Of a stretch of DNA of 64,000 bases, positions 1 to 64,000 are shown piece after piece (positions within the stretch are counted from its first letter, which is position 1; every line of letters begins with the position of its first letter). Origin of the DNA: Vulcanimicrobiota bacterium. Lineage in GTDB: Bacteria; Vulcanimicrobiota; Xenobia; Xenobiales; JADMJV01. The notes beneath the pieces are model-generated. The model was not told the origin of the DNA, ran no database searches, and saw nothing but the letters and a program-made list of their open reading frames with translations. The stretch lies in the NCBI GenBank assembly GCA_019637395.1, contig JAHBVR010000015.1, positions 1-64,000 on the forward strand, in the 5' to 3' direction. A program made the translations under genes and the position numbers.

Positions 1-1
1 T

Positions 2-826
2 ACCCACAACGAATTCGGCATCCCGGAGACCACCACCGGCTCCGGCAGCCTGCGCGCCCACACCTACGTGGGTGGTGCCGGCGTGCGCAACGAGACGGCC
101 TTCTCCGGCCTCTACTACATGAGACAAAGATGGTATGACCCCACCCTCGGACGCTTCCTGCGACAGGATCCGGTTGGATTCGCTGGTGGACTCAACTGGT
201 ATACATATGTTGGCCAAAATCCCGCCACCTGGGTGGACCCGAATGGTTTAGACCGGGTGAAGTTTTTAAGTGGGAAGTATAAGGGATACTTCGGTGGCGG
301 GGTCCAATTCAATGAGAACTACGTGAACACCAAGATCCGCCCCAACTTCGAGAAAAAGGGGCACACGTTCTCTTTGTGCCAAGGAGTTGACCGATTCGGT
401 TTAATAAACTCGCTTTACGACAACGATGTGGTCTACGTTTCTACGCATGGTGCGATTAACGCCAACGGCATAGCAGGGTGGGATCTTGGTCCAAATAAGA
501 CGACTGATGTCGTGCGAAGTGACGATCGAGATTTGCCTGGTTCTGGCGGCTTTGGATACAGTCCCTTTCGGGCAAAGCTCGTAATCGCTGGTTCTTGCGA
601 AGTTGGACAGACAGATGCTTTAGCTAAGTCACTCGGCATAAACTCTAAGTCTAACGCGGCTTTTGTCGGGTGGGATCGGAGTATTGATGCCGGTGTCTCG
701 GATCGAGCAATCCAGTCACTATTCGACCAATTACTCCAGGGAAAAACGATTGGAGAGGCAGTAGATTCGGTCGGGAATCCGAATCTAAAGCTCTATGGAA
801 ACAGCAATGTTCGGCTCGAACCCTAG
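2..826 (+). CDS. RHS-repeat protein C-terminus with caspase-like toxin tip (5' partial)
   Basis: The reading frame is open from the left edge, so the N-terminus is missing. The first ~80 codons are the classical RHS core end: a GLYYMRQRWYDPTLGRF-type motif, then QDPVGF and a DPNGL signature at about 233-250, the usual junction where the polymorphic toxin tip begins. The remaining ~190 residues are clearly AT-richer than the core. The tip contains a VSTHG motif (His codon 446-448) and an AGSCEVG motif (Cys codon 596-598), followed by an LLQGKTIGEAV helix. This His/Cys layout is typical of caspase-fold (CHAT/C14-like) peptidases. Known: RHS proteins carry variable C-terminal effectors. Inferred: the tip is a protease toxin. 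The RHS assignment is firm; the caspase-like call is moderate. Confidence 0.8.
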   Translation, partial: THNEFGIPETTTGSGSLRAHTYVGGAGVRNETAFSGLYYMRQRWYDPTLGRFLRQDPVGFAGGLNWYTYVGQNPATWVDPNGLDRVKFLSGKYKGYFGGGVQFNENYVNTKIRPNFEKKGHTFSLCQGVDRFGLINSLYDNDVVYVSTHGAINANGIAGWDLGPNKTTDVVRSDDRDLPGSGGFGYSPFRAKLVIAGSCEVGQTDALAKSLGINSKSNAAFVGWDRSIDAGVSDRAIQSLFDQLLQGKTIGEAVDSVGNPNLKLYGNSNVRLEP

Positions 827-1223
827 TCTCGATGGCCCAAACGGTCTAGGCAGTTCATTTTCAAAAGCTAGCCCAGTTAACTGGAAGGCTAGGCTTGCTC
901 TACCAACTGGCTGTTACTTAATATCGTTAGCGGCGACGGCAACAGTCCCATTACTACTCAACAGTACAAGAGCTTTCGACTATTCAGGCTTCATGGTGCG
1001 ACAATCGCCTTTGGTCGAGATCTCCAATGCGGTTGTGTGGTGGATTCATCTTAGAGCAGGTCTTTCGGTTCTACTGCTCACCGTGGTGTGGTTCTTGGCA
1101 GCCTTTCTGTCTCGTAGAGATGGAGTCGCGACCCCCAGGACCGTTTGTTGGCTGTTTTTCGCCTATTCAGCCACAGTGGTGCTATCTGTCGCCTGTATCT
1201 CCAGGATGTACACCGCCGGGTGA
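795..1223 (+). CDS. Small three-TM membrane protein, candidate immunity protein
   Basis: 142 residues, starting inside the last codons of the RHS gene (32-nt overlap), which suggests translational coupling; no strong ribosome binding site is visible. Three hydrophobic stretches are seen at about residues 34-55, 79-105 and 117-136, with short polar loops between them, so it is probably an inner-membrane protein. I do not recognise the family. Immunity genes of RHS toxins usually lie immediately downstream of the toxin tip and share its base composition, and this gene meets both conditions. Function is inferred from position only. A membrane immunity protein would fit a toxin that acts at or outside the inner membrane. 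Confidence 0.6.
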   Translation: METAMFGSNPSLDGPNGLGSSFSKASPVNWKARLALPTGCYLISLAATATVPLLLNSTRAFDYSGFMVRQSPLVEISNAVVWWIHLRAGLSVLLLTVVWFLAAFLSRRDGVATPRTVCWLFFAYSATVVLSVACISRMYTAG

Positions 1224-1280
1224 GGATTGGAGCCTCCGGAGTCCCGTGAAAAGTTGCCTGCGTGGTTGGTAGCTTTCTTT

Positions 1281-1299
1281 CGCCGGCCTCAGGCCGGCG
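1281..1299. repeat. Perfect inverted repeat (8-bp stem, TCA loop)
   Basis: CGCCGGCC at 1281-1288 pairs with GGCCGGCG at 1292-1299 around a 3-nt loop. No T-run follows on either strand, so it is not a clear intrinsic terminator. It is the first of several hairpins between the candidate immunity gene and the degraded intron. Confidence 0.8.
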
Positions 1300-1369
1300 G
1301 GTCTCGTGCCTGGGGTCAGGCTTTATTCTCGGGATGAGGCTCCGCCTTGGTTGTACGGAAGTCTCTGTT

Positions 1370-1405
1370 CCAAGGCCTGCGCTCTCGATAGAGCGCAGGC
1401 CTTGG
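1370..1405. repeat. Perfect 16-bp inverted repeat with CGAT loop
   Basis: The arm at 1370-1385 is exactly complementary to 1390-1405, with a 4-nt loop at 1386-1389. This is the strongest hairpin in the region. It lacks a downstream T-tract on either strand. A second, smaller hairpin (GCACC at 1411-1415 with GGTGC at 1421-1425) follows directly. Confidence 0.9.
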
Positions 1406-1513
1406 GCAGGGCACCTTCGGGGTGCGGCCCCACCCCTTCTGTCTTTCAGCCGGCACCCAATCTCTGTTCCCGAGCCGAGGAGGCGCCCCCTGTTGCCAGG
1501 GGGAACCTCTCAC

Positions 1514-1545
1514 AGAACCGGACTTGTGGGCCGCACATCCGGCTC
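1514..1545 (-). ncRNA. Group II intron domain V
   Basis: Read on the minus strand the segment begins GAGCCGGA and ends TCCGGTTCT. The two ends pair, with an AG bulge and a distal helix (TGTG with CACA) between. The GAGC start, carrying the AGC catalytic triad, and the GGTTCT end match the bacterial domain V consensus as I remember it. It sits ~15 nt downstream of the maturase stop, the canonical place. The RNA element looks intact although the protein is broken. Confidence 0.7.
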
Positions 1546-1559
1546 TTCAGAATGATTTC

Positions 1560-2600
1560 TCATAGGCCTAGCAGCAGTTGGCCCGAGACCGGTTCCGTAA
1601 CTGGAATATGGGCAGCTTTCCACATGGTCCACAAACAGGTGAGCTTTCCCGTAAACCATTTGGTCGGGTAGGCCCGCTGAAGGGCTGGCAGATTGCTTTT
1701 CACCCAGATGCCATGATTGCCAAAAGCTGCTCGTGCGGCGGTGTCCTTGCTCACTCCCATTTTCATGAGGTGCTTGAACAAAGTCTCCGGTCGCTTTTGC
1801 TGCTTTATAATGATGGCCCGAATCCTGCGGCGCAGATGTGCACCCAAGCCGAAGAAATCGTTTGCTCCCCACTTGGTGCAAAGCCTGAATGATTTTTGCC
1901 CGAATCCGCTGTTTACTGCGACTGGATAGGAGGATTTCGGTGCGCCCCGACTTTCTCGACCGCATCAGAGAGAATCCCAGTATGTGGACCTGTTTAGACA
2001 GCGCCACCACGGTTTTCTCCTCATTCACCTTCAATCTGAGTCTTTGCTCGATGAAACGAGTCAGGCTTTCCCTTACTCGGGCGCCCGCCCGTTCACTTCG
2101 AACGAAGACATTCACGTCGTCGGCATATCTGACGAAATCGAGGTTTCGCCGCTTCAATTCCCTGTCGAGTTCGTCCAGGACGATGTTTGACAGGAGCGGG
2201 GATAGTGGGCCCCTTGCGGCGTGCCTTCGTCCGTTTGTACACGCGTTCCGTCCGGTAGGACTACTTTGGCTTTTAGCATCCTGTGAATCAGGTTAAGAAC
2301 TCGCCCGTCCTTCACGCGCCGACCCACTCGGGCCAGAAGTCTTTGATGATTTACTCTGTCAAAGAACTGGAAGAGGTCAATGCTAACGAGCCATTCTTTA
2401 CCGTCATTCACCAGTTTAGAAGCCTCTTGGATAGCCGTTTGGGCGCCCCGTTGCGGACGGAATCCGTGGCTACTCGGGTGGAAATCAGGCTCGAACATGG
2501 GAAACAACTTTTGGTGAACCGCCTGCTGCACCCATCTGTCCAAGATCATCAACGCTCCAGCTCGAGACTACTGAGATTCTCGAGCTGTGCTAAGCCCAGG
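1560..2600 (-). pseudogene. Group II intron reverse transcriptase/maturase, frameshifted and internally deleted
   Basis: RT motifs occur in three pieces. Piece one (2154-2552) carries SHGFRP, a SIDLFQFFD catalytic block and EGTPQG. At about 2210 a single-base deletion in a G-run breaks the frame: restoring one G joins TPQG to PLSPLLSN and on to FVRYADD in the second piece (to about 1845). The second piece then loses the frame again, and the maturase end (LGAHLRRRIRAI, then KRPETLFKHL, 1560-1850) continues in the original frame. Roughly 100 residues usually found between thumb and maturase domain are missing. Upstream of 2552 a TAG closes the frame, so RT0/RT1 are absent. The gene is clearly dead. 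Confidence 0.85.
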
Positions 2601-2740
2601 CCTTCTATCGTCAATAGTTTGCAAGCTTTTGACTTTGGATGCACCGACGGCTGCCAACTGCAGGCCGGCGGTGGGAGCCGGTTGATTCACGGCCACCTTT
2701 AGCCATCACCCCACCTCTTTGAGAGCCATCAGGGCTGGGA

Positions 2741-2890
2741 AATCTCTGTTCCCGGCAGCGCGCCCCGGTAGAGGGCGCCGCTATCGGGGCACTCAACCAT
2801 CGCCTGGATTCTTGCGGCCAGGCTTTTTCTTTCCACCTCACCACCGATCGGCATAAAATACACTACGACCTGAGGAACGAACGAATGCCA
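2741..2890. other. Intergenic remnant with GC-rich hairpin
   Basis: No credible gene lies between the reverse transcriptase remnant and the phosphatase-fold gene. The stretch contains a second copy of the 13-bp repeat (2741-2753) directly followed by an imperfect hairpin (AGCG/CGCT and GCCC/GGGC arms, about 2757-2782), resembling the arrangement at 1459. It may be decayed intron or exon-flank sequence. Confidence 0.4.
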
Positions 2891-2891
2891 C

Positions 2892-3320
2892 CTAGCTGCG
2901 CGCGTGACGCTCCAGATACTCCGATAAAAGCTTTCTCAGCTCCGCCCGATTGGCCACTTCAGGGCATTTCTCCAGGGCTTTCTCGAGAGGCCATTGTTCG
3001 ACGCGGGCGACGTGCTGGAGAATCACGAGGGCGGCGCGTTCGCCGCCGGCCGACATGACCACTACCGGCGACTGGCCGCGCAGGAACTCGCGGCGCAGCA
3101 TGTCCATGTCTTGCTCGGACCAGCTTCTGGCGGTGATGGGGAGGGAGACACGGGTGATGCCTTTATCCTTGAGGTTCTCGGGAAGCTTCTCGATCTCGTT
3201 GACCTTGCGCAGGTCGACCACCAATTTGCTCTCGGGGGTTTCTTGTTGGACGGCCTCGTCCAGCCATTTACTGTCGCAGGCCAGGATTTCCAGGCCGCGG
3301 CATTCAAGTTTTAAACGCAC
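2892..3320 (-). CDS. Protein tyrosine phosphatase-fold protein with degenerate P-loop
   Basis: 142 residues, last gene of the minus-strand operon and 1 nt from the stop of the TPR gene upstream. The layout (VVDLRKVNEIEKLP, then GITRVSLPI, then an R-rich loop and helices) resembles the DUF442/beta-lactamase-hydrolase-like phosphatases of the dual-specificity fold. The P-loop region, VVVMSAGGERAA at residues 86-97, aligns with the family VxxHCRSGTRSA, but the catalytic cysteine position is Ser or Met. The arginine (R95) is kept. If the alignment is right it is a pseudophosphatase that could still bind phosphate. The family call is from motif memory; no function is assigned. Confidence 0.6.
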   Translation of the reverse strand: MRLKLECRGLEILACDSKWLDEAVQQETPESKLVVDLRKVNEIEKLPENLKDKGITRVSLPITARSWSEQDMDMLRREFLRGQSPVVVMSAGGERAALVILQHVARVEQWPLEKALEKCPEVANRAELRKLLSEYLERHARS

Positions 3321-3321
3321 T

Positions 3322-5325
3322 TCAGGGCTCCCTCGGGTGATCGTCGGGCTTGGTTGAACCTGGGAAGAACATCTCCTGCATCTGCTTGCTTTGCACCGTG
3401 CCGGTGACCACGCCGTCCAGGCTGCCGATGTCTTCTTGAGAGAGGTCGATCTTGACGGCGAAGAAGCGCTCGTGCAGGGCCGCGCACAGCTGGGCGGCCG
3501 GGGTCACGCCTTTCTCCGGCTTGCCCAATTCGGAAACCCGCAGCACACTGTTATCCGGTCCCAGCAGACTGGCCTGGGCGGCTTTGACCTGAATCTTGAA
3601 GCCGCCTTCCTGTTCGCTAAAGCGGGGAGAGTGGCGGCACATCTCCACTACCTCGTTGGCCACCGCCGAGCCGTCACTGGCGTAGCTGACCGGCAGCTCG
3701 ATCTCCAAACTGCGCATCAGCCCCGGACCATCCTCCATCACGTGCTGCAACAGCGGCAGGGCCCTGGCCAGGTCACCGCGATTCAGATAGATCTTGGCGG
3801 CCCGGGCCTGCACCCGCACCGCCAGCAGGCGCTCGGAGGCGGGCAGTTCCTTGAGCACCTGCTCCATGCTGGCCAATGCCTCGTCCGTGCGCCCGGCCCG
3901 GGCCATGGCTTCGAAACGAATCGCGTTAAGATAGGGGCGCTCCAATTCCAGAGTCTCGAAATTCTTGGATTCCAACTGGTCGAGGGCGGCCAGCGTGGTG
4001 CCCGGGCCCAGCAGGGTGGGCAACTCCATGCGGACGTAGTTGGGGATGAGCACCGTGCCCGGCGCGTAGGTATAGCGCAGGCAGCTCATAATACGACCGT
4101 GCGACACAATGATAGAAGCCGCTTGCTGGCCCTTGACATAGGCCTGCCAGGCCAGGTCGCGCTGCTTCCAGAGCAGTTGCCACCACTTCAGTCCCTTGCT
4201 CCAGCACATTTCCTCGCGCATGGAGTTACGCCGTGCATTGGCCGCCTCGCGGAAGATAATCATGTTGGCGGCTTCCCACTGGTCGCGCTGCACCGAGTCT
4301 CCGCCCTTGCGATCCGGCCGATCGACAAAGGCGTTGGCCAGTTCAAAAGCGCGCTCGGTCATACCCAATTGCAGCATCAACTCGCAGGCCAACTGCTGAT
4401 TGGCCGCCCAGGTCTGCTGCGCCAGGTAGGCCTCGGAATCATGGGTCCACTGGTTGCATTTTTTCAGCGCCGAAGCGGCCTCCGCGTAACGGGCCTGGCT
4501 GAGATAAAGGGTGGAAAGGTCCCACCAGGGGTTGGAAAAGGATTTCGGATCAAAATAATCGGTGGATTCCAAAAACAGCTTCTCGGCCTGGTCAAAGCGC
4601 AGCAGGCAGGCCGAGGCTTCGCCGGCGTTGCGCAGGTAGACCACGCTCTGTTTCCAGCCGTGGCGGCGCACCTGGGCCAGCAATTCCTGGAAAGCCTGGC
4701 TGCCCTTGGCCAGATGGTCGGTCTCCATTTCCAGGGCGCCCAACGAATTCAAAGCCTGCACCACGGTGGCTTCGTCGAAGGGAGCTTCTTCCAGAGCTTT
4801 CTTCAGCTTTTCGCGGGCTTCTGATTCGCGGCCCAGCTTCATCAGCGGCCAACTGTAGAAGGCCTGAATCAAGGGCAAGTGGGTGCCGTAGCGATGGAAG
4901 AGCAGATCATCCAATCTATCCCAGGTCTTGATCTGGTCTTCATACTGGTCCATTTCACCGGAAACCTGGCCTTGCTCCAGCAAGGCCTTCTGCAGCCAAC
5001 CCCAGGGGGCGCTACGTCCGGGCGGGTTGCCATACTCTTTGGCGAACTTTTGAATGCACTGGTCCAGATACCAGTGAGCTCGCGGCAAGTCCCCCTCCCC
5101 GTTGTGGAGCACGCAGCCCATAAAATAGTAAGTGGAGATTTTATCCTTGGTTTTGGGGTCTTCCAGCATTTTCTGGGCCAGCTCGCGCAGAGCCACCCAT
5201 TTACCATCCTCGATATTGCTCAAAGCCAATTGCTCGTTGATGGTCAGCGGGCCCAAATCCTGAGCCACCGCCGCCACTCCCAGCAGCAGGCTGAGGCCGA
5301 TGGCTGCCAAAAGCCGGCGTATCAT
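3322..5325 (-). CDS. Secreted/periplasmic TPR protein
   Basis: 667 residues with an N-terminal signal peptide (MIRRLLAAIGLSLLLG, cleavage expected after AVAQ at ~22). The rest is helical with scattered TPR-like pairs (for example YFMGCVLHNGEGDLPRAHWYLD near residue 70, FDQAEKLFLES near 245, and ARAAKIYLNRGDLARALPL near 510). Its ATG overlaps the MoxR stop by 4 nt (ATGA), so it is translationally coupled to that gene. TPR proteins are common partners of MoxR/DUF58 clusters, where they are thought to scaffold assembly of envelope complexes. The exact role is unknown. Confidence 0.75.
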   Translation of the reverse strand: MIRRLLAAIGLSLLLGVAAVAQDLGPLTINEQLALSNIEDGKWVALRELAQKMLEDPKTKDKISTYYFMGCVLHNGEGDLPRAHWYLDQCIQKFAKEYGNPPGRSAPWGWLQKALLEQGQVSGEMDQYEDQIKTWDRLDDLLFHRYGTHLPLIQAFYSWPLMKLGRESEAREKLKKALEEAPFDEATVVQALNSLGALEMETDHLAKGSQAFQELLAQVRRHGWKQSVVYLRNAGEASACLLRFDQAEKLFLESTDYFDPKSFSNPWWDLSTLYLSQARYAEAASALKKCNQWTHDSEAYLAQQTWAANQQLACELMLQLGMTERAFELANAFVDRPDRKGGDSVQRDQWEAANMIIFREAANARRNSMREEMCWSKGLKWWQLLWKQRDLAWQAYVKGQQAASIIVSHGRIMSCLRYTYAPGTVLIPNYVRMELPTLLGPGTTLAALDQLESKNFETLELERPYLNAIRFEAMARAGRTDEALASMEQVLKELPASERLLAVRVQARAAKIYLNRGDLARALPLLQHVMEDGPGLMRSLEIELPVSYASDGSAVANEVVEMCRHSPRFSEQEGGFKIQVKAAQASLLGPDNSVLRVSELGKPEKGVTPAAQLCAALHERFFAVKIDLSQEDIGSLDGVVTGTVQSKQMQEMFFPGSTKPDDHPREP

Positions 5326-6332
5326 TTCATGGTGGACCGAGCCAATGATTCCATCGGTCCTTTCAAGCAGCGTTTGACCACTTCGTGGACGTCCTCGACG
5401 CCGGGAGCCAGTTCCAGGCGATGACCGAAGACGTGAGGAGCCAAACCGGTCACGTCCTCGGGAATGACGAAGTCGCGCCCTTTCATAAAAGCCAGAGCCT
5501 GCAGGGCCGGCAACAGCAGCACCAGGCTGCGGGTGGACACGCCCTGCACCACCTCGGATGACTTGCGCAACGAAGTGGCCACTTCCACCAGCGAATCGCT
5601 CAGACGCGGATCGATGTAAACGTGCTCATCAATGATGCGCCGCGCCTCCACCAGCGCGTCGCGGGTCACGCGCGGAGCGTTGGCCGGAGCGGCCGCGCGG
5701 CGGTCCCGGTAGGAGCGCAGCACGTCGCGTTCGGCGCTCTGCTCGATATAGTCCATGCGGATTTTGAAGAGGAATCGGTCCAATTGGGCCACCGGCAACG
5801 GGTAGGTGCCCACCTGGTCGCGCGGGTTCTGGGTGGCGATCACGAAAAATAGATCGTCGAGGCGATAGGTATGGTTATCCACGGTAACCTGCTTCTCGGC
5901 CATGGCTTCTAAGAGCGCGGATTGAACCTTCGGGGAAGTCCGATTGATCTCGTCGGCCAGCAGCACATGCGCAAAAATCGGGCCGGGCCGGAAATGGAAC
6001 TGCTGACTTTCCGGGTCGAAGACAGAAACGCCGGTGACGTCGGAGGGCAGCAAGTCGGGCGTAAACTGGACCCGGCGAAAGGGTTCGATGTGGTCGGCGT
6101 TATGCCGGTCCTCGATCGACTCGCCCAGAGCCTTGGCCAGAGTGGTTTTGCCCGAGCCCGGGTGATCTTCGAGCAGCACGTGACCGTCGGCCAGCAAGGC
6201 AATGAGAATTAAGTCGATGACTTCGTCGCGACCGCGCACGGCGAAAGTCAGGCGCGCCTTCAGTTGCTGAACCACCGTTTGGGCGTGGCCGAGCAGCTCC
6301 TGACGGGCGCTGGCGGATATGGCTGAACTCAC
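5322..6332 (-). CDS. MoxR-family AAA+ ATPase
   Basis: 336 residues from a GTG at 6332 preceded by AGGAAGG with 9-nt spacing; an in-frame extension further upstream has no family match and overlaps the transglutaminase gene. Walker A is DHPGSGKT at ~56-63, Walker B is LLADEINRT near 125, and sensor 1 is FVIATQNP; AQLDRFLFK follows. Typical MoxR length is about 330. MoxR ATPases act as chaperones for metal-cofactor or envelope complexes and usually neighbour DUF58 and transglutaminase proteins, exactly as here. It overlaps the downstream TPR start (ATGA) and overlaps nothing upstream with this start. High confidence in family, low in substrate. Confidence 0.95.
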   Translation of the reverse strand: MSSAISASARQELLGHAQTVVQQLKARLTFAVRGRDEVIDLILIALLADGHVLLEDHPGSGKTTLAKALGESIEDRHNADHIEPFRRVQFTPDLLPSDVTGVSVFDPESQQFHFRPGPIFAHVLLADEINRTSPKVQSALLEAMAEKQVTVDNHTYRLDDLFFVIATQNPRDQVGTYPLPVAQLDRFLFKIRMDYIEQSAERDVLRSYRDRRAAAPANAPRVTRDALVEARRIIDEHVYIDPRLSDSLVEVATSLRKSSEVVQGVSTRSLVLLLPALQALAFMKGRDFVIPEDVTGLAPHVFGHRLELAPGVEDVHEVVKRCLKGPMESLARSTMK

Positions 6333-6354
6333 TCGATAGATCCTTCCTGATGCC

Positions 6355-8586
6355 TCACCTGGAACTCCACCAGGAGAGGGGGTTGATAAATCCAAGCAGG
6401 CGGCGCCAAGCCGGATACCGGCGGGCGATCTGTTGGTGCAGTTGTTCGCGCAGCTGCAAGAGCTCTTTAGGATTGGGGGTTTTGCCACCGAGCACGGCGG
6501 CCAGGTGCCAGTGAGTCAGCCCCTCCAAGGCCTCCAGGCCGGTGCGCCGGGCGAAGGCCTGGCGGCCCTCTCCGTAGCCACGCACCACGCCCACTTCGGC
6601 CAATTGATCCTGTCCCGAGCGCAGGGCGGCCACCGGGAGGCGCTGACCGCCCGCCCAGAGCGGCTCGAAGCGACGGTAGAATTTATAGAGATAGTTGCCC
6701 AAGAAGGCGAACAGGAAAGTCCACTTGAACAGCTTCCAGCCGGCCAGCAGCAACCAGCGCATGACCTCCTGCAAATTGATTTTGCGGAAAGCTTTTTCCT
6801 CGGCCGCCGGCTTCTTCTCCTTAGCCCGAGCCAGTTCGCCCAGCAAGCGCTGCAAGTTGGGATCCGGCTCCTCGATCTCGCCCCCCTCGTGCTTCTCCGG
6901 GCTGATGTCGAGGGTCACCCAACCGGCACCGTCCAGGTAAATCTCCGGCCAGGCGTGGGCCTCCCCGCTGCGCAGCAGCACGGCCGAGCCGTTGCCGCGG
7001 TTGCGCGCGTCGGTGGCATAGCCGGCGCCCACCCGGCTGGGAATGCCCAGCGAGCGCCACAGATAGACGGCCGCGTGGGCCTGGTGGACGCAATAGCCGC
7101 GCGGATTGACGAACAGATAGTCGGCCACCGGGTCGGGTACGCCTTCGTGGCTGGCCTTCATGGTATAGGTGACGGTCTTGTCCATCCAAAGTTTCACGAT
7201 CAGGGCCCGGGCGAAGTCAGAACCTTTGAATTGAGCCGGCAGGTCCTTCTGGCATTTTTCAGCCAGAGCCTGATAGCGCGGGTCGTCCGGTAGCTCGGTA
7301 TAATGCTTCCAGGTTTTTTCGTCCCAGTTCGGGTCTCCCGACTTCAGGCCAAACAGTGCCTTGTATTCCACGTTGAGCACCTGCGACTTGCACTCATAGG
7401 CGCGCACAAACTGCTGCGGATTGGGATTCTCGGCGGCGGTGGCGGTGCGCCCGTCTACCAGGGCGAACGGCCTGGTATGACCTTCAATCATAGCCACGGT
7501 GGTGCCCAGATCGCGGTGGTAAGGCGATTGGGAGGGAACGCTGGTCTCGATGGTCAGGGTCTCGCCCACGGTGGGATAAGTGCGCAGCAAATCCCGGTCG
7601 GTGGTGCCGGTGGTGTCTTCCACCAGGCGTTTGCCGTTGTACTGGCTGAAGGCGGTCTGGCGGAAGTAATAATAACCGAAGGTGGGCTTATAATCGTCGT
7701 GCAGCAGCACGATGGCCACGGGCTTCTGTTTCTGCTTCTGGTCCTTGTCTTGAGGCTTGTCGAGTTCCATGTCCTCGGCCTCGGAACGACCACCTTCTTT
7801 GCCCTTGCCCTTGCCTTCTTTGGCTGCCTCCTTGGCCTTCCGCTCGGCCTCCTCTTTGGCTTTTGCCTCTTTCTCTTTTTCCTTTTTGCCACGAATGCCC
7901 AGGGGATCGCGGATGTCAAAGTCGAGCAACTGCCGATTGGGCAGCACCGCGTAAAGCACGGAGATGAGCAAGAAGAGCAGGCCCAGGTCGAGCCAGGAGG
8001 CACGCCGGGTGCGCCGGCCGTTTTGCAGAATCACCAGCAATCCGGCGGCCAGCGCGCCCAGGCCGAAGAGCACCGGAATCGGGTCGAGATTACGCGACCA
8101 GAGCGGGTCGACCAGAAAGTAGGGGCGGCTGATGTAGCCTTGCCGGTGGGCCGCCAGCGGGCTGGCCAGCAGCAAGGTCACACTGAGAATTTCCGCGGTG
8201 ATCAGGGCCGACTGGCGGCCGCTCAGGAAACGCAGCAAAAAGACGCTGGCCAGGGCCTGTCCGCCCCAGCACAGCCACTGCGAAGCGATGAAAGAATTCT
8301 CAGCGCCCATCAGGGAGGCCAGCGCATAGTTGTCGGAAATCAGCCCGGACAGGAGTTGAGACAGGCCCCACAGCGAGAACGAAAGAGCAACCGCCGGCAG
8401 CAAGCGTAACGTCGTGCCGCTCAACCAACACCCCAGAAGATACCCGAAAAAACCGCCCCAGGCGGCGATAATGGCGGCCGTGGGCAAGCTCACGAACCAG
8501 GTGGCCACGCAGGTAGCGCAGCCCCATACCAGAGCACAGGCGAGTTCGCGCCAGCGGATCGATTTAAGCACTCGCCTTGCCTCCAT
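6355..8586 (-). CDS. TgpA-like membrane transglutaminase
   Basis: About 743 residues. The N-terminal ~215 residues hold several membrane helices. A very long Lys/Glu-rich tract (about residues 230-280, repeats of KEK, AKE and KGKGKE) follows the last one. The transglutaminase core has the Cys in RGYCVHQAHA (about residue 499), His in GEAHAWPEIY and Asp in WVTLDISPE, so the catalytic triad is complete. A membrane helix follows near residue 625 (WTFLFAFLGNYLY) and the C-terminal ~100 residues are cytoplasmic-like. This matches the TgpA/DUF3488-transglutaminase architecture. It starts inside the DUF58 stop region (ATG at 8586; another ATG at 8595). Probable substrates are envelope proteins, by family analogy. 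Confidence 0.9.
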   Translation of the reverse strand: MEARRVLKSIRWRELACALVWGCATCVATWFVSLPTAAIIAAWGGFFGYLLGCWLSGTTLRLLPAVALSFSLWGLSQLLSGLISDNYALASLMGAENSFIASQWLCWGGQALASVFLLRFLSGRQSALITAEILSVTLLLASPLAAHRQGYISRPYFLVDPLWSRNLDPIPVLFGLGALAAGLLVILQNGRRTRRASWLDLGLLFLLISVLYAVLPNRQLLDFDIRDPLGIRGKKEKEKEAKAKEEAERKAKEAAKEGKGKGKEGGRSEAEDMELDKPQDKDQKQKQKPVAIVLLHDDYKPTFGYYYFRQTAFSQYNGKRLVEDTTGTTDRDLLRTYPTVGETLTIETSVPSQSPYHRDLGTTVAMIEGHTRPFALVDGRTATAAENPNPQQFVRAYECKSQVLNVEYKALFGLKSGDPNWDEKTWKHYTELPDDPRYQALAEKCQKDLPAQFKGSDFARALIVKLWMDKTVTYTMKASHEGVPDPVADYLFVNPRGYCVHQAHAAVYLWRSLGIPSRVGAGYATDARNRGNGSAVLLRSGEAHAWPEIYLDGAGWVTLDISPEKHEGGEIEEPDPNLQRLLGELARAKEKKPAAEEKAFRKINLQEVMRWLLLAGWKLFKWTFLFAFLGNYLYKFYRRFEPLWAGGQRLPVAALRSGQDQLAEVGVVRGYGEGRQAFARRTGLEALEGLTHWHLAAVLGGKTPNPKELLQLREQLHQQIARRYPAWRRLLGFINPLSWWSSR

Positions 8587-9964
8587 AGCGGACAAACCCG
8601 TGTTGCGCCGGCAAGTAAATCCAGCGCTCTCTGCCCACCCCCGCCAACTGTTTGAGCACCTCTTCTGGTTCCCCGGATTGGAATTGCAGGGGAACCGAGA
8701 AGACCATGGGCGAGACTTTCTTCCACCAATCCGGCACAGGCCGGGCTTTCTGGGAACTCAAAAGGCCCGCTGGGGAGGCCACAAAAGTGAGCTGAATGCC
8801 CGAGACGCGAGCGGCGTTACGAATCTCCTCGATCCATTTGCCCGGCAGGCTGGGCAGAGCCACCAGGCAGCCGTTGTAGCCGTCGCGGGCAGCCTGCTGC
8901 AAATAGGCTCTCAATCCCAGTTCCATCCGATTTTGCTGGCTGAGATTTCCGGAGCGGGCCAGGAACATCAGCGCCTCCTCCACCTTGGAGCAGAACCCCT
9001 CATTGCCGTCCGCGCCGAAACGCCAGCCGGTGCCCAACAAGCCGCTCTCGAGAATGGTACGCATCAAGCCGGCCGAGGTTTCATCCAGCTTACCGGCCAC
9101 CAGGTAAGCGCAGGTGCGCGGCGTGGGAGCAATGGCCCGCTCCGGCTGGCGCACCATGAGGCGGCCCGTGCGCGCGTAGAGTTTCCAGAGCAGCAGCTTG
9201 GGCGGATCGCCGGCGGCGTACTGGCGCATGTCCACGCGGTCACCGATGGCCTCGCCGCGAGGATCGGAAATATCGTCGCCGCCGTGAAAGGCGGTCACGA
9301 AGGTACGCCGGTCCAGCGGCAGCGGTGCCGGCAATACCTGCAGCAACAGCGCTTGCTTGCGGCGCAAGCGAATCGAGGCAAAGCCGAGCACATCGCAAAT
9401 CTCGAATTCTCGCTCGATGCCGTCGACCAGGCAGCGCTGGCGAAAGACAAACTCCTCGTAGGCGCCCTCCGCATCCGTTCCCCAGGTGACTTCCACGCCC
9501 CGGGGAGCCAGCCAGCGCCAGTTCACTTCAACCAGCGGAAGCCAGGGCGGGCGCCGTAACAAGCGCAAGCGCCCGGGGGCGTTGACCAACAACGGAGAAA
9601 TCTCGGCGGGCAACCCCGACTCGGCTTCGCGCCACCACCAATGGGTCAGCCAGGCCGTCAGGCAGACCAGCAGGATGTCCAGAACGGCCACCACAGCCAC
9701 CACCATCGAGGTCATCAGCAGGATCAGATCCTGTTGCATCAGGCCGAAATAGACCAGTAGCAGAGTGGCTCCACCCAAAATAACGAGTCCGGCCGGCTTG
9801 ACCGGAAAGAGCCGCCAGGCCATCGCCAACCGCGGTTGGACACGCGCGGCCCACAGCCCGCCCCCCGAGGGGGTTTTACTTCGGTCGATTTCGGGGCGCG
9901 GATTGGTCACCGTGGACGTTTCGTGCCCCGCGCGCGGGATTCCCTTCGGGCAGGGTTCAAGCAT
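8564..9964 (-). CDS. DUF58 domain membrane protein
   Basis: 466 residues from ATG 9964; a later start near the MAWRLFPVK stretch (~48) is possible since the first 45 residues look non-conserved. Two adjacent membrane helices at about 58-105 (LVILGGATLLLVYFG and MVVAVVAVLDILLVCL) are followed by a beta-rich segment and the DUF58 signature DMRQYAAGDPPKLLLWKLYA. The domain has a vWA-like fold in this family. It heads the minus-strand operon DUF58-transglutaminase-MoxR-TPR-phosphatase-fold and overlaps the transglutaminase start by ~23 nt. Such clusters are widespread and are linked to envelope assembly. Confidence 0.9.
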   Translation of the reverse strand: MLEPCPKGIPRAGHETSTVTNPRPEIDRSKTPSGGGLWAARVQPRLAMAWRLFPVKPAGLVILGGATLLLVYFGLMQQDLILLMTSMVVAVVAVLDILLVCLTAWLTHWWWREAESGLPAEISPLLVNAPGRLRLLRRPPWLPLVEVNWRWLAPRGVEVTWGTDAEGAYEEFVFRQRCLVDGIEREFEICDVLGFASIRLRRKQALLLQVLPAPLPLDRRTFVTAFHGGDDISDPRGEAIGDRVDMRQYAAGDPPKLLLWKLYARTGRLMVRQPERAIAPTPRTCAYLVAGKLDETSAGLMRTILESGLLGTGWRFGADGNEGFCSKVEEALMFLARSGNLSQQNRMELGLRAYLQQAARDGYNGCLVALPSLPGKWIEEIRNAARVSGIQLTFVASPAGLLSSQKARPVPDWWKKVSPMVFSVPLQFQSGEPEEVLKQLAGVGRERWIYLPAQHGFVRYGGKASA

Positions 9965-10036
9965 TCGGTTGCGAATTTAAGAAGCAGCACGGTAAGGGCC
10001 GGCCTGAGTAGCCGGTCACGAGGAGGATAAGACAAC

Positions 10037-11017
10037 ATGATGTGGGCCGTTATGGGCGTTGGAATGCTGTTCAACGCCATCCAACAAAACTCTCAGGCCG
10101 CGCAGGCTCGCGAAATGCAGCAGTCGCAACAGGCTGAGATGCAAAAAATGATGAAGAGCATGACCGCTCAACAGCAGTCGATGAACGACACTCCGTTCAA
10201 CAACTTGCTGGAGATTCAGACCGGTCTGCCCGAGTATCCTCAAGAGAACTTCAGCAATCTGCAGGATATGCAGATGGGCCATATGGACGCTCGCGCGAAC
10301 TTTACGGCCGAGTTGGACAACGATCTGCAGTCCGCCAAGACGGCTTTCTTCCAGGACAACCACTATGAAACGGAACTCGGAGCCGACGGCCGCCACCAGG
10401 TTGCTCTCGGCCAGGAAGGCCAGCCCAACGTCAAGTTCGGCGGAGAAAACCAGGACCAGAAGCTGGCCCGCCTCGGCTACGAGGGCGAAAAGAAGAGTGA
10501 ACTGAACGATAAGCATGCCACCCAAAAAGAGCAGTTCCTCAACAAGGAAAAGGAGAACTTCAAGGAGTTCCTGGCCATGAATCGCGATCGCCTGGAGAAC
10601 CCCTATGTCCACGGCGAACTGCAAAAAATGGTGGTGGCCTCCAAGAAGAAGTCGCTGGATCTGCAGCAGAACCAGGAAGACGAACGCTGGCGCGTGGATA
10701 TGCCTCCCTCCGAAGAAATTGCCGCCAAGCTCGACAGCGGCTTGAAGAAACTCCACAGCATGGATCGCGAGCACATGGAGGCCGAGGAAAACTCCGAAGA
10801 CGCCAAGGCGCTTATGGAACACGACCAGCAAGTCGCCTCCATTCTCTATGATCACAAGCAGCGTGCTCAACAGGAGAAGTCGGAGGACAATTTCGCGCTC
10901 GATCCGCGTAAAATGATGGCCATGGCTCAGCAACGCAAGGAACCCAAGGACGTCGGGAAGTCATTGCCCAGCTACCTGACCAACGCGATGTACGAACTGG
11001 GCGTCTACAGCGTATAG
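10037..11017 (+). CDS. Orphan Met/Gln-rich coiled-coil protein
   Basis: 326 residues with a strong ribosome binding site (AGGAGG at 10021-10026, 10 nt before the ATG). The first ~14 residues are hydrophobic (MMWAVMGVGMLFNA), possibly an anchor or export signal. The next 35 are Gln/Met/Ser-rich (QQNSQAAQAREMQQSQQ). The rest is highly charged and predicted helical, with no cysteine and no motif I recognise. It is a single-gene unit: divergent from DUF58 and closed by an intrinsic terminator. Codon use looks like that of the neighbours and biased toward common codons, which may mean high expression. Function unknown. Confidence 0.75.
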   Translation: MMWAVMGVGMLFNAIQQNSQAAQAREMQQSQQAEMQKMMKSMTAQQQSMNDTPFNNLLEIQTGLPEYPQENFSNLQDMQMGHMDARANFTAELDNDLQSAKTAFFQDNHYETELGADGRHQVALGQEGQPNVKFGGENQDQKLARLGYEGEKKSELNDKHATQKEQFLNKEKENFKEFLAMNRDRLENPYVHGELQKMVVASKKKSLDLQQNQEDERWRVDMPPSEEIAAKLDSGLKKLHSMDREHMEAEENSEDAKALMEHDQQVASILYDHKQRAQQEKSEDNFALDPRKMMAMAQQRKEPKDVGKSLPSYLTNAMYELGVYSV

Positions 11018-11044
11018 CCACGACAGGACTTCGCCAGAAGTAGG

Positions 11045-11070
11045 AAAAGGCGCCTCAAGCGCCTTTTTTC
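11045..11070 (+). terminator. Intrinsic terminator
   Basis: The arm AAAAGGCGC (11045-11053) pairs with GCGCCTTTT across a CTCAA loop and runs into six T residues. It lies 28 nt after the orphan gene stop and isolates it from the feo operon. Confidence 0.9.
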
Positions 11071-11122
11071 TTTCCCGCCAGAAAAGATGTTTAGCACTAC
11101 CAGAAGAATGCCATAAGAGACC

Positions 11123-11362
11123 GTGAAACCGAGTTTAACCCTGGCCCAACTGCCCCTCAATCAACCCGCCCTGGTGGAGCGCATCACCGGGCCGCAGCCC
11201 TTTGTGCGCCGGCTCTTGTCGCTGGGAGTAACCCCGGGTTGCGGCGTGAAAGTGGTGCGTTGCGCACCGCTCGGCGACCCCATCCAGGTGGAAATCGGCC
11301 GCCTGCAACTGGCCATTCGCCGGCTAGAAGCCGGCCAGGTCCACCTCCAGCCCTCCGTATGA
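11123..11362 (+). CDS. feoA: FeoA, ferrous iron transport accessory protein
   Basis: 79 residues, a small SH3-like FeoA protein. It shows the family pattern L..L, then a G-rich LLSLGVTPGCGVKVVRCAPLGDP turn, ending in the L.I....A..V strand. GTG at 11123 is chosen as start; AGAGA just upstream is a weak ribosome binding site. FeoA binds FeoB and is needed for Fe(II) uptake in several bacteria. Its stop overlaps the feoB start (ATGA), so the two are translationally coupled. No clear Fur box is visible in the 50 nt upstream. Confidence 0.93.
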   Translation: MKPSLTLAQLPLNQPALVERITGPQPFVRRLLSLGVTPGCGVKVVRCAPLGDPIQVEIGRLQLAIRRLEAGQVHLQPSV

Positions 11363-13395
11363 CGCCAGTGCTGCGCGTGGCCACGGTGGGCAATCCCAAC
11401 GTGGGTAAGTCCAGCCTGATCAACGCCATTGCCGGCTCCAACCTGAGTGTGGGTAACTGGCCTGGCACCACCGTCGATCGGCTTTCCATTTCCTTCGAAC
11501 TCGACCAGGTGCATGTCGAATGGGTCGACCTGCCCGGCACCTACAGCCTGGCCGGCGCCACCTCGGAGGAATCCATCACCCGCCGGGAATTACTTACGTC
11601 TCCACCCGATGTGGTGGTCAACGTGATCGATGCCGGCAATCTGGAGCGCAATCTAGGCCTGACCCTGGAATTGAGCGAACTGGGATTGCCCATGGTGGTT
11701 GTCCTCAACCTGGTGGATGAAGCGCGCGCTCACGGAATCGAGGTCGACGCCAGCAAACTCTCCGACTGCCTGGGAGTGGAAGCCATCGAGACGGTCGCTT
11801 CCAGCGGACAGGGCTGCGCCGAAGTGAAAGCCGCCTTGCTGCGGGCCAGCCGGGGTCGGGCTCTGGTTGAATATCCCGAGTATTTTCAGGCGGCCGTGCG
11901 CCAGTTGGACGAACCCAACCGCTGGCGGGCTGTCACTTTGCTCAGCGAAGACGTGCCGGGCCTGGACAGCCATGAGCAAGCGCAAAGGCTGCGCCGCCAA
12001 CTGGAACTGGTCCAGGATCCCTTCCTGAGCGTGGCCGAGGCCCGTCTGAAAATGGCCCGCCACCTCACCTGCGACGTCGAGGTTCGAATAGACAGGGGGG
12101 TTTCACGCACCGAAAAGATTGATCGGTTGCTCCTGCATCCTCTCTTGGGCCTGCCGCTGTTCCTGGTCGGGATGCTGGAAGTCTTCCGCTTCACCTACGA
12201 ATTTTCAGCCCCCTGGATTGGCTTTCTGGACGTGGTCAAAGGAGTGCTCAGCAGCTGGGTCACCTCCTGGGGCCTCGCTCCCCTGGCCCAATCCTTCCTG
12301 ATCAGCGGAGTCATCGGTGGGGCCGGCACTGTGGCCGCTTTCTCACCCGTTCTCTTCCTGCTTTATCTGGCCATGGCCTTTCTGGAAGCCTCCGGATTAC
12401 TGGCCCGCACCACCTTCTTGTTTGACCAGGTGATGAAGTGGGTGGGCCTGCCCGGCCGCAGTCTCATTCCCCTGCTGCTCGGCTTTGGCTGCAACGTGCC
12501 GGCCATTTACAGCACCCGCATTCTGCCCAACCTGGGAGATCGTCTGCGGGTAGCCCTGGCCATCCCGTTCATGGCCTGCTCGGCGCGCCTGACGGTTTTT
12601 GTACTCTTCGCCGCCATCTTTTTCCCCAAGACGGCGCCCTACGTAGTTCTGGGGCTCTACTTACTGGGCTTGCTCTTGGGCCTGCTGACAGCCCTGCTGA
12701 TGCGCCGTTTCGTGCCCCAAGACAGCGATAGGACAGGGATCATGGAAATGCCCCCCTATCGCTTTCCGAGCTGGCGAGCCGTTTTCCGCCAGGCCTGGCT
12801 GCGCACCTATTCCTTCCTGCGCGACGCGGCCGGTCCGATTCTGGGAGCCGTGTTGCTGGTCTGGTTTCTCCATCAAGTTCCCGCCGGCAAGCCCGAAAAC
12901 AGTCTCTATGCCGGCGTTTCGCGCGCTCTGACGGTGCCGCTGGCTCCCCTGGGGATCCACGACTGGCGCCTGGCCGGCGCCCTGATGCCCGGCTTCATCG
13001 CCAAGGAAGTGGTGGTGGGGACCCTGGGCGTCAGTTTTCTGGGCGAAGAACCGGTGGCCGCCGGCGGCCTGGGCGAGGGGTTGGGGCAACTGGCCACCGG
13101 CTTCGGAGTGGCTCTCCAGGAGACGGTGTTGGCCGTGCCCAAATTATTTGGCGTTCCCAGCGCCGAACTGCCTCCCGACGAATCCCCCAACGGGCTGAGC
13201 GCCGCCATCGGCCGTGCCTGTGACTCGGCCGGAGCGCTGGCCTACCTGGTGTTTTTGCTACTCTACACGCCCTGCGTGGCCACGGTGGCCGCCGTGCGCA
13301 GCGAATTCGGTAATGGCTGGGCGATCTTCTCGGTCATCTGGCAGCTCAGCGTGGCCTGGCTGGCCGGCTGGATAGCTTATCAGGTCATGGCCTGA
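11359..13395 (+). CDS. feoB: FeoB, ferrous iron transporter
   Basis: 678 residues, starting at the ATG that overlaps the feoA stop. The N-terminal G domain has GNPNVGKS (11-18), WPGTTVD, VDLPGTYSL and NLVDEA (G4; the usual NMxD is NLVD here). About residues 270-670 form the polytopic membrane part with both nucleoside-recognition-like gate domains, including LGFGCNVPAI and FMACSARLTVF, followed by ELPP and TPCVATVAA near the end. It is the inner-membrane Fe(II) transporter. The size is a little shorter than E. coli FeoB. The gene sits in the order feoA-feoB-feoC, the complete system. Confidence 0.97.
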   Translation: MTPVLRVATVGNPNVGKSSLINAIAGSNLSVGNWPGTTVDRLSISFELDQVHVEWVDLPGTYSLAGATSEESITRRELLTSPPDVVVNVIDAGNLERNLGLTLELSELGLPMVVVLNLVDEARAHGIEVDASKLSDCLGVEAIETVASSGQGCAEVKAALLRASRGRALVEYPEYFQAAVRQLDEPNRWRAVTLLSEDVPGLDSHEQAQRLRRQLELVQDPFLSVAEARLKMARHLTCDVEVRIDRGVSRTEKIDRLLLHPLLGLPLFLVGMLEVFRFTYEFSAPWIGFLDVVKGVLSSWVTSWGLAPLAQSFLISGVIGGAGTVAAFSPVLFLLYLAMAFLEASGLLARTTFLFDQVMKWVGLPGRSLIPLLLGFGCNVPAIYSTRILPNLGDRLRVALAIPFMACSARLTVFVLFAAIFFPKTAPYVVLGLYLLGLLLGLLTALLMRRFVPQDSDRTGIMEMPPYRFPSWRAVFRQAWLRTYSFLRDAAGPILGAVLLVWFLHQVPAGKPENSLYAGVSRALTVPLAPLGIHDWRLAGALMPGFIAKEVVVGTLGVSFLGEEPVAAGGLGEGLGQLATGFGVALQETVLAVPKLFGVPSAELPPDESPNGLSAAIGRACDSAGALAYLVFLLLYTPCVATVAAVRSEFGNGWAIFSVIWQLSVAWLAGWIAYQVMA

Positions 13396-13664
13396 TGCTC
13401 GCAGAGCTATTGGAAGCGCTGCGGGTCAGACCCAGGACTCGAAACGAACTGCTGCTCTTGTTGCAGGCCAGCCCGGGCCAGCTGGAAGCGGCCTTGTTCC
13501 AGCTGAGTCGGGGCGGTTATGTGGACCGGGCCATTCCCGAACAAGGCTCCTGCCACAGCGGCTGCGGACATTGCAGCGTCAAGAACTTCTGCCCGGGGGA
13601 AAGCGCAGAGGAAACCTGGCGCTTGACTGACAAAGCCCTCTCCCGTGTCGCTCCCCCTGCGTAA
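13395..13664 (+). CDS. feoC: FeoC-like winged-helix protein with four cysteines
   Basis: 89 residues starting at the ATG of a TGATG overlap with feoB. Residues 1-48 form a winged helix (TRNELLLLLQAS recognition-type helices, RGGYVDR wing). A cysteine cluster C53-x3-C57-x2-C60-x5-C66 follows. FeoC proteins carry such a cluster, which can bind a redox-sensitive Fe-S centre and modulates FeoB stability or function. The position and domain order support the call; sequence alone would be weaker for so small a protein. Confidence 0.85.
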   Translation: MLAELLEALRVRPRTRNELLLLLQASPGQLEAALFQLSRGGYVDRAIPEQGSCHSGCGHCSVKNFCPGESAEETWRLTDKALSRVAPPA

Positions 13665-14715
13665 GATTCTCATTATTCATACCGGTGGCGGCATCGGCGA
13701 CGTGCTGCTCTCCACCGCGGTGGTCCAGGCTCTCGGAGAAGCCTACCCGGATAGTCAGATCGACTTCCTGTGTCAAAGCCGGACCGCCGCCGCTCTCACA
13801 GGCCATCCCCTCATTCAAGAGCGTTTTGAATGGCCCGAGAGGCGCCCCCAGAGCCTCAACTCCTTGCTCCAGTGGGCCATGCTTTTGAGGGGCAAGAACT
13901 ACGATGCCAGCCTGGTCTTATGGAGCAATACCCAGGTCGCCTGGTTGACCTTCCTGGCCGGCATTCCTATCCGCGTCGGTCAGGACTCGCGGCTGGCCTA
14001 CAGCTTCCTCTACACCCACAAAGTCCGCGTGCGCAGCGAACACGGCGATGAGCACAGCCACTGGTCCGAGATTCTGCTCGATTTCGTGCGCGCCTTAGGA
14101 GTGGACCCGGGACCGCCTCAAATCCATCTGGAAATCGCTCAGGGTCATCGCGAACGGGCCGCCGCCCTGCTGGAACCCCTGGCCGGCCCGGGACCGCTGA
14201 TCGCCTTTCATCCCTTCAAAGGCCCCCCCGTCCCTCTGCAACGCTGGCCTCTGACCGTCTTCGCCGACTGGCTGCGGGCCCTCCGACACGAGCTGGGGGC
14301 TCGCCTGGTCGTCACCGGCAGTCCCGGGGAAAAACCTTATGCTGACCAGATCATCGAGTTGGCCGGCCCGGAGCATGTGCTCAATCTGGCCGGTCAAACG
14401 GATCTGGCCACGCTGGCCGCCCTGGCCCAGCAGGTGGATGTCTTCGTCTGTCCTGACTCGGGACCGATGCACGTGGCCGCCGCCGCGGGAGCCCGCGTGC
14501 TGGGGATCTACGCCATGGAAGAAGACTTTCCGCGGCGCTGGGCGCCGCTTAGCGAGGAGGCTCGGGTGCTACGCCCTCAACCGACGGGCTGTCCCCCGGG
14601 CTGTCGAAAACCGGCCTGCCTGGATTTTCGCTGCTATCGATCGGTGCCTCCTCAGCGGGTTGTTGAGGAGGTGGCTGCACTACTGGGGCTACATGGCCGA
14701 CCCGGAGCAAAATAG
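13645..14715 (+). CDS. Glycosyltransferase family 9 (heptosyltransferase-like)
   Basis: 356 residues from a GTG that overlaps the end of feoC by 20 nt. GT-B fold: N-terminal IIHTGGGIGDVLLSTA, central PHLAFHPF-like segment (LIAFHPFKG), and C-terminal FVCPDSGPMHVAAAAGARVLGIY, the donor-binding signature of ADP-heptose:LPS heptosyltransferases. The C-terminal GCPPGCRKPACLDFRCY cysteine cluster also occurs in some GT9 proteins. It probably adds a sugar to a lipid-linked envelope glycan; the exact donor cannot be read. The last ~167 nt overlap the 3' end of the permease gene on the other strand. Confidence 0.9.
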   Translation: MSLPLRKILIIHTGGGIGDVLLSTAVVQALGEAYPDSQIDFLCQSRTAAALTGHPLIQERFEWPERRPQSLNSLLQWAMLLRGKNYDASLVLWSNTQVAWLTFLAGIPIRVGQDSRLAYSFLYTHKVRVRSEHGDEHSHWSEILLDFVRALGVDPGPPQIHLEIAQGHRERAAALLEPLAGPGPLIAFHPFKGPPVPLQRWPLTVFADWLRALRHELGARLVVTGSPGEKPYADQIIELAGPEHVLNLAGQTDLATLAALAQQVDVFVCPDSGPMHVAAAAGARVLGIYAMEEDFPRRWAPLSEEARVLRPQPTGCPPGCRKPACLDFRCYRSVPPQRVVEEVAALLGLHGRPGAK

Positions 14716-16054
14716 CCAGCAAGAGGTAGGTGCCCGCCAGGGGATCGAAATCGGGCTCCCAGAAGTTGCGATGGAGCATGCCGGTCGCCGTCAGCACACT
14801 GCCCACCAGGGCCACCAGAGCCCCGCGAGAGAAGCGTTCCGTCTGCACGCTGACGGCGATTCCGCCCCAAATCAGGCCTAGCAGCAGAGGCGGGCCGTTC
14901 CCCGGGGAGGCCAGGAAAGGCAGCCAACAACTGGCCAACAGCATACCCTGGGGCGGGCGCACCTGATTGATCGAGACCCCGGCCGAGGAAAGCAACAGCG
15001 CACTGAGCACGACGCCTAAAGTAGGCAAAGGCACCCAGGCAAAAACCTGGCCGAAGCCTCCCAACAGGCTGAAGACCACCAGCAGCAGGCCGGCGCCCTG
15101 GCAATAAAATTGGCCGCCCCCCCAGCGCCGATAGCCTAGATAGCCCGGCAAAACACCCAGGGGCAAGCCGCAACCCAGGCAAGCTCCCAGTACGTTGATG
15201 CAACCGATGCCCAACAGACTGTTGCGGGCGGCGGGCGCATTGGGGTAAGCCTGGGTCTCGCGCAGCAGCACCAGGTCTCGAACCAGAGCGGTCACCAGCA
15301 CAGGCAGCGCCACCGTGAGGAACTCGGTCCGCAGCCAGAGAAACTGCAGACCCTCTTCGATCCAGTCGAGCTGCCAGTTCGCCAGCAGAGTGCTGTGAAA
15401 GTCCGGAACTTCAAAACTGGTGCCGGAAAAAATCTGGGCGGCCAGGCCCATGCCAAGCACCAACCAGCCGGTGGAGAGACCAAAAGGCCGGGGAAGTCCC
15501 ACCACCAGATAGGCGATCACAGGAACCAGCCCGGCCACCAGCAGCAGGGGATGCTCCTGCATCCAGGGCATCAATCCGGTCAGCGACTGGATGGCCACGG
15601 CCGCTCCCAAGCCCAGGCAGAGAGGCAAGGACAGGCTGAAGGTCAGCCGGTGCGCGAAAGGCGCCAACAAGATCTGACACAGACCCACCAGCAGAGTCAG
15701 CGCCACGCAGGCGGACCAGGTCAGACTGCAGGCGGCCTCCGGGGGCATCTTGGCGATGGCCTGCTGATACATCGGCACCATCAGCCCACTCGTCAGCAAA
15801 GTCGCCAACCCCAAACTGTAGCCAAAAGGGAGCGCGGTCACGCCTGGATGACGACGGGCCTGCCAGGCCGAGAAGAGCCAGGCGGCCACCAGCGGCCAGA
15901 CCAGACCCGGAAGAACCCGCAGATACAAGAATTCGGGACGGCTGAAAATGGCCTGGGTCAACTGCGCCTGGAGCAGATAGATGACCAGCAACTGCCCGCC
16001 CAGCAATGACAGGAGGCACAGCCCAGCTCCACCCAGTTTCTCCACGTGCCTCAC
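14549..16054 (-). CDS. Polytopic permease, NCS2-like
   Basis: 501 residues from GTG 16054, with about 12-14 membrane helices over residues 1-445. The segment GVTALPFGYSLGLATLL matches the NCS2 (xanthine/uracil permease) motif of the type TALPFGINTP, and RNSLLGIGCINVLGACLGCGLPLG resembles the second NCS2 signature. Substrate unknown; a SulP-type protein is the alternative, but no STAS domain follows. The last ~55 residues are a Pro/Glu-rich tail encoded antisense to the GT9 C-terminus. Divergent from the helicase gene, with 57 nt between starts. Confidence 0.75.
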   Translation of the reverse strand: MRHVEKLGGAGLCLLSLLGGQLLVIYLLQAQLTQAIFSRPEFLYLRVLPGLVWPLVAAWLFSAWQARRHPGVTALPFGYSLGLATLLTSGLMVPMYQQAIAKMPPEAACSLTWSACVALTLLVGLCQILLAPFAHRLTFSLSLPLCLGLGAAVAIQSLTGLMPWMQEHPLLLVAGLVPVIAYLVVGLPRPFGLSTGWLVLGMGLAAQIFSGTSFEVPDFHSTLLANWQLDWIEEGLQFLWLRTEFLTVALPVLVTALVRDLVLLRETQAYPNAPAARNSLLGIGCINVLGACLGCGLPLGVLPGYLGYRRWGGGQFYCQGAGLLLVVFSLLGGFGQVFAWVPLPTLGVVLSALLLSSAGVSINQVRPPQGMLLASCWLPFLASPGNGPPLLLGLIWGGIAVSVQTERFSRGALVALVGSVLTATGMLHRNFWEPDFDPLAGTYLLLAILLRVGHVAPVVQPPPQQPAEEAPIDSSENPGRPVFDSPGDSPSVEGVAPEPPR

Positions 16055-16111
16055 CGATCAACTTTCTCGTTCGCCCCAGGCGGCTCCTGGGCGCAACGAG
16101 AAGGGCCCCGC

Positions 16112-18166
16112 ATGCGTTCTCTGCTGCCCAAGACCTACTATCCCTTCTTCGCCCGTTTCCGCCACCCCAGCGCCATCCAGGAAAAGGCGGCGCGGCCTTT
16201 GCTGGAGGGGAAATCGGTGCTGCTGGTATCGGCCACCGCTTCGGGAAAAACCGAGGCTTTCATGGCGCCGCTGGTGGAGCGCTATTATGCGGCCCTGCGC
16301 ACCGGCCAGCAGCATCTCTTGTTGGTCTGTCCGACCCGAGCGCTGGTCAATGACGCCGCCCGGCGTCTGCAGGCCCCGTTGGCGGCCTGCGGTCTGGAAC
16401 TGCGGCGGCGCACTTCGGATGCCTCGGAAAACCCGGAAGAACAGGCCGCCGCCCTCTGGATCACCACCCCGGAAAGCCTGGACAGTTTGCTCTGCCGCCA
16501 CGCCCGCTGGCTGGGTAAGACGGCCGCGGTGATTCTGGACGAGATTCATTTACTCTACGGCACTCCCCGTGGTACCCAGGCCCTGTGCTTACTCTCGCGC
16601 CTCGACTGGATCTGCCGGGCGCTGCACAAACCGCTCCCCCAGAGAGTGGGAGCTACCGCCACGGCCAGCCAGCCGGACTTCATCGCTCACTCCTTCCTGG
16701 GAGAACATTCGCAAGTTTTGGAAGAGATGGGCAGGCGCCCATTGCGGGCTCATTACCACGAGTGGATCGACTTCGATAATTTGCGCGACACTCTGGCCGA
16801 CCTGAGCAAAGGACACAAAGTGCTGCTTTTTGCCGCGAGCCGGGCCGAGGCCGAGGAGGCGGCCACTTCGCTACGCGGCCGGCCACCCTTCGGAAGTCAC
16901 GTCTACGTCCACCACTCCAGTCTGAGCCGCCAGCTCCGGCTGAAGGCCGAGCAGTCCTTCCTCCGCCAGAGCTGCGCCTTGCTCTGCTCCACCACCACCA
17001 TGGAGGTGGGGGTGGATGTAGGCGACATCGACTGGGTGGTGTTGCTGCACCCGCCCGAAGACCGATTGGGTTTCGTGCAGCGGGTGGGACGCTCCGGCCG
17101 GCGCGGTGGAGCAGCGCAGGTGGTGGCCTGCTTTCGCCAGCCGGGCGAACGGATGCGCTATCAATACTTTTTGGAGCGCGCCCACGCACCCGGCATGGCA
17201 ACCGGGCCGGCGCCGCCTCACGAAAGCGTGGTGGTGCAACAGTCTCTCAGCCTGCTCTATCAAAATCCGCGCAAAACCATTCAGGCGGCGGCGGTGGTCC
17301 AGCGTTTGCCGAAGGAATTGGCTGATCATTGGGACGAGGAAGAAGTGGAGACGACTCTGGAGCGGTTGGTCGAGAGCAAGTGGCTGCTGGACGGCTATCT
17401 TCCCTCTCCCCGCTTGGAAGCGGCTTACCGGCGCGGCCAAATGCATGCCAATATCGGCAGCTTGCAACAAAAGCAGGTGGAAATTCGCGAGGCCTTCAGC
17501 GGCCGGGTTTTGGGCACCGTCGAGGCCGATCGGCGCGGCCGTATTCCCAGCCGCATCACGCTGGGCGGGCACACGCAGAAACTGCGCCAGGATTATAAAC
17601 AGAAAACGGTGCTGGCCAGGGCCGAAACAGGTCCTCAAGGGGAGGTCGCCGTTCCCGGTTCCGGGCCGGCCGCTCCCATCGAACTGGAGAGCAGTCAAGA
17701 CTTCGCCCACTGGCTGGGCCTGGGGCCGCGTTGTCTCTTGAGTGGGCCGCAGGGGAACCTGCTGGGACATTTTCTGGGCAGTTGCTGGGGCCAGATCTTT
17801 GCCCGCCACCTTTCTCAGAACTATCCCGGCCAGGTCTTTTATGCCGACGCCTACGTGGTCGCCTGGCAGGGCAGCTTAGTGGAGGAAGTGTGGAACCGGG
17901 ACGCCCTGTGGGGCTGCATGGAAAAATTTGCCCCGGCCATCCGTCAGAGTCTGCAACTGGGCCGCTGGTTTGCCTATTTGTCGAAAAAACGGCAGCGCCG
18001 AGAGCTGCGCCAACAGCTTCGCTGGGACTGGGTCGACAAAGAATGGCTTAACAGCCCGATCCTTCCAGTATCCGGTCCCAGCGCGAAGGCCCTCAAGGAA
18101 TTCCTGAGGCGCGACACGGAACTTGCGGTTGCGGGATTTTTCCCTATTTCCGCGGAAGATTTGTAA
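16112..18166 (+). CDS. Lhr-like superfamily 2 helicase
   Basis: 684 residues from ATG 16112; a longer in-frame version starts at 16046 but that segment is unlike the family. Motifs in order: SATASGKTEAF (I), CPTRALVNDAA (Ia), VILDEIHLLYG (II, DEIH), GATATA (III), LLFAASRAEAEE (IV), STTTMEVGVDVGDIDWVV (V) and QRVGRSGRRGG (VI). A winged-helix-like stretch follows near residue 400 and the last ~200 residues are uncharacterised. Lhr-type enzymes unwind DNA or RNA-DNA hybrids in repair. The PilT gene starts 1 nt after its stop, so the two are co-transcribed. Confidence 0.9.
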   Translation: MRSLLPKTYYPFFARFRHPSAIQEKAARPLLEGKSVLLVSATASGKTEAFMAPLVERYYAALRTGQQHLLLVCPTRALVNDAARRLQAPLAACGLELRRRTSDASENPEEQAAALWITTPESLDSLLCRHARWLGKTAAVILDEIHLLYGTPRGTQALCLLSRLDWICRALHKPLPQRVGATATASQPDFIAHSFLGEHSQVLEEMGRRPLRAHYHEWIDFDNLRDTLADLSKGHKVLLFAASRAEAEEAATSLRGRPPFGSHVYVHHSSLSRQLRLKAEQSFLRQSCALLCSTTTMEVGVDVGDIDWVVLLHPPEDRLGFVQRVGRSGRRGGAAQVVACFRQPGERMRYQYFLERAHAPGMATGPAPPHESVVVQQSLSLLYQNPRKTIQAAAVVQRLPKELADHWDEEEVETTLERLVESKWLLDGYLPSPRLEAAYRRGQMHANIGSLQQKQVEIREAFSGRVLGTVEADRRGRIPSRITLGGHTQKLRQDYKQKTVLARAETGPQGEVAVPGSGPAAPIELESSQDFAHWLGLGPRCLLSGPQGNLLGHFLGSCWGQIFARHLSQNYPGQVFYADAYVVAWQGSLVEEVWNRDALWGCMEKFAPAIRQSLQLGRWFAYLSKKRQRRELRQQLRWDWVDKEWLNSPILPVSGPSAKALKEFLRRDTELAVAGFFPISAEDL

Positions 18167-18167
18167 G

Positions 18168-19589
18168 ATGAGCGACATCCCCCACGAACTTCCCCTACCG
18201 GGCAGTCCTTCTCCCTTGCTCTCCACGGAATTGGCGGCGGCTTCTCCGCTGCTGACCACCCCCTTGCTACCGGAGCTGGCGCCGCTCTCCCCGGTCAGTT
18301 CGGGCGTGGAGCCGGCCGTCGTCCAGCTCATGGAAAAGCGACTGCAACAGTTGGAAGATCGATTGGTGCGTCAGGAGCGCGAATTGCAAGGCTTGCGCGC
18401 CGCCCGCCCGGCGGTGGTGTCCGTCGAGGAGAATTCGCGGGGAGGCTTTAGCGGCGAAGTGGTGCGCCCTCCCGATCTCCAGTTCACTCTCGATGACTTG
18501 TTGCGCGTAGTCATCAATTACAACGCTTCCGACCTGCACATCAAAGCCAATGCTCCCCCCACCGTCCGGCTCAACGGTGATCTGGTTCCGATCGGCGAGC
18601 GGCCGTTGACCGAGCAGGAATCCCTGTATCTGGTCATGTCGTCGCTTCCTAAAGACAAGCGCTCCAAGTTCAATAGCATCCGTGAAATTGATGCGGCCTA
18701 TGTTTCCCGGGGCGTACGCTTTCGTCTCAATGCCTTCCTGGAACGCGGACGCGTCAGCGGTGCCTTTCGTATGGTCTCGACTCAGGTGCCGAACTTCGAA
18801 ACTCTGGGCCTACCGCCGGTCCTGGCGCGACTCTCCAACATGTACAACGGTCTGGTGCTGGTCACCGGCCCGGCCGGCTCGGGAAAATCCACTACCCTGG
18901 CGGCCGTCATCGACTGGATCAATCGCAATCGCCGGGCCCATATCGTGACTATTGAAGACCCCATCGAATATTACCATCACGATATCCATTCCTTCGTGTC
19001 ACAACGAGAGATCGGTACCGACACCAGCTCGTTTGCGGAAGCCTTGCGCCAGGCCTTACGCCAGGATCCGAACGTCATTATGGTGGGCGAAATGCGCGAC
19101 GTGGAGACAATCATGACGGCCGTGACCGCAGCCGAAACGGGCCACCTGGTCCTCTCCACGCTACACACCCCCAACACAGTGCAATCGATCGACCGTATTC
19201 TGGATACTTTTTCCGGCGATCAGCAAAAGCAGATCCGCATGCTGCTCTCGTCCTGTCTACGCGGAGTCGTTTCCCAAAAACTACTGCAGCGCATCGACGG
19301 CAAAGGCCGCGTACCGGCAGTGGAGGTACTGGTCTGCACTTCTACCGTGCAATCGCTGATTCTGGAAGGCAACACCAAGGAAATCTATCCCTACATTCAG
19401 CAGGGCGGTAGCGAAGGCATGCAGACTTTCACCACCTCGCTCACGCGCCTTTTGGAGCAAGGCCTGGTCTCTCGCGAAGAAGCCGCTTTCCACGCCGAGC
19501 AAAGCACCGAATTCCGTCTGGCCAATCGGCACAATGAGCATCCCCGCAGCGGGGCCACCCCCAGCGGCAGCTACCTCAACTGGCTCTAG
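18168..19589 (+). CDS. PilT-family twitching motility ATPase with N-terminal extension
   Basis: 473 residues from ATG 18168. A Pro/Leu-rich, then coiled N-terminal extension (~100 residues) precedes the PilT N-domain (INYNASDLHIKANAPP). Walker A GPAGSGKST lies at ~234-242, the Asp box at TIEDPIEYYH, Walker B VIMVGEMRD near 303-311 and the His box STLHTPNT near 332. All ATPase motifs are intact. PilT hexamers power retraction of type IV pili, but no pil genes are in the window, so a non-pilus role cannot be excluded. It ends SYLNWL, an ending nearly shared by the degenerate paralogue at 38790. Confidence 0.92.
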   Translation: MSDIPHELPLPGSPSPLLSTELAAASPLLTTPLLPELAPLSPVSSGVEPAVVQLMEKRLQQLEDRLVRQERELQGLRAARPAVVSVEENSRGGFSGEVVRPPDLQFTLDDLLRVVINYNASDLHIKANAPPTVRLNGDLVPIGERPLTEQESLYLVMSSLPKDKRSKFNSIREIDAAYVSRGVRFRLNAFLERGRVSGAFRMVSTQVPNFETLGLPPVLARLSNMYNGLVLVTGPAGSGKSTTLAAVIDWINRNRRAHIVTIEDPIEYYHHDIHSFVSQREIGTDTSSFAEALRQALRQDPNVIMVGEMRDVETIMTAVTAAETGHLVLSTLHTPNTVQSIDRILDTFSGDQQKQIRMLLSSCLRGVVSQKLLQRIDGKGRVPAVEVLVCTSTVQSLILEGNTKEIYPYIQQGGSEGMQTFTTSLTRLLEQGLVSREEAAFHAEQSTEFRLANRHNEHPRSGATPSGSYLNWL

Positions 19590-19668
19590 AAAGCAGGATT
19601 TTCCCGGCTTTAATTGAATATTCTTCAAATCTAATGGACCATCTTCAAAAACATAGGAGTATTCCCCC

Positions 19669-20187
19669 ATGGGTGTGTTGACCCGCGATGAAATTATCAA
19701 AGCCGTGGAGCGGGGGGATATCGAAATCGACCCTTTTAATCCCGCCCTGGTCGGCCCGGGTTCGGTGGATCTGCATCTCGACAATCAGTTTCGCGTCTTC
19801 AAGAAGCTTCACCATATTTACAATGTGACCGACGAAGCGGACTTCACGCAAATCACTGAACTGGTTGAAGTCACCGACTCTTTTGTGCTCCTGCCCGGTG
19901 AAAGCGCCCTGGGCATTACGCGTGAGCGCATCAAGCTGGCACCTTTTCTCTGCGGGCGACTGGAAGGACGCAGTCGCTTCGCTCGTTTGGGGCTCATGGT
20001 GCACGTCACCGCCGGTTTCATGCAGCCGGGCATCAACAACCGCCAGGTACTGGAAATCAGCAACGTCTCCTCGGTGGCCCTGGGCCTGCGCCCCGGCACC
20101 CGCCTGTGCCAGTTCATCTTTGAACGCACCGAAGGCGAAGCCGTCTACCAGGGCCGCTTCGCCTCCCAATCCCTGGCCGGGTTCTAA
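19669..20187 (+). CDS. dCTP deaminase/dUTPase-family protein
   Basis: 172 residues from ATG 19669 with AGGAG 9-10 nt upstream. The family core is clear: PGSVDLHLDNQFRVF at ~30-44, RSRFARLGLMVHVTAGFMQPG at ~101-121 and VLEISN at ~127-132. In typical Dcd the segment reads TAGFIDPGF, so the IDPG to MQPG change (118-121) departs from the usual form; the proton-shuttling Glu (E129) is retained. The enzyme would convert dCTP to dUTP, or dCTP to dUMP if bifunctional. Length is close to short archaeal and bacterial members. An HD phosphohydrolase lies nearby, which could also act on nucleotides. Confidence 0.85.
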   Translation: MGVLTRDEIIKAVERGDIEIDPFNPALVGPGSVDLHLDNQFRVFKKLHHIYNVTDEADFTQITELVEVTDSFVLLPGESALGITRERIKLAPFLCGRLEGRSRFARLGLMVHVTAGFMQPGINNRQVLEISNVSSVALGLRPGTRLCQFIFERTEGEAVYQGRFASQSLAGF

Positions 20188-20646
20188 TTAACGAGCGGAC
20201 CAGTCGAGCAGGCGGTCTAACTGAGGGACGAGCAGGCCGTCCAGGACGCTTTCCACGGCCGCCTGGTTCCCCGTGAGAGCAGCCAGCAGGCGGCGGTGGG
20301 AGCGGCCCAGGCAGCCGTGGGACCAGAGCGCGTGGGAGCCGATGTGGGGCCAGAGCAATTGAGCCACCAGTGGCTGCCAGGCAGGCAGGTGCTGCTGCAG
20401 GCTGCTCTCCACCTGGCTGACCAGCGCCTCGTTGCCCAGACCGGGCAGATCGGCGACCACCAGAATCCCGTCAAAGCGTGGGTCGGTCAGGGCGGCCAGC
20501 AGCAGTCCTTTGAGACGGCCCAGGTCGGGACGTAGAACCTCGCGCACGATCTGGTCTTCGGCGCTGCGCGCCAGCCGCTGCTGCACCATTTCTCCCAGAG
20601 GATCGTGGGGAGGCTCGGATACGAAGGAAAGCAAGGCGATTTTCAT
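20188..20646 (-). CDS. MoaB/Mog-like protein with altered active-site loop
   Basis: 152 residues from ATG 20646; convergent with the deaminase gene, its stop codon directly abutting. The pattern KIALLSFVS, DGILVVADLPGLGN, WPHIGSHALWSHGCLG and LLVPQLD follows the molybdopterin adenylyltransferase MoaB/Mog fold (VLTTGGTGxxxRD, then IGTxxLxSRA, then ILPQL). The TTGGTG loop is replaced by ADLPGLG and the Arg-Asp pair is missing, so molybdopterin binding or catalysis is doubtful. No other molybdenum cofactor gene is in the window. The fold call is from motif memory. Confidence 0.55.
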   Translation of the reverse strand: MKIALLSFVSEPPHDPLGEMVQQRLARSAEDQIVREVLRPDLGRLKGLLLAALTDPRFDGILVVADLPGLGNEALVSQVESSLQQHLPAWQPLVAQLLWPHIGSHALWSHGCLGRSHRRLLAALTGNQAAVESVLDGLLVPQLDRLLDWSAR

Positions 20647-20707
20647 AGGCCGGCGGCCTTCGCGCTCCGCCAGGGAAGCGACCTGCAGACCCGCGAAGGG
20701 TCGGCCT

Positions 20708-21952
20708 ATGTTGTCCGATCCTTGCAAGACCTTTCGTGATCCCGTTCACGGCGACATCCAACTGCCTCACGGCGTCATTTGCGAGCTGATCGACCATCCC
20801 GATTTTCAGCGCTTGCGCCGCATTCGCCAGCTGGGCGTGTGCTACTCGACCTTTCACGGGGCCGAGCACTCGCGTTTTCAGCACACGTTGGGAGCTTGCT
20901 GGCTGGCCTTTCAGGTGCTGCGCAATTGGACCTGGCAGCAACAGGTCGAGCTGAGCCCCCAGGAAGTGCAGGCCACGCTCTGCGCGGTATTGCTCCACGA
21001 CGTGGGCCACGGGCCGTTTTCGCATGCCCTGGAGCACGTCTTCACCGGAGTGGACCACGAATCGATCGGCTGGGAGCTGATTCGCACTCGCTTTCGCAGC
21101 GTGCTCGAGCGCCACGGAGTGGAGCCCGAGATGGTTCTTTCGATTTTGCGCGGCGACTATCCGCGGCGACTGTTGCACGAACTGATTTCCGGCCAGCTCG
21201 ACGTGGATCGCATGGATTATCTGCAGCGCGACTCGCTCTTTACCGGCACCCGCTACGGTCTCTTTGACGTGCAGCGCATTCTCTCGAGTTTGACGGCGGT
21301 CTATGATCTGGAGCGGGGTTGCGAGGTGCTGGCGGTGGAGGCCAAAGCCATCGAAGCGGTCGAGGCCTTTCTCTTCAGCCGCTACTTCATGCACTGGCAG
21401 GTCTATTTCCACCGGGCCGTGCGGGCGGCCGAATTTTTGCTTCGCTCCATTTTACAGCGGGCCCGCGCGCTCTATCTCCGGCGCCTGCAGGTGCCCGAAA
21501 GTCTGCGCTTTCTTTTTGAAGGAGGGTCCGGTCTGACGCCCGCTTTTCTGGCCGGATTTATCGCCAGCGACGACAGCGATATTCTCCAGGCCATCAAACT
21601 CTGGCAGAACGGCTCGGACTCGGTATTGGCCGATTTATGTCAGCGCTTCCTGGGACGCCGCCTGCCCAAAGTGCTGGAAAGCGCCAACCCTGAGCTACAA
21701 CAGGCAGTGCGCGCCATCGTGGAACGGCGTTTTCCTGAAGTCGACCCCTACTTCGGGGTGGACCGGCCCAGCGATCTGGCGCTGGAAGATGCCAAAACGC
21801 CGATTCGCGTACTGACCGGCCGAGGGCGCCACTGGAGCAACCTGGCCGAGGTCACGCGCACCCGCGCGCTGCGCTCGCTCAGCGAGCGCGTCAGCCAGGA
21901 TATGATTTTGTTTCCGCCCGAGTGCCGTGACGAGGTGGAAAGGCTATTCTGA
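20708..21952 (+). CDS. HD-domain phosphohydrolase (dGTPase/SAMHD1-like)
   Basis: 414 residues from ATG 20708. N-terminal FRDPVHGDIQLP is the opening of HD proteins related to SAMHD1/YwfO. Metal ligands: H54 in EHSRFQHTLG, H97-D98 in LLHDVGHGPFSHALEH and the distal Asp in LDVDRMDYLQRDS. The family hydrolyses dNTPs or other phosphoesters. The C-terminal ~200 residues are helical. Divergent from the MoaB-like gene with 61 nt between starts and convergent with chdC (9-nt overlap of stops). Confidence 0.9.
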   Translation: MLSDPCKTFRDPVHGDIQLPHGVICELIDHPDFQRLRRIRQLGVCYSTFHGAEHSRFQHTLGACWLAFQVLRNWTWQQQVELSPQEVQATLCAVLLHDVGHGPFSHALEHVFTGVDHESIGWELIRTRFRSVLERHGVEPEMVLSILRGDYPRRLLHELISGQLDVDRMDYLQRDSLFTGTRYGLFDVQRILSSLTAVYDLERGCEVLAVEAKAIEAVEAFLFSRYFMHWQVYFHRAVRAAEFLLRSILQRARALYLRRLQVPESLRFLFEGGSGLTPAFLAGFIASDDSDILQAIKLWQNGSDSVLADLCQRFLGRRLPKVLESANPELQQAVRAIVERRFPEVDPYFGVDRPSDLALEDAKTPIRVLTGRGRHWSNLAEVTRTRALRSLSERVSQDMILFPPECRDEVERLF

Positions 21953-22771
21953 CTCAGAGCTCCAGGGCCGCAACTCGAGCAGCCGGTCAGCGGCGATGCG
22001 CCGGCCGATGAAGAACGGGCCGAATTCGGCGTAGACGGCACTCACTTCATCGAAGCGCATTTCGTAGATCAGCTTTTTAAAATAGAGCGCGTCGTGGGAG
22101 AAAAGGGAAACGCCCCAGTCGAAATCGTCGAGCCCCATCGAAGAACTGATAATCTGGGAGACTTTGTTGGTGTAGCGCCGACCCGTCTTGCCGTGGGTGG
22201 ACATCAACTTGCCCCTCTCCGGAGCCTCCAGCATGAACCAGTTGTGCACTTCTCCGCGCCGCTTGTCCATGGGGTAGAAGCAGATATACTCCGAGTCCGG
22301 AAATTCCGGCCAGAGACGAGCCTTCTGCACCTGGCGGTCCTCGGCCAGCATGGCCTCCAGAGCTTCATCCCACTCTTTGGAGTGTTCGGCCAGCCCCTGC
22401 TGCAAGAGCAAATTGCGGTAGCGTTCGTGAGCTCCGTGCAAAGAGAGTTCGACCACCGAAAAATAGGAATAGGTCGCCTCCAGGTAGGGCCAGAGTGGCA
22501 ACAAGGTGAGTTGCCGTTCCACTTCCGCCAATTTCTCCCCGGAAAGACGGGAAAAGACGAACATCAAATCGGCCTTGTGTCCCAGCACGTGGTAGAGCGC
22601 GCCGCTGTCATCCCCCTCACCGCGGCTGCACAGGTGCTCCAACATTTCGGCGCTCTCGCGCTGGATGCGCCTGCGCTTCTTTTCCTTGAGCTGGTGCCAG
22701 GCGGTCCAATCCACTCGAAAAAGTTGGTGTAAAAGGAAGGCTCCTTCCAAAGTAGAGGGGGGCTGCGGCAT
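21944..22771 (-). CDS. chdC: Coproheme decarboxylase (HemQ/ChdC)
   Basis: 275 residues from ATG 22771 (a more upstream start gives an unlikely extension that overlaps the aminopeptidase gene). Signature regions: FYPMDKRRGEVHNWFML at ~165-181 with the radical-forming Tyr in YPM, STHGKTGRRYTNKVSQIIS at 191-209 with the candidate axial His, and DDFDWGVSLFSHD to GPFFIGRR. These are diagnostic of the chlorite-dismutase family branch that oxidatively decarboxylates coproheme III to heme b. This implies the coproporphyrin-dependent heme route, using chdC as the last step. Divergent from the M24 peptidase. Confidence 0.93.
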   Translation of the reverse strand: MPQPPSTLEGAFLLHQLFRVDWTAWHQLKEKKRRRIQRESAEMLEHLCSRGEGDDSGALYHVLGHKADLMFVFSRLSGEKLAEVERQLTLLPLWPYLEATYSYFSVVELSLHGAHERYRNLLLQQGLAEHSKEWDEALEAMLAEDRQVQKARLWPEFPDSEYICFYPMDKRRGEVHNWFMLEAPERGKLMSTHGKTGRRYTNKVSQIISSSMGLDDFDWGVSLFSHDALYFKKLIYEMRFDEVSAVYAEFGPFFIGRRIAADRLLELRPWSSESE

Positions 22772-22856
22772 GTTTTTATTCGACCTTTCTATGGTTTGGA
22801 AACGCCTTCCCGGTTCGGGGGAGGCCTGCCTTCTGCCAGACTCGTAAGAGGTTGCC

Positions 22857-24134
22857 ATGCACACTCAGGCTGAAGATTTTCGCCAGCGCCGTCAACGTTT
22901 GGCCCGACTCTATAAGAAACCCGTGCTGATCCGCAGCGGTCGCCCGGCTCACCGCAATCCGCCGCAAACCTATCCCTTCCGAGCCAGCAGTCATTTTCTT
23001 TACTTTGCCGGCTGGAATCATCCCAACCTGGCTGTGCTGCTGGAAGAAGGGCGGGCCACCCTCTTTTATGACCGGCCGAGTCTCGAGGAAGCGGTCTGGG
23101 ACGGTCCCGGCCCGGACCTGGACGAGCTTCGTGAGCGCTATGGTTTTGATAGCATTCGTCCCGGCGCGGAAATTCCCGATCTGGAAGTTCTCGACGCTCA
23201 GGCGCCGGAAGACTTGCTGGAAGCAGTCGTCCAACTTCGTCTGCGCCATGACGCAGCCGCTCGCAGCCAACTCGAGCAGGCTGTGGACATGACGGTGCGC
23301 GCCCACTTCCAGGCCATGCGCGCCACCCGGCCGGAGCGCCGCGAGTTCCAGATTCTGGCCGCCTTGCTGGTGTCCGTCACGCAAGAAGGCGGCTCCACCA
23401 GTTTCTCCCCCATCGTCACACGGCGCGGCGAGATTTTGCACAATCCTCACTACCAGGGCACATTGCAGCGCGGAGATCTGCTGCTGGTCGACTTCGGAGC
23501 GGAAAACCGCGAGGGTTGGGCCGGCGACCTCACCCGCACTTTCCCGGTGCGGACCAACTTTACGCCCCGCCAGGCGGAGATCTACGAGGTGGTCCTCAAA
23601 GCGCAAAAAGCGGCCCTGCGGGAATGCCGGCCCGGCCGGGAATACCGGGAAGTCCATCGAGCCGCCTGCCTGGCCATGACCGAAGGATTGGTGCAACTCG
23701 AATTGCTGCGCGGCCACCCGGCGGAACTGGTGGAGCGCGGCGCCCACGCCCTCTTTTTTCCGCACGGCAGCGGCCATCTACTGGGCCTGGATGGACACGA
23801 CATGGAAGACCTGGGCGACCGTGCCGGCTACGCGCCGGGACGACGCCGCAGTTCCCAGTTCGGGCTCAATTTTTTACGTCTGGATCGGCCTTTGGAAGCG
23901 GATATGGCGGTCACCGTCGAGCCAGGATTCTACTGGATTCCCGAGCTACTGGAAAACCAGGAAAGACTGGCGCCGTTCCGTGATTGTCTCGACCTCAAGA
24001 CGGTGGAAGCATACCGAGAAGTCCGTGGCATTCGCCTGGAAGACGATATCCTGATCGAAGCGAGTGGGGCGCGCAATCTCTCGGCCGCGCTGCCCAAGGA
24101 GCTGCAGGAGATAGAAATCGTAGTGAACTCCTGA
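22857..24134 (+). CDS. pepP: M24 family Xaa-Pro aminopeptidase
   Basis: 425 residues from ATG 22857, preceded by AAGAGG (9 nt spacing). N-terminal aminopeptidase P domain (HFLYFAGWNHPNLAVLLEEGR) and a C-terminal pita-bread domain. Metal ligands visible: LLVDFGAE, WAGDLTRTFP, FPHGSGHLLGLDGHD, VTVEPGFY and IRLEDDIL, all present. It removes N-terminal residues before proline. The gene is complete and of normal length. A small 65-residue protein gene follows after 77 nt. Confidence 0.93.
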   Translation: MHTQAEDFRQRRQRLARLYKKPVLIRSGRPAHRNPPQTYPFRASSHFLYFAGWNHPNLAVLLEEGRATLFYDRPSLEEAVWDGPGPDLDELRERYGFDSIRPGAEIPDLEVLDAQAPEDLLEAVVQLRLRHDAAARSQLEQAVDMTVRAHFQAMRATRPERREFQILAALLVSVTQEGGSTSFSPIVTRRGEILHNPHYQGTLQRGDLLLVDFGAENREGWAGDLTRTFPVRTNFTPRQAEIYEVVLKAQKAALRECRPGREYREVHRAACLAMTEGLVQLELLRGHPAELVERGAHALFFPHGSGHLLGLDGHDMEDLGDRAGYAPGRRRSSQFGLNFLRLDRPLEADMAVTVEPGFYWIPELLENQERLAPFRDCLDLKTVEAYREVRGIRLEDDILIEASGARNLSAALPKELQEIEIVVNS

Positions 24135-24211
24135 TATCTCCGCCCTGCTCAGGAGGAAGGGGCTCCCCCCTCTGTCAGGAAGCCATGCTCACCCCACCCT
24201 TGGAGGTCATC

Positions 24212-24409
24212 ATGGAAGAACTCATCAAACTCATCGAGCAAAAAACCGGTCTCCCCGAGTCCCAGGCCCGTCAGGCGGCCGAGACCGCTATCAGCTTCAT
24301 CAAGGGCAAGCTGCCAGAGCCGCTGGCCGGACAACTCGACGGCCTGCTAGCCGGTAAGGCGCCTGGAGGGGATGTGCTGGGCAAGCTGGGCGGCCTGCTG
24401 GGAGGATAG
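24212..24409 (+). CDS. Small helical protein (DUF2267-like)
   Basis: 65 residues from ATG 24212 with GGAGG 5 nt upstream; an in-frame ATG at 24185 with an AGGAAG site is an alternative that adds nine residues. Sequence is helical and amphipathic: KLIEQKTGLPESQARQAA, then AISFIKGKLPEPLAGQLDGL and a Gly-rich tail ending KLGGLLGG. This resembles small bacterial DUF2267/DUF2780-like proteins with a helix-turn-helix-like repeat. Function unknown. A plausible independent gene by ribosome binding site and conservation-like pattern. Confidence 0.7.
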   Translation: MEELIKLIEQKTGLPESQARQAAETAISFIKGKLPEPLAGQLDGLLAGKAPGGDVLGKLGGLLGG

Positions 24410-24418
24410 CCGGAACGG

Positions 24419-25558
24419 CTAGCGGACGGCCGGCAGCATGCGCCGGTACTCGCCCGGCGTCAATTGCAGATATTGGCGGAAGAGCACGCACAGTCGCTCG
24501 GCCGTGCCCAATCCGGTCATACGCGCTACCGAAGCCAGACCCAGATCGGTTTCGCGCAGCAAACGCTCGGCCTGGTGCAGGCGAATCCTGCGCAGTTGCT
24601 CGGCGGGTCCGTAGCCGAGCACGTCCTGAAAATGCTGTTCCAGCAGGCGCCGCGAGACACAAAGGTGGTCGGCCAGTTGGGGAACCCGGATCGTCTCGGC
24701 CAGATGTCCGTTCATCCAATCCACGGCGCGCCGCAGCAAGTCATCCTCAAAGGCCAGCAAGTCCGTCGAGCGCCGAGCCGCCACCGCCGGCGCCGGCAGC
24801 TTGACGGGCGCCACCGTCTGGCCCGCCATGAGTCGGGCCAGACAGGCGGCTGCCTGAACGCCGATTTCGCGAGCCGGAATGACCACACTGGAAAGCGAGG
24901 GGTCGCAAACTTTGCTGACGATTTCATAGTCGCCCACGCCCAGTACAGCCAGTTGCTGAGGAACCTCCAGCTCCAGGCGCCAGCAGATTTGCAGCAGCCG
25001 GTGAGCGGCCACGTCATCAGCGGCCAGCACTCCGCAAGGGCGAGGCAGACTCTGCACCCATTCCGCTAAAGCGCGGCGCTGATGATTTTGTTGTCCGCTC
25101 CAGTCACGGGGGGTTTTGAAGCGGTCTACCCGGCGGGCCCAGGAGCGAGCCGCGGCCGCGAAAGCCTGGCCAATCTGCTCCGAAGGCTGGCTGCGCCGCA
25201 GACCCAGGAAAGCCAGGTTGGCAAAGCCTCGCTCCTTCATATGCTGGGCGGCTACCTGGCCCACCTGGCGATAGTCGGTGGTGACGCTGGTGGCGCGGGG
25301 ATGCACCACGGCTCCCGTCAAGTCCACAATGGGTCGATCGACCCGGTTCAGAGTCTGCAGCAATTCAGGTGACTGACTGTCGAGAATGATGCCCGCCGGA
25401 CTGCCCGCGTCCAGCAAGTCGGCCGCGCCCACGTCTCCCCAGGACTCGGCCAGAAGATCCCACTGTTGCCGCGCGGGATGGCTGTGTACGCCTTCGAGCA
25501 GGCGGCGTCCGAAAGAAGTGGCCAGGTCGACCAATAGAGCGACACGCGGACGCGCCAT
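24419..25558 (-). CDS. XylR/AraC-type transcription regulator with LacI-like sensor
   Basis: 379 residues from ATG 25558. The N-terminal ~265 residues have the periplasmic-binding fold of LacI/GalR regulators (ALLVDLATSFGRRLLEGV, SVTTDYRQVGQVAAQHM, LAADDVAAHRLLQICW, LAVLGVGDYE). The C-terminal ~100 form two AraC helix-turn-helix motifs (IRVPQLADHLCVSRRLLEQHFQ and LASVARMTGLGTAERLCVLFR). This is the XylR architecture used to sense sugars. No adjacent sugar-utilisation genes are visible, so the ligand is unknown. Confidence 0.9.
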   Translation of the reverse strand: MARPRVALLVDLATSFGRRLLEGVHSHPARQQWDLLAESWGDVGAADLLDAGSPAGIILDSQSPELLQTLNRVDRPIVDLTGAVVHPRATSVTTDYRQVGQVAAQHMKERGFANLAFLGLRRSQPSEQIGQAFAAAARSWARRVDRFKTPRDWSGQQNHQRRALAEWVQSLPRPCGVLAADDVAAHRLLQICWRLELEVPQQLAVLGVGDYEIVSKVCDPSLSSVVIPAREIGVQAAACLARLMAGQTVAPVKLPAPAVAARRSTDLLAFEDDLLRRAVDWMNGHLAETIRVPQLADHLCVSRRLLEQHFQDVLGYGPAEQLRRIRLHQAERLLRETDLGLASVARMTGLGTAERLCVLFRQYLQLTPGEYRRMLPAVR

Positions 25559-25767
25559 CAGCGCTCCGGGCCGTTGGGGGCAGAACCTCGTTGGGGCAGA
25601 GTCATAGGTCCGGTTGCCCTTATCTTCGGCTTCCGGCAAATCCTACGGCGCTGCGCAAAAATACAATAATCTCTCGCGTTTTAACAGCAGCTCAATTCGG
25701 GCAATCAGTGGCTGAGTTGGCTGACTCCTTCTTGTCGTTTTGCGAGGAAAATGACCACCCTCCAGGC

Positions 25768-27678
25768 CTAGGAGCGGGTAGTAAATGAGGAGCGATGGGG
25801 TGTCAACTGGAAGAAAAAGGTGGCGCCCTGGTCAGGGTTGGATTCAGCCCAGATATTGCCGCCGTGGCGGCTGATCACCCGGTGCACGGTGGCCAGGCCT
25901 ACTCCGGTGCCTTCAAACTGGCTGCTGGGGTGGAAGCGTTGAAAGGGAGTGAAGAGTTTTTCGGCGGACTGCAAGTCAAAGCCGGCGCCGTTATCGCGAA
26001 TCAGGAACAGCTCGGGAGAGGGGCTGGAAATTTCAATGCGGGCCGCCGGGTTCCGGCTGGTAAATTTCCAGGCGTTACCGATCAGGTTTTCCAGTAGAAT
26101 CTTGAGCATACGGAGGTCGGCCACCGTTTCCAACGAGTTTTCCACGATCACTTCGACATGCCGTTCCGGATGGGCCGCCCGTAAATCATCCACAATCTGG
26201 CGGCACAGGTCACTCAAGTCGCATTTGCGCAATTCCAAGGAGGCCGTCGAAATCCGGGCCAGAGCCAGCATATCGTCGATCAATAAATTCATACGCTGGC
26301 CCGACTTAAGAATACGCGAGAGCAAAAGATTACCTTTTTCGCCGATGGCTTGGGCACAATCTTTCTGCAGAGTGGTAGAGAATCCTAAAATGGCGCGCAG
26401 AGGCGCTCGTAAATCATGGGAAACCGAGTAGCTGAAGGCCTCCAACTCGCGATTCTTCTCCTCCAATTGGCGGATCAGCACGGCCCGAGCTTCGGCCAGT
26501 TGCGAGGCCGCCTGACGTTGGGCCACTTCCAGCTGCTGCACGCGGCGACGCTCGCTTTCCAACTGGCGGCGACGCAGTTGGGCCCGCAGGCGAGCCCGCA
26601 GCAACTGCAAGTCGGAATTGCGCACGATCGTGTCATCGGCGCCGGCCGCCAGACAGGCCACGGTGGTCTCGGCCTCTTCCCGCTCGGTCACCACCATCAA
26701 AGGGATATCCCGCATAAGGTCCGAGGCTTTGATATGGCGGCACAGCTCGAGTTCGGCTGTGGTCAGCAGGATACAGTCAACACGCTGGAGGCCCAGCAAT
26801 TCCAGGCCTTCCTGGGGCGTGCGCGCCGGGATCAAATCGTAACCGTCACCAGCCAGCGCCTCCAGCAGGTTGCGCTGCTGATTGATCATGAGCAGTCTCT
26901 TGGGACCCAGCAGGCTGGGGGTGATCTCGCCGGCCTCCCCTACTCCGCGTATGGCTGCTCCAACGCGCGCCAACACCGTCTCGAGGTCGTCGTCCTTGCG
27001 TAAGAAGGCGTCAGCACCTGCTTCCAAAGACTGTTGCTCGGAGATCTCCGAGCCGGTCAGCAGAAGGCAGGGGATAGCCCGCAGGGCTTCATCCAGGCGC
27101 AATTGGCGAATGACGGTACAGCCGTCAATGCCGGGTAGATGTCCATCCACAATCAGCGCGGCCGGCCGGTAGAGGGCCGTAAGTCGGAGTCCTTCCTCGC
27201 CGGTGACGGCGGTCAACACACGGTAGCGTTGCTCTTCCAGAGCCTGTTTATAGGTTTTGCGGGCCGTCGCGCTGTCATCAATCAGGAGAATCAGCGGCCG
27301 CTGATCGCGAGTCTTAGGGTAGCGGGCTTCGACCAACTGTCGGGCCCGGTCCACCACGTAGTCGCGATCATAGGGTTTGCCCACGTATTCGTCGGCTCCG
27401 GTGCGCAAACCGCGCACGCGCGACTTGACCTCCGTTTCCGTGGAAAGCAACAGAACGACGCTCTCTTTCAAGTCGGCGCGCACCTCGGCGAGCAAGTCGA
27501 TACCGTCGCCGTCGGGTAAAATAACATCCAGGACGATGACGTCCCAATGTTGCCGGCCCAGGGCTTCGCGAGCCTGGCCCAGGTCACTGCAGAGGCGGAC
27601 CTCGAAGCCGGATTCCTCAAAGGCCTCACTGAGGTCCATGCGCACCGTCAGGCTGTCGTCCACCAACAAGACGTTCAC
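25768..27678 (-). CDS. Hybrid histidine kinase with three receiver domains
   Basis: 636 residues. Receiver 1 (~1-118) has LLVDDS, the phospho-acceptor in LDVILPDG and the VGKPYD lysine. Receiver 2 (~128-245) has LLIDDS, IVDGHLPG and FLRKDD. A third receiver-like segment (~262-370) begins LLMINQQRN and lacks the acidic pocket, the acceptor Asp and the lysine, so it is degenerate. A coiled stretch links to HisKA (SHDLRAPLRAILGFS, ~420) and HATPase (NLIGNAWKF, RDNGAGFD, GTGVGLATVHR). It would act as a phosphorelay integrator with no membrane sensor. Probably paired with a separate output regulator elsewhere. Confidence 0.92.
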   Translation of the reverse strand: MNVLLVDDSLTVRMDLSEAFEESGFEVRLCSDLGQAREALGRQHWDVIVLDVILPDGDGIDLLAEVRADLKESVVLLLSTETEVKSRVRGLRTGADEYVGKPYDRDYVVDRARQLVEARYPKTRDQRPLILLIDDSATARKTYKQALEEQRYRVLTAVTGEEGLRLTALYRPAALIVDGHLPGIDGCTVIRQLRLDEALRAIPCLLLTGSEISEQQSLEAGADAFLRKDDDLETVLARVGAAIRGVGEAGEITPSLLGPKRLLMINQQRNLLEALAGDGYDLIPARTPQEGLELLGLQRVDCILLTTAELELCRHIKASDLMRDIPLMVVTEREEAETTVACLAAGADDTIVRNSDLQLLRARLRAQLRRRQLESERRRVQQLEVAQRQAASQLAEARAVLIRQLEEKNRELEAFSYSVSHDLRAPLRAILGFSTTLQKDCAQAIGEKGNLLLSRILKSGQRMNLLIDDMLALARISTASLELRKCDLSDLCRQIVDDLRAAHPERHVEVIVENSLETVADLRMLKILLENLIGNAWKFTSRNPAARIEISSPSPELFLIRDNGAGFDLQSAEKLFTPFQRFHPSSQFEGTGVGLATVHRVISRHGGNIWAESNPDQGATFFFQLTPHRSSFTTRS

Positions 27679-27810
27679 GTTGGCTTATTCTTCCGAGCGC
27701 AAACCATCCCGCCTAACTTCATCCTGACAGTGGCTCTCGCCTTCCGGGCCTTATCTGACCTGCTGGTCTTACCAGTTTCAACCTCCGCCAGACTGGAAAC
27801 AGGCCTTGAA

Positions 27811-29385
27811 ATGGCAATGCCCCCTAGTTTGATGTCCAAAGCCAACGCCTGGATAGCTCTCTTTCTCCTGCTGGTACTGGCGGCCTGGTCTCATTACTTA
27901 CCGGGAGAATACAATGATGACGCGGCCTACATCGGCCTGGCTCGCTCCTTGAGCCTGGGCCGTCCCTATCTCCAGGAATGGTCCCCGGGACTCTCCGCCC
28001 AAACCCGTTTCCCACCTGGTTTTCCGTTATTGCTCACGCCGGCCCAATGGCTGGCTCCTCACAACTACGACCTGTGCCGAGCCATCGTATGCCTGTGTGC
28101 CGCCGGAGCCATGTATCTACTGATCGGCTATAGCCGATGGCTTGGGATCCCCGTTCTCGTAGGGAGTAACTACCTTTGGCTCCACAGTTCCTCGGCCGTG
28201 CTCTCGGAACAACCTTTCTTGTTGGCTCTGTTACTCTACTTCAGGGCAGTGGAACGCCGCCAGACCTTACGCTCCTCAGTCTTTTTGGGATTGGGTTTGG
28301 GGCTGCTCTGCGCCTTGCGCACTATCGGCATGATGCTGATTCCTGCCACCTTGCTCTTCCACCTCGGCAAGAAAACCTTGCATCGAACCGGCTTCCTGCT
28401 CGGCGCCGTTCTTTCTGCCGGTCCACTCATCATACCCGGCATCTTGACCGGTTACGGAGGAGAACTCAATAAAAGTCCCAACCTCCTTTCCAATCTGCTG
28501 GACAACCTGGGAGTCTTGCCGGCCTCCCTAGGCTGGATGCTCCTGATCAACGTCTACGATTTGCCATCCGTCATTCCTCGGTGGCTTGGACTCCTCCCCT
28601 TGAGCCTGGCACTCTTGGGTCTATGGAGACTACGACAAAGCAGCTTTAGCTTCGCCTGGGTAACTTGCTGCCTCTCCCTCTTGTTGGTCTGGCCCTATCA
28701 AATGCCCCGATTGCTTCTGCCGCTGGTCCCCTTTCTCCACATCGGTCTTTGGCATCAACTGGGTCGGCGCAACTGGCTTTGCGGAGCCCTTATTTTTCTC
28801 AACCTTGGCTTCAGTTGCTGGCATATCTGGCGGCTTCCTTCACACTACGATGATCCCGAAGTTTTGCGCGCAGTCCGCGCCCTCCCTGCGGGTAGCTCCA
28901 TAGCCGCCTCCCAAACATCCCTCTGGTTGGCAACCGATGTTCCCAGCCTCCATCTGGATCCCTGGGTCGGTTTGGAATGGACCTGGCTGAGTAGTCTGGC
29001 AGAACACAACGTACGCCTGATCATCCTGAACCGACAGGATACGCGCACAGCCGAGTCATTCAACCGCCGCTCCCACCTCTACCACCAGGCTTTCTCTAGT
29101 TCGGAGTGGATCGTCTATCGTTTCCAACCCCCTCCTGATTGGCAGCAAGCCCTCAAATGGCAGAAATTGGCTCGAACAGCCTTGAGCCTGCAGAACCCAG
29201 ACAAGGCTGTCCTTTTCTTCCAGAGCGCACTCCAATTGGCCCCCTACGACCATTCGATTGCTTCGGGGCTCGCCTCAGCACTGGTGGCTTCCGGCCAGAA
29301 GGAGAATGCTCGCCGGTTGCTCCAGCAGATCTTCCGGAGCGACCCTGACTGCTTCGAGGCTCGACTGGCAAGTCGCTTCCTATAA
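27811..29385 (+). CDS. GT-C fold integral membrane glycosyltransferase with C-terminal TPR
   Basis: About 524 residues from ATG 27811; ATG 27832 (MSKANAW) is equally possible. The first lumenal loop carries EYNDDAAYIGLARSL, the acidic motif of GT39/ArnT-like enzymes that use polyprenyl-phosphate sugars. About 9-10 membrane helices follow to residue ~350. The last ~80 residues look like a TPR pair (LSLQNPDKAVLFFQSALQL and SGQKENARRLLQQIF). The reading frame is open far upstream into the opposite histidine kinase gene, so the start is uncertain. Likely a protein or lipid mannosyl/aminoarabinosyl-type transferase. Confidence 0.75.
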   Translation: MAMPPSLMSKANAWIALFLLLVLAAWSHYLPGEYNDDAAYIGLARSLSLGRPYLQEWSPGLSAQTRFPPGFPLLLTPAQWLAPHNYDLCRAIVCLCAAGAMYLLIGYSRWLGIPVLVGSNYLWLHSSSAVLSEQPFLLALLLYFRAVERRQTLRSSVFLGLGLGLLCALRTIGMMLIPATLLFHLGKKTLHRTGFLLGAVLSAGPLIIPGILTGYGGELNKSPNLLSNLLDNLGVLPASLGWMLLINVYDLPSVIPRWLGLLPLSLALLGLWRLRQSSFSFAWVTCCLSLLLVWPYQMPRLLLPLVPFLHIGLWHQLGRRNWLCGALIFLNLGFSCWHIWRLPSHYDDPEVLRAVRALPAGSSIAASQTSLWLATDVPSLHLDPWVGLEWTWLSSLAEHNVRLIILNRQDTRTAESFNRRSHLYHQAFSSSEWIVYRFQPPPDWQQALKWQKLARTALSLQNPDKAVLFFQSALQLAPYDHSIASGLASALVASGQKENARRLLQQIFRSDPDCFEARLASRFL

Positions 29386-29432
29386 TAGGCTCGGCCTCCC
29401 AAAGCCATTTCGTCCTTTTGCCGCCCCCGCTT

Positions 29433-29470
29433 CAAAATCAAAAGCACCAGGCCCTATCTGACCTGGTGCT
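29433..29470 (-). terminator. Intrinsic terminator after uvrB
   Basis: AGCACCAGG (29443-29451) pairs with CCTGGTGCT (29462-29470). On the minus strand the stem is followed by TTTGATTTTG. It lies ~70 nt downstream of the uvrB stop; on the plus strand no T-run follows. Confidence 0.75.
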
Positions 29471-29541
29471 GGGATGACCCTACCACCGACAAATAAAGAA
29501 TATCTTAAAAAATAGCCATTTGCATGGGTAGAAGTCATCAT

Positions 29542-31656
29542 TTAGCGACTTTTCCTCGCTCGGGGCGTTTTGTAGCCGGGCTCGCCGGGCCGGGCCGGCC
29601 CCTGGCGCGCGGGGCGAGCCCCCCGCCGGGCAGGGATGTCGGTGGTGCCCTCCAGGGCCAGACCCACGGCAAAATCACCGGTCTTCTCTTTGAGTGTCTT
29701 CTCCATGTCGAAGATCTCGTCGCGCAACGCCGCCGCCGTTTCGAACTCCAGATTGCGGGCGGCCTGTTGCATGGCGGCTCGTAGTTGCAGGACACTGCGC
29801 TGCAGTTCCTCGATGTTCATCTGCTGGCTGCGGGCGCTACGCTCGTTGGCGGTAACGCTGCCGCCCATGTCTCCCAGCGTATCCAGAATATCGCTGACGG
29901 CTTTGCGCACGGTCTCCGGTTCGATGCCGTGTTGCTGATTGTAGGCCCGCTGGATTTCGCGGCGCCGGTTGGTCTCTCCGACCGCTTCCTGAATGGCTTT
30001 GGTCTGGCGGTCGGCATAAAGGATCACCTTGCCGCTGACGTTGCGCGCGGCGCGGCCGATGGTCTGAATCAGCGAGGTGGAAGAACGTAGAAAGCCCTCC
30101 TGATCGGCATCCAAAATGGCCACCAGCGAGACTTCCGGCAAGTCCAGCCCCTCGCGCAACAGGTTGATGCCAACCAGCACATCGTAGTCGCCCAGGCGCA
30201 GGTCGCGCAGAATCTGGATGCGGCCCAGAGTATCCACTTCCGAATGCAGGTAGCGCACGCGCACGCCCAGACCGGTCAGATAGTCGGTCAGGTCCTCGGA
30301 CATTTTTTTGGTCAGTGTAGTCACCAGCACTCGTTCCTGGCGTTGCTCGCGCAGCCGAATTTCGGCCAACAAATCGTCGATCTGGCCGGCTACGGGGCGT
30401 TGCTCGATTTCCGGATCGAGCAGGCCGGTGGGGCGAATGATCTGCTCGACGATCACCTGCGAATTCTGGCGCTCGTATTCTCCCGGAGTGGCTGAAACAA
30501 AAACCACCTGTCCGACCGCCTCCAAGAATTCGTCGAAAGCCAGCGGGCGATTGTCGTAGGCCGAGGGCAGGCGAAATCCGTGCTCCACCAGGGCATCTTT
30601 GCGGGCGCGATCGCCGTGCAGCATGGCTCTCACCTGGGGCAGCGAAGCGTGCGATTCGTCCATAAAGACGATGTAGTCACGTGGGAAATAGCTCATCAAA
30701 GTGTAGGGCGTTTCACCGGGTCGGCGACCGGTCAGATGGCGCGAATAGTTCTCCACCCCGTTGCAGTAACCGATCTCCTGAAGCATCTCCAGATCGTAGC
30801 GGGTGCGCATTTCCAGGCGCTGCGCCTCTAAGAGCCGGTCGTGCTCTTTAAAGTAGGCCAGCCGGTCGCGCAGCTCTTCCTCGATGCTTTCCACCGCTCG
30901 TTTGCGCTTATCGTAGGGAGTGACGTAGTGGCTGGCCGGATAGATGACCACCCGCTTGGGGGACGAGCGAAACTCCCCGGTCAGCGGATCATAGGTCGAC
31001 ATCCGCTCCACCTCGTCGCCGAAAAACTCGATGCGCACGATCACTTCCTGGTCGACCGGGTGAATTTCCAATACGTCGCCCTGCATGCGGAAGCTGGATC
31101 GCGTCAGGCTGGCCTGAGTGCGCTGATACTGCAGATCCACCAGGCGTCTCAGCAGTTCCTGGCGCGGCATTTCTTCGCCCGGCCGGAAGACGATCATGCC
31201 GCTCTGGTAATCTTCCGGCGAGCCCAGGCCGTAAATGCACGACACTGAAGCCACCACCAGCGCGTCCCGCCGTTCCAGCACCGCCTGGGTGGCCGAGTGG
31301 CGCAGGCGGTCGATGTCGTCGTTGATGGAGGCGTCTTTTTCGATGTAAGTATCGGAAGAAGCCACGTAGGCTTCCGGTTGATAATAATCGTAGTAGGAGA
31401 CAAAATACTCGACCGCCGACTCCGGGAAAAAATCGCGAAACTCCGAGCAAAGCTGAGCGCATAAAGTCTTGTTCGGGCTCATGACCAGCACCGGCCTTTG
31501 CATGCGCGCAATGACCGAGGCCATGGTAAAGGTCTTGCCGGTCCCGGTGGCGCCCAGCAGCGTGGTAAACCGGTTGCCGGCTTCCAGACTGGCTACGATC
31601 TGCTCGATGGCCTGCGGTTGATCGCCGCTGGGAGGAAAGGGAGATACCAGTTTCAT
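29542..31656 (-). CDS. uvrB: UvrB, excinuclease ABC subunit B
   Basis: 704 residues from ATG 31656, giving the canonical opening [17 protein letters not shown]. Walker A GATGTGKT (35-42), the damage-probing beta-hairpin [10 protein letters not shown] (~89-97), and [22 protein letters not shown] and QTIGRAARN helicase motifs are present. The C-terminal UVR domain ([14 protein letters not shown]) binds UvrC. A ~35-residue Arg/Pro-rich tail after the UVR domain is unusual. Larger in-frame extension upstream is rejected. The start codon lies only 18 nt from that of a divergent gene. Confidence 0.97.
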
Positions 31657-31674
31657 TGCAAAGGCCCAACTCTC

Positions 31675-32394
31675 ATGAAGAGAAACCTTTGGGCCATGGC
31701 AGCTCTTTCCTTCGCTCTGCTGCGGCCGGCCTACCCGTTTATGCCGCCGGATCTGAGCCAGCGGCGCACGCAAGTGGTACAACTGCTGCCCTTCGCGCAA
31801 GTGACTCAACTGCAGACCTGGGTATGGCAACAACCGGTGCTGCTCAGCCCGGCCGACTACCTGGAGAAGCTCCGCGCTCAGTTTCCCGATACCAGCGTGG
31901 CCTGGACCTTCTACGCCGGTTGGGAGTACCTGGACTTGCTGGAAAAAACCCGGCAAGCCTACGACCAGCGCGAGGAAGACCTGGCCCACGCCGAGGAGCT
32001 GTTGACCCGGTATGAAGAGCGTTGCCATGAGGCCCTGCGCGGAGAAGTGACCCCGGCTCAACCACTGCCGCTGCAATTGGCCCCGGCCGACAGCCGGCCC
32101 CAGTTGGAAGAAAGCGCGGAGCATTTGCGCGTCTTTCGAGTGCTGCCCTGGCCTGACCGCGGCTACACGCGCGCCCAGGTGCTACAGCTGCTGGAAGCGG
32201 GGCGTGCCGACCTGGCCCAGGTTTACAGTCAGCGGTCCAGGTTAGAGGAAGCCAAACAAAAATTCGTAGGCCATCAGGATGTCTGGACGGCCTGGCTGAC
32301 GGACCTGGCTCAGGCCAGCGAAAAATTCACCCAGGCCCAGTATTTGAAAGCCTATGATGCTCCTCTCCCTCCTCCACCCAAAGGAATCCCTTGA
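31675..32394 (+). CDS. Exported helical protein of unknown function
   Basis: 239 residues from ATG 31675, chosen because it gives a signal peptide ([21 protein letters not shown]). The mature protein is mostly helical, with segments such as [19 protein letters not shown], a Glu-rich coiled piece and a Pro-rich end ([10 protein letters not shown]). No domain recognised. The start is divergent from uvrB with 18 nt between start codons, and no clear ribosome binding site is seen. The next gene begins within or just after its end. Confidence 0.6.
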
Positions 32395-32440
32395 CGATAG
32401 CTTGAACCTCGGAAGCCCAAACTTTGAAAGATGGTGTTCC

Positions 32441-32854
32441 TTGTCCACTCAAGCCGCTCCAGATCCGCAAGAAGTGCGTAAAAAGTTAGAAGAACTGGCC
32501 GCGGTCACCAAGGACCTGGACGGAAACCTGAAGATGCTGTCCAAAGCAGCCAACATCATTGCCGCCGAGCAGTTGAAAAAGCGCGTGACCGAGCTAACCG
32601 ACGCGCAAAATCAGAAAATGGCCGACCTGGTGGGACTCAGTCCGGACCCCCAGGATCTCAAGCAGTTTAACCAATTTGCTCGCGAGGTCGACGAGCTGGG
32701 CGGGCAAATCAAAGCCTGCAAGGAAATCGAAGTGCTGCGCGAGCTGGAGAAAAAAATCGACGAGACCACCGGCGCCCTGGTGGAACTCTTCCAGCGCGTG
32801 GTGGCCCAATTGATGGGCGCCAGGCCTCCCGGCGAAGCCGCCGCTTTCGATTAA
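32441..32854 (+). CDS. Small coiled-coil protein
   Basis: 137 residues from TTG 32441; an in-frame ATG at 32354 would overlap the upstream gene by 41 nt and give 166 residues. The sequence is almost entirely alpha-helical: VRKKLEELAAVTKDLDGN, EQLKKRVTELTDAQNQ, LGGQIKACKEIEVLRELEKK. No motif is recognised. Probably in one transcript with the exported protein upstream; convergent with the response regulator downstream (4-nt overlap). Function unknown. Confidence 0.55.
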   Translation: MSTQAAPDPQEVRKKLEELAAVTKDLDGNLKMLSKAANIIAAEQLKKRVTELTDAQNQKMADLVGLSPDPQDLKQFNQFAREVDELGGQIKACKEIEVLRELEKKIDETTGALVELFQRVVAQLMGARPPGEAAAFD

Positions 32855-33474
32855 AGATCTTCGATGGAAAGCAGGCCGCGGCGGATGGCGTAGCGGATCA
32901 GTTCGGCCCGGTTGGAAACGCCCAGTTTGCTCATGATATTGGCCCGGTGGCGCTCGACGGTGTTCGAGCTGATGGATAGCTTCTTGCCTACTTCCCGAGC
33001 CGTCAGGCCCTGGGCGGTCAACTGCAGGACCTCCAGCTCGCGGGCCGAGAGCACCGTGTCGGGTTCCTTGGCCAGCAGGCGGGCCAGGCTGGGATAGAGG
33101 TAGGCCTGACCGGCGGCTACGGCGCGCACCGCCGAAACCAGATCATTGGGAGCGGCGCCCTTGACGATGTAGCCGGTCGCGCCGGCGCGCAGCAACTGAA
33201 AGAAATAGCGTTCATCCTCGTGCATGGTCAGGATGAGAATCGGCATGGTGGGATACTTTTCGCGAACATGTTGGGTCACTTCCAACCCGTTCACTTCCGG
33301 CATGCTGATGTCCAGCAGCAGCAAGTCCGGCTTGAGGGTCTCCAAACACGTCAAGGCTTCGCGGCCGTTGCTGGCCTCAGCCAGGACGTTGATGTCGCCT
33401 TCTTCCGTCAGCAGCATCCGGATGCCGGACCGGACCACCGGATGATCCTCAACAATTAAAACCGATATAGACAT
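32851..33474 (-). CDS. NarL/LuxR-type response regulator
   Basis: 207 residues. Receiver domain with VLIVEDH, phospho-acceptor Asp in LLLLDISMPEV (~55), LTMHED and YIVKGA (Lys). LuxR-type helix-turn-helix near residue 145-205: LSAREL, EVLQLTAQGLTAREVGKKLSISSNTVERHRANIMSKLGV in shorter pieces. A standard NarL-family DNA-binding regulator. No cognate kinase adjoins it; the hybrid kinase at 25.8 kb is a candidate. Sits 3' to 3' with the small coiled-coil gene and 25 nt from the end of the XRE gene, both on the same strand. Confidence 0.92.
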   Translation of the reverse strand: MSISVLIVEDHPVVRSGIRMLLTEEGDINVLAEASNGREALTCLETLKPDLLLLDISMPEVNGLEVTQHVREKYPTMPILILTMHEDERYFFQLLRAGATGYIVKGAAPNDLVSAVRAVAAGQAYLYPSLARLLAKEPDTVLSARELEVLQLTAQGLTAREVGKKLSISSNTVERHRANIMSKLGVSNRAELIRYAIRRGLLSIEDL

Positions 33475-33499
33475 TTTTCCCCCCGTTCACCTTACCACG

Positions 33500-33853
33500 C
33501 TAAGCGGGATCATCAGAGTCCACAGGCAACGCGCGTCCCCCTGGAGCCTTGAGTAACTGGATGGCACCAGCCGCGATTTGCACCACGGCCTTGCGCTGGT
33601 TGCTGGACAAGTTGATCAATAATTCCATCAGTTCTCCCACATCCTGGTCCTGGAGCAAACGTGCTTGGGCCAAACGAAGTGGATAAAGGATTTTTCCGCC
33701 TCTTTGATCGTAAAAGAAATCCGAGACGGGAATTCCCAGGGCCTCAGCCAGTTTGCCCACGATTTCGACCGAGGGATTTCCGCTATCATTCTCGATGCGA
33801 CTGATGAACGAAGCGGACACCCCGGAACGACTTTCCAGCTGTTTGATGGTCAT
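33500..33853 (-). CDS. XRE-family transcription regulator, N-terminus out of frame
   Basis: 117 residues from the first in-frame ATG (33853). It shows the HTH_3 core MTIKQLESRSGVSAS and FISRIENDSGNPSVEIVGKL, then a C-terminal helical sensor-like region. Helix 1 of the HTH (FGEILHYARKSRG) is encoded directly upstream in the same frame but no ATG, GTG or TTG precedes it before a TGA at about 33934-33936. A nearby ATG at 33935 (after a GAAGGGGAG motif) is in another frame. Either translation begins at a non-canonical codon, the protein is trimmed, or an indel has occurred. Divergent from the ATP-grasp operon. Confidence 0.7.
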   Translation of the reverse strand: MTIKQLESRSGVSASFISRIENDSGNPSVEIVGKLAEALGIPVSDFFYDQRGGKILYPLRLAQARLLQDQDVGELMELLINLSSNQRKAVVQIAAGAIQLLKAPGGRALPVDSDDPA

Positions 33854-33949
33854 TCCGCGAGATTTCCGCGCATAGTGAAGGATCTCGCCGAACGACCTTT
33901 TCGAGTTGGCGCTGATAGCGATGGTCCCCTTTCATCTCCCCTTCGACCC

Positions 33950-34133
33950 CCTCTGTGTCTGGTTTTCACTATACGAAGAAGAAAACCCTGGCGAACATGC
34001 TTATCTTAGTTGGCATTCGGTAGCCAGCAGCCGATAGAGGCTTAAAACACTTTCGATTATCACAAACTCTCAACGGCTAACTATAAACTCCTCACCCAGA
34101 GGGCTCCGCCGCCCGCTGAGCGAACGGCCGGGC
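33950..34133. promoter_or_regulatory. Divergent intergenic region before ATP-grasp operon
   Basis: About 180-280 nt of non-coding, AT-richer sequence separate the XRE regulator and the ATP-grasp gene. It must hold at least one promoter in each direction. I see AT-rich candidate -10 elements (ATTATCACAAAC, CTATAAACT) but no firm operator palindrome. Regulation of the operon by the XRE protein is inferred from layout only. Confidence 0.4.
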
Positions 34134-35591
34134 ATGGCAAAGACCTCTCTGGACTCCCCGCTCTTCGAGCGCTACCAAATCCAACAGTTTTTCGATGAAA
34201 TGTTCGACGAGAAGGGCCAGGTCAGGCCCGCCTACCTGGCTCTGGCTCAGCGTCTCAGCCTGCTCTCGCCGGAAGAATTCTCACGCCGCCAGGCCGCCGC
34301 CGACCTGAGCTTCCTGCGCCAGGGCATTACCTTCACGGTCTACGGTCACGACGACGCCACCGAAAAGATCTTTCCCTACGATTTATTGCCACGAGTCCTT
34401 TCCAACACGGAATGGACCGAGGTGGAGCGGGGACTCAAACAACGTATCACCGCCCTCAACCTGTTCCTGGGCGATATCTACGACAAAGGCAAAATCCTCA
34501 ACGACAAACAGGTTCCCCGTGAGTTAGTCTACTCGTGCAAGCATTTCAGAAGAGAGATGCGCGGCGTCAAGGTGCCCCGCGGCGTCTACGTTTCGGTGGT
34601 GGGCAGCGACCTGGTGCGCACCGACGGCGGCCGTTTTGCGGTATTGGAAGATAACCTGCGCGTGCCCAGCGGCGTCTCTTACATGTTGACCAACCGCCAG
34701 ATCATGAAGCGCGTCTTCCCCCGGCTTTTCCGTGACTATAATGTCCGCCCCATCGATCACTACGGCCAGGCGCTGCTGACCACCCTGCGTTCGCTGGCAC
34801 CCCACGACCGCCCCGACCCCACGGTGGTGCTCCTCACTCCCGGCGTTTACAACTCCGCTTACTTCGAGCACGCCTTCCTGGCTCGCAGCATGGGCATCCA
34901 ACTGGTCGAGGGGCGCGACCTGGCCGTGCACGACAATCTGGTCTATATGAAAACGACTTCCGGTCTGAAACGAGTGGACGTCATCTACCGCCGCATTGAT
35001 GACGACTTTCTCGATGCTCTGGCTTTCCGGCCGGACTCCATGCTGGGTGTGGCCGGGCTGTTCAATGCCTACCGCCACGGGAACGTTACTCTGGCCAACG
35101 CCATCGGCACGGGCGTGGCCGACGATAAAGCCATCTACGCCTACGTGCCTCAGATGATCAAATACTACCTGGACGAGGACCCCATTCTGGACAACGTGGA
35201 GACCTATCTGGGCTGGGAACCGCAGCAATGCCAGTATATTCTTGACAATCTGGACAAGCTGGTAGTCAAAGCGGTGGGCGAAAGCGGCGGTTACGGAATG
35301 CTGATCGGCCCGCACAGTACCGCCTCGCAGAGAGCCGAATTTGCCGAGAAAGTCAAGGCCAACCCGCGCAACTACATCGGGCAGCCGACCTTGAAATTGT
35401 CCTGCGCTCCCTGCTTTACCGAAGGCCGCGTGGAGCCCCGCCATGTCGACCTGAGACCCTATATCCTCAACGGCCGCGAAATGACCATCGTGCCCGGCGG
35501 TCTGTCGCGCGTGGCCCTGCAGCGCGGCTCGTTGGTGGTCAACTCATCCCAGGGCGGCGGCAGTAAAGACACCTGGGTTCTGCACGATTAG
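34134..35591 (+). CDS. Circularly permuted ATP-grasp protein (DUF404/DUF407)
   Basis: 485 residues from ATG 34134. The sequence shows the CP_ATPgrasp layout: [15 protein letters not shown] at the start, [61 protein letters not shown], and the C-terminal [24 protein letters not shown] and [16 protein letters not shown]. This family is found with alpha-E proteins in predicted peptide-ligation systems. The alpha-E gene follows 9 nt later. No adjacent transglutaminase or Anbu-type protease, the usual other partners, is seen. Confidence 0.94.
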
Positions 35592-35600
35592 GAGTAATGG

Positions 35601-36539
35601 ATGTTATCGAGAGTCGCTGAAAGCCTTTACTGGATGAGCCGCTACCTGGAGCGGGCCGAGAATACGGCCCGGCTTCTAGACGTGCACCTCAATCTCAACA
35701 TGGAATTGACGGCCGCCGCCGGCCAGCGCCGCTACGAAGATGTGCTCGGGGCCCTGCAGGTCAACTTTTTTGAGGGGCAACTGCCCTCGCCAACCGATCT
35801 GACCCTGGACGGGCTGCTGAGCGAGTCGATCTCCAACTGTATCGGAGCCGCCCGCGAAAACGCCCGTCAGATCCGCGAGCAAATCAGCTCCGAGATGTTC
35901 GAGCAAATCAACAAGCTCTACCTGTACATCCGCTCGCGTCCCACCCAGGATCGCTTCGCCATCGAGCCCAACTTTGTTTTCGGCCGGGTCAAGGACGGCG
36001 TGCACCTGTTCGCGGGCATCACCGATTCCACCATGACGCACGGCCAGGGCTGGCAGTGGATTCGCGCCGGCCGCTATTTGGAGCGCGCCAACCTGATCGC
36101 GGGCTTGCTGCTGAATCATCTCAGGCATCTCCTCGACGAGGCCGAGGGTGATCCTCAGCATTACTCGGAGTTGCTGGGATTGCTCAAAAGCTGCACCGCC
36201 TGGGAAGCCTACTGCAAAATCAACGGTGCCGAATTGACCAACCTCAGAGTAGCCGAGTTCCTGCTGCTCAGCCGCGAATTTCCTCACTCGCTGGCCTTCT
36301 CGGTGCAAGAAACCGCCAAATCACTGGAAGCCCTGGCGCAAACCACGGGGATGACGGCGCAAGTTCATGTGGAGTCCAAAGTCGGTCGGCTGCAGGCCCA
36401 ACTTCGCTACACCTCCATTGACGAGCTATTCGCTCAATCTCCCATTCAGTTCTTCCATCAGGTCCGCTCCGACATGGCGGATGTCAACGACCGCCTTTAC
36501 CGGGTTTACTTCAGCCAGTCTTTCGCGCGTACACTATAA
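35601..36539 (+). CDS. Alpha-E domain protein (DUF403)
   Basis: 312 residues, all helical, from ATG 35601. Starts MLSRVAESLYWMSRYLERAENTARLLDVH, the family signature, with later WQWIRAGRYLERANLIAGLLL and FPHSLAFSV. Alpha-E proteins co-occur with circularly permuted ATP-grasp enzymes; the pair has been predicted to make short peptides or amide bonds on an unknown substrate. The 9-nt gap to the ATP-grasp gene implies a single transcript. Confidence 0.94.
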   Translation: MLSRVAESLYWMSRYLERAENTARLLDVHLNLNMELTAAAGQRRYEDVLGALQVNFFEGQLPSPTDLTLDGLLSESISNCIGAARENARQIREQISSEMFEQINKLYLYIRSRPTQDRFAIEPNFVFGRVKDGVHLFAGITDSTMTHGQGWQWIRAGRYLERANLIAGLLLNHLRHLLDEAEGDPQHYSELLGLLKSCTAWEAYCKINGAELTNLRVAEFLLLSREFPHSLAFSVQETAKSLEALAQTTGMTAQVHVESKVGRLQAQLRYTSIDELFAQSPIQFFHQVRSDMADVNDRLYRVYFSQSFARTL

Positions 36540-36598
36540 GGGTCGAATTCTTTCGCTCATTAGCAGGACCGGCGTAGGCCGAACGGAAACTCGACAAG

Positions 36599-38476
36599 AT
36601 GTCTAAGGCTCTGACCCTGGGTCTGTGTCTGCACTGTTCGGTCAGTTTCTTTATTCTGTTGCTCGGCGTCTTCCGATTGCTGCCGTATAACGTGGCCATG
36701 GCCGCAGCCGGGCTGGTGGTGGCGGCGGTTCTCTTCTTCGGAATTTTCCGCCTGGCCCTACCCGCTTTTGCCAAGAGTGGGGCTCGCCGTGAATTCGTAG
36801 TTTTTGAATCCCTGGCCAGCGCCTGCGTGGCCAACTATTTTGGCTTTCTGCTGGTGGCGGGCCTGGCCAAAAAGTTCAACATCGGCCCCGACTGGCTGGC
36901 CAACGGAGTGGGACTGGGCGTGGTGATCGGCTTCCTTCCCTGGGCGCATTACCAACTCAAGTTGCGGCGCATGGCCCAGGAAGAACGCAACCACCAGGCC
37001 GCCGTGACCGAGTCGAAGCGCCTGCTCGAACTGGATGCCCCCAAAGACGCCGAGGACAAACTGAAAGAATCGCTCCTCCAGGCCGAAGTCGTTTTCGGAA
37101 GCAATCATCTGCACCCGGCCCAGGCGGCCATGGATCTGGGACGTTACTACGTCGAGACCGAGCAACGCCAGCGAGCCGCCGCCATGTTCTCGCGCGCCCT
37201 GCAGATTCGCGAAAAGCTCCTGGGCGAGGACGATGTGCGCGTAAGCGGGACCCTGATGGATTGGGTCAACGCCGACGATGAGCTCGACCCCTCCCAGGCC
37301 ATCGCTCAAATGCGCAAAGCCCTGCTGATCCTGGAACGCCAGTTGGGCGCTTACGCACCTCCGGTGGCGCTCGCCTACGAGCGGGTGGGAGAACTTCAGC
37401 AACGCCAGAATAACGCGCAAGAAGCGGAGAACGCCCTGCGGCGAAGCTACAGCATCCTGAAGAAAGCGGAATCCCAGAGCAATCGGGATCTCTTTCGGGT
37501 GGGGCTGAAACTCAGCCGAATTTACCTGGAACTCAAGCGGCCCAAGGACTCCCAAGAAACCCTGGCCGGGCTCGACTCTTGCCGCTCCACCCAGAAACCT
37601 GAGATGCAACTGGAATACCTCATGGTCCAGATGACCACGCTGGGAGAACTCAACGAGCAGCAGGCCTCCCAGGATCGCGCCTGGGAAGCGCTGCAGTTGC
37701 TGCAACGCGACCTGGGTCCATCCACCAGCGAATTCAAGGCCATTTGGGAAGGCTGTCTCGACCGTCTGACCGAGCCTTTCCTCGATCCCGAAGCCAGAAC
37801 AGTCTATACAGCCACCTTGGGCGGCGACTCCTATTCGATACGGCAGATTCTGCAAAACCATCCCGAGTGGGTCAACCAGAAAGACGCCAGCGGCTGGAAC
37901 CTTCTGCAATGGTCCTGCTTCTTCGGCCACGAGCGAATGGTGGAGGCCTTTTTGGCCCAGGGAGCCTCGGTGGACGAAATCACCGACGAATGGCCCCCTC
38001 TCCATATCGCCTGCCGCTGGGCCCACCGCCGCCTGATCGCTCTGCTGGCCAATAAGGCCCAGACGCAAAACCAGCTCACCAAACAAGGGTGGCATCCACT
38101 CCACCGTTGCTCCCAAAATGGCGATAGCCGCCTGATGGAGTTGCTCACCGCCAAGGATCTGGAAATCGACCCCGTCAATGATCGCGGGGATACCCCACTT
38201 CTGCTGGCTTGCCGTTTAGGCCATTATCTAATGGCGGTGGGGCTGGTGGCTCGCGGCGCGGACGTCAACAAGGTGAACGGGATGTCCGGTCGTTCGCCGC
38301 TGCACGAAGCCGCCTACGTCGGCCACCGCGCCATTGCCGAATGCCTGATTCATAATGGGGCCAAAATCGACGCCCGTGATCGAGCCGGGCTCACTCCGGC
38401 CGAGCTGGCCGCCCAGGCCGAGAAGGAAGCGGTGGTCAAACTGATCCAGAGTCTAGCGAAGGGACACAAAGCCTGA
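36599..38476 (+). CDS. Membrane-anchored TPR-ankyrin repeat protein
   Basis: 625 residues. About four membrane helices in the first ~130 residues (CSVSFFILLLGVF, AMAAAGLVVAAVLFFG, NYFGFLLVAGL, GVGLGVVIGFLP). A TPR region (~150-380; for example AAMFSRALQIREKLLGEDD, ALAYERVGELQQ) is followed by ankyrin repeats (~420-620; WNLLQWSCFFGHERMVEAFL, PPLHIACRWAHRRLIALL, GWHPLHRCSQNGD, TPLLLACRLGHYLMAVGL, SPLHEAAYVGHRAIAECL). Protein-protein scaffold at the membrane is inferred. The next gene overlaps its stop (TGATG). Confidence 0.9.
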   Translation: MSKALTLGLCLHCSVSFFILLLGVFRLLPYNVAMAAAGLVVAAVLFFGIFRLALPAFAKSGARREFVVFESLASACVANYFGFLLVAGLAKKFNIGPDWLANGVGLGVVIGFLPWAHYQLKLRRMAQEERNHQAAVTESKRLLELDAPKDAEDKLKESLLQAEVVFGSNHLHPAQAAMDLGRYYVETEQRQRAAAMFSRALQIREKLLGEDDVRVSGTLMDWVNADDELDPSQAIAQMRKALLILERQLGAYAPPVALAYERVGELQQRQNNAQEAENALRRSYSILKKAESQSNRDLFRVGLKLSRIYLELKRPKDSQETLAGLDSCRSTQKPEMQLEYLMVQMTTLGELNEQQASQDRAWEALQLLQRDLGPSTSEFKAIWEGCLDRLTEPFLDPEARTVYTATLGGDSYSIRQILQNHPEWVNQKDASGWNLLQWSCFFGHERMVEAFLAQGASVDEITDEWPPLHIACRWAHRRLIALLANKAQTQNQLTKQGWHPLHRCSQNGDSRLMELLTAKDLEIDPVNDRGDTPLLLACRLGHYLMAVGLVARGADVNKVNGMSGRSPLHEAAYVGHRAIAECLIHNGAKIDARDRAGLTPAELAAQAEKEAVVKLIQSLAKGHKA

Positions 38477-38793
38477 TGGACGTCAGTGAACGGCAGGCTG
38501 CCCTCAATACCCAGATTCGCTTTCATAATTACACCGCGGCGCTGCCGCTGGCCTACGCCTTGCGCCTGGAACTACAACTGATGAACAAGCGCAATGATCG
38601 TCAGAATGAGCAATTGGAACGAGTAGAGTTGACCATTCGTCAATTGGAACGCCTCAGCGAACCGATTTATCAGAAGGCCACCCGCTGGTTGTGGGACCGC
38701 TTCGTGGAGAAATCCACGGAGGAACCACTACCGCCCATCTACGAGGAGGCTGAGTCACCACTCACGGTCAGCCCGGACAAGGAGGATTCGTGA
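38476..38793 (+). CDS. Small coiled-coil protein
   Basis: 105 residues from the ATG of a TGATG overlap. Helical, charged (LAYALRLELQLMNKRNDRQNEQLERVELT in shorter pieces, then RQLERLSEPIYQKATRW) and an acidic tail (LPPIYEEAESPLTVS). No family recognised. It is translationally coupled on both sides, to the TPR-ankyrin gene and to the PilT-like gene (GTGA), suggesting the three products work together. Confidence 0.7.
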   Translation: MDVSERQAALNTQIRFHNYTAALPLAYALRLELQLMNKRNDRQNEQLERVELTIRQLERLSEPIYQKATRWLWDRFVEKSTEEPLPPIYEEAESPLTVSPDKEDS

Positions 38794-40547
38794 GCGATCG
38801 ACTGGAGGAATTGGGTGTTCCACCCAAGCTGCTGGCGGCCATTCGCAATGAAGTCCGGAGCAACATCGAACAGCAACTCAATGACCTCTGGATGGTCGTT
38901 CATTCGATCAAAGATGCCAGTGCCAAAGCCGGCCCTGCCGATGGCGAGGCCGCGCCCGAGCCGGCCGCTCTGGAAGAGCTGAAAGAGGGCCTGAGTAAAG
39001 TTCGCGACGATCTGCAGTCCGTGCAGACTCACGTGGACGAATTCCAGGGCGAACTGACCAAAAAGGTTCGCGGCCTGAGCAAGCGTACCCGTAAACTGGG
39101 CGCCGCGCCGGCCCCCAGCGTGGAAACGCCGGGGCTGGAAAAGCTCCAGGCCCTGCAAGAAAAACTGGACAAACTGGAACGCGAGACGGGCCAATTGGGC
39201 GCCGCGGCGGCCCTTTTCGAGAGCCGTCTGGTCGATCAAGAAAACCGCCTGATGCGCCGGTTGGACGATAGCGAAGCCCGCCTGGCTCGTTCGCTCGCCA
39301 ATGCCCCCCGAGGCAACGGCGGGGGTAGCGAGACGCCCGACGAACTATCCACCGATTACTTGCTCTCGCTGGCCGGCACGGTCGAATTCAGTCTGGCCGA
39401 TCTGGCCAAGGTGCCGATTCGCCACAATGCCAGTGACCTGATCGTGCGGCCCAACAGTCTTCCCTACACTTATCTGGAGGACGAACTTATTCCGATCGGT
39501 CAGCAACTGCTGACCGCCACCGACTCCTACCGGGTCATCATGCTCTCTCTCAGCCTCAACGAGCGCAAACAGCTACTCAAGGAGCGCACCTTCAGCAAGC
39601 TGGTCGAATACCATAACGCCCGGTTTCTCTTAAATGCCTACTTCGAGCGAGGAGAATTGGGCGCTTACGTGCGCCGCCTCACTTCCCCACCGATCTCCCT
39701 GGAACAGCTCGACCTGCCGCGTGCCCTGGAAGTGTCTCTGCTGGAAGACCGTGGCTTGATCCTGCTCTGCGGAGGCGCCATGGGCATGCTCAAAAGCGTT
39801 GCCTATGCCCTCTTGCAGCCTATCAATCACCAGCGCCGAGCTCGCATCTTTACACTTGAGGACGCCGTCAGCTACGAACTCCCCGAACAACAGAGTCTGC
39901 TCAGCCAACTGCAACGCGGTATCGATATCCATCATGCCGGCGATTTGCTGCGACTGAAGCCCGACGTGCTCATGCTCCAGCGGGTAGCCAGCGGGGAAGA
40001 ATTGCAGGTAGCCCTCAGCTTCGCTTCCGAGAAGACGCTGGTCATCGCTTGCTGTCCCGGAGCCGGGGTGGTGAACTGCGTGCAGCATCTGCTGGAGCTG
40101 ACCGCTCCCGAGCACCGCGGCAGCATTCTGGGACAATTGGGCGCCTGCCTGCGCTCGATCCTCTGCTACCGCGAACCTCAGGCCAACGAGTACTTGCTGA
40201 ATTCGGCCAAGGTTCGGCCCTGGCTGGAAAGAGGCGATATGGCCGCGCTGCAAACCGCGATCGAGACCAGCCAGCCAGGCAAATCCCGGCCGGCCGCGCC
40301 ACCTCCCGCCAAAGAAGCCGAAAGCGCGCCCCTGCCTCCCCCGTCCACCGAATCACTGAGCCCGGTACGAGCGGGACTCAATCCACCTCCCGAGGATGAG
40401 GAAGCGCCCGCCGCTCCTCCCAAGCCGGTTCGTGAAGCTTCGTCGGCGGCCAAAGGATCGGGCAAGCTCCAGCCACCGCCCTCCGAGCCTCCGCCTCCCG
40501 ACGAGAAGTCCGGCGGCGATGAGGAGACCCTGCTGGGCTGGCTCTAA
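38790..40547 (+). CDS. PilT-like protein with degenerate ATPase motifs
   Basis: 585 residues from GTG 38790 (GGAGG 6 nt upstream). Residues 1-180 are coiled coil with a Pro/Ala linker. The middle follows the PilT order of the gene at 18168: FSLADLAKVPIRHNASDLIV, PYTYLEDELIPIGQQL, ARFLLNAYFERGELGAY. Walker A becomes GGAMGMLKS (~325), the Walker B glutamate is lost (VLMLQRVAS), and the His box is ACCPG. The last ~110 residues are Pro/Glu-rich, ending LLGWL. A pseudo-ATPase that may assemble with the intact paralogue. Confidence 0.85.
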   Translation: MSDRLEELGVPPKLLAAIRNEVRSNIEQQLNDLWMVVHSIKDASAKAGPADGEAAPEPAALEELKEGLSKVRDDLQSVQTHVDEFQGELTKKVRGLSKRTRKLGAAPAPSVETPGLEKLQALQEKLDKLERETGQLGAAAALFESRLVDQENRLMRRLDDSEARLARSLANAPRGNGGGSETPDELSTDYLLSLAGTVEFSLADLAKVPIRHNASDLIVRPNSLPYTYLEDELIPIGQQLLTATDSYRVIMLSLSLNERKQLLKERTFSKLVEYHNARFLLNAYFERGELGAYVRRLTSPPISLEQLDLPRALEVSLLEDRGLILLCGGAMGMLKSVAYALLQPINHQRRARIFTLEDAVSYELPEQQSLLSQLQRGIDIHHAGDLLRLKPDVLMLQRVASGEELQVALSFASEKTLVIACCPGAGVVNCVQHLLELTAPEHRGSILGQLGACLRSILCYREPQANEYLLNSAKVRPWLERGDMAALQTAIETSQPGKSRPAAPPPAKEAESAPLPPPSTESLSPVRAGLNPPPEDEEAPAAPPKPVREASSAAKGSGKLQPPPSEPPPPDEKSGGDEETLLGWL

Positions 40548-40629
40548 CGGAACACCAACAGTTGGTTGACGGTTTTCTACCTGTGTGTCGTGCAGGCTGG
40601 ATTCAACAACTGACTGGAGGTAATACCGA

Positions 40630-43197
<2,568 letters not shown>

Positions 43198-43213
43198 GAG
43201 CCCCGCCGGGGTT

Positions 43214-43248
43214 GGCCACCGGTAGCCTGGATCTGGCTACCGGTGACC
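43214..43248. repeat. Inverted repeat between convergent genes, probable terminator
   Basis: CACCGGTAGCC (43217-43227) pairs perfectly with GGCTACCGGTG (43235-43245) around a 7-nt loop, with two more GC pairs outside. An outer pair CCCCGC (43201-43206) with GCGGGG (43262-43267) also exists. It lies between clpB and the convergent membrane protein; no strong T-run is present, so termination is likely but not certain. Confidence 0.6.
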
Positions 43249-43272
43249 GAGGCCGGTCTCTGCGGGGGTTTC

Positions 43273-43758
43273 CTAAGCCAGGACGATGCTGAGGGCGCTG
43301 TGGCCGAGCCAGATGAGGGCGGCGGCGGCGGTCAGCATTTGGGCCCAGCCGTAGATGGAGAACTTGCGGTTGGCGATGAGGGCCAGGATGTAGGTGCGGC
43401 GCAAGGAGTCTTCCAGGTGCTGTTGCTCGGGGCAACTGGTGAAATCCTGGACGAACTGGTTCATGTTCTTGCGCTGGGCGATGTCCCCGAAGAAGATACA
43501 GTCCTTGCGGGGCATCTTAGGTAGTCCGGCGCGGTTCATGATGACCAGCAGGCACATCGCCAGGGCCAGTCCGGCGGCCAGCACCAGCGGAACTTGCACC
43601 AGCTTCAGCAATAAGGGATGGCTGCTTGAGTGGCCGGCCTGGGCGGCCGCTATAAAGAGGCTGTTGATGACGATCAGGTTGCCGGCTTTGGCGTCGGCGA
43701 ACTGAATCAACTGCTGGTTATAGTTGAGAACTTCAAAGGCGGGATGGGTCTGGCTCAT
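43273..43758 (-). CDS. Pycsar-effector-like membrane protein (DUF5706/PycTM-like)
   Basis: 161 residues from ATG 43758. N-terminal QLIQFADAKAGNLIVIN (15-32), membrane helices at about 24-40 and 54-74, the DCIFFGDIAQ motif (86-95), and a C-terminal RRTYILALIANRKFSIYGW followed by a helix (136-157). These match the layout of the DUF5706 family annotated as Pycsar effector proteins: an AD-KA start, F-F-GDIA, then a K-rich IA..K..... helix. In Pycsar, a pyrimidine cyclase activates such effectors. No cyclase gene is in the window, so the anti-phage function is inferred. The match is from motif memory. Confidence 0.6.
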   Translation of the reverse strand: MSQTHPAFEVLNYNQQLIQFADAKAGNLIVINSLFIAAAQAGHSSSHPLLLKLVQVPLVLAAGLALAMCLLVIMNRAGLPKMPRKDCIFFGDIAQRKNMNQFVQDFTSCPEQQHLEDSLRRTYILALIANRKFSIYGWAQMLTAAAALIWLGHSALSIVLA

Positions 43759-44152
43759 GCCAAGACTTTAGGCAATTTTTACCAGCCCAGCAGTGACTAT
43801 AGTCACATTAAGGTTTGATGGTGGCCAAACCGTGATAAAGACGGGCCCGCTTTTTGAGGCGCGAGAGAACGGCGGCCTCGGGGCCACGCTGGCGTTGCGA
43901 AACAAGTCCGTGCACGCAGATCTCCAGACACAAACCACGCGGCCCGACGGGAGGCAAGGACGAAAAGCTGGTTTTTGTTCGCTCGGCCGCAGGCATTGGC
44001 AAACTGGATTTCATAGGCACGAACTCCATTAGAAGAAAAATTTGGGTTCCACTGGGGGACGAAAGGCGGGTTCAGGTGAGGGTCTGTGGATTCCTTGTGG
44101 AAAAACTGTGATTTATCGGGATTTGTCGCTTTAAACTTTTGGCAACGCCGTG
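43759..44152. other. 394-nt gap with no convincing gene
   Basis: Between the DUF5706-like gene and the FN3 gene no protein-coding stretch with a ribosome binding site or family pattern is visible. Two overlapping minus-strand frames of about 70 codons cover 43808-44029, but neither has a Shine-Dalgarno sequence. Composition is not low-complexity; I see only short hairpins. It may hold promoters for the minus-strand gene at 43758. Confidence 0.4.
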
Positions 44153-45061
44153 TTAGCGTTCGATTTTGGTGGGCAAACTAAAGTTCGAACGAACACCGTA
44201 GCGCACTGCTCGCACACGGAAAAGGTAGGGTCCGGCGCCCCGGTTTTTGAGAACGAACGAAGGCCTGTTCTCCTCGATAATTCCGTCCTCCAACAACACC
44301 CATTTGCCATCTTTTTCTTCCTCGACCTGATAGCCGGTGGCTTCGCGCACCGGCCGCCAGCTCAATCGGATGTCGCTCTGGCTGTTATACAAGCCCATAA
44401 GTCCTTCGGGCGCAGGCGGGGGCGGTCCCTTGGGTTCTTCCTTGGAAACCGGCTTACTCTTGGGAGGGGGCGGCACCAGATCGGTGATGGAGGCGTTGGC
44501 CGGTACCGGGTCGGGCTCGGCATTGTCGTTACGCAATCTGGGAGCGGGCGGGCGGCTGGCTTTGGGCGGAGCGGGCCCCAGCAATTCGCTGATGGAAGCT
44601 CCTTCGGGCACCGGGTCGGGATCGGTATTGCCGCGGGTCCCGGAAGAACTCTCCTCCGGGTCCGGAACATCGGGGAGATTCAGAGCCGCCTGAGGTTTGG
44701 CCGCGGCTACCGCGCCCGCTTCGAGGGTATGCGCTTTGGCCACCGGTCCGTTGGCGGAAACCCCACTGGCCAACACCGCCCGCACACAAAACTCGAAATC
44801 AGCCCCGGCCGTCAGACCGGTAATCGAAGTCGAGTTGGTCATGGGAGTGCAATTGGGGTCTTCTTCATTCAGCCACCACTTGCCGTTGACTTTGCGCAAA
44901 ACCTCGTAGCCGAGGGCACCGGGAACCGGATCCCAACGCAGGTCCAACTGACTCTGAGCGAGGTTGCCGGGCGGTTGGGAAATGTTCAAATGGCCTGGCG
45001 CCTGGGCCCAGACGGCACCGGTCAGAACCAGACCGAAAACAAGGATCGTAAACGAACGCAT
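44153..45061 (-). CDS. Secreted fibronectin type III protein with repeated linker
   Basis: 302 residues, signal peptide MRSFTILVFGLVLTGAVWAQ. Two FN3-like domains: LDLRWDPVPGALGYEVLR (~38) to FEFCVRAV, and IRLSWRPVREATGYQVEE (~235) to YLFRVRAVRYG. Between them are two copies of a Pro/Asp-rich unit (DPDPVPEGASISELLGP and EPDPVPANASITDLVPP). A cell-envelope or extracellular adhesive protein is likely. Divergent start distance to TerB is short but both are on the minus strand; the two are not coupled. Confidence 0.8.
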   Translation of the reverse strand: MRSFTILVFGLVLTGAVWAQAPGHLNISQPPGNLAQSQLDLRWDPVPGALGYEVLRKVNGKWWLNEEDPNCTPMTNSTSITGLTAGADFEFCVRAVLASGVSANGPVAKAHTLEAGAVAAAKPQAALNLPDVPDPEESSSGTRGNTDPDPVPEGASISELLGPAPPKASRPPAPRLRNDNAEPDPVPANASITDLVPPPPKSKPVSKEEPKGPPPPAPEGLMGLYNSQSDIRLSWRPVREATGYQVEEEKDGKWVLLEDGIIEENRPSFVLKNRGAGPYLFRVRAVRYGVRSNFSLPTKIER

Positions 45062-45075
45062 TGTTCGATTATAGA

Positions 45076-45453
45076 CTATTCTTCCACCGAGTCCAGTTCA
45101 GAGAGGGTCTCTTTCTTCAGAGATTCCAGGTCAGCGTCGCTCAACTCCAACTGGCGGGCAATCTTGTTGAGGAAGCGTAACTCCGAGATCTCGACCTTGC
45201 CGTCAGCCATGGCCATGGCCAGCAACACCTTCATGATCTCTTTGCGCGACTCGACGTCCTTGACCGACTCTTTCAGATTGGTCAGATCCGGCGGTTTGGC
45301 CATCATGGAGGCGACTTCCGTGAGCGCCCCATCATCTAAGTCCAGTTGCGTCAGCACTCCGCCTAACAGGCGGCGCTCGTCTTCGGAAACTTCTCCATCG
45401 GCCCAGATCACGTGAACCAGGCTTTTAATCAATACTTTCTCAGCTTCTTGCAT
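45076..45453 (-). CDS. TerB-family protein
   Basis: 125 residues with the helical TerB layout: LIKSLVHVIWADGEVSEDERRLL at ~8-30 and ILLAMAMADGKVEISELRFL-like ADGKVEISE at ~80-95. The paired ADGxVxxxE motifs are the metal-binding acidic signature of TerB/DjlA-like domains, linked to tellurite resistance and stress signalling. Monocistronic appearance: 84 nt from the divergent zinc-finger gene, which shares the intergenic region. Confidence 0.85.
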   Translation of the reverse strand: MQEAEKVLIKSLVHVIWADGEVSEDERRLLGGVLTQLDLDDGALTEVASMMAKPPDLTNLKESVKDVESRKEIMKVLLAMAMADGKVEISELRFLNKIARQLELSDADLESLKKETLSELDSVEE

Positions 45454-45492
45454 GACCGGGCCTTCTCCAACTCGCTAATTCAACTCCTTTTC

Positions 45493-45505
45493 AGGGCGAT
45501 GCCCT
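45493..45505. promoter_or_regulatory. AGGGC-GAT-GCCCT palindrome in divergent intergenic region
   Basis: AGGGC (45493-45497) and GCCCT (45501-45505) flank a 3-nt spacer in the 84-nt space between the TerB and zinc-finger genes. Its position suits an operator controlling one or both genes. Nothing binds it as far as can be seen here, so this is a suggestion from placement. Confidence 0.35.
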
Positions 45506-45537
45506 AGAGTATGAAAAATATCTTCAGGAGGTTGTCA

Positions 45538-45945
45538 ATGAGTGCAGTTTACGCCAGTCCCGCTCAGTACCGTTGCTCGTGTGGTCGCGCTTTCATGAAC
45601 GGCATCAGCCTGGAGCGCCATCAATGGGTGACCAAGCACCCCGCCGCCGATAGTAAGAATCACGTGATGCTGCCTGATCAGCAAGCTCGCGCCACCCAGG
45701 CCGCCATGGCCCAGGCCATGCGCGTGCTCAAGGAAAAGCAGGCGGCTCAGAACCAGTTTGACCAGAAGCGCCGCCAGCGCCGCCGCCTGCGCCGCCAAAT
45801 ACAGGGAATGGCCAATGAGGCGTACGCCAAAGTTTGCAGCTTGGGGCGCACTCTGTTGATGGCCGGGCGCGTGGCCGCCGTGCTGGGCGTAATTGGCGCC
45901 ACCGTGGCCGCCGGGATGAAAATCGGCACTTTTTTCCCCGCCTGA
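45538..45945 (+). CDS. C2H2-like zinc-finger protein with C-terminal membrane helix
   Basis: 135 residues, ATG 45538 with AGGAGG 6 nt upstream. Near the N-terminus C13-x1-C15-x12-H28-x5-H34 (YRCSCGRAFMNGISLERH) is a C2H2-like finger, with a slightly short first loop. The middle is Gln/Arg-rich and coiled (DQKRRQRRRLRRQ). A hydrophobic stretch near 105-127 (GRVAAVLGVIGATVAAG) is a probable membrane anchor. I do not recognise a described family. The product could tether a nucleic-acid or protein-binding finger at the membrane. Followed by the Xer recombinase after 36 nt. Confidence 0.8.
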   Translation: MSAVYASPAQYRCSCGRAFMNGISLERHQWVTKHPAADSKNHVMLPDQQARATQAAMAQAMRVLKEKQAAQNQFDQKRRQRRRLRRQIQGMANEAYAKVCSLGRTLLMAGRVAAVLGVIGATVAAGMKIGTFFPA

Positions 45946-45981
45946 CCAGGGAGCCTTGAAGGCTTCTCAAACACCTGTTCT

Positions 45982-46893
45982 ATGGCTAATTCCCGAGAGC
46001 AGGCTCGCGACTACTATCTGCCCGACTACTTGACTTACCTGAGCGTGGAGCGCACGCTGGCCCGGCGCACGATTCACGAATATGAACAGGATCTGCGCCT
46101 CTTTCTCGATTACCTGGCACCCTTCTTCGCAGAGGAACTGACGCTGGAGACCATCGATGCGCGCACCGTGCGCGAGTTTCTGGCTTTCCTGCGCAATCAG
46201 AAGAATTACTCCGCCAGCGCCCTCAATCGCAAGATTGCCGCCTTGAAGGGCTATTTCAAGTTCCTGGAAGGCGAAGGCTACCTGAAGAGTTCACCCATGC
46301 AACGCATCAGCTCGGCCAAAGAAGGCCGGCTGTTGCCCAAGGTGATGAGCGAGCAAGAAGTGGAAGTGCTGCTCGACCAGCCCACCGAAGAGAAGCTTTC
46401 CCCCGAATTGGCCGCCCGCGACCAGGCGATTTTGGAGCTTTTTTATAGCTCGGGCCTGCGTCTCTCGGAATTGGTGGGATTGAATCTACAGGACATCGAC
46501 TGGGAAAAGCTCCACCTGCGCGTCACCGGCAAAGGCAACAAGCAGCGGTTCGTTTTCTTGACTCCCCACGCCGGCCAGGCCATCCAAAGCTACTTAAAGG
46601 TGCGCAGCCACAAGAGCGAGGCTCTTTTCTTGAACCGCTTCGGACAACGCATCTCGAACCGGGCCGTGCAGATCCTCTTCAGTAAGCGCATGGGCTCGGC
46701 CCAGTTGCAGCGCAAAGCCTCTCCCCACACGCTTCGTCATTCGTTTGCCACCCATCTGCTGGAAGGCGGCTCCGATCTGGTCACCATCAAGGAACTACTG
46801 GGACACGAGAGCCTGCAGACCACCCAGATCTACACCAACATCTCGCGGCGCAAAATGCGCGAAGCCTACGACCAGGCCCATCCCCGAACTTAG
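45982..46893 (+). CDS. Tyrosine recombinase XerC/XerD
   Basis: 303 residues from ATG 45982. SAM-like N-domain (YLTYLSVERTLARRTIHEYEQDLRL) and catalytic domain with Arg in SSGLRLSEL, Lys in VTGKGNKQRF, His and Arg in HTLRHSFATHLLEGG, His in LGHESLQTTQIY and the Tyr nucleophile. All catalytic residues are present. It resolves chromosome dimers at dif in Xer systems. No dif-like site was recognised nearby, so XerC and XerD are not distinguished here. Confidence 0.92.
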   Translation: MANSREQARDYYLPDYLTYLSVERTLARRTIHEYEQDLRLFLDYLAPFFAEELTLETIDARTVREFLAFLRNQKNYSASALNRKIAALKGYFKFLEGEGYLKSSPMQRISSAKEGRLLPKVMSEQEVEVLLDQPTEEKLSPELAARDQAILELFYSSGLRLSELVGLNLQDIDWEKLHLRVTGKGNKQRFVFLTPHAGQAIQSYLKVRSHKSEALFLNRFGQRISNRAVQILFSKRMGSAQLQRKASPHTLRHSFATHLLEGGSDLVTIKELLGHESLQTTQIYTNISRRKMREAYDQAHPRT

Positions 46894-47042
46894 GGCCCGG
46901 CGCTCAATAAGGTGGGCGTTTCGGTGCCAGATGGCGTGAGGAGCAACGACAAGGCGTATCGGGTTATACGGTGCGGAGTTGCGACGCAGCGGGTAGGGAT
47001 GGATCTGGCGCCCAAACGTCTGAGTTATTAAGCGACGGGTCC

Positions 47043-48224
47043 TTAGCCGAGCATTCGCCTCTGCAGGCGCTCGCGCCGGTAGTGGAGGCGCCTGGCCCGA
47101 GTGGGAGCCAGCGGCTTGATGCGCAAAGCGCGTTCCACCCAGTCGAGGGCGCAGGCCCAATCCCGTTGCACGTGTTCCTCTTGCTTGGCCACCTGTTCCA
47201 AGAGTTCCGGGTCGTGGGGAAAAATCTCGGCCAGCCGCTGCCAAATTTCTTGAGCGGCCGCAACTTCCCCATTGCGTCGGCGCAGGCGGGCCAGCAAGGT
47301 CCCGCACTGGCGCAGAGGCCCGTCTTCGAAATGAGCATAGCAACGTTCCAGCAGAGTGCGGGATTCCGCAAAGCGGCGCTGGCGAAAAAGCTGCTGAGCC
47401 AGGGCTAAATCTTCCAGGTGCAGCAAGCGGGCATCCTGACGAAAGCGCTGAGACCAATCATGAGGTTCATCCACATAGCCCCACAGTCCCGCCACCAATC
47501 CCACCATGGTCAGAATGTCGCGTCGATTGTGCTCGGCCACCTGGGCCAATCCTCGGGCGCAGCCGGTCTGCAGGTAGCGGAAGAAGATTTGCGGTACCAT
47601 CCAGCCGGGCACGTCCCCCTGGCGGGGCAAGCCCAAGATCTCGGTTTCCAACGTCTCCAACCGGCAATTTTCCAGAGCCTGCGACCACAGCCGTCGCGAC
47701 ACCGGCAACAGATCCAGATGCGGCAGTTCTTCCAGATCGTAGCGCAGCCGATTCATGATCAGGCGCGTCTGCAGCAAGGGAATGTCGAAAGACTTGCCGT
47801 TGAAAGTGATCAGACCGTCGCTGTTCTCCAGGCGCTCGATCAGATATTGCAGCATGGCCTTCTCTTCACAGTGGGAGCGCATGATCAGTTGTTCGAGGCG
47901 CAGTTGTCCCTGTTCGAAAAAAGCCAGTCCGATCATGAAAGCGTAGGTGCCGGAACCACCTGCCAGACCCGTCGTCTCGGTGTCCAGGTAGAGCATGCGG
48001 GTGCCGTCTACTTCGGGAAGCCAGTGGGACAGAGGCCGCAATTGGGAACGCTTTAGCGGAAAGGGACCGTGGCTTAGATGACCATCCAGGCACTGGTGGC
48101 GACGGTGAAAAACCCCCGATCCACAGCGAACCTCTTCTCCACCCAGAGCTCTCTCCATCGGTACGGCGCGCTGTTTTTCCTGTTGGTGCCGCATCTGCTC
48201 CAGGCGTTCAAAGGACAGTGTCAT
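47043..48224 (-). CDS. RNase H-like exonuclease (YprB type) with TPR tail
   Basis: 393 residues. DnaQ-like fold: DTETTGLAGGSGTYAFMIGL (~80, first acidic pair), FNGKSFDIPLLQTR (~145), LDLLPVSRRLW and HNRRDILTMVGL (~230), giving the DEDD-like set used by YprB proteins. The C-terminal ~120 residues are TPR-like (ALAQQLFRQRRFAESRTLL, AQEIWQRLAEIFP). Its ATG overlaps the upstream gene's stop (ATGA), so they are coupled. Function in nucleic-acid processing is inferred by family. Confidence 0.9.
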   Translation of the reverse strand: MTLSFERLEQMRHQQEKQRAVPMERALGGEEVRCGSGVFHRRHQCLDGHLSHGPFPLKRSQLRPLSHWLPEVDGTRMLYLDTETTGLAGGSGTYAFMIGLAFFEQGQLRLEQLIMRSHCEEKAMLQYLIERLENSDGLITFNGKSFDIPLLQTRLIMNRLRYDLEELPHLDLLPVSRRLWSQALENCRLETLETEILGLPRQGDVPGWMVPQIFFRYLQTGCARGLAQVAEHNRRDILTMVGLVAGLWGYVDEPHDWSQRFRQDARLLHLEDLALAQQLFRQRRFAESRTLLERCYAHFEDGPLRQCGTLLARLRRRNGEVAAAQEIWQRLAEIFPHDPELLEQVAKQEEHVQRDWACALDWVERALRIKPLAPTRARRLHYRRERLQRRMLG

Positions 48225-50065
48225 TGCCCGATCTTACCAATTCCCTCCGTGATCTTCTTTTGAAATTCTATCAATTCTTCGTGGAGCTGTCGATATGAAG
48301 TCAGGCCCGCTTTTAAGGGAGTTAGCTGGCGAGTCTGGGCGGCTTCTCCCAACACGGTCAAGGCCTGCGATAGCTTGCCCATGCAAATCACAAAAAATTG
48401 GCAATAGGTATCGAGATTCTCGTCCTTGCCCATGATCTTGACCAGTTCGCGCTCGAAGCGCTCCCGGGTTTTCTCCAGCGCCTGCAACTGATTGACGATT
48501 TCCGACAGAATCTGCTCCCAGGTGGCCACCCCGAAGGTGAGACCCTGCACCAGATCGGTCAAATGATCGGCTACCTGGTGGTCTCCCCGGGCCGGTCCGC
48601 CGGCGATGTCCTCATACTGCACATCATCGATCTGCAACTGAGGCAAAGCCGAGCCGCATTCCGTGCAAACCTTGCCGGGAATTTGCACGTGACCGCAACG
48701 AATACAGGTGACCTGCTGGCCCGACTTGCCGGTTTGGGCTAAAGAACGGCGCACTTGCTTCTCAAAGGCCAGCAAGGGGGGCATGGTCAGGGCCAGCAAT
48801 TTCCACCCCTCCACCAGGTGCTCCAGTTGAGGATCTTCGCAATAGAGCAGCAATCGCTGGTAGGCCTGGTCGTGAGAGCCTAACAACGGCACCAGGTTTT
48901 CCGGCGCTTGCGGCGACTCTTGCAAGGCCTGGAGGGAGGCTGCCGCTTCCGCCTGCCGTTGTTCGATTTCATCACGCAGCACCCAGACAGGCAGAACGCC
49001 CGCGTCCACCTGACCCAGAATCTCCACCAGCTCGAGCATCCGGGGGGCGCCTTCGAAGCGAATCTGCAGTTCGCTCAAGGCCGCCTGCACGCCGCCGCGA
49101 TACTGCCCCAGAGCCTCCCAAAGCGGATTCAGTTTGGCCGCCACCTCAGCGGGAGCGGCCGCTCCCAGGCCGGCCAACTGTTCGCGCACATGTTCGGCCA
49201 AAAGGTTCGCCTCCCGCACCAGTTCCGGCTGGGCAATGGCCAGTCCGGCCCGGCGACCGACCTCCACCACTCGCTGGTAGGCATCCACCTCTTGGAAGAG
49301 ACGCTCCCAAGCCTGCTTCATCACCTCTTCTCCCAGATCGCTGGGCAACTCGATCAGGCGCGTCCAGAACTCGACCGCGTCGTAGGGAGAGTGGCGTTGC
49401 TTGGTGCGCATAACGGCTTCGGCCTCGCCCAGCTTGTGGGCAAAATCACCGGAGCCGCGACCCAGCAACTGAATCGCTTCCTCAAGGGCTTTACGCTCGC
49501 CGGTTTCCAAATAGTGGGCCACCGCCCCCAGTCCCCCCTCCATCATGAGCAAGGGCTCATCCACTGCGAACTCCACTTCCTCAAAAAGCGCGCGCCGGGC
49601 CTGCAGTTGGGCGCGCATCTGCAGAACGTCGGCGTGAGCCAGTGGAAAACGCGTGCGCAACTCAAAGACTTCGACTTTCTGTTGAAGCAGGTTGAAGGCT
49701 ACATTGATCAGTTGATCAAGGGAAAGCACCGGGCTGAAAGCCGGTCGCTCGGCCTCCAGCCTTTGTAATTTAAAGAGGTGTGAATAGTAGCTCAGTAGCG
49801 TTTCGGCCAGGCGCGCGCCTCGCTCGGGACCAGGCCGCGAGCTGTCTTTGAGGAGGCGCTGACACTCCTTCAGATCCAACTCGGCCTGGCGCAGCTCTTC
49901 TTCGCTGTTTTCGCTCCAGAGCACCACCGGCTTGAGCAGGCGCAGGCTCTCCAGGCTGGCAGCCAGCCAGTCGGACGCCTTGAGACAACTTTCCTCCACC
50001 TGCTCCGGATGCTTGTGTAAAGCACAAACTAACTGACGCATGGGTGGAGCGATGAAACTGGACAC
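48221..50065 (-). CDS. Large helical protein with zinc ribbon
   Basis: 614 residues, almost wholly helical (for example MLSYYSHLFKLQRLEAE, VDAYQRVVEVGRRAGLAIA, VLRDEIEQRQAEAAAS). Near residue 445 a Cys-x2-Cys-x10-Cys-x2-Cys ribbon (CIRCGHVQIPGKVCTEC) probably binds zinc. It is coupled by ATGA to the YprB-like nuclease. I recognise no family, and no motif hints at catalysis. The long coiled repeats suggest a scaffold. Confidence 0.7.
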   Translation of the reverse strand: MSSFIAPPMRQLVCALHKHPEQVEESCLKASDWLAASLESLRLLKPVVLWSENSEEELRQAELDLKECQRLLKDSSRPGPERGARLAETLLSYYSHLFKLQRLEAERPAFSPVLSLDQLINVAFNLLQQKVEVFELRTRFPLAHADVLQMRAQLQARRALFEEVEFAVDEPLLMMEGGLGAVAHYLETGERKALEEAIQLLGRGSGDFAHKLGEAEAVMRTKQRHSPYDAVEFWTRLIELPSDLGEEVMKQAWERLFQEVDAYQRVVEVGRRAGLAIAQPELVREANLLAEHVREQLAGLGAAAPAEVAAKLNPLWEALGQYRGGVQAALSELQIRFEGAPRMLELVEILGQVDAGVLPVWVLRDEIEQRQAEAAASLQALQESPQAPENLVPLLGSHDQAYQRLLLYCEDPQLEHLVEGWKLLALTMPPLLAFEKQVRRSLAQTGKSGQQVTCIRCGHVQIPGKVCTECGSALPQLQIDDVQYEDIAGGPARGDHQVADHLTDLVQGLTFGVATWEQILSEIVNQLQALEKTRERFERELVKIMGKDENLDTYCQFFVICMGKLSQALTVLGEAAQTRQLTPLKAGLTSYRQLHEELIEFQKKITEGIGKIGQ

Positions 50066-50166
50066 GAAACCCTCCTGGCGGACGACTCTACGAGGACCTG
50101 AATCAAATTACCCCCTCCAACGGCATGGCAAAGAGGTTTCCCTCATACCGGGTGGAACGTTGCGCG

Positions 50167-51402
50167 ATGGAACAAAACGTCTGCCCACCTGAGTCCGGCC
50201 GCGCCAAAGTGATTCCCTTACAGCCTTTTCGGCGCACCCAAAACTTCGAAAGCCACTACGAGCTGGGCAGACAGTATCGCGAGCAGGGTCGTCTCGACCT
50301 GGCTATCCGCGAATGGCAGCGGGCGGCCGCGCTGGATAAAACCAACCTGGAAGTGCGCCTGGATCTGGGCGTTGTTTTAGCTGAAAAAGGCCAGTTGGAA
50401 CCGGCTGCTCAATGCTTCAAAAGCGCCATCGAGCTGGATTCTACCTGCACCGAAGCCCATTACTACCTGGGCCTGGCTTACTTTCAGCAAGATGATATGG
50501 AGAAGGCCGCCAAGGTCTGGTCGAATGCTCTGCGCCTTGATCCCGAAGACTGGGAATTACGCCTCTCGCTGGCGGAGGCCTATATCGAGCTCGGCAAGCA
50601 CGCCAAAGCTCTGCGCCAGATCGAGCGAATTCTCAAAGTGCAGCCGTACCATCTCGATGCCCTCAATTTGCGCGGGGTGATTTACCTCCACAGCGGCGAC
50701 CTGGCCCGCGCTCGCGAAGAACTTCGCAGTTGTGTGCAAATCGACCCCAATTTCCCGCGTTCGCGTATGAATCTGGGCGTAGTCTACATGCATCAAGGCT
50801 TCACCGATATGGCTATTCTCGAGTTCCGCCGGGCCTATCGCCTCTCTCCCACCAATCCCGATATTCTCTACAACCTGGGCCACGCGCTGTCGCACCGGGG
50901 CATCTACGAAGAGGCCCGTAGCTACCTGATCAAGGCGCTCGAATTCGATTCCCAACTACTGGAAGGCTTGCTTTTGCTCGGTGCCCTGGAAGTCAAAGCC
51001 GGTTTGTCGGAAAGCGCTCGCGAGCGCTTTGCGCGCGCCCTGGAGATCGACCCTCAGGAACCGGAAGCTCTGGGTGCCCTGGCCCACATTCATATGGCCG
51101 GCGGAGAACTGGACCAGGCGCGGCGCTTCCTGGACCAGGCCCTCAAACTTTGCCCCGAACATGCCGGCCTGCAGTTGCTGCAAGCCAAAGCCTACTACGC
51201 CTTGAAGAAAAGCACCAAGGCCCTGACTCACGTGCGGCGCAGCCTGCGTCTCAACCCGCAAAACGCCGAAGCCCAGTTGCTCATGGGCGATTTGATGCTG
51301 GAACGCGGCTTAAAACCTATGGCCGTTCAGGCCTGGGAAGCGGCCCTGCAGCACGAGCCCGAGATGAGCGAAGCGGTGGAGCGCCTGACCCTACACCGCT
51401 AG
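50167..51402 (+). CDS. TPR-repeat protein
   Basis: 411 residues from ATG 50167 (ATG 50125 is in frame and possible). About nine TPR units are readable, such as YELGRQYREQGRLDLAIREWQRA, YYLGLAYFQQDDMEKAAKV, LNLRGVIYLHSGDLARARE and YNLGHALSHRGIYEEARSY, with consensus hydrophobic and Gly/Ala positions. No signal peptide is seen, so it is probably cytoplasmic. A protein-interaction scaffold is likely; partner unknown. Convergent with the gene at 51473. Confidence 0.9.
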   Translation: MEQNVCPPESGRAKVIPLQPFRRTQNFESHYELGRQYREQGRLDLAIREWQRAAALDKTNLEVRLDLGVVLAEKGQLEPAAQCFKSAIELDSTCTEAHYYLGLAYFQQDDMEKAAKVWSNALRLDPEDWELRLSLAEAYIELGKHAKALRQIERILKVQPYHLDALNLRGVIYLHSGDLARAREELRSCVQIDPNFPRSRMNLGVVYMHQGFTDMAILEFRRAYRLSPTNPDILYNLGHALSHRGIYEEARSYLIKALEFDSQLLEGLLLLGALEVKAGLSESARERFARALEIDPQEPEALGALAHIHMAGGELDQARRFLDQALKLCPEHAGLQLLQAKAYYALKKSTKALTHVRRSLRLNPQNAEAQLLMGDLMLERGLKPMAVQAWEAALQHEPEMSEAVERLTLHR

Positions 51403-51472
51403 CCCAAATTGGCCCTCCCCCGCGTGCTGTCAGAAGGCTAACCTTGTGGAGGCCAGTGCGGCCTGACCAGCA

Positions 51473-52249
51473 CTAGCCCTTGCCCAACCGGTAACGCTCA
51501 TGGAGTTGCTTGCGATCCTTGAGCATGAAGAAGAGCTGATAGGGATCAAGGTAGCCGTAACGCTGTCCGGGCTGAAAAGCTTTCGGACTGGACTTGAGCT
51601 GGCGGCGGGTAATCCACACCGTATCCGAGATAATACCCGGATCCTCACGCAGCATTCCATTGCGGGCAGCAGCCAGCAGTCCAGCCACCGTGCGATAGGT
51701 CGACTCCAACTGATCGAGTAGAGGGCGCAGCGATTCTTGCCAGCGAGTCACTTCGCGCACAGCCGTCTCGGCATCACGCTCTCCGAAAAACTTGGTGGCC
51801 AGATGCATCAAGTCGTCCGTAAGGATATTGTGGTTTCCCTGACCGGCCACGGACAGCGGCACCCAACTGCGCACCACGCAGGACAGATTCAAATGGAATC
51901 CGTCGGCGGTGGGAATCTGATCCAGCCAGGCTTCCTGGTAGAGCGGCAGCAGGTCTTCCCGCTCATGGCCGCGCGGGGTACGCGGGATACCGACCAGCTC
52001 CAGGCTGGCCAGCTCCAGGCCGTGCACCAATAACTGCTCCTTCATCCAGGCCTCGACCTGGTGGCAGCCTTCCGCCAGACCGTCGCTCATAAGCCACCAG
52101 GCCGCCTTCTGAGCCACCGCCAGTTCCAGGCGTTCGCGAATGATTGCTTCGATAACGGTGCGGTTCAGACGCTTGTGAGCCCGCTTCAGAATAAAGCTGG
52201 CCTGGAAGGCCTCCCAACAGGATTGTGGCTCGGTGACGGCAACGATCAT
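51473..52249 (-). CDS. Conserved-looking hypothetical protein
   Basis: 258 residues from ATG 52249, 9 nt downstream of the stop of a 57-residue membrane protein gene on the same strand. Helical, with segments such as AFQASFILKRAHKRLNRTVIEAII, VRSWVPLSVAGQGNHN and TDDLMHLATKFFGERD. No signal peptide, membrane helix or motif that I recognise. Probably in the same transcript as the small membrane protein and possibly rpe upstream. Function unknown. Confidence 0.7.
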   Translation of the reverse strand: MIVAVTEPQSCWEAFQASFILKRAHKRLNRTVIEAIIRERLELAVAQKAAWWLMSDGLAEGCHQVEAWMKEQLLVHGLELASLELVGIPRTPRGHEREDLLPLYQEAWLDQIPTADGFHLNLSCVVRSWVPLSVAGQGNHNILTDDLMHLATKFFGERDAETAVREVTRWQESLRPLLDQLESTYRTVAGLLAAARNGMLREDPGIISDTVWITRRQLKSSPKAFQPGQRYGYLDPYQLFFMLKDRKQLHERYRLGKG

Positions 52250-52258
52250 GCGATCCCC

Positions 52259-52432
52259 TTAGTGGTGATGAGCAGCGCTCTCTTTCTTGTTGCGGGCGGC
52301 CAATCCACCACCCAGGGTGGTCAAAATCGCTCCGACGGCCAGCATCAAGAGCACAATGCCCAGTCCGTTCTGAATGGAGGTGGTCAGCGCCTTAAGGTAA
52401 TCCGGACTGGAGAAGTCGTGTAGAAGTTTCAA
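52259..52432 (-). CDS. 57-residue single-pass membrane protein
   Basis: 57 residues from TTG 52432, with a textbook ribosome binding site (GGAGG at 52438-52442, 5-nt spacing). After a short polar start (KLLHDFSSPDYLKALTTS) comes one hydrophobic helix (GLGIVLLMLAVGAILTTLGGG) and a Lys/Glu/His tail ending SAAHHH. Stop precedes the gene at 52249 by 9 nt. Its shortness explains why it could be overlooked. The membrane anchor is clear; the function is unknown. Confidence 0.75.
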   Translation of the reverse strand: MKLLHDFSSPDYLKALTTSIQNGLGIVLLMLAVGAILTTLGGGLAARNKKESAAHHH

Positions 52433-52489
52433 TTCAGCCTCCGCTGAGAGATATCAGGTTGCCTTGAGCATTTACCACACCCACCAGGC

Positions 52490-53137
52490 CTATCCTGCCG
52501 AACGCAACGCCGAAATAGCGGCCGCATAATCCTTTTTCCCAAATACCGAGCTGCCCGCCACCAGCACATCCGCACCAGCGCGCACCAATTCGACAGCATT
52601 GTCCGCTCCCACCCCACCGTCGGCGCTAATCCGTGGACGAGGGCCGACCATCTCGCGAATACGGCGAATCTTGGGTAGCATCGAAGACAAAAAGGCCTGG
52701 CCTCCGAAACCTGGATTGACGGTCATCACCAGTACAAGGTCGACATCCTCCTTGAGATACTCGAGAAACTCGGGCGGAGTGGAGGGATTGAGAGCCACTC
52801 CGGCCAGCATGCCATGCTGGCGAATGGCATGAAGTTGTCGCTGCAGATGCACGCAGGCCTCCTCATGCACAATCATGGAATGAGCTCCCAGCTTCTGCAG
52901 CGGCTCCAAAAAATCGTTGGGATTGGTCACCATCAGGTGGACATCGAGCGGCAGCGGGCCCTTGCCAAACTTGTCCACCACCAACGGTCCGAAAGACAGG
53001 TTAGGCACGAAATGGCCGTCCATGATGTCGATGTGCAGCCAGTCGGCTCCGGCTTTCTGGACCGCCTCGACTTCTTCGGCCAGGCGGGTGAAATCGGCGG
53101 CCAACAGGGAGGGAGCCACCACTAGCGAGTTGCTCAC
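52490..53137 (-). CDS. rpe: Ribulose-phosphate 3-epimerase
   Basis: 215 residues. TIM barrel with PSLLAADFTRL, HIDIMDGHFVPN (35-46; metal-binding His and Asp), LDVHLMVTNP, VIVHEEA-like (MIVHEEA), VNPGFGGQAF and ISADGGV plus VAGSSVF. All substrate and metal positions look normal. It interconverts ribulose-5-phosphate and xylulose-5-phosphate in the pentose phosphate and Calvin routes. Its ATG overlaps the end of the PASTA gene by 4 nt. Confidence 0.97.
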   Translation of the reverse strand: MSNSLVVAPSLLAADFTRLAEEVEAVQKAGADWLHIDIMDGHFVPNLSFGPLVVDKFGKGPLPLDVHLMVTNPNDFLEPLQKLGAHSMIVHEEACVHLQRQLHAIRQHGMLAGVALNPSTPPEFLEYLKEDVDLVLVMTVNPGFGGQAFLSSMLPKIRRIREMVGPRPRISADGGVGADNAVELVRAGADVLVAGSSVFGKKDYAAAISALRSAG

Positions 53138-54144
53138 AGCTTTTCCCTTCGCTGCAGACGGTCATTGAAGTAGACTTCCACTTCCGAGCCGGTCCAGCCG
53201 GCTACCAGCAACTCCAGGCGGTCGCCGCTCACGGTCGAGCCGGAAAAGATGCGATCGGCTCCAGCTTCGGAATTCAAGACAACGCTAACCCGCTGACTGC
53301 GTGTTCCCCGGGGCACGGCTATAGACAGCCGGCGCTGCTTGAAGAGCTTCTCCTGGGAGGGTCCGGCCGAGACCTGCAGTTCCACCTCACTATGAAAGGC
53401 CACCTGGTCACCTTTGCGAGGAGTTTGCCCGACGATTTCCCCACGGGGGGCAAAATCATTAAATACCCAGACCACGGAACCCAGGCTCAGATGAGCGGAG
53501 GCCAGCAGATCTTCGACCCGGTATACCGGTTCGCCCTGCCAGTTGGGCATACGCGTCGTGGCCGAACTGCTGCCCTTCTGCACTTGCAGATCGATGGCCC
53601 GCCCCTTGGCCACCTTCTCCCCGCCCGGGGGGCGCTGCTCCAAAATCTGCTCGGGCTCCCCCACCTTCTCCTCTTTGAAGGTCACCTTGCCCACGCGCAG
53701 CCGGTTATTGGACAACAAGATGCGCGCCTCACGCAGCGTCTTACCTTTTAAGTCGGGCACATCCACCAGTTCCGGTCCCAGACTGACCACGGCCATGACC
53801 TGACGTTCACGGCGCACCTTGCGGCCAGCCGCCGGGTCCTGGGAAATCACGACCCCCTCGGGATGGGCATTGGTGTGCCGTGACTCTTGAATCGCCAGCT
53901 TGAGATGGACGTTTTCAAGGATTTCATTGGCCTTGGCCAGATCTTTGCCGGTGATGGCCGGCACGGCCACTTCATCAGGGATCTGAAAGTAAGACTGATA
54001 CACCGAGAGCCCGAAGATGGCGGCAAAACTACCTGTCATGACACAGACAAAAACCAGAACCGCCATCTTGGACAATTGAAAGACCAGACTGTGGGTCTGG
54101 CGCTGCAAACCCGCCGTGCCGGGCTCGTGCTCGAACTGGGGCAT
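53134..54144 (-). CDS. Stand-alone PASTA-domain membrane protein
   Basis: 336 residues. Short cytoplasmic N-terminus, membrane helix ~27-50 (MAVLVFVCVMTGSFAAIFGL), then three PASTA-like units (VPAITGKDLAKANEIL, VDVPDLKGKTLREARILL, and a third near 205 YRVEDLLASAHLSLGSVV) followed by a ~75-residue beta-rich C-terminal part. PASTA domains bind peptidoglycan fragments and usually follow a Ser/Thr kinase, which is absent here. Translationally coupled to rpe. A cell-wall sensor or scaffold is inferred. Confidence 0.88.
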   Translation of the reverse strand: MPQFEHEPGTAGLQRQTHSLVFQLSKMAVLVFVCVMTGSFAAIFGLSVYQSYFQIPDEVAVPAITGKDLAKANEILENVHLKLAIQESRHTNAHPEGVVISQDPAAGRKVRRERQVMAVVSLGPELVDVPDLKGKTLREARILLSNNRLRVGKVTFKEEKVGEPEQILEQRPPGGEKVAKGRAIDLQVQKGSSSATTRMPNWQGEPVYRVEDLLASAHLSLGSVVWVFNDFAPRGEIVGQTPRKGDQVAFHSEVELQVSAGPSQEKLFKQRRLSIAVPRGTRSQRVSVVLNSEAGADRIFSGSTVSGDRLELLVAGWTGSEVEVYFNDRLQRREKL

Positions 54145-54185
54145 TCCACCCCTCCTTTTGCGGACTTTTGAGCAGCATACCCCAG

Positions 54186-55130
54186 CTAGTAGCGGATTAA
54201 GCAGGCTCCCAAAGAAACTCCGGCCGAAGTCCCCAACAACATGGCCGTCTGTCCCCGCTGCAAACGACCCTCCTCTACCGCCCGGTGCAGTGCGGCCGGA
54301 ATGGAGGCGGCCACCAGATTGCCCATCGAGTCAATCACCGAAAAAAACTTGTCGGGCGGGCAGCCGATGCGCTGGCGCACCAGCCGCATGGCGCTGGGAC
54401 TGGCCTGATGAGGCAGCACCAGAGCGATATCCTCCCAGCCCAGACCGTTGCGCCGCAGCAACTCGGTCACCAGACCGGGCAACTTCTCGGCCACCAGCCG
54501 ATAGAGCTCCTTACCGTTCATCTGGAACAGGAACTCCCCGAAGCTGGCCTGCGAAAAATGAGCCGGCGGAAACTTGCTGCCTCCTCCCGGGATCTGGCAC
54601 CAGGTGCGGCCCTCCGGGTAGGTCCGCAGACAAGTATCCAACAAAGCCGAGGCTGGGTTCGCCTCGACCACCACCGCCATGGCCCCGTCTCCAAACAGAG
54701 CGGCTGCCTCGGGGTGGCGCCAATCCAATCCCGGCGAGGTCACTTCGCTACACAAGATCAGAGCGCGCCGATACTGTCCGAGTGCGAAGGCATTGGCCAC
54801 CGTCTGACAGGCCACCACAAAGGACAGGCAAGTACTGTCCACGTCAAAACTGGCCACTTCGGGAAACCAATCGCTCATGTCGCGCAACAAAGTGGCGGCC
54901 CGATAAGGTAGAGGCTGCTGATAGGTGCCGCAAGCCGCCACCACCAACTCAATCGAGCGGGGGTCTAACCCGGCCAGAGCCTGCCGTGTAGCGCGCTGGG
55001 CCAGAAAGGCCGCGTCCTCTTCAGTGGAACAGTAGTGGCGCGAGTGAACCCCAACATGCCGGCCGATCCAGCCAGCCGCCAATCCGTGCTCGGATTCAAG
55101 CCTGGCGGCATCGACTTTCCGGTCCGGCAA
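54186..55130 (-). CDS. KAS III (FabH)-like ketoacyl synthase
   Basis: 314 residues from TTG 55130. Catalytic Cys in DVDSTCLSF (C101), His in LPHQASPSA (H241) and Asn in MGNLVAAS (N271), so the triad is complete. The upstream codons continue the family N-terminus (RILASGLALPDRKV) in frame to a TAG, so the true start may be a CTG near 55160. FabH starts fatty-acid chains; this copy is not in a fab cluster and could serve a special lipid or polyketide. It overlaps the lytic transglycosylase stop region only if the longer start is used. Confidence 0.88.
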   Translation of the reverse strand: MPDRKVDAARLESEHGLAAGWIGRHVGVHSRHYCSTEEDAAFLAQRATRQALAGLDPRSIELVVAACGTYQQPLPYRAATLLRDMSDWFPEVASFDVDSTCLSFVVACQTVANAFALGQYRRALILCSEVTSPGLDWRHPEAAALFGDGAMAVVVEANPASALLDTCLRTYPEGRTWCQIPGGGSKFPPAHFSQASFGEFLFQMNGKELYRLVAEKLPGLVTELLRRNGLGWEDIALVLPHQASPSAMRLVRQRIGCPPDKFFSVIDSMGNLVAASIPAALHRAVEEGRLQRGQTAMLLGTSAGVSLGACLIRY

Positions 55131-55166
55131 CGCCAGGCCGGAAGCAAGGATGCGGAACAGGCGCTA

Positions 55167-55907
55167 TTAGCCGCCCAGACCGACGCCGCTTTTTTTGCGG
55201 CGCTGATGGTAGCGCTCGCAGATGAGGGCCACGTAGTTCTGAGTCTCCGCGTAGGGCGGCACTCCCCCAAAGCTGGCCACCGCGCCGGGACCGGCGTTGT
55301 AGGCGGCCAGCGCCTGTCCCAGGTCCTGAAAACGGCGCAACTGAGTGGCGAAGTAGCTGGTGCCCGCCGCCACATTCTGTTCGGCGTCGTACGGGTCCGT
55401 GCAGCCTAACATGGCGGCCGTGCCCGGCATCAACTGCATCAAGCCCTGAGCCCCGCTACGCGAAGTGGCATATGGGTCAAAGTTGGACTCTTGTTGTACG
55501 ATCAGTTCGACAAGCAGAGGATCGATGCCATTCTTCTTGGCCTCGCGTTCGATCAAGGCGCCGATATCGACCATCACCGGACGGCGCACCAGCTTGCCCT
55601 CTTCATCGATCACCTTCTGATAGGACGTCACCATACGGCGTCCGCCACGGTAGGCGCTCTCGTCGTAACTAAAGGCTTTGGGCGCCGGAGCGGTAGCTGA
55701 GAGACCGATATCAGCCGCCTTGGGAGTGCTACAGCGAATCACGCCGCCCGAGTTCACCACCGCCCGCCGGTATTGAGCAGCGCCCGCGTTGGTGTAGCTG
55801 TGGACGGCCTCGCCCTGGGCATAGTCGGTTCCGTTCCGGTAAACACTCTGGGCTGAGGCCGAGGCGGTGAGCAACACGATCAGAGTAAGCTGAGCCGACA
55901 ATTTCAT
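55167..55907 (-). CDS. Secreted lytic transglycosylase
   Basis: 246 residues from ATG 55907, chosen because it starts a signal peptide (MKLSAQLTLIVLLTASASAQ). Slt-type domain with catalytic Glu140 in VQQESNFDP, followed by SRSGAQGLMQLMPGTA and ALAAYNAGPGAVASFGG. It cleaves peptidoglycan with 1,6-anhydro ring formation. The region between the signal peptide and the domain (~20-110) is low in similarity. Divergent from the rhomboid gene, with 55 nt between starts. Confidence 0.93.
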   Translation of the reverse strand: MKLSAQLTLIVLLTASASAQSVYRNGTDYAQGEAVHSYTNAGAAQYRRAVVNSGGVIRCSTPKAADIGLSATAPAPKAFSYDESAYRGGRRMVTSYQKVIDEEGKLVRRPVMVDIGALIEREAKKNGIDPLLVELIVQQESNFDPYATSRSGAQGLMQLMPGTAAMLGCTDPYDAEQNVAAGTSYFATQLRRFQDLGQALAAYNAGPGAVASFGGVPPYAETQNYVALICERYHQRRKKSGVGLGG

Positions 55908-55962
55908 CCCCCGGAAATTGTTAGAAAAGGGAGCAATCTCCTGCTCAGCGTAGCTTACCGGC

Positions 55963-56790
55963 GTGAAAAGGAAATGTCCTCGCTGCGAGGGTACGGGACA
56001 GTGTTCCGAATGCCAGGGCCAGGGATTCGTCCGTTGTCTCAATTGCGAAGGCAGCGGCCAGCGCACCTCCAGCCGCGGCTCCAGTTACCCGTGCCGCAAT
56101 TGCCGGGGCACGGGGAAAGCCGAGTGCGCGCCCCAGTGCGCCAGTTGTGAGGGCAGCGGAGAAATCACCGACGCTTTGCAACGCAGGGTCCGCGACAAAT
56201 ATGATCCCAAGTTCGATCAGACGCTGCCGCGCACCGCCGTCACCTTCGCCCTCACCTTCCTCTGCATCTTTTTCTATTGCCTGGGGCTATTCAACCCCAA
56301 CGCCGGTGCCTGGCTGGAAACCCATTTATCCAACATCAGCAACCTGTGGAGCTCCCAACCCTGGCGCCTGCTCAGTTACTCCATCCTGCACGGCGGATTC
56401 ATCCATCTGGCCTGCAACATGTCTACCCTGTTGCGCTACGGACCGATGCTGGAGGGACACTACGGCAGCCGCCGCTACTCTCTGGCCTTAGTCCTGTGCG
56501 CTCTGGGCGGCGGCCTGGCCAGCGCTCTGGGCCACCTGGCCCAATCCCAAAATGTCGTCAGCCTGGGGATGTCCGGCGCCATCCTGGGACTCTTCGGCAT
56601 GCTTTTTGGCGCCTATCAGCGTTACCATATTTTCGACGGCCAGCAGCTTCGCGAACAACTCACCTGGTTGGTCCTTTTCTCGGGCGCCCTCCTGATGTGG
56701 GGAGGCAACGTCGACCACTGGTGTCACCTGGGAGGCTTCCTTGCCGGTTTCGCGTATGCTTGGTTCACTCGACGCCCGAGCGGGAGGTAA
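55963..56790 (+). CDS. DnaJ-type zinc-finger fused to rhomboid protease
   Basis: 275 residues from GTG 55963. Residues 1-66 have repeated CxxCxGxG-like units (CPRCEGTGQC, CLNCEGSGQ, CRNCRGTGKAE, CASCEGSG), as in DnaJ. A rhomboid domain with about six helices follows: HGGFIHLACNM (143-153), GMSGAILG with catalytic Ser204, and DHWCHLGG with His255. This would cleave membrane protein segments. Fusing DnaJ-like fingers to a rhomboid is uncommon; the fingers may recruit substrates. Followed 2 nt later by the FecR-like gene, one operon. Confidence 0.92.
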   Translation: MKRKCPRCEGTGQCSECQGQGFVRCLNCEGSGQRTSSRGSSYPCRNCRGTGKAECAPQCASCEGSGEITDALQRRVRDKYDPKFDQTLPRTAVTFALTFLCIFFYCLGLFNPNAGAWLETHLSNISNLWSSQPWRLLSYSILHGGFIHLACNMSTLLRYGPMLEGHYGSRRYSLALVLCALGGGLASALGHLAQSQNVVSLGMSGAILGLFGMLFGAYQRYHIFDGQQLREQLTWLVLFSGALLMWGGNVDHWCHLGGFLAGFAYAWFTRRPSGR

Positions 56791-56792
56791 TC

Positions 56793-57788
56793 ATGAAGCG
56801 CATTCTGACGGGGATTCTGGCAACCTTGATGGCGGCCGCCGCGGCAGCCCAAGACAAAGTGGAATTGGCCAAAAACAACCCGGTGGCCATCATTTCGCTG
56901 GTGCAGGGGGATGTCCAGATCAAGCATCCGGACGGAGACTGGCAGCCGGCTTACTGGCTGACCCTGCTGCGTCCCGAAGATCAAATCAAGATGCCCGACA
57001 AGGGCAAAATTCTGGTGGACTTCTTTTCCGACGATCACCTCGAGGCCGTCGACGTCAATACGGAAGCCAAAGTGGCTTTCAAAAGTCTGACCAAAATCCA
57101 GGGCAATGGCGGCGTGCGCCGGGAGCAGGCCCGCGACCGAGCCGTCGTCGAAATTCCCATTCCTTATATGCTCGAGCGTAAGCTCTCTTCCAAGGATCTG
57201 GCGCCGGCCAGCGAGCCCGACGCCATGGAGAAGGAAAAAATTTACCTGGCCGCCACCGTCTGGCCGGAAGCCTTTCCCCCCGTCTGGCAGTGGAAGAACA
57301 CCAACGCCAAACTCTACCGCTTGCAGCTCTTCAACGAATGGGACGAGGTCATCTACGAGACCAAGACCCCCCAGAACCGGTTTAAATTCCCCTATCACGG
57401 CCCCTTCCAACTGGCCAAGAACAGCCAGTATTTATGGCAGGTGCTCGACCCCAACGATCAAATTCTGGTGCGCAAATATGCTTTCACGCTGCTCACTACT
57501 CTGCATGCCCGCGAACTGGAGCGTTCCGAGAAGAAATTCGAAGCCGCCCAGAAAGCCGGCAAGGCTCAGCAAAATCACTACACCGACATGTTCATTCTCT
57601 ACAACAACCGCAAACTGATCGATCGCTCACTGAGCCTGTTGCTGCAGATGTCCAAAAAAGATCCGGAGAACCCGATGATCTACCGGGCGCTGGCGCGCGT
57701 CTACCTGGCCAAAGGCTGTCCCGCCCACGCCCAGCAAGCCCTGGATCGCGAACTACAGCTCAATGGAGTGGATCCGTTGGGAGACTAA
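56793..57788 (+). CDS. Secreted FecR-like protein with TPR-like tail
   Basis: 331 residues from ATG 56793 (GGGAGG 5 nt upstream). Signal peptide MKRILTGILATLMAAAAAAQ. A FecR-like beta-sandwich is suggested by VAIISLVQGDVQIKHPDG and LLRPEDQIKMPDKGKILVDFF. Middle region with WPEAFPPVWQWKNTNAKLYRLQLF; C-terminal helices resemble a TPR (SLSLLLQMSKKDPENPMIYRAL). Probably periplasmic or cell-surface. Ends before a bidirectional terminator. Confidence 0.75.
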   Translation: MKRILTGILATLMAAAAAAQDKVELAKNNPVAIISLVQGDVQIKHPDGDWQPAYWLTLLRPEDQIKMPDKGKILVDFFSDDHLEAVDVNTEAKVAFKSLTKIQGNGGVRREQARDRAVVEIPIPYMLERKLSSKDLAPASEPDAMEKEKIYLAATVWPEAFPPVWQWKNTNAKLYRLQLFNEWDEVIYETKTPQNRFKFPYHGPFQLAKNSQYLWQVLDPNDQILVRKYAFTLLTTLHARELERSEKKFEAAQKAGKAQQNHYTDMFILYNNRKLIDRSLSLLLQMSKKDPENPMIYRALARVYLAKGCPAHAQQALDRELQLNGVDPLGD

Positions 57789-57802
57789 GAGTCGGCCCAA
57801 TC

Positions 57803-57834
57803 AAAAAGCGCCGGTCAGAGACCGGCGCTTTTTT
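57803..57834. terminator. Bidirectional intrinsic terminator
   Basis: AAAAAGCGCCGGTC (57803-57816) pairs with the GACCGGCGC-T6 arm (57820-57834) across a 3-nt loop. The A-run on one side and T-run on the other allow termination in both directions, between the FecR-like gene and the convergent secreted protein gene. Confidence 0.9.
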
Positions 57835-57850
57835 GTTGGCCGGCTCCCGG

Positions 57851-58882
57851 CTATTTGGTGCTGTTAAGCTTGATGCTGGCGTTGATATTGCCGATGGGCA
57901 TCGAGTTGCCGCTCGGGTGGCGCCAGGTTTCCGTAAAAGTCCAACTGGCCCCCGGAGCGATCGAGGGGCCGTTGATGGACTTGGTATACCAGGTGCTGCT
58001 GGCGCTATTGCCATTGTCCGTCACCGAACCGCTGCGGTTGGGACCGGTCAAAGTCAAAGTTCCGGAAACCCCTTTGGACGGCGCGTTGCCGATGTTGCGC
58101 ACTTCGCACTGCATGGTAACGGTGCCGTTGAGAGAATTGGCCGTGACATTGACCGGAAGGGCTTCCAGGCTGGCTTCCTTTTTCTCCTCTGGCTTCTTCT
58201 CTTCGGGCTTGGGCTCCGCCGGAGGAGTGGGCTGAGTGGCGGCCGTTTCCTCAGGCTTCTTTTCCTTCTCCTTCTTATCCTTACCCTTAGATTCTTTCGT
58301 ATCTTTTGCGTCAGCGCTGTCAGTAGACTCCTTGCCTTCTTCGGTCTTCTTAGCCTCCTCGGCTTCCTTCTCGCGCTTCTCCTTTAACTCCGCAGCCTTC
58401 CGGGTCCAGGCCTCTTCCTTCTCTTTCTGGGCGGCGGCGAACTGAGCCTGGACCTCACCGACTTGCTTCTTCTCTTCCTCGGTGGACATGCGGGCCTTGT
58501 TGACGTCGACCGTGCCCAACTGACTGTTGGTGGCCACCGAATAGTTGGCCAGTTTGGCCAGCGGGCGCAGCGAAACGAAAGTGGCTCCCCCGCGCGGGCT
58601 GCCCTCAAGCTGCACTTCACTGCTGCCGTAGCGGTAGGTCAGCACACCGGTTTTCAGGGGCGGGTTGGCGGCCGGCTTATCGGTCAAAGTGACCACGCTG
58701 CCATCCACGGTCCAGTTCAAGCCCAGAGCCCGCAAAAAGGCCTCGGCGCTGACCATGGCTTCTCCCCCGGCCTTGACCACCTGGGTAAAGGGACGGTTCC
58801 GCACGTAGTAGTTCTCGGCGGGTGCGGCGTTGCTCATCAAAATGGCTCCGCTCGCGAGCGCGAGTAAAACTTTCTTATTCAT
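57851..58882 (-). CDS. Secreted copper amine oxidase-N-like protein with charged coiled stalk
   Basis: 343 residues. Signal peptide (MNKKVLLALASGAILMSNAAPA). Residues ~24-130 resemble the Cu_amine_oxidN1 domain (RNRPFTQVVKAGGEAMVSAEAFLRALGLNW, TFVSLRPLAKLANYSV). A long Lys/Glu-rich stalk (about 135-230) leads to a C-terminal beta domain of FxLYD/CARDB type (MQCEVRNIGNAPSKGV, GTLTLTGPNRSG). A cell-surface protein that extends from the envelope is inferred. Convergent with the FecR-like gene. Confidence 0.75.
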   Translation of the reverse strand: MNKKVLLALASGAILMSNAAPAENYYVRNRPFTQVVKAGGEAMVSAEAFLRALGLNWTVDGSVVTLTDKPAANPPLKTGVLTYRYGSSEVQLEGSPRGGATFVSLRPLAKLANYSVATNSQLGTVDVNKARMSTEEEKKQVGEVQAQFAAAQKEKEEAWTRKAAELKEKREKEAEEAKKTEEGKESTDSADAKDTKESKGKDKKEKEKKPEETAATQPTPPAEPKPEEKKPEEKKEASLEALPVNVTANSLNGTVTMQCEVRNIGNAPSKGVSGTLTLTGPNRSGSVTDNGNSASSTWYTKSINGPSIAPGASWTFTETWRHPSGNSMPIGNINASIKLNSTK

Positions 58883-58984
58883 TGGATAAAGCTCTCCCTT
58901 AATGATCTTGGCTGACAGCCGGTTCTCGAAAAATCCTTTGGCTCCTGGTTACCCCTTTATGCAGGCCGAAAAACCAGGGTTCGA

Positions 58985-60373
58985 CTATCGAATTTCGAAG
59001 CGATGCTCGCCAATCTCAATGATATCACCGCGGTGCAGCTCCACCATGCGGCGAATGCGATGCCGATTGACCCAGGTACCGTTGGTCGAGCCCAAATCCT
59101 CCACCCAGTAGTCACCGTCCGCCTTGGTAATGCGGGCGTGTTGACGCGACGCGGCCGTGTCGTCCGGCAGGCTGACATCCGCTTCACGACCGATCACGAA
59201 GGGCGCCGTGCTCAGCGACACCTCGATGTTCTTCTCGACGCAAACCAACCGGCTGGCCGATCCCGAAATATCGATGACGCTCACAGGGTTAGCCGGCGGC
59301 TCCGGGTCCGCTGCCCGCAATTTCGGCGCTTCCACCACTTCCGGCTCAGGCTCGGGCTCCGCTACCGGCTCGGGGGTCTGCAATCCCCAGCGCTGCTCGA
59401 AAGTCACGTAGTGCGGCGATTTCAAGCGCAGCGAAGCCAGTTCAGCCTCGGCTTCGCGCGGCGAACCGGCCAGGCTGGTGGCATTGGCCAGGCCCACGCG
59501 CAGATCGTTGGCCAGGGTGGCGTCCAGGTCCTGACGCTGCATGGCTTTCTTGAAGAGTTCGCGGGCCGTGGCCGGATCGCCCAGGCGGGCGCAGCTCAGT
59601 CCCAGCAGCAACAAGCCGGCCAGATGCACGTTGGAGTCCGGCAGACTCTTCTGCAAGAGCGCGAAAACCTCGCGATCCAGCCCCAGCCGATAGCGCAAGA
59701 GCCCGGCAAAAAACTGCCCGGTGGGCTCGCCCGGCACCAATTCCAGCAGTTGGTCCAGCGTATGGATCGCCTCTTCCGGGCTGCGATGAAACTGCGATAG
59801 AGCCAGCGCCACCGTCAAGCCGATCAAGTCCGGCCCCAGAGCGAAAGCGCTGTAGTCGGTCAAGGACAGACTGACATGGAAAGTCGGACACCAGCGCTTC
59901 AAGCCGCGCCCCAACCCCTGTTGCGCCATCAGAGCGGTATGAAAGTGACGGGAAGCTTCCTCGGCCTGTCCGTCGTGCAAGAGCAGGGCGCCCAGCACAA
60001 AATAAGCGTCGGTCACCTGGATTTTGCTTTCACTACGCCGGGCCGCTTCGCGCAACGACTCGACGGCCTGAGGGATACGTCCCTGCAGCATAAAGCGCAG
60101 ACCCTCGATGAATTCCTTTTCGCCGGCGCTCATCGTCAGGCCCTTGAGCAAATTGACGTTCAGGCGGGAACTGGCCTGCGTTTCCAGCCAGCGCGCCCGC
60201 GGCGCCATGGGCGCCGAAGGCGATTGAGGCAGATGGTACAGGCCGGTTTCCACGATCTGGGTGTGATCGTCGGCGCCTTTGACCACCTTGGCCACTTCAT
60301 CGACGCTGCGTCCGACCAGCTTACCGGCCAGGCCCAGACCCCCGGTGAGGGCCTTGAATACTTCGCGTTCCAC
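58985..60373 (-). CDS. TPR protein with C-terminal FHA domain
   Basis: 462 residues. TPR-like region (~95-300), a Pro/Glu linker (PEPVAEPEPEPEV, ~315-330), then FHA: PFVIGREADVSLPDD, ASRQHARI, DLGSTNGTWVN and HRGDIIEIG. Core residues Arg, Ser, His and Asn for phosphothreonine binding are present. Downstream end of the signalling cluster: pseudokinase-PP2C, vWA, zinc-ribbon FHA and this gene, all minus strand. Role in reading phosphothreonine is by domain. Confidence 0.92.
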   Translation of the reverse strand: MEREVFKALTGGLGLAGKLVGRSVDEVAKVVKGADDHTQIVETGLYHLPQSPSAPMAPRARWLETQASSRLNVNLLKGLTMSAGEKEFIEGLRFMLQGRIPQAVESLREAARRSESKIQVTDAYFVLGALLLHDGQAEEASRHFHTALMAQQGLGRGLKRWCPTFHVSLSLTDYSAFALGPDLIGLTVALALSQFHRSPEEAIHTLDQLLELVPGEPTGQFFAGLLRYRLGLDREVFALLQKSLPDSNVHLAGLLLLGLSCARLGDPATARELFKKAMQRQDLDATLANDLRVGLANATSLAGSPREAEAELASLRLKSPHYVTFEQRWGLQTPEPVAEPEPEPEVVEAPKLRAADPEPPANPVSVIDISGSASRLVCVEKNIEVSLSTAPFVIGREADVSLPDDTAASRQHARITKADGDYWVEDLGSTNGTWVNRHRIRRMVELHRGDIIEIGEHRFEIR

Positions 60374-60389
60374 TAGCTAAATAGTTCCA

Positions 60390-61145
60390 CTAGCTTAAAC
60401 GCACGACCATTTCCGTTTTGCCCAGGCGCAGGCTGTTCCCCTCGCCCAGCGGTTGCTGAATATGGGCCTGCAGCTTGTTGCCGTTCACCCAGGATCCGTT
60501 GGAGCTGCCCAGGTCTTCGTAGACGTAGCCGGCTTCGTGGCGGGTTATGCGCCCATGACGCCGGCTGATGTAGGAGTCGGTATCGTAATCGGTCAGGTCG
60601 ACTTCCGGGAAAATCCCGTCCACCGGACTGCGGCGCCCCAGCAGAATCGTATCTTTTTCCAGGGGAAATTCGCGGCCGCTGGTGTGCACCAGACGGGGTC
60701 GCGAGCTATGCATCATGGGCGTGGACGTGGGCGTGATGGGCGGGGCCGTCACCGGCACCGCATCGTAATGCACGGGCGGAGAAACGGCCGCGCCACTGGG
60801 CGGAGCATCGCTCAATGAAGCGCCGCAGTCCTCGCAAAAAGCCACCCCAGGCAAATTCTGGGCGCCACAGGCCGGACAGGCGGTGGGACCGGCGGCCGGA
60901 GCCACCGGCGTCGGCTCGGCCGGAACCGGCGGTGGGGTAGGAAGCGGCGGAGGAAGCGGAGGAGCGGCCGCTTCCGCGGGAGGAGCCGGAGTTGGCACCG
61001 GAGCGACCGATACGGGGGTGGGGGCTACCGAAGCTTGAGAGGCTTCCTGCGTCGGTTGGGCGGCCGCCATGGGCAGGCGCGCTCCACAGTCTTCGCAGTA
61101 AGCGGCGCCTTCCAGATTATCCGCGCCGCAGACGTTACATCGCAT
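60390..61145 (-). CDS. Double zinc-ribbon protein with C-terminal FHA domain
   Basis: 251 residues. Two zinc ribbons: CNVCGADNLEGAAYCEDCG at ~3-21 and CPACGAQNLPGVAFCEDCG at ~94-112, nearly the same sequence twice. A Pro/Ala-rich linker separates them. C-terminal FHA (~152-250): TILLGRRSPV, YISRRHGRIT, EDLGSSNGSWVNG and LRLGKTEMVV. The FHA reads phosphothreonine. It lies 16 nt before the TPR-FHA gene start in the transcription direction and is probably co-transcribed. Confidence 0.93.
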   Translation of the reverse strand: MRCNVCGADNLEGAAYCEDCGARLPMAAAQPTQEASQASVAPTPVSVAPVPTPAPPAEAAAPPLPPPLPTPPPVPAEPTPVAPAAGPTACPACGAQNLPGVAFCEDCGASLSDAPPSGAAVSPPVHYDAVPVTAPPITPTSTPMMHSSRPRLVHTSGREFPLEKDTILLGRRSPVDGIFPEVDLTDYDTDSYISRRHGRITRHEAGYVYEDLGSSNGSWVNGNKLQAHIQQPLGEGNSLRLGKTEMVVRLS

Positions 61146-61160
61146 TCCAGTTGTCTCCTT

Positions 61161-62450
61161 TTAGGACTGTCCGGTGCCCGGAGGCAGCGGAATTTCAGTT
61201 AATAATTGAGTGAGCTTGCGAGTGCCGTACTCCAGTTTCTTGGTTCCAGCAGCGCTGGCGCCTCCACCCTGGTCGATACGGCTGGCCTCGGCCAGGGCCT
61301 GGTTGGCCAGTTCCGACTGCCCCTGCTGTAACAACTGGGTGGCCGCCGAACGCAGCAATTGGGTCGCCTTGGCTTTGTCGCCAGCCTGGGCAAACTGCAG
61401 AGCGCGTGTCTGTTGGCGGAAGACACTGACCGCGTCCACCACCGCCATCACCCGCGGAGTCACCACCGCCGCCTGGGCCGCGTCGGCCGTATAACCGATG
61501 GTGATGTCGCGGGCCACCTGCACATTGTGCAGGCCCTTTTCCGGAACATCGTATTCCAATACAGATTGAGCCACGCGGTAGGTACCGGGCTGGCGCGAAG
61601 GCAGCACCAGTTCAAACAAAATCGACTGGGTTTCCTCACGCTGCAGATCGCTCAAGGGCACGGTGGCCACTCGCTCCACCGTGTTCAAAGCGCCCAGGTC
61701 ATTGATCAGCGGCTTGACCTTGTATGCCTTGCGCACCGTGATGTCCTTAGACAGCCTCAACGAAAGACGCGGATTGCGCACCACCACGTTTTGCACTCCG
61801 CGCAGCTCCTTCTCGAAAATCTGCGGGATATCGCGTGGGATATCGATATAATAGGAGTTACCCCGGCAAGCATTGGCGATGTCGAGCAAAAACTGCTCAT
61901 TGAAATCATCGCCCACGCCGATGGTCGAAACGGAAATCCCGCGTCCGGCCGCCATCAAACAGGCTTCCTTGCAGTGGCTCTCGTGCAGCGTCAGACCGTC
62001 GGTCAAAATCACGATATGGTTCAGGCGTTCGGCCGACTGATTGCGGCGAATCTCGTCCATGGCGGCGCGAATGCCATGCAGCATCTCGGTGCCCGAACCC
62101 ACTTCCACCTGATCGATGTTGCGCACCAATCGGCGGGCCGACTGCTTGTCGTAAATCTGACTGGAAGGAATGAGCACGCGCGCCTTGTCGGCAAAGACGA
62201 TGATCGAACACAGATCATTGGGGCGCAGGCAATCGACCACGTGGCTCACGGCCGAAATGACGTAATCCAGCTTCTCGGCGGCGTACATCGAACCGCTCTT
62301 ATCCAAAGCGATGGCGATGTTCAAGGCGGCCGGGCCGACCCCGATTTCCGCACTGGGCTTCACTTCAGCTAACAGGTAGACCAACTTATTTTCACTGGTC
62401 ACCAGTACATTTTGGTAACTCAGGTAAGTTCCGAGGTCAACTTCAGCCAC
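61161..62450 (-). CDS. vWA-domain protein
   Basis: 429 residues. The von Willebrand A domain starts IAIALDKSGSM, with MIDAS Asp50-x-Ser-x-Ser54, and continues with HIVILTDGLTLHE and VSTIGVGDDFNE. Length and the C-terminal helical and beta regions match bacterial vWA proteins of the type near FHA and PP2C genes. It has no signal peptide. Metal-dependent ligand binding is inferred. Upstream of the zinc-ribbon FHA gene by 15 nt, so one transcript. Confidence 0.93.
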   Translation of the reverse strand: MAEVDLGTYLSYQNVLVTSENKLVYLLAEVKPSAEIGVGPAALNIAIALDKSGSMYAAEKLDYVISAVSHVVDCLRPNDLCSIIVFADKARVLIPSSQIYDKQSARRLVRNIDQVEVGSGTEMLHGIRAAMDEIRRNQSAERLNHIVILTDGLTLHESHCKEACLMAAGRGISVSTIGVGDDFNEQFLLDIANACRGNSYYIDIPRDIPQIFEKELRGVQNVVVRNPRLSLRLSKDITVRKAYKVKPLINDLGALNTVERVATVPLSDLQREETQSILFELVLPSRQPGTYRVAQSVLEYDVPEKGLHNVQVARDITIGYTADAAQAAVVTPRVMAVVDAVSVFRQQTRALQFAQAGDKAKATQLLRSAATQLLQQGQSELANQALAEASRIDQGGGASAAGTKKLEYGTRKLTQLLTEIPLPPGTGQS

Positions 62451-62508
62451 TATAGTCCTCCTGTCGATTGCCGCTGGCCTTTGGGGTCAAAGACGCAAAA
62501 TCCTACCC

Positions 62509-64000
62509 CTAGCACTGAATCACCGCAATCGTCGCATTGTCGTCCGCCCCGCGACCCAAACACAAATCAACCAGCTTCTGACACAGTTCCTGGGGAGACT
62601 GAGGAGCCATCACGTGGTGCTCAAATTCATCCGCCTCAAAATACTCCCAAACGCCGTCAGAGCAAAGCACGATGCGATCTCCCGGAGCCACTTCGCGGTC
62701 GAACAAATCGACTTCCACGTCCGGATTGGTGCCCAGGGCCCGGTAGATAATACTGCGCTGCGGCGACACGCGGGCTTCTTCCTGAGTCAGACTGCCCATA
62801 GCCACCAGCCGGCCCACCAGACTGTGGTCGGTGGTCACCTGGGTCAGTTTCTCACGCCCGTGATAACCGCGGGTATCCCCCACCTGGGCAAAATAAGCCT
62901 TGCTGCCGGCCAGCAAGCAGGCCGTGATGGTGCAGCCCATCCCCTGCCGGGCCGAGTCCTGCGAAGCGTACTCGAAGATGGTCCGGTTGGCGGCTCGCAA
63001 GGCCCGTTCCAAGAGATAGTGGCAGCGCTGATCCATGTCCTCGGGCATCAGCACCGTGGTTTGCCGGCCGTTGCGCAGCGACAAATCGGCCGCCACCACT
63101 TCCTGGGCGATGGTTCGGAGGGCCAGAGAAGCCGCCTTGTCGCCCTCCGCCTCACCGCCCATGCCGTCGATGACGGTCACCAGCCAGCCGTCGTAACGCC
63201 GGCTTTTCTCGTAAAAGCTGAAGCGCAACTCCAGGCAGGCATCCTGGTTGATGCGCCGGACACAGCCGATATGGCTAAACATAGCCACCTCGGGTCCGGT
63301 GGGCGCGGCTTTGCCGTTCTTCTTTACCGCCGGCGCCGGCGCGGGTGCCGGGCTCGGGGCCGGTGTCGGCTCCTCGGCCAGACTGCTGGGATTGCGCAGA
63401 GCCTCCAGCATGGCCTGGGCGCTCTCGAAGCGTTCTTCCGGCTTTTTGCGCAAACCGCGCATGATCACTTTTACCAGCCCGTCGGCCCCACTCACGGCCG
63501 GCGGCGGAATTACGAAAAAGCTCTCGCGCGCTTCCAGATTGAGTCGCTGTCCGGTCAACAAGTTATAGCCCACGGCCGCCACGCTAAACAAATCTAGCCG
63601 CTGGTCCTGCAGCCCCAGGCCATACATCTCGGGAGCCGAAAAGCCCGGCGTTACGCTGCAGACCTCTTCACTCTCCCCATCACTCCCCAGCGAACAGGCC
63701 CGTTCCCAGAGGTCCAGCTTGATATGTCCATCGGCATCTCGCCAGATCCGGCTCGGTTGGATGCTGCGCGAAAGCATTTTTTGCTGGTGCAGCTCGTCCA
63801 GCTTCTCCAAAAGCTCTTGCAGCAGTTTCTCGACCTCCGAGGCCTGAAACGTGCCCGCGCTGGCCAATTGATCCTCCAGGCGCTCGCCGGGCCAGGGCGT
63901 GGCCGCGTAGTCAAAATCCTCGGCCGTGAAAAAATCAGCAGGCTGCAAAAAATGCTCACCGCCCAGGCCGCTCAGAAGTTCGCGCTGGCGCGAAAGCTGG
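62509..64000 (-). CDS. Pseudokinase-PP2C phosphatase fusion (5' partial)
   Basis: The frame is open to the right edge, so the start is outside the window; an internal TTG at 63948 is not a credible start because the kinase fold continues upstream (RELLSGLGGEHF). N-terminal Ser/Thr kinase-like domain is degenerate: the HRD loop reads LSRSIQPSRIW and DFG reads DLW, but SAPEMY is kept. A Pro/Ala linker precedes PP2C (~230 on): RRINQDAC, VIDGMGGEAEGD, QVGDTRGY, VLCSDGVWEYF and DDNATIAV, with the metal-binding Asp residues in place. Removes phosphate from Ser/Thr proteins; the kinase half probably binds or regulates. Confidence 0.9.
   Translation of the reverse strand, partial: QLSRQRELLSGLGGEHFLQPADFFTAEDFDYAATPWPGERLEDQLASAGTFQASEVEKLLQELLEKLDELHQQKMLSRSIQPSRIWRDADGHIKLDLWERACSLGSDGESEEVCSVTPGFSAPEMYGLGLQDQRLDLFSVAAVGYNLLTGQRLNLEARESFFVIPPPAVSGADGLVKVIMRGLRKKPEERFESAQAMLEALRNPSSLAEEPTPAPSPAPAPAPAVKKNGKAAPTGPEVAMFSHIGCVRRINQDACLELRFSFYEKSRRYDGWLVTVIDGMGGEAEGDKAASLALRTIAQEVVAADLSLRNGRQTTVLMPEDMDQRCHYLLERALRAANRTIFEYASQDSARQGMGCTITACLLAGSKAYFAQVGDTRGYHGREKLTQVTTDHSLVGRLVAMGSLTQEEARVSPQRSIIYRALGTNPDVEVDLFDREVAPGDRIVLCSDGVWEYFEADEFEHHVMAPQSPQELCQKLVDLCLGRGADDNATIAVIQC

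Follow-up and report, generated by a model that had tools for sequence, protein, structure and literature searches.

A CHAT-like, caspase-type tip on an RHS protein of Vulcanimicrobiota: a predicted peptidase toxin

Caspase-like tips of polymorphic toxins

Caspase-like domains of polymorphic toxins have been catalogued by Zhang et al. 2012 (PMC3482391), whose 'Tox-Caspase' entry lists the residues H and C, an association with RHS repeats and a C-terminal position. According to this survey, a caspase-like domain that comes last in the protein is the toxin, whereas an internal one is thought to be a release protease. Although predicted since 2012, caspase-like RHS tips have been little studied, and in the literature searched the term Tox-Caspase occurs only in this prediction. 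The CHAT peptidases (Pfam PF12770), among them the SAVED-CHAT protein 8tl0, TPR-CHAT/Craspase and separase, are the second point of reference; known CHATs reside in TPR, STAND or SAVED signalling proteins.

The stretch of DNA analysed here (the window, 64,000 nucleotides) opens with the end of an RHS gene whose C-terminal tip, referred to below as the C7 tip after its contig, can be likened to both. As in Tox-Caspase, a caspase-like domain with H and C forms the final domain of an RHS protein and is predicted to be toxic by proteolysis; the tip extends from the RHS junction to the stop codon, in agreement with the architectural definition of Tox-Caspase, and the likeness is one of architecture and description. 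The differences are threefold: the immunity partner of Tox-Caspase is Imm36, whereas that of the C7 tip is a putative one, a membrane ORF with three helices; the Eremiobacterota/Vulcanimicrobiota are absent from the published Tox-Caspase list; and no sequence relative of the C7 tip was found in the collections searched. The tip matches a profile of CHAT domains, its His and Cys aligned with theirs, and its low-confidence models have their best fold matches among these peptidases, but it is a short RHS tip (about 190 amino acids) that falls under the Pfam threshold. The original prediction regarded caspase-like RHS tips as uncommon, which is fair, but they are not new, since Tox-Caspase had already been described (Zhang et al. 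2012, PMC3482391). Judged by its sequence, the C7 tip is a new, divergent example among the caspase-like RHS tips already catalogued. The locus is a compact candidate that lends itself to testing, with a clear predicted catalytic pair and remote relatives within one genus; if active, it would present a CHAT-type protease as an interbacterial weapon, with the immunity protein in the membrane.

The end of the RHS gene and its AT-rich cassette

Positions 2-826 of the plus strand are an open frame of 274 codons that constitutes the 3′ end of an RHS gene. Its 5′ part is missing because the contig (C7 of genome G000), whose base 1 is the start of the window, begins inside the gene. An NCBIfam profile search places TIGR03696 (Rhs_assc_core) on amino acids 33-83 with an E-value of 5.7e-20, terminating at DPNGL; this C-terminal part of the RHS-associated core (95-250, plus strand) covers positions 25-76 of the 76 in the model, with the DPNGL motif (DPNGLD, about position 250) at its end. 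The CHAT/caspase-like tip of 191 amino acids follows on the same strand (251-823), and its CHAT-like domain is succeeded by just a few residues and the stop codon. The genome holds 16 RHS core matches, and the tips vary between the RHS copies.

An overlapping ORF of 142 amino acids (795-1223, plus strand; possible second start at ATG 807) lies downstream and is the putative immunity partner, with three membrane helices predicted by hydropathy. It matches no Pfam or NCBIfam family, and a search of the phylum retrieved the ORF itself and two weak matches (E 0.002-0.003).

The GC content is 0.604 both in positions 1-250 and in the whole window, compared with 0.495 in 251-826 and 0.513 in the next ORF; third-position GC drops from 0.71 to 0.52. 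A shift to AT-richer DNA past DPNGL had been ascribed to the tip; the shift itself is borne out, but the AT-rich stretch extends beyond the tip over the ORF that comes next, to around position 1200, after which GC climbs again. The drop at the junction, the low values through the next ORF and the subsequent rise therefore point to a tip-plus-partner cassette. Just 3′ of this cassette, the minus strand carries remains of a reverse transcriptase (RVT_1, 1510-2552), broken up over at least two frames; positions 1-6000 of the window gave no Rfam match, and the remains perhaps derive from a group II intron.

Evidence for a CHAT-type fold

The predicted catalytic histidine (446-448, plus strand) and cysteine (596-598, plus strand) are residues 72 and 122 of the translated segment window:233-823, 50 residues apart, and each closes a hydrophobic strand. 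A strict version of this pattern, namely a hydrophobic strand followed by H and a small residue, then 30-90 amino acids, then a hydrophobic strand followed by a small residue and C, occurs in 0.09% of shuffled tips. VSTHG, AGSCEVG 50 residues further on and LLQGKTIGEAV are all present where the original prediction had placed them. Its residue numbers, H127 and C177, rest on a GTG at position 68, where the gene does not actually begin, and are replaced here by H72 and C122 of window:233-823. The C-terminal helices around RAIQSLFDQLLQGKTIGEAVDSVG (700-772, plus strand) resemble the helix pair that comes after the Cys strand in CHAT domains, both in the secondary structure of the models and in the CHAT alignment.

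Conventional searches do not assign the C7 tip to a family. By sequence it has no match in Pfam, NCBIfam or the PDB; Pfam reports nothing even at E 10, and the tip is therefore called CHAT-like rather than a member of Pfam CHAT. No homologue was found among genome contigs, viral contigs, plasmids or phages, in 149 genomes of the phylum, or in 388 relatives. A weak match in genome G387 (E 0.002), interrupted by an internal stop, was taken as chance. PDB profile searches with tip alignments likewise returned chance matches only.

The relationship emerges from profiles built on CHAT domains themselves. Genome G000 encodes five full CHAT proteins, and their domains and four others, from two distant genomes and with E-values of 6e-7 to 2e-33 against Pfam CHAT, were combined into a nine-CHAT profile. 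The C7 tip scores 14.5 bits against this profile, which was the fourth tried and was built after the four outside CHATs had surfaced; none of 60,000 shuffles scores as high (best 11.5), nor does any of 695 real ORF pieces; second is a CHAT-like RHS tip on contig C2. In the alignment, H72 and C122 coincide with the His and Cys of the CHAT catalytic pair. An earlier profile made of the five G000 CHATs only gave a borderline score of 4.8 bits, which was reached by 2 of 5000 shuffles, and a profile of three sister tips alone (see below) did not separate the C7 tip from shuffles (444 of 5000). The tip is thus told apart from shuffles only by profiles that contain CHATs.

The original prediction had proposed a comparison of structure models with CHAT and caspase folds. 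Such models can be compared, and their best matches lie mainly within peptidase clan CD, but confidence is low: single-sequence AlphaFold2 models have a pLDDT of about 42 and an unfolded N-terminal half. The C-terminal half is modelled as strand-Cys-helix-strand-helix-helix-strand. In a Foldseek search of the PDB, the SAVED-CHAT filament 8tl0 ranks first with a probability of 0.91, and further matches include drICE, legumain, caspase-8 and MALT1. The best VIA-align rows are separase and SAVED-CHAT with Z of 4.6-5.2, where about 5 is weak on the program's own scale and unrelated folds are listed too; legumain, caspases including caspase-1, and MALT1 come next. For two models, the majority of the top VIA-align rows belong to clan CD peptidases; these models were made from nearly identical input sequences and are not mutually independent. 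Overall, the caspase/CHAT layout envisaged at the outset finds support in the nine-CHAT profile, which aligns His and Cys with those of CHAT, and in the single-sequence models that match mainly clan CD.

Sister tips, partner proteins and the proposed function

Three further tips in the genus are related to CHAT. Two belong to the same genome, on C2 (319972-320487) and C15 (124-681), and are homologous to each other (BLASTP 3e-7). The third, from a sister species (G138, C272:8782-9333), is a homologue of both. The C2 tip reaches E 0.009 against Pfam CHAT, under the cut-off, and a profile of the three retrieves Pfam-confirmed CHAT proteins of an unrelated genome with E-values down to 1e-7. Like the C7 tip, the sister tips are CHAT-related RHS C-termini, of 170-190 amino acids, with H, a spacer, GC and a final LxxGxSVQE helix; unlike it, they have HN, HT or HH in place of HG and partners with signal-like N-termini. 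They are homologous among themselves, whereas kinship with the C7 tip is not demonstrable by pairwise methods, and hhalign found no link between the C7 tip and any of the three. In the nine-CHAT ranking of RHS tips, C7 (14.5 bits) is followed by C2 (13.6), G138 (3.5) and C15 (3.2), with all others below zero; the ranking is partly circular for C2, C15 and G138, whose profile found the four outside CHATs, but not for C7. Because these four rank at the top, CHAT-like tips appear, on sequence grounds, to be a recurring class of RHS tips in the genus.

The C2 tip is part of a second RHS core-plus-tip piece of 532 amino acids (C2:319972-322752), located directly 3′ of a 1615-amino-acid RHS gene, the arrangement of an orphan RHS tip cassette. 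Another tip of the genome, on contig C21 (L016:985-1515, minus strand; DKGHGNCG...INFRGCATAD), looks caspase-like by eye and was considered as a CHAT-like candidate, but it scores -2.6 bits against CHAT and shows no link to the three sister tips in hhalign; it may be another type of enzyme.

It is probable, in our estimation, that the C7 tip is a compact cysteine peptidase domain of the caspase-like CHAT type, carried as a polymorphic toxin by an RHS shell; we infer proteolysis and toxicity, as well as the immunity role of the ORF at 795-1223. The RHS shell would bring the tip to a competing cell, or into it, and there His72 and Cys122 of the delivered domain may cleave one or more target proteins, while the overlapping membrane ORF would shield the producer. 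The tip is placed as a toxin rather than as a release protease because the domain is the last of the protein (Zhang et al., PMC3482391).

An alternative reading accepts the caspase fold and has the domain process, and thereby release, its own RHS protein. In polymorphic toxins, caspase-like domains are indeed for the most part releasing peptidases (Zhang et al. 2012, PMC3482391), but these lie upstream of another toxin domain, whereas only a few residues and a stop codon follow the C7 domain; moreover, its position in an AT-rich cassette with a downstream ORF of its own is the layout of a toxin-immunity module, and we regard self-processing as unlikely. Quite unlikely, too, is a tip that keeps the caspase-like fold without being a protease in practice, being either degenerate or active through binding or pore formation, with a membrane partner that would point to a membrane-active toxin: the three predicted helices of the partner would suit such a toxin, but the tip retains both predicted catalytic residues as well as the HG motif, and its sequence has no evident membrane segment. 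Least probable of all is an unrelated fold with coincidental motifs, which would be in keeping with the lack of a family match at standard thresholds and the low-confidence models, but is opposed by a CHAT profile score beyond that of 60,000 shuffles and by structure matches concentrated mainly in one peptidase clan.

If the C7 tip is a peptidase toxin, the cell envelope would be its most likely site of action, because the partners of CHAT-like tips in the genus are predicted to be exported or membrane-bound. The C2, C15 and G138 tips each have a partner that opens with a hydrophobic, signal-like segment. Exported or membrane partners accompany 5/5 caspase-like tips (including the C21 tip, assigned by motif only) and 5/18 other tips (p 0.007), or 4/4 without the C21 tip (p 0.017), in a comparison with small counts, groups set after seeing the data and locations assigned by hydropathy and by eye. 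For these reasons the location of the partners hints at envelope action but does not demonstrate it. We therefore entertain only tentatively, as a possibility with less than even prospects, that the genus runs divergent CHAT-type RHS protease tips that act in the envelope of the target, each with an immunity protein that is exported or resides in the membrane. If true, a fold of signalling and defence would have been turned into an envelope-targeting toxin cassette.

Some partner ORFs resemble one another across different tips. Three of them (L012, L014 and L029) are alike by eye, with a signal-like N-terminus followed by a start like 'GMTSRQVVGKLGK', and recall SmpA/BamE-type proteins. Such partners accompany differing tips, for example a lysozyme-like tip on C22, and possibly represent a shared immunity scaffold.

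Finally, four similar clusters link RHS genes in the genus to a maturase. Three lie in G000, on C22 (3937-12500), C5 (108000-124700) and C32 (76000-84500), and the fourth on C187 of G138. In each, a radical SAM/SPASM maturase is followed by a short Gly-rich ORF that contains some Cys and then by the RHS gene; on C22, C5 and C187, one or more Gly-rich, tail-fibre-like genes were seen upstream. The literature searched on RHS toxins together with radical SAM maturases yielded nothing related. The maturase is related to the PapB/SCIFF ranthipeptide maturases, and a RiPP-type modification may be tied to the RHS toxins in these clusters.
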